A DNA stretch of 38,450 nucleotides from contig CAJYRQ010000096.1 of the NCBI GenBank assembly GCA_913777465.1, positions 1 through 38,450 on the forward strand. The letters are read 5' to 3'. Below, piece by piece: positions 1-38,450 of the stretch. Position numbers and translations under genes: made by a program. Below the pieces are notes generated by a model. The model searched no databases. It was not told where the DNA came from and worked only from the letters and a program-made list of their open reading frames with translations. Origin of the DNA: an uncultured Chryseobacterium sp. Lineage in GTDB: Bacteria; Bacteroidota; Bacteroidia; Flavobacteriales; Weeksellaceae. How positions within the stretch are numbered: position 1 is the stretch's first letter; every line of letters begins with the position of its first letter.

Positions 1-142
1 AAAATGTATTAAAAAACATTCAACCATCTGAATATCAATTTTTAACCCAAAAACGAACCGGAAATAATCAAATAAGATTCACGTTAAAATAATACGGATT
101 GAACAGTCAAAACGAAAACTAAAAACACGTTCATATAACCAC

Positions 143-175
143 AAAAAAAGCGAAGAACCACTCTTCGCTTTTTTT
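143..175. terminator. Bidirectional intrinsic terminator after elaA
   Basis: A perfect 14-bp stem (143-156 with 162-175) with a 5-nt loop carries A7 on the left and T7 on the right, so it can terminate transcription in both directions. The minus-strand acetyltransferase stop codon (174-176) overlaps its edge. Bases 1-142 hold no gene that I can support. Confidence 0.85.
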
Positions 176-623
176 ATTTTCTAAACATTTCCGTATGCGG
201 GATGTCGTCTTCCAGGTATTTCTTTCCGGTATCTTCGAAACCGAAGCCGCCGTAGAAGCGCAGCAGGTAATCCTGTGCGGAAATCCGGATTTCCGGAGTA
301 CGGAAACGGTTTTCGATGGTTTGTACAGCGTAGGCAATCAGCTGTTTGCCCAGGTTTTTGCCTCTTGCTTTTTCTGTGGTCAGAACCCTTCCGATGGATG
401 CTTCGGTGTATTTGATGCCCTTATCAAAAATCCTGCAGTAAGCCAGCACTTCGCCATTTTCTTCCGCCCAAAGGTGAACGGCTTTCTGGTCGTAACCGTC
501 CAGGTCCGGATACGGGCAGTTCTGCTCTACTACGAAAACATCAACCCTTGCTTTGATAACGGCATACAGCTCGGGAACCGTCAGTTCGTCAAACGTTTTG
601 ATTTTCCAGATTATCTTACTCAT
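174..623 (-). CDS. elaA: ElaA-type GNAT acetyltransferase
   Basis: Predicted cytoplasmic acetyl-CoA-dependent N-acetyltransferase of the ElaA subgroup of the GNAT superfamily; its substrate is not known. The 149-aa length is normal for ElaA. The ElaA signature RVDVFVVEQNCPYPDLDG lies at residues 26-43. The acetyl-CoA pyrophosphate-binding loop of GNAT motif A (TEKARGKNLGKQL) is at about 83-95, and a conserved aromatic FYGGFGF segment sits at 123-129. The start codon lies inside the 3' end of engB (8-nt overlap), so the two genes are probably co-transcribed and translationally coupled, ending at the hairpin at 143-175. The family call is firm; the biological role is open. Confidence 0.88.
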   Translation of the reverse strand: MSKIIWKIKTFDELTVPELYAVIKARVDVFVVEQNCPYPDLDGYDQKAVHLWAEENGEVLAYCRIFDKGIKYTEASIGRVLTTEKARGKNLGKQLIAYAVQTIENRFRTPEIRISAQDYLLRFYGGFGFEDTGKKYLEDDIPHTEMFRK

Positions 624-1239
624 CGAAGCTTACATTGTTATTAACCAGGAATTCGTTGGTTTTCTGGATAAAATTCAGGATTTCGTCGCAGCCTTGTTTC
701 TTTTCAGCGGACGTAACATAGATTTCCGGCAGGTCTTCCCAGGTTTTATGCAGTTCCGCTTTATAATTTTCCACGTTTTGTATCGCAGCATTCGGTTTTA
801 GCTTGTCCACTTTCGTGAAAACAATTGAAAAAGGCACCCCGCTTTCCCCGCACCACTGGATGAATTCCAGATCAATCGTCTGCGGCTTGTGACGGGAATC
901 CACAAGTACGAAAAGATTTACCAGGTTTCTCCGGTTTAAAATATAATTGGTGATCAGTTTTTCGAAATCTTTCCGGATCGATTTGGAAACCTTGGCATAG
1001 CCATATCCCGGCAAATCGGTCAGGTACCAGTTTTCATTAACTAAAAAATGATTGATAAGCTGCGTTTTTCCGGGCGTTCCCGAAGTTTTTGCAAGATCCT
1101 TATGGTTCATCATTGCATTGATCAAAGAAGATTTCCCTACATTCGACCTCCCGATAAAAGCATATTCCGGCATATCGGGTTCCGGACATTCCTGCCATTT
1201 TCCACTGCTTTTTACAAACGTTGCTGTTTTAATAACCAT
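616..1239 (-). CDS. engB: Ribosome biogenesis GTP-binding protein YsxC/EngB
   Basis: Essential GTPase of the TrmE-Era-EngA-EngB-Septin group, which acts in the cytoplasm in late assembly of the 50S ribosomal subunit. All G motifs are visible in the 207-aa product: G1 GRSNVGKS at 30-37, G2 within GTPGKT at 54-59, G3 DLPGYG at 75-80, G4 TKVD at 142-145 and G5 TSA at 176-178. Length is usual for the family. It is the upstream gene of a two-gene unit with elaA. The spacer upstream (1240-1345) contains a GATATTTG box on the minus strand that could be part of its promoter, but no clear -33 element was found. Confidence 0.95.
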   Translation of the reverse strand: MVIKTATFVKSSGKWQECPEPDMPEYAFIGRSNVGKSSLINAMMNHKDLAKTSGTPGKTQLINHFLVNENWYLTDLPGYGYAKVSKSIRKDFEKLITNYILNRRNLVNLFVLVDSRHKPQTIDLEFIQWCGESGVPFSIVFTKVDKLKPNAAIQNVENYKAELHKTWEDLPEIYVTSAEKKQGCDEILNFIQKTNEFLVNNNVSFDE

Positions 1240-1345
1240 TTCTTTGCATATTTTAATTCGTCAAATATCGGAATAAATTAAACGACATAAAAACTTAAGC
1301 CCTGATCCATGTAATTTTAAGAGGTTTTCCTTTAGCGGATAAGGC

Positions 1346-1378
1346 AAACCCCATAGGTTTTGAAAGCCTATGGGGTTT
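1346..1378. terminator. Hairpin between engB and the hydrolase gene
   Basis: A perfect 12-bp inverted repeat (AAACCCCATAGG at 1346-1357, complement at 1367-1378) with a 9-nt loop. It is the second of two tandem hairpins after the alpha/beta hydrolase and lies about 100 bp upstream of engB. It probably backs up the terminator at 1400-1425; the flanking T-tract is short. Confidence 0.6.
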
Positions 1379-1399
1379 ATTTAAGTCTTTTAAAAAAGA

Positions 1400-1425
1400 A
1401 CAGGAAGTAAAAATTTACTTCCTGT
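1400..1425 (-). terminator. Intrinsic terminator of the alpha/beta hydrolase gene
   Basis: A perfect 12-bp stem (1400-1411 with 1414-1425). Read on the minus strand it is followed by a T-rich run (TTCTTTTTTAAAA). It lies 8 bp beyond the hydrolase stop codon. Confidence 0.8.
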
Positions 1426-1433
1426 CTTAATTT

Positions 1434-2195
1434 TTAAACTTTATCTTTAAGCCAGCTGTACAGAATCTCATTGAATTCATCCGGCTTTTCCATCATAGCC
1501 GCGTGGCCGCATTTATCGATCCAGAACAGTTCCGAATTCGGAATAAATTTATGCATATCTTCAGCCACTTCAGGCGGGGTTACATTGTCATTCCTTCCCC
1601 AGATGAGGCAGGTTGGCGTCTTGATCTTCGGCAGATCGTTCAGCATGTTGTGTTTGATGGCGCTTCTGGCCAGCATCACGGTTTTTATCCCTTTCATCCG
1701 GTCATTTACCACTCCGAAAACCTCATCTACAAGGTCTTCCGTGGCTACGGCAGGATCATAGAAAACCTCTTCCGTTTTTTTTCTGATATAGGAACGGTCG
1801 TTCTTTCTCGGGAAACTATCCCCGAAAGTCCTTTCATAAAGACCCGAACTTCCCGTAAGTACAAGATTTTTCACCAGATCCGGCCTGGCCAATGTCAGGA
1901 TCAGCCCCACATGACCGCCCATGGAATTTCCGACAATCGTTGCAGGACCTTTCACATGGGTTTCCAGAAACTTGGCGATATACTTTGCCAAAGTCGTCAG
2001 ATTGGTATTAAGTACCGGCAACTCGTAGATCGGCAGCTGGGGAACATAGACTTTGAATCCCCTGTCTGAAAAAAAATCCACCATCTTATCGAAATTGCTC
2101 AACCCACCCATTAAACCGTGCAGCAGCACCAATGGATGTCCCTCTCCCGCCTCTATAAAGGTATATTTCTTTTCTTTTTTTGTACTAAATATCAT
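1434..2195 (-). CDS. Alpha/beta-fold hydrolase
   Basis: Predicted serine hydrolase of the alpha/beta superfamily; substrate unknown, likely an ester or a C-C bond substrate. From the start chosen here (ATG at 2195, protein MIFSTKKEKK...) it is 253 aa. The oxyanion-side motif HGLMGG is at 26-31, the nucleophile elbow GNSMGG places Ser91, the acid is probably Asp203 (GRNDNV), and the base is His231 (KCGHAAMMEKP). The open frame extends 15 codons upstream to an ATG at 2240, but that leader (MRFNLYFCKALLRHF) does not look like a conserved start and the downstream Met begins the usual first strand. Flanked by terminators, so probably a single-gene unit. Confidence 0.85.
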   Translation of the reverse strand: MIFSTKKEKKYTFIEAGEGHPLVLLHGLMGGLSNFDKMVDFFSDRGFKVYVPQLPIYELPVLNTNLTTLAKYIAKFLETHVKGPATIVGNSMGGHVGLILTLARPDLVKNLVLTGSSGLYERTFGDSFPRKNDRSYIRKKTEEVFYDPAVATEDLVDEVFGVVNDRMKGIKTVMLARSAIKHNMLNDLPKIKTPTCLIWGRNDNVTPPEVAEDMHKFIPNSELFWIDKCGHAAMMEKPDEFNEILYSWLKDKV

Positions 2196-2413
2196 AAAAT
2201 GCCTTAATAAAGCCTTGCAAAAATACAAATTAAACCTCAAAAATATTTTGAATACTCTAATTTAAAATAAAAATAATATACCAAACTCCTTTTTCCTCAC
2301 TTTTTTGTGAAACTCTTTTGTATGGGCCAAATAATACCTCTGTCAATCCCCATTATATCAGAATATTAAACCCCTGAAATTAAATCTTTGATAAAACTTA
2401 TTAACATTAAGGC

Positions 2414-2434
2414 AAAAAGTGGTAAAAAGTGGGA
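2414..2434 (+). promoter_or_regulatory. Candidate MraZ operator (10-bp direct repeats)
   Basis: Two copies of AAAAAGTGG (2414-2422 and 2424-2432) repeat with a 10-bp period, giving TGGTA at 2420 and TGGGA at 2430. In Escherichia coli and Mycoplasma, MraZ binds tandem TGGGN units separated by 5 nt, which is also a 10-bp period, at its own promoter. The position directly upstream of mraZ fits autoregulation of the dcw cluster. The match is seen here; binding is inferred. Confidence 0.6.
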
Positions 2435-2453
2435 GGATTTAGAAATTATTATA

Positions 2454-2461
2454 TAAATTTG
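2454..2461 (+). promoter_or_regulatory. Candidate -7 promoter element of mraZ (TAAATTTG)
   Basis: TAAATTTG matches the Bacteroidota -7 consensus TAnnTTTG exactly and ends only 6 nt before the mraZ ATG at 2468, so the transcript would be leaderless or nearly so. No TTTG-like -33 element was found at the usual distance; the MraZ-type repeats occupy that place. Confidence 0.45.
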
Positions 2462-2467
2462 TCCCAA

Positions 2468-2926
2468 ATGAAAAGTTTCATTGGGACATATGAGTGTAAA
2501 ATTGACGACAAAGGCCGCTTAAAAGTTCCTTCATCTTTAATCAGACAGATGGAAAACTTCGACGATAAGGCGTTTGTAGTCAAAAGATCCGTGTTCCAAT
2601 CCTGCCTGGAAGTCTATCCTATGAATGCGTGGGATAAAATGATGGGCAAGATCAATAAACTGAATCGTTTTGTGAAAAAGAATGCCGATTTCATCAGAAT
2701 GTTTACGGCAGGAGTAAAAACGGTAGAGCTGGATAATGCAGGCAGGCTGCAGATCTCAAAAGACCTTACGGTATTCGCCGGTCTTCAGAAAGACATCGTG
2801 ATTACCGGAGCAGGAGAACTCTTCGAGATCTGGGATAAAGAAGCGTATGAAAAAGTGATTTCCATAGACGAAGCCGATTTTGCCAGCCTGGCTGAAGATG
2901 TAATGGGCTCTTTAGATGAAGAATAA
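2468..2926 (+). CDS. mraZ: Transcriptional regulator MraZ
   Basis: DNA-binding regulator of the division and cell wall cluster, first gene of the plus-strand dcw operon. The 152-aa product has the two duplicated AbrB-like MraZ half-domains, with the DxxxR signatures DDKGR at 13-17 and DNAGR at 89-93. The ATG at 2468 (MKSFIGTYECKIDDKGR) is the conserved family start; an in-frame GTG 39 nt upstream would add an atypical leader. A TGGGN-type direct repeat lies 35-50 bp upstream, consistent with autoregulation. The next gene, rsmH, starts 36 nt after its stop. Confidence 0.95.
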   Translation: MKSFIGTYECKIDDKGRLKVPSSLIRQMENFDDKAFVVKRSVFQSCLEVYPMNAWDKMMGKINKLNRFVKKNADFIRMFTAGVKTVELDNAGRLQISKDLTVFAGLQKDIVITGAGELFEIWDKEAYEKVISIDEADFASLAEDVMGSLDEE

Positions 2927-2962
2927 CCGCCGGATAGGGCGATAAAAAAACACACCTTAAGC

Positions 2963-3856
2963 ATGTATCATAACCCCGTTTTGTTGAAGCAGAGTGTTGA
3001 TGATTTGGTAACAAATCCAGACGGAACCTATGTAGACTGTACTTTTGGTGGCGGAGGCCATTCAAGAGAAATATTGAGCCGGCTTTCGGACAAAGGAAAA
3101 CTGTTCAGTTTTGACCAGGATCTTGATGCGTTGAAAAATGCTATCGACGATCCGCAGTTTACACTGATCAACCAGAATTTCCGGTTCCTGGAAAATTCGC
3201 TGCTGATCTACGGGATTTCCCAGGTAGATGGAGTGCTGGCCGATCTGGGGGTTTCCTCCCACCAGTTTGATGAGGCCGACCGGGGTTTCTCAACCAGGAG
3301 CAATGCGCCGCTGGACATGCGGATGAATGTAATGCAGGGCCTTGATGCCAAAAGGGTGATCAACGATTACGATGAAGAGCAGCTGGCCGATATATTTTAT
3401 TATTACGGCGAACTGAGGGAAGCCAGGAAACTGGCGAGGGACATCGTTCATCACCGGAAAATAAAAAGCATCAACACTACGGAAGATCTGAAAAAACTCT
3501 TCAGCTACCTTCCGCCGCATAAGGTGAATAAATTTTATGCCCAACTGTTCCAGGCGATCCGGATCGAGGTAAACCAGGAACTGGACGTTTTAAAGGAGAT
3601 GCTCGTTCAGGCCTACAATGTTTTAAAACCCGGAGGAAGACTGGTGGTCATTTCCTACCATTCCCTGGAAGACAGGCTGGTGAAAAGATTTCTGAAAAAC
3701 GGAATGTTTGAGGGAGAACCCGAAAGAGATATTTACGGAAATTATAAAAAAGCATTCGAGCTGGTAAAGAGCAAAGCCATCGTTCCCGACGAAAGCGAGA
3801 TCGAAGAAAACTCAAGAGCCCGAAGTGCTAAAATGAGAACAGGCATTAAAGTGTAA
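2963..3856 (+). CDS. rsmH: 16S rRNA (cytosine1402-N4)-methyltransferase RsmH
   Basis: SAM-dependent enzyme (also called MraW) that methylates N4 of C1402 in the ribosomal P site. The 297-aa product begins with the typical MYHNPVLL. The SAM-binding motif VDCTFGGGGHS is at 24-34, the acidic ribose contact FSFDQDLDA at about 48-56, and the characteristic DLGVSSHQFDEADRGFS at 94-110. LDMRM follows at 117-121. Near the C-terminus is VISYHSLEDR, the catalytic-side motif of the family. Length is normal. Second gene of the dcw operon. Confidence 0.97.
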   Translation: MYHNPVLLKQSVDDLVTNPDGTYVDCTFGGGGHSREILSRLSDKGKLFSFDQDLDALKNAIDDPQFTLINQNFRFLENSLLIYGISQVDGVLADLGVSSHQFDEADRGFSTRSNAPLDMRMNVMQGLDAKRVINDYDEEQLADIFYYYGELREARKLARDIVHHRKIKSINTTEDLKKLFSYLPPHKVNKFYAQLFQAIRIEVNQELDVLKEMLVQAYNVLKPGGRLVVISYHSLEDRLVKRFLKNGMFEGEPERDIYGNYKKAFELVKSKAIVPDESEIEENSRARSAKMRTGIKV

Positions 3857-3864
3857 AAGTGAAG

Positions 3865-3900
3865 GTGAATGGTCAATTGTGAATTTAATTGACCATTCAC
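3865..3900. repeat. Perfect 14-bp palindromic repeat between rsmH and ftsL
   Basis: GTGAATGGTCAATT at 3865-3878 is perfectly inverted at 3887-3900 with an 8-nt loop. AATTGAC recurs at 3928-3934 and ATTCAC again around 3913-3918, on either side of GAGCGAAGCGA. There is no T-tract, so a terminator is unlikely; it looks like a REP-like intergenic palindrome that reaches almost to the ftsL start. Confidence 0.7.
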
Positions 3901-3940
3901 GAGCGAAGCGAAATTCACGGCAAAGCAAATTGACAATAAA

Positions 3941-4309
3941 TTGGCAAAAAGAGCAACAACAAACCGTCCTCAGAAGAAACTGACTTTTATAGATATTATA
4001 AAAGGTAATTTCCTGAACCGTGACGAGATCAAAATACACTACAAGTATTTCCTGCTCCTGTTTGTGCTGATGATGGCGATGATTTACACCAATCATCTCG
4101 TCAACAAAAAAATTAAAATCGTAAACGCGCTAAAAGAAGAAACGGAAGAATATAAATCACGGAACGCTTACGCACAGAGTAAGCTGATTAAAGTAAAAAT
4201 GGAATCGGAACTGGGGAAGGAAGTAGCAAGGGATTCTCTGATGACCCTCGAAAACCACCCTCATAAATTGCTCATAAAACTGGACAGTACAGATGCAAAA
4301 GCAAAATGA
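3941..4309 (+). CDS. ftsL: FtsL-like cell division protein
   Basis: Small bitopic division protein expected to act with FtsQ (and FtsB-type partners) to activate the FtsW-FtsI septal synthase. The 122-aa product has a basic cytoplasmic N-terminus, a single membrane segment at about 34-52 (HYKYFLLLFVLMMAMIYTNH) and a charged, coiled-coil-like periplasmic region. FtsL sequences diverge strongly, so the call rests on topology, size and position between rsmH and ftsI. The start is TTG at 3941: the frame closes upstream at a TGA (3890-3892) and no ATG or GTG lies between. The stop overlaps the ftsI start by 17 nt. Confidence 0.82.
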   Translation: MAKRATTNRPQKKLTFIDIIKGNFLNRDEIKIHYKYFLLLFVLMMAMIYTNHLVNKKIKIVNALKEETEEYKSRNAYAQSKLIKVKMESELGKEVARDSLMTLENHPHKLLIKLDSTDAKAK

Positions 4310-6284
4310 ATACGACAACAAGCGTAAGAAAACATTACGTTGGGGCTACCTCTTTGCAGTGGTGGCTTTGTGCGTATTTACCCTTTTCCTTGCCAGGATC
4401 GTCATCCTTCAGAATACCAACGTCCAGGAAATCAAAGACGATTACATCAACAAAAACTACCGCGAAGCCACTTTAAAGGCTGCCAGAGGAAACCTGTTTG
4501 CCTCCGACGGATCCATCCTGGCCACCACCGTAATGCGTTATGACATTTACCTGGATTTCAAAACCATGAAAGACACGGTGTACACCAACAACATCGGTGC
4601 TTTGAGTGACTCTCTAAGTAAAATGTTCGGGAAGCCGAGGGGTGAGTTCAGAAAGAAATTCGACGAGCAGCGAAGAAAGAAAAACCAGTATTACACCCTG
4701 GTAAAAGGCCTGGATTTCGACCAGTACGACCGGATCCGGAAGTTCCCGATATTTAAGAAAGGGAAAAACAAAGGGGGATTCATTGTAGACAGAAACTACA
4801 AACGGGAACTCGCTACTACCGAAATCGGGGCAGGAACCATCGGGATGGATGACGGGGTACATACCGCCGGACTGGAAGGTGCCTTTTCAAAATACCTGAG
4901 GGGAACCGACGGAAAAAGACTGGAACAGAGGATCAACTCTTCCCAATGGAAACCGATTGACTTCTGGAAAGTTCAGGAACCGATTGACGGTGAAGATGTT
5001 TATACTACTTTAGACCTTAGGATTCAGGATATTGCCCATTCCGCCTTACAGAAACAGCTGATTAATTTCGAGGCCAAACACGGAACCGTGATTGTCATGG
5101 AAGTGGCTACCGGGAAAGTCCGCGCCATGGTCAACTTAAGAAGAACCGATGACGGCGATTACGTAGATTCTTACAACTACGCCCTGAAAGACAATATTGA
5201 GCCGGGCTCCACCTTCAAAACCATTTCGCTTCTGGCCGCCATGGATGACGGCTTTATCGACGAAAACACAACGGTAGATGTAGGTAACGGGGTCTGGGTA
5301 TATGCCAAGCAGAGAATTTCCGACGGCCATGGCCACGGAATCTATGACATCAGTGATGTTTTGGCCAAATCCAGCAACGTAGGTTCAGCCAAATTAATTA
5401 CGAAATATTACGCCGAAAAACCGCAGATTTTTCTGGATCATTTAAGACGCTGGAAACTCTTCGACAAAATGGATATCGAGCTTCCGGGGATTACCAAACC
5501 AAGGTTTGTAACACCGGAAAGCAAAAGATGGAACCCTGCCGCGCTGGCATCGCTGGCTTACGGATACGCTTCCAACATCAATTTATTGCAGCTGGCGACC
5601 TTCTACAACGGGGTTGCCAACAACGGTAAAATGCTGAAGCCTTTATTCATCGATAAGATCATGAAAGACGGCAAAGTATCCTATACGGCCAAACCGGAAG
5701 TAATGGTGAGCAAGATGGCTTCCGAGAAAGCCATCAGAATGATGACCCACGCGCTCACCAAAGCCGTGGAAAAAGGTACCGGGAAAAGTATTTTCACCCC
5801 GAACCTGAAAATGGCCGGAAAAACGGGAACCGCAAGATTTGAATACTGGCTGCCCGGTCCGATGAAATACCGCGCGTCATTCGCCGGCTTCTACCCTGCT
5901 GATAATCCGAAGTATACCTGTTATGTGATGATCAGCGAACCGAACACGGCAAAAGGCTTCTACGGAGCGACTGTTGCAGCTCCGGTATTTAAGGAAATTG
6001 CAGGAAAGACCTTCCTGAAGACCCCGCAGAATGTTGAAAAAGAAATGCTGGTCGACAAAAAAGTAAACCTCAATAAAATGGTTGAACCGAATGTAAAAGT
6101 CGCCGTGAACCATAAACAGATGCCTAATGTTGTCGGATTAATCGGTAAAAACGTGATCCCGCAGCTGGAAAACCTCGGGTATCGGGTGGATTACAAAGGC
6201 GTCGGAAGAATTACGGAGCAGTTTCCCACCGAAGGAACGACCATCAGTAAAAACCAAAGGATTTACTTATCCCTGCAAAACTAA
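4293..6284 (+). CDS. ftsI: Septal peptidoglycan transpeptidase FtsI (PBP3) with PASTA domain
   Basis: Class B penicillin-binding protein that cross-links septal peptidoglycan in partnership with FtsW. The 663-aa product has a cytoplasmic N-terminus, one membrane segment at about 18-37, a periplasmic dimerisation domain, and a transpeptidase domain carrying the SxxK nucleophile motif STFK (306-309, Ser306), SSN at 360-362 and KTGT at 510-513. A single PASTA domain follows at about 608-662 (QMPNVVGLIGKNVIPQLENL). A C-terminal PASTA is common in Bacteroidota and Gram-positive FtsI but absent from the E. coli protein. Starts inside ftsL. Confidence 0.95.
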   Translation: MQKQNEYDNKRKKTLRWGYLFAVVALCVFTLFLARIVILQNTNVQEIKDDYINKNYREATLKAARGNLFASDGSILATTVMRYDIYLDFKTMKDTVYTNNIGALSDSLSKMFGKPRGEFRKKFDEQRRKKNQYYTLVKGLDFDQYDRIRKFPIFKKGKNKGGFIVDRNYKRELATTEIGAGTIGMDDGVHTAGLEGAFSKYLRGTDGKRLEQRINSSQWKPIDFWKVQEPIDGEDVYTTLDLRIQDIAHSALQKQLINFEAKHGTVIVMEVATGKVRAMVNLRRTDDGDYVDSYNYALKDNIEPGSTFKTISLLAAMDDGFIDENTTVDVGNGVWVYAKQRISDGHGHGIYDISDVLAKSSNVGSAKLITKYYAEKPQIFLDHLRRWKLFDKMDIELPGITKPRFVTPESKRWNPAALASLAYGYASNINLLQLATFYNGVANNGKMLKPLFIDKIMKDGKVSYTAKPEVMVSKMASEKAIRMMTHALTKAVEKGTGKSIFTPNLKMAGKTGTARFEYWLPGPMKYRASFAGFYPADNPKYTCYVMISEPNTAKGFYGATVAAPVFKEIAGKTFLKTPQNVEKEMLVDKKVNLNKMVEPNVKVAVNHKQMPNVVGLIGKNVIPQLENLGYRVDYKGVGRITEQFPTEGTTISKNQRIYLSLQN

Positions 6285-6356
6285 ATTGAGTCCCGGAAGA
6301 ACAACCGGAAACAGAATAGGATAAAGAAAGAATATTAAAAGATAAAGCATAGATAC

Positions 6357-7817
6357 ATGCAGCTAAATGAATTATTAAAAAGAATTCCGGTACTGGAAAT
6401 CCTTGGCACTGACACCACAGAAGTTTCCGCACTGGTTTTCGACAGCAGAAAGGTAACGGAAAACTCTGTGTATATCGCCATGAGAGGAACCGTTGTGGAC
6501 GGACATTCATTTATTGCCGCATCAGTGGAAAAAGGGGCAAAAGCCATTGTCTGTGAAGAATTCCCGGAGCATACGGATGAAAGCATAACGTATGTGAAAG
6601 TAAAGGATTCTTCCAAAGCTTTAGGACAGCTGGCTTCCAATTTTTACGGCAACCCTTCCGAAAAACTAAAACTGATCGGAGTAACGGGAACCAACGGAAA
6701 AACTTCCGTTTCCACTTTGCTATTCGACGTTTTCAAGAATTTAGGATACGATTCCGCTTTATTGTCTACGGTTGAAATCAGAATTGCTGATCAGGTGATT
6801 CCTGCAACCCATACGACTCCGGATGTCATTACCATCAATAAGATCCTTGCCGAAGCTGTGGAAGAAGGCTGCGAATTTGCCTTCATGGAAGTAAGTTCCC
6901 ACGGGATTGCCCAAAACAGAATCGAAGGGCTTCATTTTTCAATAGCCGGTTTCACAAATCTTACCCACGATCATCTGGATTACCATAAAACATTCGACGA
7001 ATATTTAAAGACGAAGAAAAGATTTTTTGATGAACTGAACAGCACGGCGGTGGCCATTACCAACGTTGATGATAAGAACGGGAACGTGATGCTTCAGAAC
7101 ACGAAGGCTTCAAAAAAATCTTACGCCATGAAGACCATGGCCGATTATCACGGAAGACTCCTGGAAGTGGATTTCAACGGGATGCTGCTGAACTTCAACG
7201 GAAAAGAATTCTGGACAACCCTGACCGGAAAATTCAATGTCTATAATCTGTTACTGGTATTCGGGATTGCCTCGGAACTTGGCTTTGAGCAGGAAGAAAT
7301 CCTTCAGGCGATCAGCCAGCTGAAAAGGGTTGCCGGAAGATTCGAAACCTTTAAATCGGATGGCGGCATATTTTTCATCGTCGATTATGCCCACACTCCG
7401 GATGCCCTGGAAAATATCCTGGACAGCATCAACGATATCCGGACTAAAAATGAAAGGTTAATTACCGTATTCGGTTGCGGCGGCGACAGGGATCATGCAA
7501 AACGACCTGAAATGGGAAATATTGCCACGAAAAAATCCACGTTGGCAATTATCACATCAGACAACCCGAGAACGGAAGATCCGGCAGCGATTATTAAAGA
7601 AATTGAAGCAGGCGTGGAACCTCAGCACTTCAGCAAATACACTTCTATTCCCGACAGGAAAGAAGCCATTAAAATGGCCATCAAATTTGCGGAACCGAAA
7701 GACATCGTTCTCGTAGCCGGTAAAGGACATGAAGATTATCAGGAAATCAATGGCATAAAGCACCATTTTGATGATAAGGAGACAATTAAGAAATTATCAC
7801 AATTAATGGGAAAATAA
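6357..7817 (+). CDS. murE: UDP-MurNAc-tripeptide ligase MurE (meso-DAP type)
   Basis: ATP-dependent ligase adding the third residue of the peptidoglycan stem peptide in the cytoplasm. The ATP-binding motif GTNGKT is at 111-116, the FTNLTHDHLDYH segment at 199-210, the DYAHTPDAL motif at about 343-351 and AGKGHEDYQ near 453-461. DNPR at 402-405 is the motif associated with meso-diaminopimelate-adding enzymes, as opposed to L-lysine enzymes, so the organism probably makes DAP-type peptidoglycan as expected for Bacteroidota. 486 aa, normal length. Its stop codon directly abuts the next start codon. Confidence 0.96.
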   Translation: MQLNELLKRIPVLEILGTDTTEVSALVFDSRKVTENSVYIAMRGTVVDGHSFIAASVEKGAKAIVCEEFPEHTDESITYVKVKDSSKALGQLASNFYGNPSEKLKLIGVTGTNGKTSVSTLLFDVFKNLGYDSALLSTVEIRIADQVIPATHTTPDVITINKILAEAVEEGCEFAFMEVSSHGIAQNRIEGLHFSIAGFTNLTHDHLDYHKTFDEYLKTKKRFFDELNSTAVAITNVDDKNGNVMLQNTKASKKSYAMKTMADYHGRLLEVDFNGMLLNFNGKEFWTTLTGKFNVYNLLLVFGIASELGFEQEEILQAISQLKRVAGRFETFKSDGGIFFIVDYAHTPDALENILDSINDIRTKNERLITVFGCGGDRDHAKRPEMGNIATKKSTLAIITSDNPRTEDPAAIIKEIEAGVEPQHFSKYTSIPDRKEAIKMAIKFAEPKDIVLVAGKGHEDYQEINGIKHHFDDKETIKKLSQLMGK

Positions 7818-9209
7818 ATGAAAGCAAAGAATAAAATAAGTCCTGAAAAATATATTATCACCAAATCGAGGTCTCTTGAAATAGACCGGTGTTATCTTAT
7901 GGGAGATGTTGAAGCAGGAAAACTGCAGGTTATTATTTCCAGAAAGCATAAGACGGGAAATATTACGGCAGGATTCTATCTTGTTGATCTCTGGTGCATG
8001 GGAATAAAAGATTCATTCTTCGATTTCAATCTTACAGAATCCGATTTTGGCTTGCTCCTCGAAAGCATGTATGACCGTGCCGATCTTACTGAGGTGGATT
8101 ACGTACAGGCACACAACATTATTTATGCTGCCTACGAATATGCCCTCGATCTGGGAATAAAGCAAAGCCCCATTTTCGAAAAAACGACAAAGTATTTATT
8201 GGAAGAAGATAACGACGATATTCCGCTGATTGAAATAGAATGTGGAAGAGACGGCAGGCCATTTTACGAGCAAGGCAGTGAATCGGCTGCCGAAGCCAGT
8301 AAAGTTATCAGAACGCTGGAAAAAAGTGTGGGAAAAGGTGGCTTCGATTATCAGTTGCTGAATGAGAATTCTTTTGAAAAAGAAGACTTTCTCGACAGAT
8401 TAAAATCGATCGAAACAGAAGACATTCTTAAAGGACTGGAGTCGATGGTGGATATTCAGAAAAAATATGAAGCCTACACCCTGGAAGAACTGCAGCAGGA
8501 ATATCTTACCTTTTCTTCCGAGGAAAGGCTCAATCCGGAACAGGCTCCTTTTAATGATGCCTTCATGGTAAGAGACGCATTGGAAAAATTTTACGACAAC
8601 GGGGAAAATTATCCTGAAAGCTGGAATAAGATTCTCGGCTATACGGTAGATAGCGAATACATTATCCATTCTTTACTGGGCGATTATACAGCAGCGATTT
8701 CGGAAGAAGATGAAGAATACTTTTCCGAATGCCTTGATGCTGTTACAGGGATTCCCGATACCGAAACCCCTCTTGCCAAAGAATCAGAAGATGCCCTGCA
8801 GTATATCAAGGAAAACTACCCGGATCTGGCATTTACCCAATACATCAGGGCTAAAATAGGCGGAAATACGGATTGGGAACCGTTTATCCAAAACTTTCCG
8901 GAGTACTCCATCTTTAAACTGGAAAACCATTTTGAAAAAGGAGATTCCCTGGGACAGATCGATCTGGAATCCGTTTTCGGGAACATGCGTAATATTTCCA
9001 GCTATGAAGCTTTTGTACTGCTGAAAATTCTTTTGCAGGAAATTGACAAAAAGCAAATTCTGGAAGAATTTATTTTATTTGAAAACCTGATCATCAAAAT
9101 GGATCTTTTCGAATCGGAAGCTTCCGTTCTGATGTGGGAATCCGATGCAAAAAAAATACAGGTCATCGAAAAATATGTAACGGAAAAAATTGTACCCTGC
9201 AATAAATAA
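7818..9209 (+). CDS. Uncharacterised 463-aa protein inserted between murE and mraY
   Basis: Function unknown. The start ATG follows the murE stop with no spacer, so translation is probably coupled. The protein is soluble: no signal peptide and no membrane segments. Residues up to about 190 contain a region that I recognise only as resembling a widespread uncharacterised bacterial family: ISRKHKTGNITAGFYLVDL, then WCMGIKDSF, and later ECGRDGRPFYEQGS followed by a segment like AAEASKVIRTLEKSVGKGGF. The remaining 270 residues are acidic and helical-looking (for example KSIETEDILKGLESMV and LLKILLQEIDKKQILEEF), perhaps helical repeats. Codon use looks like that of its neighbours, so it does not look like a recent arrival. 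It is not a canonical dcw member; murF, which often stands here in other phyla, is clearly a different protein. Confidence 0.85.
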   Translation: MKAKNKISPEKYIITKSRSLEIDRCYLMGDVEAGKLQVIISRKHKTGNITAGFYLVDLWCMGIKDSFFDFNLTESDFGLLLESMYDRADLTEVDYVQAHNIIYAAYEYALDLGIKQSPIFEKTTKYLLEEDNDDIPLIEIECGRDGRPFYEQGSESAAEASKVIRTLEKSVGKGGFDYQLLNENSFEKEDFLDRLKSIETEDILKGLESMVDIQKKYEAYTLEELQQEYLTFSSEERLNPEQAPFNDAFMVRDALEKFYDNGENYPESWNKILGYTVDSEYIIHSLLGDYTAAISEEDEEYFSECLDAVTGIPDTETPLAKESEDALQYIKENYPDLAFTQYIRAKIGGNTDWEPFIQNFPEYSIFKLENHFEKGDSLGQIDLESVFGNMRNISSYEAFVLLKILLQEIDKKQILEEFILFENLIIKMDLFESEASVLMWESDAKKIQVIEKYVTEKIVPCNK

Positions 9210-9238
9210 GCTGTTATTAAACGTAAACAGAGAAAGAA

Positions 9239-10480
9239 ATGTTATACTATCTATATGAATATCTAACCCACCACGGCATCCACGTTCCCGGAATGGGACT
9301 GCTGAGATACATCTCGTTCCGTGCCGGAATGGCGGTTCTGTTTTCCCTGACCATCGCTTTGGTGTTCGGTAAAAGGATCATCAACTACCTGCGGGCGAAG
9401 CAGATGGGTGAACTGGTTCGTGATCTCGGATTAGACGGACAGAAACAGAAGGAAGGAACACCAACCATGGGAGGCCTGATTATCATTCTCGCCACCCTTA
9501 TTCCCGTGCTGCTTTTCACAAGAATTACCAATGTCTACATTGTTCTTCTGATTGTTTCGGTTATCTGGATGGGTGCGATCGGTTTCCTGGATGATTATTT
9601 AAAGAAAATCAAAAAAAATAAAGACGGCCTCAGCGGCAAATTCAAGATTGTCGGCCAGGTCGGCCTGGGATTAATCGTAGGGGTAACCATGTACTTTCAT
9701 CCTGATGTAACCGTGAAAAGAAAATATTCGGATGCGAAGGTGGTAAACAGGAATAATGTGGAACAGAATTTTATGCCTACCGAAAAAATCACGGTTTCAA
9801 CCGTTCCTTTTGCTAAAAACAATGAATTCGATTACAGTGGAATATTGTTTTGGATGAATGATAAAGATGCTCACGAATGGGCCTGGGTAGTCTTCATCCC
9901 GATTGTGATCTTCATTGTAACTGCCGTATCCAACGGAGCCAATATTACCGACGGGATCGACGGGCTTGCAGCCGGAACCAGCACAGTAATTCTCCTGACC
10001 CTAGGCTTGTTTGCTTACTTGTCGGGGAACATTATTTTCGCCGATTACCTGAACATCATGTTCCTTCCCAATATGGGGGAAACCACCATTTTCGTCGTAG
10101 CCATGGTAGGAGCCGTGATCGGATTTTTCTGGTACAACACCTATCCTGCCCAGGTTTTTATGGGTGATACCGGAAGCCTGATGCTGGGCGGCGTCATTGC
10201 CGTACTGGCGATTATTTTAAGAAAAGAACTGATGATCCCCGTGCTGTGCGGAATTTTCCTGATCGAAAATATTTCCGTGATGCTCCAGGTGATCGTATTT
10301 AAATACAGAAAAAGAAAATTCGGGCTGGAATATGCCCAGAACAACAGATTTTTCAGAATGTCCCCTTTACATCACCATTATCAGAAGGGCGGCTTTCATG
10401 AGAGCAAAATAGTAAACCGAATGATCATCATCGGGGTTATGCTGGCCATTGTCTGCCTGATAACCCTGAAGATGAGATAA
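9239..10480 (+). CDS. mraY: Phospho-MurNAc-pentapeptide translocase MraY
   Basis: Integral membrane enzyme that transfers phospho-MurNAc-pentapeptide to undecaprenyl phosphate, forming lipid I. The 413-aa product carries the family motifs [10 protein letters not shown] (about residues 77-86), FLDDYLKK (Mg-binding aspartates), [12 protein letters not shown] and [12 protein letters not shown], and ends with the conserved [10 protein letters not shown] region. Compared with the roughly 360-aa E. coli enzyme it has an extra periplasmic-side insertion of about 50 residues after the fourth or fifth helix (from [10 protein letters not shown] to DAHEWAW), as is usual in Bacteroidota. Confidence 0.97.
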
Positions 10481-10540
10481 AATTAATTTAAAAACTGAAT
10501 GATCATTAAAAAATCATTTGGCCATTAAATCAGAAATTAT

Positions 10541-11875
10541 ATGAAAATAGTTGTTTTAGGAGGAGGAGAAAGCGGCTGCGGAGCGGCTTATCTGGCGAAA
10601 AAGAAAGGCATGGACGTCTTTCTTTCGGATAAAGGTGCCATCAAAGACAATTACAGAAAATTCCTAACGGATAACGAAATTGAATTTGAAGAAGGAAGCC
10701 ATGATGAAGTAAGGATTCTGGATGCAGACTGGATCGTAAAAAGCCCGGGCATCCCGAAAAAAGCGGATATGATCCGGAAGATTCAGGAGAAAGGCATCAG
10801 GCTCTCTTCTGAGATTGAATTTGCTTCGGAATTCACCGATGCCAAAATAATCGCGATTACCGGAAGCAACGGAAAAACAACCACCACTTCCCTGATCTAC
10901 TATATCCTGAAAAATGACGGATTGAATGTAGGACTGGGCGGAAATATCGGCTACAGCTTTGCCAGGCAGGTGGCCGACGAAAACCATGAATATTATGTCC
11001 TGGAAGTAAGTTCCTTCCAGCTGGACGATATCCAGAATTTCAGGCCGTATATCTCTTTATTGCTGAATCTGTCACAGGATCACCTAGACCAGTACAATTA
11101 CAATTATGAGGAATATGCGCTGGCCAAGTTCAGGATTGCTGAAAATCAGGAGAATGACAATTTTTTCATCTACAACAAAGATGACGAAATGAGCAAAAAT
11201 ATTCTTGAAAAACTGGAAATAAAGGCTAAAATGATCCCTTTTTCCACTAAAGAACAGCTGGCGGAAGGAGGATTCATCAACGGCGACCGGATCGAAGTAA
11301 AGCTAAAGGATGATTTTTCCATGAAAATTGATGAATTATCGCTTTTAGGAAACCATAACGTAGCCAACAGCCTGGCAGCCTCGATTGCCGGTAAGATCCT
11401 GGAGATCAACAACGAGAGTATAAGAAACTCATTGATGACCTTTCAGGCGGTAGAACACAGGCTGGAGCTGGTGACTGAAATTGATGGGGTAAAGTACATC
11501 AACGACAGCAAGGCAACCAATGTAAATGCTACCTATTACGCCCTGGAAAGCATGAAAACCCCGACCGTATGGATCGTGGGCGGAGTGGACAAAGGAAACG
11601 ACTATACCGAAATTGAAGAATTAGTTAAAAGAAAAGTAAAGGCCATTGTCTGCCTCGGAATTGATAACGATAAGATCATCAACTTCTTTAAAGACAAAAA
11701 AGAATTTATTTATGACACCTCCAGCATGGAAAAAGCGGTGGAAATCTCAAGATCTCTGGCTGAAAAAGGCGATACGGTTCTGCTGTCTCCCTGCTGTGCA
11801 AGCTTTGATTTATTTAAAAGCTATGAAGACCGGGGGCATCAGTTTAAAGAGCAGGTAATAAAAGAAATCCGCTAA
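10541..11875 (+). CDS. murD: UDP-MurNAc-L-alanine:D-glutamate ligase MurD
   Basis: Cytoplasmic ATP-dependent ligase that adds D-glutamate to UDP-MurNAc-L-Ala. The 444-aa product starts with a Rossmann-type UDP-binding domain (VVLGGGESGCGAA at 4-16), followed by the ATP-binding motif GSNGKTTT at 108-115, LNLSQDHLDQY near residue 180, and the C-terminal domain motifs EHRLE and NDSKATN. Normal length. It lies in line with the flanking dcw genes (60 nt after mraY, 22 nt before ftsW). Confidence 0.96.
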   Translation: MKIVVLGGGESGCGAAYLAKKKGMDVFLSDKGAIKDNYRKFLTDNEIEFEEGSHDEVRILDADWIVKSPGIPKKADMIRKIQEKGIRLSSEIEFASEFTDAKIIAITGSNGKTTTTSLIYYILKNDGLNVGLGGNIGYSFARQVADENHEYYVLEVSSFQLDDIQNFRPYISLLLNLSQDHLDQYNYNYEEYALAKFRIAENQENDNFFIYNKDDEMSKNILEKLEIKAKMIPFSTKEQLAEGGFINGDRIEVKLKDDFSMKIDELSLLGNHNVANSLAASIAGKILEINNESIRNSLMTFQAVEHRLELVTEIDGVKYINDSKATNVNATYYALESMKTPTVWIVGGVDKGNDYTEIEELVKRKVKAIVCLGIDNDKIINFFKDKKEFIYDTSSMEKAVEISRSLAEKGDTVLLSPCCASFDLFKSYEDRGHQFKEQVIKEIR

Positions 11876-11897
11876 CCAACCATAGCGAACACGAATT

Positions 11898-13136
11898 ATG
11901 AACGGACAGGACACAGAAAGCAGATTTGAATTTCTAAAGGGCGATAAAGTACTTTGGATGGTCATTCTTGTGATCTCCATTTTCTCTATTTTCCCTGTAT
12001 ACTCCGCCAGTTCGAATCTGGAATATATTGTAAACAACGGGACCACAACCGGTCACGTCATCAAGCATATGTTCTTTGTGGTCCTGGGACTTGGAATCAT
12101 GCGGATAGTCGGAATGGTAAAGTATGAATACATCGGGAAGCTCAGCAGCATTCTGCTTGGCTTAATGGTGGTTTTACTGATCGTTACCATGTTTACCGGA
12201 CAGACCATTGACGGGGCAAGTGCCTCCCGCTGGCTGAAAATTCCGGGAACGCCCATCTCTTTCCAGCCTTCCTCGTTTGCTTTCCTGATGCTGATCATTT
12301 ACCTGTGCCGGTACCTCACCAAGAAAATCACCCGCGAAAGGCTTCCGATTGAAAACATCATGTACATTTTCGGACCGATCCTTCTTGTTTTTGTTCTCGT
12401 AGCGAAAGACAACGGATCCACGGCACTGATGATCCTCATGGTTTCCGTAGTGGTGCTGGTTATCGGCCAATTACACTGGAAATACATTGCCGGATTTATC
12501 TCCGCTTCATTCATCGCCATCGTCTTATTCCTACTGATTGCTCTAAATACCAACCTTATCGGCGGAAACCGGGTGCATACCTGGATGAGCCGGATCGAAA
12601 CCTTTACCTCAAGCAAAGCCAAGAGCGCTGATGTAGACGATGAAAGCGTAAAAGCCAAAAATTACCAGGTCATGCAGGCCAAAGCCGCCATTGTTCACGG
12701 GGGAATTACCGGAATGGGGCCCGGGAAAAGTGCTTTAAAGCAAATGCTTCCCCAATCTGCCTCCGATTTTATTTTCGCGGTGATTGTAGAAGAATACGGC
12801 GTTATCGGAGCGGTATTTTTAGTCAGCCTGTATTTAATCATGATCATCCGGATCGTAATGATCGCCAGCAAAATGCCTGCGTTTTTCGGCTCTCTGCTGG
12901 TGCTGAGCCTTGGGGTGATGATTTTTGTACAGCTTTCGGTGAATATTGCCGTTGCCGTCAACCTGATTCCGGTAACCGGTCAGCCATTGCCGCTGATCAG
13001 TTACGGAGGAACCTCAATGCTCGTAACCTACCTGCAGCTGGGAATTATCCTCAATATCAGCTCCAGGATTCAGATTTACGACGAAGAAGGAATGGGTAAA
13101 AAACAGAGCATTGCCGAAATCAATGATATTGCTTAA
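11898..13136 (+). CDS. ftsW: Septal peptidoglycan polymerase FtsW
   Basis: SEDS-family glycosyltransferase that polymerises lipid II at the septum with FtsI. The 412-aa product is a polytopic membrane protein of about ten segments. SEDS features seen are the early TIDGASASRWLKIPG region (residues about 99-113), an AIVHGGITGMGPGKS loop and the hallmark PVTGQPLPLISYGGTSM near 357-373. FtsW rather than RodA is favoured by the location inside the dcw cluster next to murG. Confidence 0.95.
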   Translation: MNGQDTESRFEFLKGDKVLWMVILVISIFSIFPVYSASSNLEYIVNNGTTTGHVIKHMFFVVLGLGIMRIVGMVKYEYIGKLSSILLGLMVVLLIVTMFTGQTIDGASASRWLKIPGTPISFQPSSFAFLMLIIYLCRYLTKKITRERLPIENIMYIFGPILLVFVLVAKDNGSTALMILMVSVVVLVIGQLHWKYIAGFISASFIAIVLFLLIALNTNLIGGNRVHTWMSRIETFTSSKAKSADVDDESVKAKNYQVMQAKAAIVHGGITGMGPGKSALKQMLPQSASDFIFAVIVEEYGVIGAVFLVSLYLIMIIRIVMIASKMPAFFGSLLVLSLGVMIFVQLSVNIAVAVNLIPVTGQPLPLISYGGTSMLVTYLQLGIILNISSRIQIYDEEGMGKKQSIAEINDIA

Positions 13137-13163
13137 AAAATAAAATAAGAAACAGACTTTAAA

Positions 13164-14285
13164 ATGGATAATCATTCAGCCAATAGCCAGCAGCCAAAAA
13201 CCATCCGAATTTTATTATCGGGCGGAGGAACGGGAGGTCATATCTTTCCGGCTATTGCTATTGCCGATGAGATCAGAAAAAGATATCCGGATGCCGAGTT
13301 TTTGTTTATCGGGGCGAACGGCAAAATGGAAATGGAGAAAGTTCCGCAGGCAGGTTACCGTATCGAAGGAATCGACATCGCCGGAATCAACCGTGGCAAT
13401 ATGCTGTCGAATTTAGGTTTGCCTTTTAAGATTTTAAAAAGCCTGTCCCGATCAAAAAAAATCATTAAAAATTTCAATCCGGATTTCGCTATCGGAACCG
13501 GAGGTTTTGCCAGCGGACCGGCCCTGTATGAAGCCAGCAAACTGGGCATCCCGATTTTCATTCAGGAGCAGAATGCCCACGCCGGCGTAACGAATAAGAT
13601 TTTAAGCAAAAAAGCAAAAGCCGTATTTACCGCCTATCCGAAAGTGGAAGGCTTCCCGGCTGAAAAAATAAAGTTCCTGGGTAACCCGATCCGTGAAAAC
13701 ATTGTTTCCGGGATGCAGGACAGCGCTCAGGCTAAAGAAAAGATGGGTCTTGATAAAGATAAACTAACCATTTTATCTGTCGGCGGATCGTTGGGCTCAA
13801 GAACCCTGAACAACGGATGGAAAGAGAACCTGGAACACCTGAAAGAAAAAGGCTACCAGCTGATCTGGCAGACCGGAAAACTCGACTACAGCGAATTATC
13901 TTTCGGCCCTCAGCTTCCGGCTTCCATTCAACTGAAAGAATTCATCAAAGAAATGGAAACGGCCTATTCCGCAGCGGATGTGATTGTTTCCCGCGCAGGT
14001 GCTATTGCCATTTCAGAACTGGCCGTAGCTCAGAAACCCGTCCTTCTGGTTCCTTTCCCGTTTGCAGCGGAAGACCACCAGACCAAAAACGCCATGAACC
14101 TGGTAGAGAAAAATGCGGCAAGGATGGTAAAAGACTCCGAAATGCAGGAAAAATTTTGGAATACGCTTTCGGAAATCTGTGAAAATCAAAAATTAAGAAT
14201 GGAAATGTCCGAAAATCTTAAATATTTTGCCAAGCCCAATGCGGCAAAAGAGATTGTGAACGAAATTTTTAAAATAATAAATTGA
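13164..14285 (+). CDS. murG: N-acetylglucosaminyltransferase MurG
   Basis: Peripheral membrane GT-B glycosyltransferase that adds GlcNAc to lipid I to give lipid II. In the 373-aa product the N-domain glycine-rich loop GGGTGGH is at 20-26, an IGTGGFASGP loop at about 111-120, SVGGSLGSRTLN in the C-domain near 212-223, and the UDP-GlcNAc-binding region VSRAGAIAISELA near 275-287 followed by PVLLVPFPFAAEDHQ. About 11 residues precede the usual first strand. A 9-bp stem-loop overlaps its stop codon. Confidence 0.96.
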   Translation: MDNHSANSQQPKTIRILLSGGGTGGHIFPAIAIADEIRKRYPDAEFLFIGANGKMEMEKVPQAGYRIEGIDIAGINRGNMLSNLGLPFKILKSLSRSKKIIKNFNPDFAIGTGGFASGPALYEASKLGIPIFIQEQNAHAGVTNKILSKKAKAVFTAYPKVEGFPAEKIKFLGNPIRENIVSGMQDSAQAKEKMGLDKDKLTILSVGGSLGSRTLNNGWKENLEHLKEKGYQLIWQTGKLDYSELSFGPQLPASIQLKEFIKEMETAYSAADVIVSRAGAIAISELAVAQKPVLLVPFPFAAEDHQTKNAMNLVEKNAARMVKDSEMQEKFWNTLSEICENQKLRMEMSENLKYFAKPNAAKEIVNEIFKIIN

Positions 14286-14311
14286 ATACTTGCCACAAAA
14301 TCAGTATTCAA
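14282..14311 (+). repeat. Stem-loop at the murG-murC junction
   Basis: TTGAATACT (14282-14290) and its complement AGTATTCAA (14303-14311) form a 9-bp stem with a 12-nt loop, overlapping the murG stop codon. It is followed by A residues, not T residues, so it is not a terminator for plus-strand transcription; it may be an mRNA processing or stability element. Confidence 0.5.
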
Positions 14312-14364
14312 AAAGACACTACAAAGATTAACGAAAAGAAGGTTATCAAGATTTAAAATATAAA

Positions 14365-15723
14365 ATGAACGCTTTAAAAACATATCAGAATTTTTACTTC
14401 GTCGGGATCGGTGGGATCGGGATGAGTGCACTGGCGCGCTACTTTCATGCTTCAGGTAAAAAAGTTTCGGGCTATGACAAGACCAATACCAAACTTACGC
14501 AGGCACTGATGAACGAAGGAATCGATATCCTTTTTGAAGATGTTATTGATGAAAAAATCACCTCGCTTCAAAAAGAAGATACCCTCGTGATCTATACTCC
14601 TGCCATTAAGGCTTTAGGGATTTTGGATTATTTTAATGGAAATCAGTTTGAAGTACTGAAGCGCGCAAAGGTATTGGGCCTGATTACGGAGAATACCGAT
14701 TGCATCGCCGTTGCCGGGACCCATGGAAAAACCACGACTTCTACCCTCGTTTCCCACCTGTGTAAAGAAGCCGATCTGCCATTTTCATGTTTTCTGGGAG
14801 GAATTTCCGAGAATTTCAAATCGAATTTCCTATACAACGGTTCCCAATATTCTGTGGTGGAGGCTGATGAGTATGACCGGAGCTTCCTGAACCTTTCACC
14901 GGACTGGGCCGTGATTACTTCTACCGATGCCGACCACCTGGATATCTACGGGGATAAAAACACCATCGAAGAAGGTTTCAGGCAGTTTGCAGCCCTGGTT
15001 CCAAACGATAAGCAGCTGTTTGTGCGTAAAGGAATCGAAATCGGAAGGCCGTGCCTGACCTACGCCGTTAATGAAAAAGCGGATTACTACTCGGATAACC
15101 TGAGAATGGAGGGAGACCGGATTTATTTCGACTTCCATACGCCCACTGAAACCGTAAAGGATTTCATCTGGGGAATCCCGGGCATCCATAATGTTGAAAA
15201 TGCCACCGTGGCGTTGGCGATTCTTCATAATCTGGGCGTGGATTTCGAAACCCTGAAGAAAGCGATTGCCAGCTTTATGGGAATCAAAAGAAGATACACC
15301 AAGCACCGTTATGAGAACGGTAAAATATACATCGACGACTATGCGCACCATCCTACGGAAATTAATGCCGTACTGGGATCGATCCGGACATTTTATCCGG
15401 ACAAGAAACTGCTGGTGGTTTTCCAGCCGCACCTCTTCAGCAGGACCCGGGATTTTGCCGACGGATTTGCCGAAAGCCTGAGCCAGCCGGACGAGTTGAT
15501 TTTACTGGATATCTACCCTGCAAGAGAAATTCAGGAAAATTTTCAAGAAATTACTTCCGATTGGTTGTTAAAAAAAGTAACTTTAGATAAAAAGGAAGTT
15601 TCAACTTTAGGAGAAGCCTTCCAAAAGATAAAAGAAAAAGACTTCGACATCCTTCTCACCGTAGGCGCAGGAAACATCGATACCCTGTACGATCCGATCT
15701 GTGAATGGATGAATAACCAATAA
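14365..15723 (+). CDS. murC: UDP-N-acetylmuramate:L-alanine ligase MurC
   Basis: Cytoplasmic ligase that begins the stem peptide by adding L-alanine to UDP-MurNAc. The 452-aa product has the UDP-binding VGIGGIGMSALA at 13-24, the ATP-binding motif GTHGKTTT at 118-125, EADEYDRSFLNL in the central domain, a RRYTKH segment and the DDYAHHPTEI motif, then FQPHLFSRTRDF in the C-domain. The Mpl recycling ligase has a similar layout but the dcw context favours MurC. It is the last canonical gene before the GxxExxY interruption. Confidence 0.96.
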   Translation: MNALKTYQNFYFVGIGGIGMSALARYFHASGKKVSGYDKTNTKLTQALMNEGIDILFEDVIDEKITSLQKEDTLVIYTPAIKALGILDYFNGNQFEVLKRAKVLGLITENTDCIAVAGTHGKTTTSTLVSHLCKEADLPFSCFLGGISENFKSNFLYNGSQYSVVEADEYDRSFLNLSPDWAVITSTDADHLDIYGDKNTIEEGFRQFAALVPNDKQLFVRKGIEIGRPCLTYAVNEKADYYSDNLRMEGDRIYFDFHTPTETVKDFIWGIPGIHNVENATVALAILHNLGVDFETLKKAIASFMGIKRRYTKHRYENGKIYIDDYAHHPTEINAVLGSIRTFYPDKKLLVVFQPHLFSRTRDFADGFAESLSQPDELILLDIYPAREIQENFQEITSDWLLKKVTLDKKEVSTLGEAFQKIKEKDFDILLTVGAGNIDTLYDPICEWMNNQ

Positions 15724-15765
15724 TTAAACGCAATGTGCGCAAGGAATTTTTTAAAGCAGAATTAA

Positions 15766-15809
15766 TTTCGTTCGCAAAGGCGTTTCACTCAGCAAATGAT
15801 ACATGAAAA
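15766..15809. repeat. Left inverted-repeat arm flanking the GxxExxY gene
   Basis: This segment (core GGCGTTTCACTCAGCAAATG) is the inverse complement, with few mismatches, of 16267-16310 and again of the second copy around 16421-16464. Further out, AACGC and GCGCAAGG (15727-15743) weakly mirror the TTTGCGAACnCAGCGTT segment on the right side, so the whole gene lies in a roughly palindromic frame. Confidence 0.75.
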
Positions 15810-15839
15810 TATCATTCAGAGTAATGGAAAAACACAAAG

Positions 15840-16217
15840 ATGACAGAAAATGAAATATCAAGCAAAGTTTCTGATGCAGGGATGAAAGTGCATCGTAAAC
15901 TGGGAGTCGGGCTTTATGAAAATGTCTATGAGCAGTGCCTGGTTCATGAGTTAAGAAATTGCGGACTCAATATTGAAAGTCGGAAAGACATCAGTATCAA
16001 TTATGACGGATTGGTGATTGAGAAAGCATTTAGAGTAGATTTATTAATTGAAAATAAAGTAATTATAGAAATTAAAGCAGTTCCGGAAATCAGTAAATAT
16101 CATTTTTTCCAACTGCTCAATTATTTAAGGATTACAGAAATGAAATTAGGAATGATTTTAAATTTTCATTCCCCCTTATTTAAAGACGGAGTAAAAAGAG
16201 TAGCAAACAAATTATAG
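15840..16217 (+). CDS. GxxExxY family protein
   Basis: Small 125-aa protein of the GxxExxY family, named for the motif seen here as GLYENVY (Gly24, Glu27, Tyr30). The second half has the arrangement of a PD-(D/E)xK nuclease-like core: Asp67 in RVDLLI and Glu77-x-Lys79 in IIEIKAV. Family function is not established; a nucleic-acid enzyme is a reasonable inference. It sits between murC and ftsQ in the dcw cluster, where it does not belong in most relatives, and is bracketed by inverted repeats, with a tandem duplication downstream. This suggests a mobile or repeat-associated cassette. Its sequence is more AT-rich than the flanking mur genes. Confidence 0.85.
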   Translation: MTENEISSKVSDAGMKVHRKLGVGLYENVYEQCLVHELRNCGLNIESRKDISINYDGLVIEKAFRVDLLIENKVIIEIKAVPEISKYHFFQLLNYLRITEMKLGMILNFHSPLFKDGVKRVANKL

Positions 16218-16224
16218 AACAGAA

Positions 16225-16523
16225 AGTTGCTACCAGATAAGAAATAAAATTAAGATTATAAAAATGTTTTCAGCTATCATTTGCTGAGTGAAACGCCCTC
16301 GCGAACGGAAAATAATACACAATGTAAAAGACAAATCTTTGCGAACTCAGCGTTAAAAAATGAAAAATTATAAAATAGGAAGTTGCTACCAAATAGAAAG
16401 AAAATTAAGATTATAAAATATTTTCAGCTGCCATTTGCTGAGTGAAACGCCTTCGCGAACGGAAAGTAATACACAATGTAAAAAGACAAGCCTTTGCGAA
16501 CCCAGCGTTAAAAAAATAAAAAA
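16225..16523 (+). repeat. 156-bp tandem duplication upstream of ftsQ
   Basis: The 306-nt spacer between the GxxExxY gene and ftsQ is made of two tandem copies with a 156-bp period (16225-16380 and 16381-16523). Both contain AGTTGCTACC, CATTTGCTGAGTGAAACGCC, GCGAACGGAAA, AATACACAATGTAAAA and TTTGCGAACnCAGCGTTAAA. The copies differ at scattered single bases, so the duplication is not brand new. The second copy ends at the ftsQ start codon. No gene was found in it. Confidence 0.85.
16267..16310. repeat. Right inverted-repeat arm flanking the GxxExxY gene
   Basis: The inverse complement of 15766-15809 (core CATTTGCTGAGTGAAACGCC). It is repeated at 16421-16464 as part of the tandem duplication. 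Confidence 0.75.
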
Positions 16524-17510
16524 ATGAAAAACAAATACAGAATTTTAAAAATTGCCGTCACCGTAATCCTTCTTGGGTTTCTGCTGAGTTTCTCTTTGAA
16601 GAAATTCGGGGGTCAGAAGATCACGGACAAGCAGATTTCTGTAAAGATGAATGAAAAGACACCGGTGTATTTCATCGATGAAAAAGATATCCGTGAAATC
16701 GTAAAAAAAGAAAATCCTTCCGGAAAAGTGGGCGACCTGGATATTCCGGTATTGGAAAAGAAGATCAGCAACCTTCCGGCGGTAGACAGTGCCAATGTCT
16801 ATTTGAACCTGAACGGCAAGCTGAACCTCGACATCAAGCAGAGGGTTCCGGTATTCAGGCTGAATAAGGAAGGAAGGGACTTCTACGTGGATGAAAAGGG
16901 AGTGGAATTTCCGATCTCGAAAACCTACTCGCATCCGTGCATGCTGGTAACCGGAAATGTAAAGAAGGACGAATACGAAAAGCTGGCGGAACTGGTGGAG
17001 AAAATCGATAAGGATGATTTCAGCAAGAAATATTTCATCGGAATCTCCAAAGACCGGAACGGAAATTACAACCTGCTGACCAGCGAAGGCCATTACAAAG
17101 TGGAAATCGGGGATCTGGATCATATTGATTTTAAAGTAAGAGGCTTTAAAACCTTTGTAGAAAAATACCTGGTGTTCCAGGATCCGGAAAAATACAGCAT
17201 GGTTTCCGTGAAATACCAGAACCAGATCGTAACCACTTTGAACCCTTATTTCAAAGAAAACGACAGCATCCTGCAGGCCGGCAACAAAGAACTGGCAAAA
17301 GCACCGGTGCAGGCTGTAAGAAAAACGGAAAGCCAACCCCGGTTGACCGGGAATAAAGCAAACACCGCTTCGGCAAAACCGAAAGAAAGCATAAAAAAAC
17401 AAACAATAGCCAAGCTCAGAGAAACTAAAAAAACAGAGAAAAAACCTGCGGCGGCAAAGCCGAAGAAAAAGGCAACCGTTAAAATAGAACAAAAAATCAA
17501 ATCGATATAA
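16524..17510 (+). CDS. ftsQ: Cell division protein FtsQ
   Basis: Bitopic divisome assembly protein linking early (FtsA, FtsZ) and late (FtsW, FtsI) components. The 328-aa product has a short basic cytoplasmic N-terminus, one membrane segment at about 9-26 (KIAVTVILLGFLLSFSL) and a POTRA-like domain (about 35-110, VYFIDEKDIREIVKK followed by VDSANVYLNLNGKLNLDI), then the FtsQ beta domain. It ends with a long lysine-alanine-rich tail from about residue 265 (for example KKTEKKPAAAKPKKKA), which would lie in the periplasm and is not part of the typical fold. ftsA starts 2 nt after its stop. The upstream DNA is a tandem duplication, so its promoter arrangement may differ from relatives. Confidence 0.9.
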   Translation: MKNKYRILKIAVTVILLGFLLSFSLKKFGGQKITDKQISVKMNEKTPVYFIDEKDIREIVKKENPSGKVGDLDIPVLEKKISNLPAVDSANVYLNLNGKLNLDIKQRVPVFRLNKEGRDFYVDEKGVEFPISKTYSHPCMLVTGNVKKDEYEKLAELVEKIDKDDFSKKYFIGISKDRNGNYNLLTSEGHYKVEIGDLDHIDFKVRGFKTFVEKYLVFQDPEKYSMVSVKYQNQIVTTLNPYFKENDSILQAGNKELAKAPVQAVRKTESQPRLTGNKANTASAKPKESIKKQTIAKLRETKKTEKKPAAAKPKKKATVKIEQKIKSI

Positions 17511-17512
17511 AA

Positions 17513-18904
17513 ATGGAAAATCAAGAGTATTCAGTAGGTCTGGACATCGGGACAACGAAAATTGTCGCGATTGTCGGAAGGAGGAATGCACATGGGAAAA
17601 TAGAAGTTCTCGGTGTAGGAAAGGCGAAAAGTCTTGGGGTTCACAAAGGGATTGTGAATAATATTTCGCAGACCATTAATTCAATTAAGGCTGCAGTGTC
17701 AGAGGCACAGTCCAGTGCAGGAGTTCCGATCCGTAAAGTAACGGTAGGAATTGCAGGAAAACACATCCGTTCCCTGCAGCACTCGGATTATATTATGCGT
17801 GAGCACCCCGATAAGTTTATTACAGATGACGACATTGAAGCATTGAAAGACCAGGTCAAAAAGCTGGTCATGCTTCCCGGTGAAGAAATTATCCATGTTC
17901 TTCCCCAGGAATATAAAGTGGATTCCGAAGGTGAAATCCAGGAACCTGTCGGGATGCACGGCAAACGTCTGGAAGCCAACTTCCATGTGGTAGTCGGGCA
18001 GATGGGAAGCATCCGCAATATTGCAAGATGCGTCCGTGAAGCCGGGCTGGAAATGGAAGCGCTTACCCTGGAACCGCTGGCATCTTCAGAAGCGGTTCTT
18101 ACCAAAGAAGAAAAAGAGGCCGGTGTGGCCATTGTAGATATCGGTGGCGGAACTACGGATATTGCGATCTTTAAAGACAATATCATCCGTCATACCTGTG
18201 TAATCCCTTACGGCGGCGGCATCATTACGGAAGACATCAAAGAAGGATGCTCCATCATAGAAAAACATGCCGAACAGCTGAAAGTAAAATTCGGTTCTGC
18301 GGTTCCGGAACTGGAAAAAGACAGTACCTATGTTACCATCCCGGGACTCCACGGAAGACCGGACAAAGAAATTTCCCTGAAGACCCTGGCCCAGATCATC
18401 AATGCCCGGGTAGAAGAAATCCTTGAAATGGTGAATACCGAATTAAAAGCCTACGGTGCCTTTGAACAGAAGAAGAAACTGATTGCCGGAATCGTCCTGA
18501 CAGGAGGCGGATCCAACCTGAAACACCTTCGCCAGCTCGCTAATTATACCACCGGTTTCGACAGCCGTATAGGTTTTGCGAATGAGTATGTTGCGAATGA
18601 TAAAAATCAGTATCTTAAAGGCCCGGAATTTGCTACTTCGATCGGGTTATTGATGGAAAGCTTGAAAATCCGCGACAAGAAGCAGAATGCCGAAGCACAG
18701 CAGCCTGTGGAAGAGGAAGTTATATCACAACCCAAGGCGGATACAGTAGCTGTACCGGTAGAACCTGTACCGCAGGTTCAGCAGCCGGAACCTGTAACGC
18801 CAGCGGAAACCGTAAACGAGCAGCAGCAGAAAAGGGCAGCAAAACTCACTTTCGGGCAGTCGCTGATGGAAAAAGTGAAAAAATTTTTTGAGGAAGTAGA
18901 GTAG
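17513..18904 (+). CDS. ftsA: Cell division protein FtsA
   Basis: Actin-like ATPase that anchors FtsZ filaments to the inner membrane and recruits the divisome. In the 463-aa product the phosphate-1 motif GLDIGTTKIVAI is at 9-20, the inserted 1C domain follows, phosphate-2 VDIGGGTTDIAIF is at 208-220, and the adenosine motif VLTGGGSNL is near 328-336. After a proline- and glutamate-rich linker (about 395-445) the C-terminus ends in the amphipathic helix FGQSLMEKVKKFFEEVE, the membrane-targeting sequence expected for FtsA. Confidence 0.97.
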   Translation: MENQEYSVGLDIGTTKIVAIVGRRNAHGKIEVLGVGKAKSLGVHKGIVNNISQTINSIKAAVSEAQSSAGVPIRKVTVGIAGKHIRSLQHSDYIMREHPDKFITDDDIEALKDQVKKLVMLPGEEIIHVLPQEYKVDSEGEIQEPVGMHGKRLEANFHVVVGQMGSIRNIARCVREAGLEMEALTLEPLASSEAVLTKEEKEAGVAIVDIGGGTTDIAIFKDNIIRHTCVIPYGGGIITEDIKEGCSIIEKHAEQLKVKFGSAVPELEKDSTYVTIPGLHGRPDKEISLKTLAQIINARVEEILEMVNTELKAYGAFEQKKKLIAGIVLTGGGSNLKHLRQLANYTTGFDSRIGFANEYVANDKNQYLKGPEFATSIGLLMESLKIRDKKQNAEAQQPVEEEVISQPKADTVAVPVEPVPQVQQPEPVTPAETVNEQQQKRAAKLTFGQSLMEKVKKFFEEVE

Positions 18905-18988
18905 AGTAAATTATAAATGAGAAGTGATAAGATGTGAATGATGCCTCAATTATCATGAATCGGTTATTAATTATTAAAAAGAAAAGTT

Positions 18989-20884
18989 ATGGAAAATATA
19001 GGTACACAGGGATTTTCATTTGATTTGCCAAAGGGAAATTCGTCGATCATCAAGGTAATCGGTGTAGGAGGCGGCGGAAACAACGCACTCAAGCACATGT
19101 ACGAGAAGGGGATTCACGGAGTAGATTTCGTGATATGCAATACGGACGCTCAGACTTTAGATAATAATCCGGTGGCCAACAAAGTACAGTTGGGAACCAC
19201 CATTACAGAAGGCCTTGGTGCCGGAGCAGACCCTGAAGTAGGGGAAAAATCGGCAATCGAAAGCATCGAAGACATCAAGGCAGCCATGGGCCAGAATACC
19301 AAGATGGTATTTATCACAGCCGGGATGGGCGGTGGTACCGGAACCGGTGCGGCTCCCGTTATTGCCAAAGTTGCAAAAGACATGGGCATCCTTACGGTAG
19401 GAATCGTTACCGTTCCTTTCAGCTTTGAAGGAAAAAGAAGGCTGGAGCAGGCTGAAAACGGCCTTGATAAATTAAGAAATAATGTTGACTCACTGATTGT
19501 CATCAACAACGATAAATTAAGACAGCAATTCGGAAACCTTGGCTTCAAACAAGGGTTCTCGAAAGCCGATGAGGTTTTAACCAATGCCGCGAAAGGGATG
19601 GCAGAAGTAATTACCGGTTATTTCGATGTAAACATCGACTTTAGAGATGCCAAATCCGTGCTTCAGAACTCCGGAACGGCATTGATGTCTACCGGGATCG
19701 CTTCAGGGGAAAACAAAGCTGAGGAAGCGGTAAGAAAAGCGCTGGACTCTCCTTTGCTGAACGACAATAAAATTACCGGAGCCAAAAATGTGCTTTTGCT
19801 CATCAGAAGCGGCGCGGAAGAGGTGACCATGGACGAAATCGGGGTAATTATGGATCATATCCAGAAGGAAGCAGGACATACCGCAGATATTATTTTCGGG
19901 GTGGGTGCTGATGAAGAACTGGGAGATTCCGTAAGTGTTCTTGTGATTGCCACAGGTTTTTCAAATGACAACAAGAAATTTGCGGGACCTACTGAAAAGA
20001 TCAAGATCAGCCTGAATGACAGCCTGGAGTCTCCGAAAGAATCGCCTTTCAAGACAAGAGACGAAAGAGCCTCTTCCGATAACAACTATGATTTCGGAGG
20101 GAAAAACCTTTTCAGACTGGACGACGAAGACAGCGACCTGCCGCAGTTCGGAAGCACGGCTACTGAAAAAAAAATGACTATTGGCAGCGAAGAGACTAGA
20201 ACCGAAATAAAATTCTTTGATAAAGAGGAAGATACGGATAACCCGGCCCGCCAATGGAGAGAAGAGGAAGAACAGGAGTCTTTCAGCCTGTTTTCAGAAG
20301 ATGACGAATCCGAGGATCCGAACGATCTGGAAATCGAATCTTTCACCTTTGATTTCGACAGCAAAAAGGATGAGCCGCAGCAAAGCAATTCTTTCAGCAA
20401 CTCTTATGCTGAGGAGAAGCCGGTGGAGTTCAGCTTTTTTGTAAATGAGCCGAAGAACGATCCGAAATCCGATTATGGCCAGCCAAAAGCGGAATTCAAT
20501 ACTTCAAATGACGTGAATCAGCTGACGGAAGAGCCGCTTCAGAAAGTAGAACATTTCTTCCAGCATCTGAAAGAAGAGCCGGTGGCTGAAAATAAAACGG
20601 AAACCCCAGCTCCGAAACCGGCTGAGGAAGAATTTACCTTCGTGAATAAAACCGTAGACCAGGAAAGGGTGATGGAAAGAAGAAACAAACTGAAGGAATT
20701 CAATTCCCGTTATCAGAGCTTCGACAGCTCCAGCGAATTTGAATCCGTTCCGGCTTTCAAGAGAAAAAACATTTCGATTGAAGGAAACAATGCTTCAGAC
20801 CAAAACATCAACACCTATCTGTCTGACAATAACGGAAACATGCAGATCAGAGAAAACCGGTTTTTGAACAAAGACGTAGACTAA
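18989..20884 (+). CDS. ftsZ: Cell division protein FtsZ with long C-terminal linker
   Basis: Tubulin-like GTPase that forms the Z ring. At 631 aa it is much longer than the roughly 385-aa E. coli protein. GTPase core: GVGGGGNNAL at 25-34, the tubulin signature GGGTGTG at 114-120, and the T7 synergy loop N215-x-D217-x-x-D220 (NIDFRD). The core ends near 335. From there to about 590 runs a very acidic, probably disordered linker rich in Glu, Asp, Ser, Phe and Pro. The conserved-looking C-terminal peptide is at the end (IRENRFLNKDVD), where FtsA would bind. Long linkers are common in flavobacterial FtsZ. It follows ftsA by 84 nt. Confidence 0.97.
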   Translation: MENIGTQGFSFDLPKGNSSIIKVIGVGGGGNNALKHMYEKGIHGVDFVICNTDAQTLDNNPVANKVQLGTTITEGLGAGADPEVGEKSAIESIEDIKAAMGQNTKMVFITAGMGGGTGTGAAPVIAKVAKDMGILTVGIVTVPFSFEGKRRLEQAENGLDKLRNNVDSLIVINNDKLRQQFGNLGFKQGFSKADEVLTNAAKGMAEVITGYFDVNIDFRDAKSVLQNSGTALMSTGIASGENKAEEAVRKALDSPLLNDNKITGAKNVLLLIRSGAEEVTMDEIGVIMDHIQKEAGHTADIIFGVGADEELGDSVSVLVIATGFSNDNKKFAGPTEKIKISLNDSLESPKESPFKTRDERASSDNNYDFGGKNLFRLDDEDSDLPQFGSTATEKKMTIGSEETRTEIKFFDKEEDTDNPARQWREEEEQESFSLFSEDDESEDPNDLEIESFTFDFDSKKDEPQQSNSFSNSYAEEKPVEFSFFVNEPKNDPKSDYGQPKAEFNTSNDVNQLTEEPLQKVEHFFQHLKEEPVAENKTETPAPKPAEEEFTFVNKTVDQERVMERRNKLKEFNSRYQSFDSSSEFESVPAFKRKNISIEGNNASDQNINTYLSDNNGNMQIRENRFLNKDVD

Positions 20885-20894
20885 CAAATATAAC

Positions 20895-20957
20895 AATGTA
20901 GAAATGTACCAATGTAACAATTATTTTATCGATGCTTATTGATAAACCGTTACATTG
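20895..20957. repeat. Iterated AATGTAnn octamers and nested hairpin before yqeY
   Basis: AATGTA occurs three times with an exact 8-bp period (20895, 20903, 20911). The last unit begins a 9-bp stem (CAATGTAAC 20910-20918 with GTTACATTG 20949-20957) enclosing a second 5-bp stem TTATC/GATAA. There is no T-tract, so it is not a simple terminator. It looks like an intergenic repeat element. Confidence 0.6.
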
Positions 20958-20978
20958 ATATATTGTTAAATTAAAAAC

Positions 20979-21425
20979 ATGAGTTTAGAAAATACCATAA
21001 ACGACGCTATAAAGACAGCCATGAGAGCCAAGGACAAGGTGGCTTTGGATTCTCTACGTGCTGTAAAATCCCAGATACAGCTGCTGAAAACGGAAAGCTT
21101 AGGCGCTGAAGTTTCGGCAGAACAGGAAATTGCCATCCTCCAGAGAATGGTAAAACAGCGCAAGGATTCTTATGAGCAGTTTTCCGCACAGGGAAGGAAT
21201 GATCTTGCCGAAGTGGAGGACGCCCAGATGAAAATCATCGAGCAGTTCCTGCCGAAGCAGCTCTCCACAGATGAACTGGAAACGGAAATGAAGAATATTA
21301 TCGCTGAAACCGGCGCTGTGTCCATGAAGGATTTGGGAAAGGTGATGGGAGTGGCATCAAAATCTTTAGCCGGAAAATCGGATGGCAAAAGCATTTCCGA
21401 AATGGCAAAGAAGCTGCTTTCGTAA
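20979..21425 (+). CDS. yqeY: GatB/YqeY domain-containing protein
   Basis: 148-aa protein made only of the YqeY domain, which in GatB forms the tRNA-binding tail of the amidotransferase. The stand-alone version has no settled function. Recognisable are the N-terminal MSLENTINDAIKTAMRAKDK, the helix LQRMVKQRKDSYEQF, EQFLPKQLSTDELE and the C-terminal DLGKVMGVASKSLAGKSDGK. Position after ftsZ is typical in flavobacteria. It probably is the last gene of the dcw unit, ending at the hairpin at 21518-21547. Confidence 0.92.
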   Translation: MSLENTINDAIKTAMRAKDKVALDSLRAVKSQIQLLKTESLGAEVSAEQEIAILQRMVKQRKDSYEQFSAQGRNDLAEVEDAQMKIIEQFLPKQLSTDELETEMKNIIAETGAVSMKDLGKVMGVASKSLAGKSDGKSISEMAKKLLS

Positions 21426-21517
21426 TGTAATGGATAATGATGATTGAGATGTAATCAATTTATCATTTATTTTATTTATTGTTGGATATTCAACCTTTGC
21501 ATATCGATTTGATTAAA

Positions 21518-21547
21518 GAAGCCCGGAATTTTTAAGTTCCGGGCTTC
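21518..21547 (+). terminator. Terminator at the end of the dcw cluster
   Basis: A perfect 11-bp stem GAAGCCCGGAA (21518-21528) with TTCCGGGCTTC (21537-21547), 8-nt loop, followed by ATTTTGTG. Although 92 nt past yqeY, it is the first strong hairpin after that gene. Confidence 0.7.
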
Positions 21548-21779
21548 ATTTTGTGTTCAGGTTTTATTTAATCATCCGGTCATGATCCGGAATTCATCAT
21601 ATAAATAAAACCGAGGGAAATGGTAAACATTTTTTCATGGTCCATTGTTTTCAGAATCATTTCAAATTTACTAATATTTTGGCATTATTAACGAATTTAA
21701 TCTATCAAATATTAATTATTATTATACGATTAATATTCAATGCATTTTATTTAACAAAAACACCGATAGTTTTTATATA

Positions 21780-21810
21780 TTGATGAAAAGCGGGGAATTC
21801 CTTAAATTTG
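21780..21810 (+). promoter_or_regulatory. Bacteroidota-type promoter of the bacilliredoxin gene
   Basis: TTG at 21780-21782, a 20-nt spacer, then TAAATTTG at 21803-21810, matching TAnnTTTG. The start codon lies 21 nt downstream. Confidence 0.6.
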
Positions 21811-21831
21811 TACTTTACAAAAAATTAAAAT

Positions 21832-22242
21832 ATGTATCCACAAGATTTAGTAATGCCGATGAAGGCTGAACTTACAGATAAAGGCTTTGATGACCTGACC
21901 ACACCGGCTCAGGTAGAAGAAGCATTAAAACAATCGGGGACCACCCTTTTGGTAATCAATTCCGTTTGCGGATGTGCGGCAGGAGCAGCAAGACCGGGCG
22001 TTGTTTATTCTTTGACCGGAGATAAGAAGCCTGATCACCTGACTACCGTTTTTGCAGGTTTCGATACCGAAGCCGTGGTGGAAGCGAGAAAACATTTGGC
22101 ACCGTTCCCTCCAAGCTCCCCTTGTGTAGCGCTTTTCAAAGACGGAGAATTGGTTCATATGCTGGAAAGACACCACATCGAAGGAAATCCTGCAGGAGCC
22201 ATTGCTGCCAACCTTCAGGCCGCTTACGACGAATACTGCTAA
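21832..22242 (+). CDS. BrxA/BrxB family bacilliredoxin
   Basis: Thioredoxin-fold protein of the YphP/YqiW (BrxA/BrxB) family, 136 aa, which is the usual length. The family active site CGC is at 46-48 (NSVCGCAAGAARPG). In Firmicutes these proteins remove bacillithiol from oxidised proteins; whether this organism makes bacillithiol cannot be seen in the window, so a general thiol-disulfide role is the safer statement. Start MYPQDLVMPM is typical. It has its own promoter and a strong terminator, so it is monocistronic. Confidence 0.92.
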   Translation: MYPQDLVMPMKAELTDKGFDDLTTPAQVEEALKQSGTTLLVINSVCGCAAGAARPGVVYSLTGDKKPDHLTTVFAGFDTEAVVEARKHLAPFPPSSPCVALFKDGELVHMLERHHIEGNPAGAIAANLQAAYDEYC

Positions 22243-22263
22243 GAACAAAACTTTAAATACCGG

Positions 22264-22287
22264 AACCGCTGCCGATTGGCAGCGGTT
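22264..22287 (+). terminator. Terminator of the bacilliredoxin gene
   Basis: A 10-bp stem AACCGCTGCC (22264-22273) with GGCAGCGGTT (22278-22287), 4-nt loop, followed by a T-tract (TTTTATTT). Confidence 0.9.
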
Positions 22288-22448
22288 TTTTATTTCCCGA
22301 ATTAGCATAATAAATTTTTGTACTGATAAAAATTTATCTTTAAGTAATTCTTCACAGCTTTGACAGATTGTGTTAAAAATACCTGATAATACAACGCAAA
22401 ATTTACATTTTTACTTCAGAAAAAATTCCCAGAAAATCCAATTATTAT

Positions 22449-22456
22449 TATATTTG
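22449..22456 (+). promoter_or_regulatory. Candidate -7 element of the GH3 gene (TATATTTG)
   Basis: An exact TAnnTTTG match that ends 5 nt before the ATG at 22462, implying a leaderless or nearly leaderless transcript, as at mraZ. No clear -33 TTG was seen. Confidence 0.4.
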
Positions 22457-22461
22457 TTGGA

Positions 22462-23976
22462 ATGGCAACGAAAGCACTTTTCAATACGGTAGTCAACTGG
22501 TTTATCCGTCAGCGGATCGATCAGATACAGAATTTCATGGACCATCCCATTGAAACCCAGAAAGGAATCTTATTTTCCCAGTTGTTTCATGCCGAAGATA
22601 CGGAGTACGGCAAAAAATATGGTTTCAATTCCATCTCGAGTTATCAGGACTTTAAAAACAAAGTTCCGGTTGTTACCTATGAAGAAATGGAGCCATATAT
22701 TGAAAAAGCAAGACAGGGACAGAAGGACATCAGCTGGCCCGGATATATCAAGCATTTCGCCAAATCTTCCGGGACCACCAATGCCAAGAGCAAGTTTATC
22801 CCGATTTCGGCAGAAAGCCTGGAATACTGCCATATGAAAGCCGGAAAAGACATGGTTTCCATCTATGCCAACAACCATCCCGAAAATCAGCTTTTCAACT
22901 ATAAAAACCTGCGTCTGGGAGGAAGTTCTGAACTCTATGCCGATTTCAACACGAAATTTGGGGATCTATCGGCCATTCTGATCGATAATCTTCCATTTTG
23001 GGTAGAAGTTACCACCACGCCGAGTAAGAAGGTTTCCCTGATGGGAGAATGGGAAAGCAAGCTTAAAGCCATTACTTCCGAAGTAAAAAATGAAGATGTG
23101 GGAAGCATCCTTGGCGTTCCGAGCTGGATGATGGTGCTGCTGCAGCGGGTACTGAAAGAAACCGAGTTCGGCAATATTGCTGAATTGTGGCCTAATCTTG
23201 AAGTATTCTTTCATGGCGGAATCAGTTTTAAGCCTTACCGTGAGCAATACAGGCAGATTATTGGTAAGAATATCAATTATTACGAGATCTACAACGCGTC
23301 CGAAGGCTTCTTCGGGATCCAGGACCGCCCCAACAGTGACGAAATGCTTCTGATGCTGGATTACGGCATCTTCTATGAATTTATCCCGATGGATCAGTTC
23401 CATTCTTCCGATCCTAAAGTCGTAAGCCTTGAAGATGTAGAGGCTGGAAAGAATTACGCCATGGTAATTACGACCAATGGCGGTTTATGGAGATACCTGA
23501 TTGGTGATACCGTGATGTTTACCTCAACCAACCCGTTCAGAATTAAAATTACGGGGCGGACAAAACACTACATCAATGCATTCGGGGAAGAGCTTATGAT
23601 TACCAATGTGGAATCTGCGCTTACCAAAGCCTGCGAGGAGACCAATGCCGCTGTTTCCGATTTTACGGGTGCCCCTGTTTTTATGAGAGAAAATGAAAGC
23701 GGTGCCCACGAGTGGATTTTTGAATTCTGCAAAACACCGGATGACCTGGAACGTTTTACGGATATTTTCGATGATCATCTGAAATCAATCAATTCGGATT
23801 ACGAAGCGAAACGCTACAACAACATTACCCTGAAAAGGCCGATCGTACATATTGCCAAGCCTAATCTTTTCTATTGCTGGCTGGAATCCAAAGGAAAGCT
23901 CGGCGGGCAGAACAAAGTCCCCAGGCTGAGCAACGACCGGGAATACATCGATCCTTTGCTGGAGCTGAACCGATAA
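22462..23976 (+). CDS. GH3 family acyl-adenylate-forming protein
   Basis: 504-aa member of the GH3 family, which in plants conjugates amino acids to auxin or jasmonate through an acyl-adenylate. Bacterial members are of unknown substrate. ATP-binding motif I is SSGTTNAKSKFIP at 102-114. Motif II is YNASEGFFGIQ near 275-285, and YLIGDTVMF and ITGRTKHYINAFGEEL lie further on, the latter before the C-terminal subdomain. The protein is full length and soluble, and all three adenylation motifs are intact, so it is probably active. Monocistronic, between two terminators. Confidence 0.9.
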   Translation: MATKALFNTVVNWFIRQRIDQIQNFMDHPIETQKGILFSQLFHAEDTEYGKKYGFNSISSYQDFKNKVPVVTYEEMEPYIEKARQGQKDISWPGYIKHFAKSSGTTNAKSKFIPISAESLEYCHMKAGKDMVSIYANNHPENQLFNYKNLRLGGSSELYADFNTKFGDLSAILIDNLPFWVEVTTTPSKKVSLMGEWESKLKAITSEVKNEDVGSILGVPSWMMVLLQRVLKETEFGNIAELWPNLEVFFHGGISFKPYREQYRQIIGKNINYYEIYNASEGFFGIQDRPNSDEMLLMLDYGIFYEFIPMDQFHSSDPKVVSLEDVEAGKNYAMVITTNGGLWRYLIGDTVMFTSTNPFRIKITGRTKHYINAFGEELMITNVESALTKACEETNAAVSDFTGAPVFMRENESGAHEWIFEFCKTPDDLERFTDIFDDHLKSINSDYEAKRYNNITLKRPIVHIAKPNLFYCWLESKGKLGGQNKVPRLSNDREYIDPLLELNR

Positions 23977-23982
23977 AATAAA

Positions 23983-24004
23983 AACCGCAGATTCCACTGC
24001 GGTT
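23983..24004. terminator. Bidirectional terminator between convergent genes
   Basis: AACCGCAG (23983-23990) with CTGCGGTT (23997-24004), 6-nt loop, with A-rich DNA on the left and a T-tract on the right. It serves the GH3 gene and the convergent lipoprotein gene. Confidence 0.85.
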
Positions 24005-24011
24005 TTTTCAA

Positions 24012-24383
24012 TTAATTTCTTAAGTCTTCTTTCAACTTTCTGGCACCTTCCTCTACTTTTGAAGCGCCTTTGGCTGCGGCATCTCTTACATCCTGGCCTG
24101 CCTTGTTAAGATCTGCTTTCGCTTTATCCGCAGTCTCATCGATCTTGTTTTTCGCATCTTCTGCAGCATTGTCGATTTTACGTCCCGTTTCATTGATCTT
24201 TGCCTGGGTGTTTTCTTTTGCCTGGTTGATCTTTGCCGTATCTACGCCCAATCCCGTTTCGGTAGTCGTGGTCGTAGTTACGGTTCCGTCGGCGTTTTCC
24301 ACCTGTTCTGTTTTAGATGTTGATTTCGTGCAGGACACCACCAGTGCGGCGATCATAAGTCCTGATAAAATGTTTTTTTTCAT
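24012..24383 (-). CDS. Small lipoprotein with LEA/apolipophorin-like helical repeats
   Basis: 123-aa predicted lipoprotein. The signal peptide ends in the lipobox LVVSC (Cys18). A Thr-rich patch (TTTTTTET) is followed by a long charged amphipathic helix region from about residue 50 with repeated motifs such as AKENTQAKI, AAEDAKNKIDE and TADKAKADLNKAGQDV. These 11-mer-like Ala/Lys/Asp repeats resemble LEA group 3 or apolipophorin-like stress proteins. Role unknown; an envelope stress or surface-coating function is inference. Last gene of the mutL operon, 35 nt after the preceding lipoprotein gene. Confidence 0.8.
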   Translation of the reverse strand: MKKNILSGLMIAALVVSCTKSTSKTEQVENADGTVTTTTTTETGLGVDTAKINQAKENTQAKINETGRKIDNAAEDAKNKIDETADKAKADLNKAGQDVRDAAAKGASKVEEGARKLKEDLRN

Positions 24384-24418
24384 ACGTATTGAAATTTTTA
24401 AAATGTATTCGGTTATAT

Positions 24419-24778
24419 TTATGGTGTTTTCATTTCTCCGGCTGCCGGTGTTTCGGCGGTTTTCGGCTTGTCCTTCTCTTCTGTTTTCTTTTCTTCCTCC
24501 GCTTTCTTCTTGTTTTCTTTATCCAGTTCTTCTTTCAGCTTTTTTTCCTGCTCCTGAAGCTTCAGGGCTTCTTTCAGCGAATCCTGATATTTCTGGGAAG
24601 ACATCCTGATCTGGCGGACCACATCAATGGAAGTTGCCCCGTTGGAAAAGGAATCAATAGCCGTCGTATCATAATTTGCCTTCGGACTGTCTGCCGGATA
24701 CAGGTCTGCCGGTTCTTTTTTTGAACAGGACACCAGGGAGGCTGAAAAAATAAGTACGGCGAAAGGTAAATTTTTCAT
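24419..24778 (-). CDS. Small lipoprotein with charged coiled-coil tail
   Basis: 119-aa predicted lipoprotein with lipobox SLVSC (Cys18). The mature part begins with a short unstructured stretch (KKEPADLYPADSPKANYD) and continues as a Glu/Lys-rich coiled coil (about 58-105, for example LQEQEKKLKEELDKENKKK). No family was recognised. It starts 4 nt after the upstream EEP gene on the same strand, so it is part of that operon. Confidence 0.78.
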   Translation of the reverse strand: MKNLPFAVLIFSASLVSCSKKEPADLYPADSPKANYDTTAIDSFSNGATSIDVVRQIRMSSQKYQDSLKEALKLQEQEKKLKEELDKENKKKAEEEKKTEEKDKPKTAETPAAGEMKTP

Positions 24779-24782
24779 GGAA

Positions 24783-25757
24783 CTAATTTAACAGAAATTC
24801 TGCAATTACGGGATAATGATCCGACAATTGTACGGAATTATCGACTTTATAGCTTAAAGGGATAATGGATTTCGAACTGAAAATATAATCGATCCTCAAA
24901 GGCACCTTGTAATCGTGAAAACTGGAGGAATTGCCGTTTCCTGCCGCTAAAAAAGCATCCTGGAGATCTTTCCCAAGATTATAATATTCATAAGAATTCG
25001 GGACGGAATTGAAGTCGCCTGCCAGGATCACGGGATACGGCGAAAGGTCGACTGCTTTCCTGATCTTTTTAATCTGGTCCTCATGTGCTTTGAAAGTGGG
25101 CGTCATGTGCGAAAGAAGGGTATTGATCTTATTTCCCTCCTTTGCCAGACCTTCAAATTTCAGCATGGATTTCTGCAAACGGAAAGGCTCAAGATAGACG
25201 TTGATGATCCGGATTATTTTTCCGTTGATATCTACATCGGCGTAGAAAGAATTTCCTCTCGATTTATCGGTAATCAGTTCTTCCTGCCTTACGATTTTAT
25301 GTTTGGTCTTCAGAATTACCGAAGGGTACTTTACCATATCCTGTTTCAGGGCACGGTTGGTATCTTTTTCCTGTACCAGGATAATGTCGGCATCCTGGTC
25401 CATGATGTATTTCTTTACTTTTTCCCATCCCGATTCCCCGTATTTTACGTTAAACGTTATTACCTTAATGTCTCTTACCGATTTCACATTTTCCGTTTTG
25501 GGAGTGAAATTGATCCACCTCCTGATGGGATTGTAGAACAGAAATATTCCCAGGACAAAAGCAATGGCGAATTTCTTTCTCTGAAAGATCCAGAATAGGG
25601 TAAAAAGGATATATAATGAAATTAAATACGGAAATCCCAGGGACAGAAGATTCAGGACACTCAGAAGGTTAGGCGGTACCCACGCGTTCCCTAAGGTACA
25701 CAGCAGTAAAACGGCAACGGCAATATGAACAAACAACAAGATCTGACTCAGTTTCAT
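24783..25757 (-). CDS. Membrane-anchored endonuclease/exonuclease/phosphatase family protein (first copy)
   Basis: 324-aa protein with three predicted N-terminal membrane segments (about 5-22, 32-54 and 63-76) and a C-terminal EEP-fold domain that would lie on the outer face. Catalytic residues of the EEP family are present: Asn103 (TFNVKYG), Glu130 (ILVQEKD), Asp248 and Asn250 (AGDFNS), Asp290 (RIDYIF) and the Asp313-His314 pair (SDHYPV). Substrates of this family range from nucleic acids to phosphoinositides and sphingomyelin and cannot be told from sequence. A paralogue with the same architecture lies directly upstream in the operon. Confidence 0.88.
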   Translation of the reverse strand: MKLSQILLFVHIAVAVLLLCTLGNAWVPPNLLSVLNLLSLGFPYLISLYILFTLFWIFQRKKFAIAFVLGIFLFYNPIRRWINFTPKTENVKSVRDIKVITFNVKYGESGWEKVKKYIMDQDADIILVQEKDTNRALKQDMVKYPSVILKTKHKIVRQEELITDKSRGNSFYADVDINGKIIRIINVYLEPFRLQKSMLKFEGLAKEGNKINTLLSHMTPTFKAHEDQIKKIRKAVDLSPYPVILAGDFNSVPNSYEYYNLGKDLQDAFLAAGNGNSSSFHDYKVPLRIDYIFSSKSIIPLSYKVDNSVQLSDHYPVIAEFLLN

Positions 25758-25832
25758 AGAAAAACAGTATGAGGTACCGCGGCAATTTCTGCAAAAATCT
25801 TACCATGGCCAAAACTTTAACGGTTTTTATGA

Positions 25833-26819
25833 TCACTTTTCGAGCCTGAATGTGGCAATTACCGGAAAATGATCAGATACCTTAACAGATCGGTCTACGC
25901 GATAACTGATCGGTTTGATTGATTTTGAAGCGAAAATATAATCGATCCGGATCGGGAATTTATAATCGTGAAAACTGGTACCGCTTCCCCGCCCTGCTTC
26001 CATAAAAACATCCTGCAAACCTTCCGAGAGATGGTAATATTCATAGGAATTGGGAACGGAATTAAAATCGCCTGTCAGGATCACCGGGTAAGGTGAGGCT
26101 TCCACAGCATTTTTTATTGCATTTACCTGTTCCTGGTGCATTTTAAAAGTAGGAATCAGCCTTTTAACGATATTCTTTATTTTTTCTTCGTCTTCCTGAT
26201 TGTTACCGTCAAGCTTAACCATGCTCTTTTCAAACTTGAAAGGCTGGAGATAAACCCCGATAAACCGGTACCTTTTTCCTTTGATTTCGATGTCAACCTG
26301 TAAGGCAGGATCATTGATCTGTTCGTTGTTAAGCACTATAGGCTGCCGGTTGATAATTTTATATTTCGATAAAATCGTGATGTTTCCGTAATTTGCCATT
26401 TCATATCCCAGAGACCCGTATTCTTTACCGTCGTCTTCCTGAAGAAGAATGACATCTGCCAGGGAATTTTTCAGATAATTTTTCACTTCCGACCTTACAG
26501 CCATTCCTGATCTTGTATTGAAAGACATTACTTTCAGATCAAGCGTTTCTTTTTTTACGGAAGAATAATTAATCCATCGTAATACCGGATTAAAGAACAG
26601 CAATCCCAGAAAAAAGAAAACGAAGGCTCTTTTTTTCCAGCTGATGATCCAGAACACGGTTAAGGCAACATAACCGAAAATCAGTCCGGGAAAAGCCAGA
26701 GACAGCAGATTGAACCACGGAAAAACCTTTGGTGAAACATAGGCATTGAGGAGCATCCCCGTCAAAAGCAGGAATATAACTATATGAAGGATGAAGAAGA
26801 TGAGACGGACTATTTTCAC
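25833..26819 (-). CDS. Membrane-anchored endonuclease/exonuclease/phosphatase family protein (second copy)
   Basis: 328-aa paralogue of the neighbouring gene with the same plan: three N-terminal membrane segments followed by an EEP domain. Catalytic residues are Asn101, Glu128 (ILLQEDD), Asp251 and Asn253 (TGDFNS), Asp293 (RIDYIF), and Asp316-His317 (SDHFPV). The stretch GDFNSVPNSYEYY is shared by both copies. The two arose by tandem duplication and have diverged substantially elsewhere, so they are probably both functional. Starts 5 nt after the rhomboid gene. Confidence 0.88.
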   Translation of the reverse strand: MKIVRLIFFILHIVIFLLLTGMLLNAYVSPKVFPWFNLLSLAFPGLIFGYVALTVFWIISWKKRAFVFFFLGLLFFNPVLRWINYSSVKKETLDLKVMSFNTRSGMAVRSEVKNYLKNSLADVILLQEDDGKEYGSLGYEMANYGNITILSKYKIINRQPIVLNNEQINDPALQVDIEIKGKRYRFIGVYLQPFKFEKSMVKLDGNNQEDEEKIKNIVKRLIPTFKMHQEQVNAIKNAVEASPYPVILTGDFNSVPNSYEYYHLSEGLQDVFMEAGRGSGTSFHDYKFPIRIDYIFASKSIKPISYRVDRSVKVSDHFPVIATFRLEK

Positions 26820-26824
26820 AGGAT

Positions 26825-27580
26825 TTAATTAAATCGGTATAAATGCCGCTTCCATATTTTCGCCAGAATAAATCCTGCTATTGCGCCCCCGACATGGGCC
26901 AGATGGGCGACACCTCCTCCGTCACCGGAAATCCCCAGGTATATGGAGCCTATGATAACCACCGGTAAAACATATTTTACCTTTACGGGAATCGGAATAA
27001 ACATAATGGCAATTTTTGCTTCAGGATACAGAGTGGCAAAAGCCGCTATAACACCGAATATTGCGCCTGAAGCCCCAAGCATAGGAGTCCGTAAGGCCAT
27101 ATAAAGCTGTTGTGACAAAGCCTGCCCTTCTGCTGTCGTTGCACTGATTTTCAGATCTCCTGAATAATCGATGGCCGACTTAGCATAAATTTCAGAGGCA
27201 TTTAATCCTAATCCTTCCAAACCCGATACAATTTGCTGTATCTCAATAAAGTTCCAAAGATTAAATAAAAAGAAAGCTCCGAGGCCACTTACAAAATACA
27301 GGATAAGATACCTCTTTTCACCCAGGCTCTGTTCCAGTATCGGCCCAAAACTGAATAAAGTGAACATATTGAATAAAATGTGCATAATACCGATACCATC
27401 GCCTATCCGGGCATGCATAAACATATGGGTGATAACCTGCCAGGACCTGAAATTCGGCGAAAACGGATAAAATGCAGATAAGGTGTTGTATAACTGCGGA
27501 AAAAGGAAATTAGACAGTACATAAACGACAATGTTTATGATAATTATATTCTTTGTAATCGGAGGTATCGTATTAAACAT
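26825..27580 (-). CDS. Rhomboid family intramembrane serine protease
   Basis: 251-aa membrane protein with about six or seven segments. The nucleophile motif GASGAIFG places Ser171 and the AHVGGAIAG motif supplies the catalytic His229. The conserved HxxxN of the second segment is seen as MHILFN (His67, Asn71). An extra soluble loop of about 50 residues lies between about 112 and 162. It cleaves membrane-anchored substrates within the bilayer; targets unknown. It lies 3 nt downstream of mutL on the same strand, an arrangement common in this group. Confidence 0.93.
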   Translation of the reverse strand: MFNTIPPITKNIIIINIVVYVLSNFLFPQLYNTLSAFYPFSPNFRSWQVITHMFMHARIGDGIGIMHILFNMFTLFSFGPILEQSLGEKRYLILYFVSGLGAFFLFNLWNFIEIQQIVSGLEGLGLNASEIYAKSAIDYSGDLKISATTAEGQALSQQLYMALRTPMLGASGAIFGVIAAFATLYPEAKIAIMFIPIPVKVKYVLPVVIIGSIYLGISGDGGGVAHLAHVGGAIAGFILAKIWKRHLYRFN

Positions 27581-27583
27581 CTT

Positions 27584-29371
27584 CTAAAATTTATTCTTAA
27601 AATCATTGAACGGAACCTCGAAAAAGCATCTTTTCCCGTCCGGTAAAAATTCCGGGAAGCCCAGGGCCGTAAAGTCCCGGATCAGCTGTTCCGCGTCCTT
27701 CTTGTATATAAAATCAAACCTGGATTTGGACTGCATCCTTCCCCACTGGTTCCGGTAATATTGCAAAAACTCGTCTTCCGACTTATATTCCAGAATCTCA
27801 AAAAGGTTTTCCAGGAATTTCATCACCTGGGTTTCTTTCAGTCCTTCGGGTACGGCATCAATTCTCAATACGCTTTCATGGGCAATACTCATCTCAAAGC
27901 CCAGTTCCGGAAGGTATTTTTTAATTGAATTGTATTTCGCCTTCTCAACTTCATTCATATGGTATTCTAATGAGAAAAGCAGCGAATGGCTGTTAGTAGC
28001 TCCTTTTTTTGAAGGCTTTGTATTTTCCGAAACCCACAGGCGGTGCATTCTTCCAAGATCCAGCATCAGGGTTTTATCACCTTTATTGAAAAGCCAGTAT
28101 CCGTTCGGCAGCCGCATCAGGTCTTCATCGAAATCTTCATCTTCAAATAAATTGATCTTTGAAGGCTCTGCAGTTGAAATATTCTGATGGTACATTTCCG
28201 TAAGATTTTGGATCTCGGTATGGGTAACTTCCCGCTCCTCCAGGAACGGGTTATAATCACGGTCTACAATGATTTCCGGCATTTTAATTACGGTATTTCC
28301 ACCGCCGTTGCTTTTGCTCGGGAAGGTTTGCATCATATGATCCAGCTCGGGATCCTTTTCAAAATCAAGGCTCGGGGAAACATTGTAGATTCCCAGCGAT
28401 CTTTTGATGGTAGAACGGAGCAGGGCAAAAATTAAATGTTCGTCTTCGAATTTAACTTCTGTTTTCTGCGGATGAATGTTTACATCAATCTTCTCCGGAT
28501 CAAGTTCCAGGAACAGGAAAAAAGTCGGTACATAACCCGGTAGCAGCAGCCCTTCAAAAGCTTCCTGAACCGCCTTGTTGAAATAGGCACTCTTAAAATA
28601 CCTTCCGTTTACGAAAAGGAACTGTTCGCCCCTTGTCTTTTTCGCTCCTTCCGGCTTTGCCACAAACCCATGAAGCCTGCACCAGATAATATCTTCTTTT
28701 ATCGGAACGAGCTGCGGCTGTAGTTTCCTTCCGAAAATATCCACAATACGCTGCATCTGGCTTCCTTTTCTCAATCTGAAGACCGCGTCATCGTCATGGA
28801 ACAGGGAAAACTCAAGACTTTCATGCGCCAGGGCTATCCGCTGGAATTCATCGATCACATGCCGGAATTCAACATTGTTGTTTTTCAGGAATTTCCTTCT
28901 GGCCGGAACGTTGTAAAATAAATTCTTTACCAGGAAATTGGAACCCTCTGTCGTCTGCACCGGATCCTGAAACTGGAAAACACCGCCTTCGATGTAAATA
29001 TTTGTCCCGATGGTCGCTTCCGGCTGTTTCGTCCTTAATTCGACCTGAGAGACCGCGGCAATGGAAGCCAGCGCCTCTCCCCGGAACCCTTTGGTGGCAA
29101 TTCTGAAAATATCTTCCGTTCCCCTGATCTTTGAGGTGGCGTGCCTTTCAAAAGCCATCCGCGCATCGGTTTCAGACATCCCTTTACCGTTGTCGACCAC
29201 CTGGATCAGGTTTTTTCCCGCATCCCGTATGATCAACTCAATTTTCGTGGCCCCTGCATCGATCGCATTCTCCAAAAGTTCTTTTACGATGGACGCGGGT
29301 CGCTGCACGACTTCTCCTGCCGCAATTTGGTTGGCCACATGATCCGGTAAAAGCTGAATAATATCTGACAT
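27584..29371 (-). CDS. mutL: DNA mismatch repair protein MutL
   Basis: Mismatch-repair mediator linking MutS to downstream nicking and excision. The 595-aa product has a complete GHKL ATPase domain: ELLENAIDAGA (Glu31, Asn35), VVDNGKGM at 58-65, ATSKI at 78-82 and TKGFRGEALASI at 93-104. The C-terminal dimerisation domain is recognisable. However, the endonuclease motif DQHA(X)2E(X)4E is not seen; the equivalent stretch reads MLDLGRMHRLWVSEN at about 436-450. The CPHGRP-type motif near the C-terminus is replaced by LPDGKRC at about 576-582. This suggests a non-nicking MutL. First gene of a six-gene operon. Confidence 0.93.
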   Translation of the reverse strand: MSDIIQLLPDHVANQIAAGEVVQRPASIVKELLENAIDAGATKIELIIRDAGKNLIQVVDNGKGMSETDARMAFERHATSKIRGTEDIFRIATKGFRGEALASIAAVSQVELRTKQPEATIGTNIYIEGGVFQFQDPVQTTEGSNFLVKNLFYNVPARRKFLKNNNVEFRHVIDEFQRIALAHESLEFSLFHDDDAVFRLRKGSQMQRIVDIFGRKLQPQLVPIKEDIIWCRLHGFVAKPEGAKKTRGEQFLFVNGRYFKSAYFNKAVQEAFEGLLLPGYVPTFFLFLELDPEKIDVNIHPQKTEVKFEDEHLIFALLRSTIKRSLGIYNVSPSLDFEKDPELDHMMQTFPSKSNGGGNTVIKMPEIIVDRDYNPFLEEREVTHTEIQNLTEMYHQNISTAEPSKINLFEDEDFDEDLMRLPNGYWLFNKGDKTLMLDLGRMHRLWVSENTKPSKKGATNSHSLLFSLEYHMNEVEKAKYNSIKKYLPELGFEMSIAHESVLRIDAVPEGLKETQVMKFLENLFEILEYKSEDEFLQYYRNQWGRMQSKSRFDFIYKKDAEQLIRDFTALGFPEFLPDGKRCFFEVPFNDFKNKF

Positions 29372-29698
29372 AAAAAACGTAAATCAACTTACAAAAATAG
29401 TCATTCAATTTAAGAATTAAAACTATAAAGACCTGAATTAAAATTTAATTATCAACATTTTAACAACATGTCGGATAAGGATTCATCGTATGAAAACCCC
29501 GGTCGCCGCTACTCTTTTAAAACACAATCCCCCAATTGCACAGGGGCAATCAGAGGATTGATTCACAGCTAGTTTACACAAAATTAATACTGATATTTAT
29601 ATCTCTTAATTAACATTTCGTTTTGTCAGATGCCGTTTGGCTAACCGGCAGGGAAAATGTTATCAACAACTTTCCGTTTTCTGCCGCACCACGCCTTC
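29372..29698. other. 327-nt spacer between mutL and the YoaK-like gene
   Basis: No gene was found. The mutL promoter element is at 29392-29399. Further along are a nested inverted repeat (CAATCC 29525-29530 with GGATTG 29555-29560, enclosing TTGC/GCAA) and an imperfect 8-bp stem around TGCCG...CGGCA near 29631-29648 that could terminate the upstream minus-strand unit. The rest is AT-rich and featureless. Confidence 0.5.
29392..29399 (-). promoter_or_regulatory. Candidate -7 element of the mutL operon (TATTTTTG)
   Basis: On the minus strand the segment reads TATTTTTG, an exact TAnnTTTG match, 20 nt upstream of the mutL ATG. A clear -33 element was not found. Confidence 0.5.
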
Positions 29699-30541
29699 CT
29701 ATTCGTCGAAGACGAGCTTTCTTTTCTTCTGTCCTGCAGGCACATTAATATCCGGGATCCCGTGGATTTTATGATACAGGGAAGCGATCAGGTTCGGCTT
29801 TTTATAAATTTTACTATACCGGTATCTGGTATTGAAGTGTCTCACATGGATTTTATAAGCATCATATCCGATCACCACCAGCAGACACAAACTGATTACA
29901 TAAAACACCCTGAATTCCAGATAATAATACGTCAGTCCCGAAAATACCGCTCCCAGCACATAAGAAACCATGATGCTCATCAGCAGCTTGGCCCTTGCCA
30001 CCAGCTCCCCATTCTTTCTGAATTCTTTCTTGGTGAACATCGAAAACAAAATCCCGAGGTCGGTCGTGGTACCGGTAAGATGGGTGGTTTTTACTGAAAA
30101 GTTGGAGATACTGGCCGTCAGCCCGTTCTGCAAACCGGTGGCAAACAGCATCAGCGCCACCAGCAGTTCCGTTTCTTCAAGTGTCTTACGGTAATAAAAC
30201 TGTCCGTAAATCCCTACAAACAACAGACATGCAATTTCCAGCAGCAATGGCATGGAGTGGGCGAAGTATTTGCTCTTTTTATTAAAGGTAATGACGATAA
30301 AATTCGAAACGAATCCCCCGAAAAAGAACAGGAAAATCCACAATCCCACAACGGCAACCTGCGACCAGTTCCCTTTGCTGATTTCTGCTGCGAAAATAGC
30401 GTAATGACCCGTTACGTTTGATGTAAACGAAAGGAATATCAGAAGCGAGGCGATGTTTATAGTACCTGCCGTAAAGGCAGTCAGCGTCCCCAATCTGATG
30501 TTGTCTCCCAACGTCCTGCTGTTACTATAATTCCTTAACAT
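29699..30541 (-). CDS. YoaK/DUF1275 family membrane protein
   Basis: 280-aa polytopic membrane protein with about six hydrophobic segments, resembling the YoaK (DUF1275) family. The N-terminal segment TLTAFTAGTINIASLLIF and the loop SNVTGH match the family's characteristic first helices, and the later TTHLTGTTTDLG is its best conserved motif. Function of the family is not established; transport is often assumed. It ends with a basic tail (QKKRKLVFDE). It follows the UspA-like gene by 23 nt, so the two form a unit likely regulated together. Confidence 0.85.
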   Translation of the reverse strand: MLRNYSNSRTLGDNIRLGTLTAFTAGTINIASLLIFLSFTSNVTGHYAIFAAEISKGNWSQVAVVGLWIFLFFFGGFVSNFIVITFNKKSKYFAHSMPLLLEIACLLFVGIYGQFYYRKTLEETELLVALMLFATGLQNGLTASISNFSVKTTHLTGTTTDLGILFSMFTKKEFRKNGELVARAKLLMSIMVSYVLGAVFSGLTYYYLEFRVFYVISLCLLVVIGYDAYKIHVRHFNTRYRYSKIYKKPNLIASLYHKIHGIPDINVPAGQKKRKLVFDE

Positions 30542-30564
30542 TTTTAAAATTTTTAAAGTTTAAT

Positions 30565-31059
30565 TTAAGCTTCCACAAAGATCTCCGCCAATCTTCCTTT
30601 TTCCGGAAGACGGCCCCGTACTTCAAGAGAAATTTCGCGGGATTCCAGGTCTTTGCATTTTTTGATATAAGGAATCAGATCGAATTTACCTTTTCCTTTG
30701 CTTCTGATTGCCGGAGAATAATAAGCTTCTTCAATATTTGCAGCTTTCACATAATTGTTGAATGTCCTCTGGAAGCTTCCGGTGAAAATATCACAGACAA
30801 TTTTATTGATCAGGTGAGAATATTTGTTTCTGATGATTCCGTAGGCATCGCAGAATTCCTGAGGCCTCAGCTTATTGAAGATCGTACTTTTCGTATTGAA
30901 CAGAAGGTCCCGGATGGAATCTCCCGTATCATATCCTGAAACCAAAAGAATATTGTATTGATTCTGGTCTTCCGCAGCATCTTTCTCTCTCATGACTTTC
31001 TTTAAAATATTTAAAGATTCAAGAGAATAATCGGTGGCTATTAAAATCGTCTTGGTCAT
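30565..31059 (-). CDS. Divergent UspA-like protein
   Basis: 164-aa soluble protein. The first strand and loop, KTILIATDYSLESLNILKKV, have the look of a universal stress protein nucleotide-binding start, but the glycine-rich ATP loop (G-x2-G-x9-G-S/T) of classic UspA proteins is not seen, so this is a tentative fold assignment. It is transcribed ahead of the YoaK-like gene. Upstream it has an exact TAnnTTTG element and, at the right distance, a set of direct repeats typical of an OmpR/PhoB-type activator, so it is probably inducible. Confidence 0.75.
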   Translation of the reverse strand: MTKTILIATDYSLESLNILKKVMREKDAAEDQNQYNILLVSGYDTGDSIRDLLFNTKSTIFNKLRPQEFCDAYGIIRNKYSHLINKIVCDIFTGSFQRTFNNYVKAANIEEAYYSPAIRSKGKGKFDLIPYIKKCKDLESREISLEVRGRLPEKGRLAEIFVEA

Positions 31060-31098
31060 ATTTTTAAGATTTAGGTTCGTTTATCTTTTTCGATAATA

Positions 31099-31106
31099 CA
31101 AAACTA
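31099..31106 (-). promoter_or_regulatory. Candidate -7 element of the UspA-like gene (TAGTTTTG)
   Basis: The minus strand reads TAGTTTTG, matching TAnnTTTG, 39 nt upstream of the start codon. No -33 TTG is present, as expected if an activator bound to the upstream repeats is needed. An ATTCC-TTTT-GGAAT dyad lies in between at 31122-31135. Confidence 0.5.
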
Positions 31107-31138
31107 GACCGACCAAATTAGATTCCTTTTGGAATGGA

Positions 31139-31173
31139 ATTAAAATGTGATTAAAGAGATTAAAATGTGATTA
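31139..31173 (-). promoter_or_regulatory. PhoB-box-like direct repeats upstream of the UspA-like gene
   Basis: ATTAAAATGTGATTA occurs exactly twice, at 31139-31153 and 31159-31173, with a 20-bp period. Within it the half-site ATTA(A/G)A falls at 31139, 31150, 31159 and 31170, with 11/9/11-bp spacing, matching the tandem head-to-tail sites of OmpR/PhoB-type regulators. It begins about 33 bp upstream of the -7 element, the usual position for an activator. A regulator of this family is encoded at 32706-33413. Confidence 0.55.
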
Positions 31174-31290
31174 GAAAATGAGGAAAGCTGTTCAGGTTGG
31201 AAGAAGGATGCCGGAGGCTGGAAGTTTTTTTCCCGCTAAAAAATCACCCGGCTCTTTCTACTTTTTATATTTTACTTACTGACAATCCTT

Positions 31291-32709
31291 TTAAATATTT
31301 TCCTTTTCATCTGCATGGGTATGATAAAAATTCGGGAACCGGAGCTGGACGGTAGTCCCCTGGTTTTCATGCGAACTCACAATAAGCTCGCCCTGATGCA
31401 TCCTTACGATATTCCTGGCCAGCGGAAGGCCAATGCCGTAGCCTTCATAATTTTTGGTATTGGAAGCCCGGAAAAAGGGATCGTAAATTTTATTCATTTC
31501 TTCCCCGGGAATTCCGATCCCGTTGTCTTTCACAATAAGGTAAACATCCGTATCCGTTGCCCCCAACGATACCTTTACCTGCTCGAAGTCGGAATATTTA
31601 CAGCCGTTCTGGATAATATTGGTGACCGCAAGATGGAGCAGCTGTTCGTTGCCCTGTACCTTCAGTTTTTTAGGATTATCCGGCAGCATACTGATATCCA
31701 GGTAAATATTATTTCTTAAATCGATTTTCCGAAGGGTTTCAATGACATCCCAAAGCAGCTGGTCGATCCGTATTTTATCCACTTTCTGGATTTTCCCGTC
31801 AAACCCGGTCTGGGCAATCATCAGCAGCGCTTTGATTTTTTTATCTAACTTTTCCGCTTCATCCAGGATAATGCCCAGTGTTTCTTTGTATTCTTCGTTG
31901 GTCCTTGAAATGGAAAGTGCAACGTCCGCTTCTCCCATAATCGAGGTTAAGGGAGTCCGCAATTCGTGCGATACATTTCCGATCAGGTGGTTCTGGGTTT
32001 CGAAGGATGTTTCAATACGGTTCAGCATTCCATTAAAGGTATCCACAAGCTCATTCAGCTCTTTGTTGTCCGGCTGGGGCTCAAGCCGCAAATGGAGGTT
32101 TTCGGAACTGATTTCCTTTACTTTATCCGTAATTTTCAAAATCGGCTTAAACAAGGTTTTGGACAGGTAAAAAGAGAAGATCATGCTGAAAAACAGCGAG
32201 AGAACGATACAGGTAATGAGCGTCCTCTTTAGAAATCCCAGATAATAAACTACATAATGGTTTTTGGCCGAGGCAATGGCAATATAGTCTTTATCGTCAT
32301 GCCTGAAAGTCTGCCCGATATAGTAAAACTCCTTGTCGTTATAATTGGATTCTCCTTTCTTAACAATACTTTTAAAAAAATAAGCCGGAATATGGATTTC
32401 ACTGGAAATTTTCTGAAAGTTGGAATCCGTTGGAATGGCAAAAACATAATCCCTCTCCATCGGAAGTTCTTCATCATTCAGCCCGTTCAGGATATAGTTT
32501 TCCGGAAGATCCAGGTCGTCTTTCCCTTTTTCAATCTGGATAATGGTCGTGGTACGGATTTTCAGCAGCTCGTAAAACCTCTGATGGGAAAAATTGACAA
32601 TGGAAAAATACACCAACCCACTAAACAGCAATATGATGGCGGTAAACACCAGCATCAGGAGCACCATCGTTTTGGTTTGATTCGTTATTACCCGGTTAAA
32701 CATCATCAA
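31291..32709 (-). CDS. Sensor histidine kinase
   Basis: 472-aa inner-membrane kinase of the OmpR-partner type. Two membrane segments (about 14-38 and 160-183) bracket a periplasmic sensor of about 120 residues without recognised domain. A HAMP linker follows (about 184-236), then the HisKA helix with GNVSHELRTPLTSIMGE, phosphoacceptor His248. The ATPase domain has the N box (VTNIIQNGCKYS), VKDNGIGIPG and GYGIGLPLARNIV. It overlaps the response regulator gene by 4 nt (ATGA type), so the pair is translationally coupled. The inducing signal is unknown. Confidence 0.94.
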   Translation of the reverse strand: MMMFNRVITNQTKTMVLLMLVFTAIILLFSGLVYFSIVNFSHQRFYELLKIRTTTIIQIEKGKDDLDLPENYILNGLNDEELPMERDYVFAIPTDSNFQKISSEIHIPAYFFKSIVKKGESNYNDKEFYYIGQTFRHDDKDYIAIASAKNHYVVYYLGFLKRTLITCIVLSLFFSMIFSFYLSKTLFKPILKITDKVKEISSENLHLRLEPQPDNKELNELVDTFNGMLNRIETSFETQNHLIGNVSHELRTPLTSIMGEADVALSISRTNEEYKETLGIILDEAEKLDKKIKALLMIAQTGFDGKIQKVDKIRIDQLLWDVIETLRKIDLRNNIYLDISMLPDNPKKLKVQGNEQLLHLAVTNIIQNGCKYSDFEQVKVSLGATDTDVYLIVKDNGIGIPGEEMNKIYDPFFRASNTKNYEGYGIGLPLARNIVRMHQGELIVSSHENQGTTVQLRFPNFYHTHADEKENI

Positions 32710-33413
32710 GGTTTTTTCAGGACATATCCCATCCCTATTACGGTATGGATCAACTTATGATCTTCCTGGTGATCCAGCTTCTTCCTCAGGTAATTCACAT
32801 AAACATCCACGACATTGGTTCCCAGCTCGTAATTCACGCCCCAAACCGAATCTAAAATTTCGGCCCGGGAAATAACTTTCTCAGGATTGTTCAAAAAATA
32901 GAGCAGCAGTTTATATTCAGTTGAAGTCAGTGAAATCTCCTCTCCTCCCCGCGTTACTTTTTTGGTATAATCGTTGAGCACAAGATCCGAAAACTGGAAT
33001 ACGTGCTCCTGATCAACTTCGGGCTCGGCAGCTTCAGCGGAACTTCCGTTACCGCTCCTTCTCAAAAGGGATTTTATTCTTGCCACCAGCTCGATAAACT
33101 TGAACGGTTTCACCAGATAATCATCCCCTCCGCTTTCGAGACCGAGAACGATATTTTCCGAAGTCCCCAAAGCCGTCAGAAACAGAATCGGAACATGCGG
33201 GTTGGTTTTCCGGATCTCCTTGCAGACATCCAGGCCGTTCATTTCCGGCAGCATGATATCCAGAATCACAAGATCGAAATCATTCGACTGCACCAGCTGC
33301 ACGCCGGTCCTGCCGTCAAAAGCTACGGAAACTTCATAGCCGTTCTCCTGCAACCCTTTTTTAATAAAAGATACCACACTGGTTTCGTCTTCGATGAGGA
33401 TAATTTTTTTCAT
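32706..33413 (-). CDS. OmpR-family response regulator
   Basis: 235-aa DNA-binding response regulator, partner of the adjacent kinase. Receiver domain: acidic pair near residues 8-9 (IEDE), phosphoacceptor Asp52 (VILDIMLPEMNG), Thr79 and Lys101 (VKPFKF). The winged-helix output domain (about 135-233) has the family signature SLTSTEYKLLLYFLNNP, then VWGVNYELGTNVVDVYVNYLRKKL. The exact TAnnTTTG element at 33431-33438 provides a promoter. A plausible target is the repeat array at 31139-31173; this is inference. Confidence 0.95.
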   Translation of the reverse strand: MKKIILIEDETSVVSFIKKGLQENGYEVSVAFDGRTGVQLVQSNDFDLVILDIMLPEMNGLDVCKEIRKTNPHVPILFLTALGTSENIVLGLESGGDDYLVKPFKFIELVARIKSLLRRSGNGSSAEAAEPEVDQEHVFQFSDLVLNDYTKKVTRGGEEISLTSTEYKLLLYFLNNPEKVISRAEILDSVWGVNYELGTNVVDVYVNYLRKKLDHQEDHKLIHTVIGMGYVLKKP

Positions 33414-33430
33414 GAAAATGAATAATGATA

Positions 33431-33438
33431 CAAAAATA
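33431..33438 (-). promoter_or_regulatory. Candidate -7 element of the response regulator gene (TATTTTTG)
   Basis: The minus strand reads TATTTTTG, an exact TAnnTTTG match, 17 nt before the response regulator start codon. The hairpin at 33442-33468 lies immediately upstream, over the expected -33 position. Confidence 0.5.
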
Positions 33439-33441
33439 AAG

Positions 33442-33468
33442 AAAGGATTAGAAATATTCTAACCCTTT
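33442..33468 (-). terminator. 12-bp hairpin after the accessory operon
   Basis: AAAGGATTAGAA (33442-33453) pairs with 33457-33468 around a 3-nt loop, with one G-T wobble. Read on the minus strand it is followed by CTTTATTTTTG, so it can end the ABC operon. It also overlaps the -33 region of the response regulator promoter and could instead be a dyad operator. Confidence 0.55.
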
Positions 33469-33489
33469 GTTGCATCATCTAATTAATAA

Positions 33490-34863
33490 TTAAAAAATTT
33501 GGTATACAGGAACTCCTGAAAAATAGCTTGAAAAAATAATAATCATAATAATTTCCACCATAAGATAATCTTTTACAAAGGCAGTATAAGCCAGCTGAAA
33601 TATAAATAATAACAAAAGCCTGGTTATTATCAATACACTGACTTCAATGGAAGAATAATCGAGCACAGGAATAACGATAATTATGTACACAAAAAATAAT
33701 AAAAATTTAGAGAATCCAAAAAGTATAGGAGGATAGCCTGAAATTTTTTCAGCGTACAATGTATTGTTGGTATATTTCCCTGCAAGATAATTCTGGTTAA
33801 GAGGAAGAATTATAATAAATATTGCCGCCACGAGTAGAATTTTTATATTTCCCTGAGCAACAAATGCCAGTATCCACAGAACAAAAGCTGTTAATCTCAG
33901 ATTTCTGCTTAAGGAATGGCTTAGCAGAAAATATTCTGCTTTCAATAAAGAAATAAGGTCGAAAGAATAAACAGACTGCCTTGGAAGATAAACAGCTTGC
34001 TGTACAGAAGACGGCCTTACTTCATTTTTTGCAGGGGTCGGGCTCTGCTCCTTATTTTTTACTCTTGCATATCTTTTAAACAGAAAAGAAGCAGCCAGCA
34101 CAATTATGAATGCGACAGGAAAAAGATACAATTTGTCCACCCATTTTTTAGGGGTAATAAAGTTCTGAAAATTTATATATTGTACGTCTTTATTTTTTAT
34201 TTTTCCTAAAATAAATGAATTGTTATTTTTGGTATTGACGTGCGAAAAATTATCCATCAGCTCCTGGATACCGGTTACATCCAGCAAATGTCTGATCTCT
34301 GTATTATAAACAAAAATGATAAATCCGAAATACAATACATATTTTAAAAATTTCAAGTCTACTAAATAATCGATAACTGTACATATAGTTGACAGAAAAA
34401 ATAAATACGGAACAGTGAAATATAGAAAAGGAATGAGATACAATACGAAATTATAGCTCTGATAATTAATAAACAGAATGATAATTTCCAGAATAAATGC
34501 CAGTATGGTAAGATATAAAAAAAGAGAAATTACCCTGTACATCAACAACTGAAAATTCGATTTCACAGATAAACGAAAATTGACATAGGTATTATCTGCC
34601 ATTTCCCTGTTTTTAAGGTTCTGACTGATGAAAAGAGATAATAAAGCAAATATTGCATTAATATAAACAGGGGTCAAATTACTGATCCAGATTAAATTTG
34701 ATCCTCCGGTGTAATTTCCGACTGTGAATGTTACATAGTCTGATTTAGGATTCGGGATCATAAAAAATCCCAGGATCATAATAACAGCCAGTATATATTT
34801 AAAATAAGTATGCTTAAAAAATAATCTCAGGTTATAGAGAGATATTAAAGGTAATGCTTTCAT
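33490..34863 (-). CDS. Polytopic ABC transporter partner (permease-like)
   Basis: 457-aa membrane protein with roughly eleven or twelve hydrophobic segments in two groups: about 20-215, then a soluble extracytoplasmic or cytosolic stretch with MDNFSHVNTKNNN, and a second group at about 260-457 that contains a polar loop (EQSPTPAKNEVRPSS). No family could be named from sequence alone. The immediately preceding gene is an ABC ATPase (5-nt gap), so this is almost certainly its membrane partner, either exporter or self-protection pump. Rich in Ile, Phe, Tyr, Leu and Asn and markedly AT-rich, unlike the dcw genes. Confidence 0.75.
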   Translation of the reverse strand: MKALPLISLYNLRLFFKHTYFKYILAVIMILGFFMIPNPKSDYVTFTVGNYTGGSNLIWISNLTPVYINAIFALLSLFISQNLKNREMADNTYVNFRLSVKSNFQLLMYRVISLFLYLTILAFILEIIILFINYQSYNFVLYLIPFLYFTVPYLFFLSTICTVIDYLVDLKFLKYVLYFGFIIFVYNTEIRHLLDVTGIQELMDNFSHVNTKNNNSFILGKIKNKDVQYINFQNFITPKKWVDKLYLFPVAFIIVLAASFLFKRYARVKNKEQSPTPAKNEVRPSSVQQAVYLPRQSVYSFDLISLLKAEYFLLSHSLSRNLRLTAFVLWILAFVAQGNIKILLVAAIFIIILPLNQNYLAGKYTNNTLYAEKISGYPPILFGFSKFLLFFVYIIIVIPVLDYSSIEVSVLIITRLLLLFIFQLAYTAFVKDYLMVEIIMIIIFSSYFSGVPVYQIF

Positions 34864-34868
34864 AAAAT

Positions 34869-35609
34869 CTATTTTGCAAAATATTCAAATGCTTTTTCCA
34901 GATTCAGAATATTTTCCTGCTCAGGATCCCCAGAGTCTGCAACCGCTCCCGGAACCAGCCGGTCTACAGTATCTGAAAAACTAATCTGCCCGCTTCGCAG
35001 AATGATAATATGATCCACAAACTTTTCAATCTCATAAATATTATGTGATGAAACAAGTACGATTGCATGTTTCGACATTTTTTTGATGAGTTCATAAAAA
35101 TTGATTCTCTCGATGGGATCCAATGCGCTTGTCGGTTCATCGAGGATTAAAACCTTCGGATCATTTACTAATGCAAGCGACAGGGCAACCCTTTGCTGGG
35201 TTCCGCCGGAAAGATTTTTTACATGGGTATTTTTAGTATGAAAAATATTAAAAAACTCAAGCACATTCGGAATAGTTTCCTTCAGCGTTTTTGAGGATAA
35301 TCCTTTCAGCATTCCGAAATACATCAGGTTTTGAGTCACGGTCAATTCAGGAATCAACCCGAAATTCTGTGGCATATAGCTTAGATCCTTCCTTAATATA
35401 AGAGGATTTTTTACAATATCGGCATCATTGTAATGCAGGCCGCCTTTTTCAGGTTTTGTCAGTGTAGATATTATATTCATTAATGTAGTTTTCCCTGCCC
35501 CATTAAGTCCTAGGATACCATATATTCCTTTGTTCAGGGATAAGCTGATGTTTTGCAATATCGTTTTGTTATTGATTTTGTAACTAATATTATTCAGTGA
35601 TAGGCTCAT
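34869..35609 (-). CDS. ABC transporter ATP-binding protein
   Basis: 246-aa single-domain ABC ATPase. Walker A is GLNGAGKTT at 34-42, the Q-loop lies at Gln81 (YMPQNFG), the signature LSGGTQQR is at 133-140, Walker B VLILDEPTSALDP at 153-165, and the H-loop VLVSSHNI near 187. The helix pattern is that of antibiotic or peptide resistance and export ATPases (CcmA/NatA-like) rather than nutrient importers. The start lies inside the 3' end of the HTTM gene (20-nt overlap), so the two products are translationally linked. Confidence 0.94.
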   Translation of the reverse strand: MSLSLNNISYKINNKTILQNISLSLNKGIYGILGLNGAGKTTLMNIISTLTKPEKGGLHYNDADIVKNPLILRKDLSYMPQNFGLIPELTVTQNLMYFGMLKGLSSKTLKETIPNVLEFFNIFHTKNTHVKNLSGGTQQRVALSLALVNDPKVLILDEPTSALDPIERINFYELIKKMSKHAIVLVSSHNIYEIEKFVDHIIILRSGQISFSDTVDRLVPGAVADSGDPEQENILNLEKAFEYFAK

Positions 35610-36477
35610 GTTTTTTAAAATATTTTGATTCTAGTATTATTTTGGGCTGGAAAGCAATTATATTAAGTATAATCATCACAATTCCGAATGTATAAAGGTT
35701 AATAAGAAGGACGATAATGATATGTGTAACGATAATATAAAGCAAAGTAGCTTTTTTTGTTACTTTATTATAGATAAGAAAAGGATAGAATAATTCTGCA
35801 ATGACGACGCTTAGGGAAATAATCTGAAAAACTACCGGAATTGTGGTGGCTACAAAAGCTGTTAACACATTTACTTCGGTATAAGTACATATCAGATACC
35901 AGATTGCGTCCCCTGTGTACCAATTGTTCCCCATTGCCTTCCCGACTCCTGAGAAAAAGTAGATAACACACAACTGCAATTGTATAAGCCTGATCGCAAA
36001 AGAATACAGTACACGGTTGTATTTTGAATCAATACATAATATAACATTTACAAAAAGGGAAAAGCTTATCATGTAATCGGCTCCATAGGAGAAAGAATAG
36101 CTGCCGGCCACCAGGGCATTATGAATAACAAGGACCAGTATGGCAAAAAACAGCCTGTAGTAATTCATAAGAACAAATATAAAAGAACAGATGTAGATGG
36201 CTACAACCATTGCCAGCGCATATTCATATCTAATCCCGATCCGTTCGATTGTATCCGTAATAAATGTTAGGCGGAATTGATCCTTTCGTATTAAGAAATC
36301 ATTAATCTCCGCATTTATAATTCCGCTTTTGCTGTATATATTGTAAAGATCCGGTAAAATAAGAAGTATATTTAATAAACCAAATGAACAAATAGCAATA
36401 ATAAACAGGTTTTTCTTTTCTATGTTTTTATGATACCCGAAAAAAAAGGCATTGAATTTATTTACAGCAGTATTCAT
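35590..36477 (-). CDS. HTTM-domain (SdpB-like) membrane protein
   Basis: 295-aa membrane protein with about seven segments. The sequence YFFSGVGKAMGNNWYTGDA near 173-191, followed by AIWYL, matches the diagnostic loop of the HTTM domain, the membrane fold of vitamin-K-dependent carboxylases. A later histidine (THIIIVLLINLYTF, His252) is also typical. Bacillus subtilis SdpB, needed to make the SDP peptide toxin, has the same fold. With a secreted peptide and an anchored partner just upstream, an SdpB-like maturation role is the best guess. Family identity is fairly firm, function inferred. It starts 1 nt after the previous gene. Confidence 0.8.
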   Translation of the reverse strand: MNTAVNKFNAFFFGYHKNIEKKNLFIIAICSFGLLNILLILPDLYNIYSKSGIINAEINDFLIRKDQFRLTFITDTIERIGIRYEYALAMVVAIYICSFIFVLMNYYRLFFAILVLVIHNALVAGSYSFSYGADYMISFSLFVNVILCIDSKYNRVLYSFAIRLIQLQLCVIYFFSGVGKAMGNNWYTGDAIWYLICTYTEVNVLTAFVATTIPVVFQIISLSVVIAELFYPFLIYNKVTKKATLLYIIVTHIIIVLLINLYTFGIVMIILNIIAFQPKIILESKYFKKHEPITE

Positions 36478-36478
36478 A

Positions 36479-37030
36479 TTAATTTTTTTTAATATTATAT
36501 ACTGTAGTTTCCTCTACTCTGATCGGTTTATTCCGTTTTATTTCTGCCAGAGAAGGAAATTGCTTTTTTACAATCAGAACGTTCATATCATTGATCTGCG
36601 GATGAAGGGTAAATAATCTTACTGCCATAGATTGGATAACCCGGTTTCGGAAACCTTCATTTTTCAACTGACCTCCTAATATTGTAAAAATACTTTTTAT
36701 TTTAAATGATGATTCAAATGTTTTGCCCGGCAGCATGACGGGTGTATCATTATTTTTAAAGATAATTTCTGTTTTTTTATTGGCTGCATTGGGAGAATAA
36801 TATTCATATCCTCTTTCTATACCGGTATAATAAGAATAATTTCTCATTCCGGTCTGCACTCCATAAGGAAGGTTAAAATATTCAAGGTAATCTATTATTT
36901 TTTTTCCATGGGCATTTAAAGATGAATAGGTAGAATTTTTCCATGTTTTGATAATCTGAATATTGATAAAAAAAGAAGAGCCGATATGGAAAAGCAACAA
37001 TGCTAATAATACTATTTTTAGTGTTTTCAT
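36479..37030 (-). CDS. Membrane-anchored partner of the HTTM protein (SdpA-like)
   Basis: 183-aa protein with one N-terminal membrane anchor (about 4-24) and an extracytoplasmic remainder. GYEYYSPNAANK at 74-85 resembles the aromatic-FxP motif found in partners of HTTM proteins. A C-terminal stretch (MAVRLFTLHPQINDMNVLIVKKQFPS) has the look of the soluble domain that accompanies such membrane domains. Position and size match SdpA, the second maturation factor for the SDP toxin in Bacillus, but I cannot show homology by eye. The gene lies directly downstream of the attenuator hairpin. Confidence 0.65.
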   Translation of the reverse strand: MKTLKIVLLALLLFHIGSSFFINIQIIKTWKNSTYSSLNAHGKKIIDYLEYFNLPYGVQTGMRNYSYYTGIERGYEYYSPNAANKKTEIIFKNNDTPVMLPGKTFESSFKIKSIFTILGGQLKNEGFRNRVIQSMAVRLFTLHPQINDMNVLIVKKQFPSLAEIKRNKPIRVEETTVYNIKKN

Positions 37031-37044
37031 GGGATTATAAAAAA

Positions 37045-37067
37045 GAGGCTAATGTAATATTAGCCTC
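37045..37067 (-). terminator. Attenuator-like terminator after the peptide gene
   Basis: Perfect 9-bp stem GAGGCTAAT (37045-37053) with ATTAGCCTC (37059-37067), 5-nt loop. Read on the minus strand it is followed by TTTTTTATAA. It lies between the peptide stop codon (37092) and the SdpA-like start (37030), so transcription may partly stop after the peptide and partly continue into the maturation genes. Confidence 0.8.
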
Positions 37068-37091
37068 ATAGATTGAATAATTATGAGATAA

Positions 37092-37304
37092 TTACTTTGT
37101 AGCCTCTTCTGAAGATCCGGTATATACATATTCCGAAGAAATAAATGTCCACTCTTTTTTTGCAAGAGCATTTTCTTTTGCTGTTGAAACCGCCTGTACC
37201 GAAACTTTTTCAGTAGAGATGTTTTTTGGATTAGCACTGGCTAGAGTAAATGTACCTGCTGAAAATGCAACGATAAGTGCTGCTGCTACTAAATGTTTTT
37301 TCAT
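37092..37304 (-). CDS. Secreted 70-aa peptide (candidate precursor peptide)
   Basis: 70-aa product with a clear Sec signal peptide: MKKHLVAAALIVAFSAGTF at the start and an AxA cleavage site (LASA before Asn25). The predicted mature part of 46 residues begins NPKNISTEKVSV and is hydrophilic, cysteine-free and ends with EWTFISSEYVYTGSSEEATK. No similarity was recognised. Because the next genes are an SdpA-like protein, an HTTM/SdpB-like protein and an ABC transporter, it may be the precursor of a processed signalling or antimicrobial peptide. It is far shorter than SdpC (about 200 aa). A plain secreted protein of unknown role is the alternative. Confidence 0.75.
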   Translation of the reverse strand: MKKHLVAAALIVAFSAGTFTLASANPKNISTEKVSVQAVSTAKENALAKKEWTFISSEYVYTGSSEEATK

Positions 37305-37398
37305 TTTAATAATTTTTAATGGTTATTTTCCTAATTTGTTCTTTCGGGTTAGATCCCTTATGTTTTGTTTTTAGAGCTACAAAATATCAAAATCTCTC

Positions 37399-37414
37399 AT
37401 AAAAGCGCTTTTAT
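37399..37414. promoter_or_regulatory. Perfect 16-bp palindrome upstream of the peptide gene
   Basis: ATAAAAGCGCTTTTAT is a perfect palindrome located between the GLPGLI stop codon and the peptide gene, about 95 bp upstream of the peptide start. It lies roughly 13 bp upstream of a TATTTTG element (minus strand, 37380-37386), that is, over the -33 position, consistent with an operator. It could also act as a weak terminator of the GLPGLI gene. Confidence 0.5.
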
Positions 37415-37419
37415 ATCTT

Positions 37420-38268
37420 TTATTGGACCAATTCTATAGCTTGATTATTTGCTCCAATCATCTTTTTTATAGTTTCTTCCTGATCTTTTAGTTTTTGTCC
37501 CAGCGTTTTACCGCCCTCTCCTGCTTCGCTTAATTGTTCTGCAGAATACTTGTTTCTGACTTGGGCCAGCGGACTGGTTTTAAATTCGGCAAACATTTGG
37601 GTAAACTTGTTTTTATCTACTGCCAAAGGCTTTTTATTCTTTAATCTTTCATTGAGGCTCAGTTCATTATATTTTTCCAGATTTTTAATTCCTGCAAGCT
37701 GCCAAGAGAAATTTTTGTTTTCATCTTCCACTTTTACAATAAGCCCCGGCAAACCGTAAAATTTATAAGGACCATCCTGGATAGGAATATCCGTAGTAAA
37801 CCAGGCAGTCCAGGTTCTTCCCCACATTTTAGCAGTCGCTTTTTGGATTTTATATTTTTCAAATGAGCTGATTCCTTTTTCATTCGTAATTTCCCATTTG
37901 ATCTTTTGCGGCTCCGGATAAGTAATGAAATCGCTTAAAATCAGATCTGTAAAACTGGTATCATAAGCAGGATAATTTTTCTCCACTTTATACATAAACT
38001 TAGGGTTCTTGATCAGTTTAGCCAGATCAATCTTCACTCCGCTTGCCTTCATTTTCTCAATATTGCTTTCAATGATCGAGTCCTGGGATACTGAAAGGTA
38101 ATCTCTGTAAATTGATTTCTGTTTTGTGACATCCAGAATAGTAAGTTCTTTTTCAACTTTTGAAGAATCCTTATACGGTTTATAAGAAAACTCATAAAAG
38201 AATCTTTTGGCCTGCCCGTTAGTAAATATGTAAAGAATAATTAAAATTATTGATAAGTTCTTCTTCAT
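37420..38268 (-). CDS. GLPGLI family protein
   Basis: 282-aa exported protein of the GLPGLI family, restricted largely to Bacteroidota and of unknown function. The signal peptide (MKKNLSIILIILYIFTNGQA) ends near residue 20. The name-giving GLPGLI motif is at 172-177, preceded by the usual MWGRTWTAWFTTDIPIQDGP (149-168) with its tryptophans. The length is typical and the frame is complete. Its start codon and leader are inside the left arm of the terminal inverted repeat, so its transcription may depend on the spacer orientation. It precedes the peptide operon on the same strand, 115 nt away. Confidence 0.9.
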   Translation of the reverse strand: MKKNLSIILIILYIFTNGQAKRFFYEFSYKPYKDSSKVEKELTILDVTKQKSIYRDYLSVSQDSIIESNIEKMKASGVKIDLAKLIKNPKFMYKVEKNYPAYDTSFTDLILSDFITYPEPQKIKWEITNEKGISSFEKYKIQKATAKMWGRTWTAWFTTDIPIQDGPYKFYGLPGLIVKVEDENKNFSWQLAGIKNLEKYNELSLNERLKNKKPLAVDKNKFTQMFAEFKTSPLAQVRNKYSAEQLSEAGEGGKTLGQKLKDQEETIKKMIGANNQAIELVQ

Positions 38269-38313
38269 TTTCTTTGATTATTAATTTTATCTTATTCAGC
38301 TAAACTATGTGAT
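38263..38313. repeat. Left arm of a 51-bp perfect inverted repeat
   Basis: These 51 bases are perfectly inverted at 38400-38450. The arm covers the leader and first two codons (ATG AAG) of the GLPGLI gene, including TAGTTTAG (minus strand, 38300-38307), a near match to the -7 consensus. Confidence 0.9.
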
Positions 38314-38330
38314 AATATTCACATATGCAA
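38300..38330 (-). promoter_or_regulatory. Candidate split promoter of the GLPGLI gene
   Basis: On the minus strand TTG (38328-38330) is followed after 20 nt by TAGTTTAG (38300-38307), one base away from TAnnTTTG. The -33 part lies in the spacer and the -7 part in the repeat arm. Confidence 0.45.
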
Positions 38331-38399
38331 GAAATAATATTGTTTTTTTTAATCTTTTTTTATAAAATCCCATTATTTATTTCTCTATATAATGATATA

Positions 38400-38450
38400 A
38401 TCACATAGTTTAGCTGAATAAGATAAAATTAATAATCAAAGAAAATGAAG
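38400..38450. repeat. Right arm of the 51-bp perfect inverted repeat (to window end)
   Basis: Perfect inverse complement of 38263-38313, ending with ATGAAG at 38445-38450 on the plus strand, which would be the start of a divergent gene with the same N-terminus. The repeat may extend beyond the window. The 86-bp AT-rich spacer (38314-38399) is not symmetrical. Confidence 0.9.

What the first reader, a model, noticed from the sequence alone, without database searches (positions are those of the whole stretch)
33490..37304. Candidate short-peptide Sdp-like system with its own ABC transporter
Five consecutive minus-strand genes encode a Sec-exported 70-aa peptide, a 183-aa single-anchor protein, an HTTM-domain membrane protein, an ABC ATPase and a polytopic ABC partner, with gaps of 61, 1, -20 and 5 nt. 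In Bacillus subtilis the SDP toxin needs SdpA (small) and SdpB (HTTM fold) to be made active, and producers protect themselves with a dedicated factor. The architecture here is the same in outline, but the precursor is about a third the length of SdpC, has no cysteines and no obvious hydrophobic toxin segment, and an ABC pair replaces SdpI. The region is also clearly more AT-rich than the dcw cluster. This could be an undescribed peptide toxin or signalling system of flavobacteria.
Basis: partly seen in the sequence, partly recalled or inferred. Interest (0 to 1): 0.85.

Follow-up and report, generated by a model that had tools for sequence, protein, structure and literature searches.

The report
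Flavobacterial secreted-peptide cassette with likely immunity
A flavobacterium carries a compact gene set that appears to make, chemically finish and protect against a very small secreted peptide, a cousin of a known bacterial toxin system; the toxin activity itself is untested.

Summary
The five genes are as described: a 70-aa Sec-type peptide, a 183-aa anchored protein (A), a 295-aa HTTM-like membrane protein (B), an ABC ATPase and a 457-aa permease. An upstream GLPGLI gene belongs to the unit. B is a remote but clear homologue of SdpB and, through it, of vitamin K gamma-carboxylase; A has no family match but holds the SdpA slot. The peptide is under strong purifying selection; its core (WTF(I/V)S..(F/Y)VY) recurs in Chryseobacterium, Kordia and Tenacibaculum, and the 6 of 197 relatives that carry it all have it beside A and B. 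Peptide, A, B, GLPGLI, ATPase and permease stay together in Weeksellaceae, Flavobacteriaceae and a Saprospiraceae MAG. In two genomes separate deletions removed peptide, A and nearly all of B but left the ABC pair intact. Best reading: a bacteriocin-like peptide, exported by Sec, matured by A/B, with the ABC pair as self-immunity. It is not an SdpABC member: peptide, A and B miss the SDP family cut-offs and the B tree separates it. Related A/B pairs sit beside other short secreted peptides in Chryseobacterium. Toxicity and the chemistry of A/B are untested; no structure could be predicted.

The parts
37092..37304 (-). precursor peptide gene, 70 aa, Sec-type signal peptide plus conserved C-terminal core
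37233..37304 (-). signal peptide (residues 1-24, cleavage site ASA|N judged by eye)
   Evidence: sequence; pN/pS 0.028 over the first 25 codons
37116..37154 (-). conserved core EWTFISSEYVYTG (residues 51-63), presumed part of the mature peptide
   Evidence: W52, T53, F54, V60, Y61 invariant in 11 of 11 aligned peptides, which I chose for their WTF core
37039..37067 (-). terminator-like hairpin (37045-37067) and T run between peptide and A, presumed to keep the peptide in excess over A/B
   Evidence: of 14 cassettes folded, 12 have 0 of 200 shuffles as stable, two have 3 of 200
36479..37030 (-). protein A, 183 aa, N-terminal membrane anchor, motif GIERGYEYYSPN; presumed maturation partner of B
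35590..36477 (-). protein B, 295 aa, SdpB/HTTM-like membrane protein; K180 aligns with GGCX catalytic base K218
34869..35609 (-). ABC ATPase, 246 aa, start overlaps the B gene by 20 nt; presumed immunity
33490..34863 (-). polytopic ABC permease, 457 aa, no Pfam family; presumed immunity
37420..38268 (-). GLPGLI family protein (TIGR01200, PF09697), part of the unit

Best explanation
A bacteriocin-like system. The 70-aa precursor is exported by Sec and loses its signal peptide (inferred from sequence). In the envelope the membrane pair A+B modifies and/or helps cut it to a short peptide around the WTFISSEYVYTG core (inferred from the homology of B to SdpB and GGCX). The ABC pair protects the producer (supported by deletions that spare it; whether by expulsion or sensing is unknown). 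The GLPGLI protein helps production rather than immunity (inferred: the same deletions remove its 3' part). The hairpin after the peptide gene keeps precursor in excess (inferred). Target and killing are not shown.
For: Peptide under purifying selection and beside A/B in 6 of 6 genomes that have it, of 197 searched. B homologous to SdpB. Order survey at E<=1e-10: permease in 8 of 395 genomes, 6 of 8 with B in the same cassette. Orphan ABC pairs in G036 (L108) and G033 (L109): about 2.3 kb and 2.5 kb are missing between the GLPGLI gene and the 3' end of B relative to L112 and L035, the ABC frames are intact, and branch pN/pS is 0.20 (permease) and 0.06 (ATPase) in L108 and 0.14 (permease) in L109; the L109 ATPase was not computed. 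By hand over 23 ABC-type cassettes, production genes A/B are broken or gone in 5 (L036, L070, L093, L108, L109), the ABC pair in 0. Tandem peptide copies in L036, L097, L099. SdpC-SdpA-SdpB operons lie about 2 kb (two genes) from a related short-peptide-A-B cassette in G802 and G756. Patchy distribution and low GC.
Against: No toxicity or mass-spectrometry data. The core is well kept between genera, which a signal would explain too, while other ABC-type cassettes (L035, L037, L070, L096, L112) have quite different cores. The peptide has no hydrophobic toxin segment as SDP has. Weaker permease relatives exist without an examined cassette (G097, G067). Purifying selection on the orphan branches mixes time before and after deletion. 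The 5-to-0 asymmetry is small, breaks in draft genomes may be sequencing errors, and B of L100 could not be resolved.
Confidence: 0.55

Rival explanations
1. Peptide pheromone: the matured peptide is a signal and the ABC pair is part of a sensing or uptake path; A/B make the signal.
For: Core conserved across three genera. A LuxR-HTH gene lies upstream in L095 (Tenacibaculum, with a ThiF gene) and in L116 (G734, with a FeeM match of 7e-4, under the cut-off). A PadR gene follows B in L094 (Kordia) and look-alikes do in other Kordia and Tenacibaculum loci.
Against: ABC pairs kept without peptide; I saw no regulator common to all layouts; the two-component genes 31291-33413 are not beside the cassette in L088.
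Confidence: 0.2
2. The ABC pair is the exporter of the finished peptide, and there is no separate immunity.
For: Gene order and the 20-nt overlap of B and ATPase; bacteriocin ABC systems often export (recalled).
Against: The precursor already has a Sec-type signal peptide; two genomes keep an intact ABC pair without peptide, A or B.
Confidence: 0.12
3. A small envelope or surface protein and its modification enzymes, unrelated to competition.
For: GLPGLI proteins recur beside A/B pairs (L059, L065, L073, L096), and one outer-membrane barrel gene (PF14905) was found beside L060.
Against: Patchy presence (peptide 6 of 197), tandem precursor arrays, SdpCAB operons nearby in two genomes, ABC-sparing deletions.
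Confidence: 0.1

Closest known systems
SdpABC/SdpRI cannibalism toxin system of Bacillus subtilis, and its paralogue YitPOM/YitQ (PMC6818787, passages read)
   Same: Secreted precursor; a small protein plus a membrane protein needed to make the active peptide; dedicated self-protection. B is homologous to SdpB.
   Different: Precursor 70 aa against 203; no SdpC or SdpA family hit and no SdpI in the cassette; ABC pair and GLPGLI instead; B on a separate branch.
Vitamin K-dependent gamma-glutamyl carboxylase, GGCX (PMC12589487, passages read)
   Same: GGCX chains are the only PDB sequences the B profile finds at E<=10 (8 of 8, best 0.36, not significant alone); the SdpB profile finds them at 8e-5. 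By my count in these alignments B K180, W186 and F264 meet K218 (catalytic base), W223 and F299 (quinone pocket).
   Different: B lacks the large C-terminal substrate-binding part; the reaction of B is unknown.
Linaridin clusters with an HTTM protein (corynaridin, PMC9927463, passages; grmL as possible epimerase gene, PMC10373908, passages)
   Same: Short ribosomal precursor (69 aa in corynaridin) with an HTTM membrane protein and a second protein.
   Different: None of the neighbours scanned is a linaridin-type modification enzyme; homology of A to LinL was not tested.
DUF5819 + HTTM pairs (PF19136)
   Same: DUF5819-like proteins hold the A slot before the B homologue in L076 (1.5e-8) and L077 (4.4e-5, under cut-off), with an NW(G/S)(M/F)FAP motif.
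   Different: A of the window has no Pfam hit; the profile match of A to these two covers 16 columns, E 0.0038.

Membership tests
SDP system (SdpABC/SdpI) | SdpB family member, TIGR04033 at or above cut-off | tested here: not met
   28.5 bits against 178.4, E 1.1e-6; homologous by profile, E 2.3e-14
SDP system (SdpABC/SdpI) | SdpA family member (TIGR04034, PF17418) | tested here: not met
   no SdpA hit for the window protein nor for 15 of 15 family members in NCBIfam; short profile match E 0.0027, probability 11.3%, best of 150 shuffles 0.007
SDP system (SdpABC/SdpI) | SdpC-type precursor of about 200 aa with hydrophobic C-terminal toxin (TIGR04032) | tested here: not met
   70 aa, no TIGR04032 hit
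SDP system (SdpABC/SdpI) | SdpI-type immunity protein in the cassette | tested here: not met
   genes scanned are ABC ATPase, permease, GLPGLI and a two-component pair; the rest of the genome was not searched for SdpI
SDP system (SdpABC/SdpI) | B inside the SdpB branch of the tree | tested here: not met
   quick tree of 72 rows: 9 SdpB on one side (support 100), 17 ABC-type B one group (97); the program flags long branches
SDP system (SdpABC/SdpI) | product kills sister cells | not testable with these tools
   needs a bench test
HTTM superfamily (PF05090, with GGCX) | sequence membership | tested here: met
   7 of 15 aligned B proteins hit PF05090, best 2.2e-9; window B itself does not at E<=1
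HTTM superfamily (PF05090, with GGCX) | catalytic lysine K218 of GGCX kept | tested here: met
   alignments (E 0.36; E 8e-5); K180 invariant in 15 of 15 B, K185 in 7 of 7 SdpB
HTTM superfamily (PF05090, with GGCX) | quinol-dependent peptide chemistry | not testable with these tools
   no assay; structure prediction never ran
Linaridin | LinL-type partner and dehydrated threonines | not tested
   LinL was not compared with A

The most novel reading that the evidence does not exclude
A (a family unnamed where I scanned Pfam and NCBIfam) and B form a peptide-modifying enzyme of the gamma-carboxylase superfamily that uses menaquinol and oxygen to make a strong base, and this engine serves a whole, undescribed class of short secreted peptides in Bacteroidota with different cores (WTFxSxxYVYTG, GWTxCD..C, GWYVAFGQDWVLVV and others), with their own protection modules. 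The same chemistry would explain what SdpA/SdpB do in Bacillus and what HTTM proteins do in linaridin clusters.
Probability: 0.3. Interest if true: 0.88.

Novelty: new variant of a known kind. Interest (0 to 1): 0.74.

Why it matters
What SdpA and SdpB do chemically is, as far as I recall, open. A 13-residue conserved core beside an SdpB-like protein that keeps the catalytic lysine of gamma-carboxylase makes that question directly testable on a short peptide. It also points to a large set of secreted peptides in flavobacteria, gives the unexplained GLPGLI family a setting, and offers a protection gene pair found with and without the peptide.

Tried and rejected
A as a plain SdpA: no family hit; the profile match covers 20-31 columns only. 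The two-component genes 31291-33413 as part of the unit: beside the cassette in L086, L087, L089, L090 and L034, not in L088. Plasmid carriage: peptide not found in 72,556 plasmid records at E<=0.01; B one Hymenobacter hit, 24% identity, E 6e-10. The phage collection was not searched; PHROGs and PADLOC gave no hit at E<=0.01 for peptide, A, B and permease. RNA families at 33000-38450: none at gathering scores. Literature: the listings showed no paper on this cassette; searches list 20 of 362 and 20 of 76 papers, and only openly licensed PMC papers are held. Structure of A and B: never run, the machine was busy each time, so a fold comparison of A with SdpA or GGCX is missing. The first gene listing missed the peptides of L035 and L037 because longer antisense frames hid them; three-frame reading showed them.

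Counting limits. The 61 A homologues include genomes fetched twice (L032/L086, L033/L090, L037/L091, L038/L095) and near-copies. In one search the 55 hits rest on a crude signal-peptide rule and include doubtful ones (the 50-aa frame of L093, the 127-aa frame of L060); 6 of 61 had none: L039, L075 and L100 show a candidate by eye, L040, L054 and the second cassette of L089 were not resolved. Rows for alignment A8 were chosen by their WTF core; cassettes with other cores were left out. In some searches only the best 4-5 candidates of the first look per genome were scored. Weak permease hits in G067 and G097 were not examined. L110 was fetched and not analysed. The tally of 23 cassettes was made by hand.
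Full report
What is there. The region 33490-38268 has 32.8% GC against 42.7% for 1-33000. The source is Chryseobacterium-like (nearest named B among 15 loci: Chryseobacterium sp. SN22, 93%).

The peptide is a gene. In 7 sequences (window, L086-L090, L034) pN/pS is 0.028 in the first 25 codons, 0.18 in the next 12 and 0.060 in the 13-codon core. In 11 peptides from Chryseobacterium, Kordia and Tenacibaculum, chosen for the WTF core, W52, T53, F54, V60 and Y61 are invariant. A search of 197 relatives finds it in 6 genomes, all 6 beside A and B. B relatives occur in 44 of the 197, so most A/B pairs go without this peptide; of 61 A homologues in the loci fetched by then, 55 have a signal-peptide-like small frame on the same strand within 1 kb upstream, against 14 of 61 on the opposite strand (limits in Tried and rejected).

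The unit is larger than five genes. In Chryseobacterium a GLPGLI gene precedes the peptide. In Kordia and Tenacibaculum the order is peptide-A-B-PadR-HAAS-large secreted protein (863-872 aa, weak carboxypeptidase-regulatory match)-GLPGLI-ATPase-permease-DCC1-like; the Saprospiraceae MAG (L096) lacks PadR and HAAS (family scans were run on L094 and L096, the other loci are read by resemblance). So peptide, A, B, GLPGLI, ATPase and permease stay together in Weeksellaceae, Flavobacteriaceae and Saprospiraceae; in Cruoricaptor (L100) the contig begins just before the peptide. A hairpin lies between peptide and A in 14 of 14 cassettes folded; 12 have 0 of 200 dinucleotide shuffles as stable, two have 3 of 200.

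What B is. It hits SdpB TIGR04033 at 1.1e-6, far under the cut-off; the L094 and L096 homologues hit it at 8.7e-9 and 8.4e-14. Profile comparison with seven SdpB of Bacteroidota gives probability 98.3, E 2.3e-14 over 175 columns. Against the PDB the B profile finds only gamma-glutamyl carboxylase chains at E<=10 (8 of 8, best 0.36: not significant alone), the SdpB profile the same chains at 8e-5. I counted residues in these alignments: K180 meets GGCX K218, W186 W223, F264 F299, H252 H287. K218 is the catalytic base; W223 and F299 line the quinone pocket (PMC12589487, passages). That flavobacteria use menaquinone-6 is recalled; that B uses a quinol is inference.

What A is. 61 hits in the fetched loci, in front of B. 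The window A has no Pfam or NCBIfam hit and 15 members show chance-level NCBIfam hits only. It shares with SdpA one motif in a similar place after the anchor (RGY.(F/Y)(F/Y)SPN against QGW.FFT). The profile match is weak (31 columns, probability 11.3%, E 0.0027) but better than 150 of 150 column shuffles (best 0.007), so I call it suggestive. In L076 and L077 the slot is held by DUF5819-like proteins.

What the ABC pair does. At E<=1e-10 its permease family occurs in 8 of 395 genomes of the order, 6 of them with B in the same cassette. Weaker relatives in G097 and G067 were not examined. The two without B are informative. G036 (L108) and G033 (L109) keep intact ATPase and permease but no peptide, A or B. 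Compared with cassette-bearing relatives, about 2.3 kb (against L112) and 2.5 kb (against L035) are missing between the GLPGLI gene and the 3' end of B, of which about 20 and 120 bases remain. Their ABC genes match different subgroups and the break points differ, so I take them as separate events. Branch pN/pS is 0.20 (permease) and 0.06 (ATPase) in L108 and 0.14 (permease) in L109; these branches include time before the deletion. Over 23 ABC-type cassettes counted by hand, 5 have lost or broken A/B (L036, L070, L093, L108, L109), none the ABC pair; B of L100 was not resolved. This is the pattern expected of immunity and not of a dedicated exporter.

A wider class. A/B pairs without this ABC pair occur beside other small secreted precursors: 95-98 aa with a cysteine pair (GWT(F/Y)CD...C), 97-aa tandem arrays, 97-108 aa tandem copies, 196-197 aa forms. 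In G802 and G756 an SdpC-SdpA-SdpB operon (SdpA and SdpB over cut-off; SdpC 1.3e-15 and 1.1e-16, under it) lies about 2 kb from such a cassette, two genes between. A quick tree of 72 B proteins puts the 9 SdpB on one side (support 100) and the 17 ABC-type B in one group (97); the other short-peptide B are not one group in the best tree, though one group is not rejected (p-AU 0.287), and long branches are flagged.

Reading. A bacteriocin-like, Sec-exported peptide finished by A/B, with ABC self-immunity, at 0.55. Signalling is the main rival. It works in outline like SDP, but is not filed as SDP, since the SDP features tested are not met. It is a new variant of a known kind.

Noticed in passing
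window 38263-38313 and 38400-38450: A perfect 51-bp inverted repeat runs to the end of the contig. Its 41-base centre occurs nowhere else in the genome without mismatch and the relative L086 shows one arm only in the stretch read, so this is probably a fold-back artefact at the contig end.
   Followed up: partly
L114:721-7241, L115:4389-10922: SdpC-SdpA-SdpB operons of Chryseobacterium about 2 kb from short-peptide-A-B cassettes with tandem 97-108 aa precursors.
   Followed up: partly
L095:4636-6990, L116:4420-5922: A LuxR-HTH gene in both, a ThiF gene in L095 and a weak FeeM (N-acyl amino acid synthase) match in L116 lie upstream of the peptide: possible signal-controlled expression.
   Followed up: partly
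L102:6284-10021: Five tandem frames that look like SdpC precursors (by eye, not scanned) precede one SdpA-SdpB pair.
   Followed up: no
L036:5337-6590: Array of at least five peptide copies, two with a cysteine pair in place of the WTF core, in a cassette whose B gene has an internal stop.
   Followed up: partly
L035:10961-11323, L094:15785-16210: DCC1-like thiol oxidoreductase genes (PF04134) close some cassettes, although the peptides of L035 and L094 have no cysteine.
   Followed up: no
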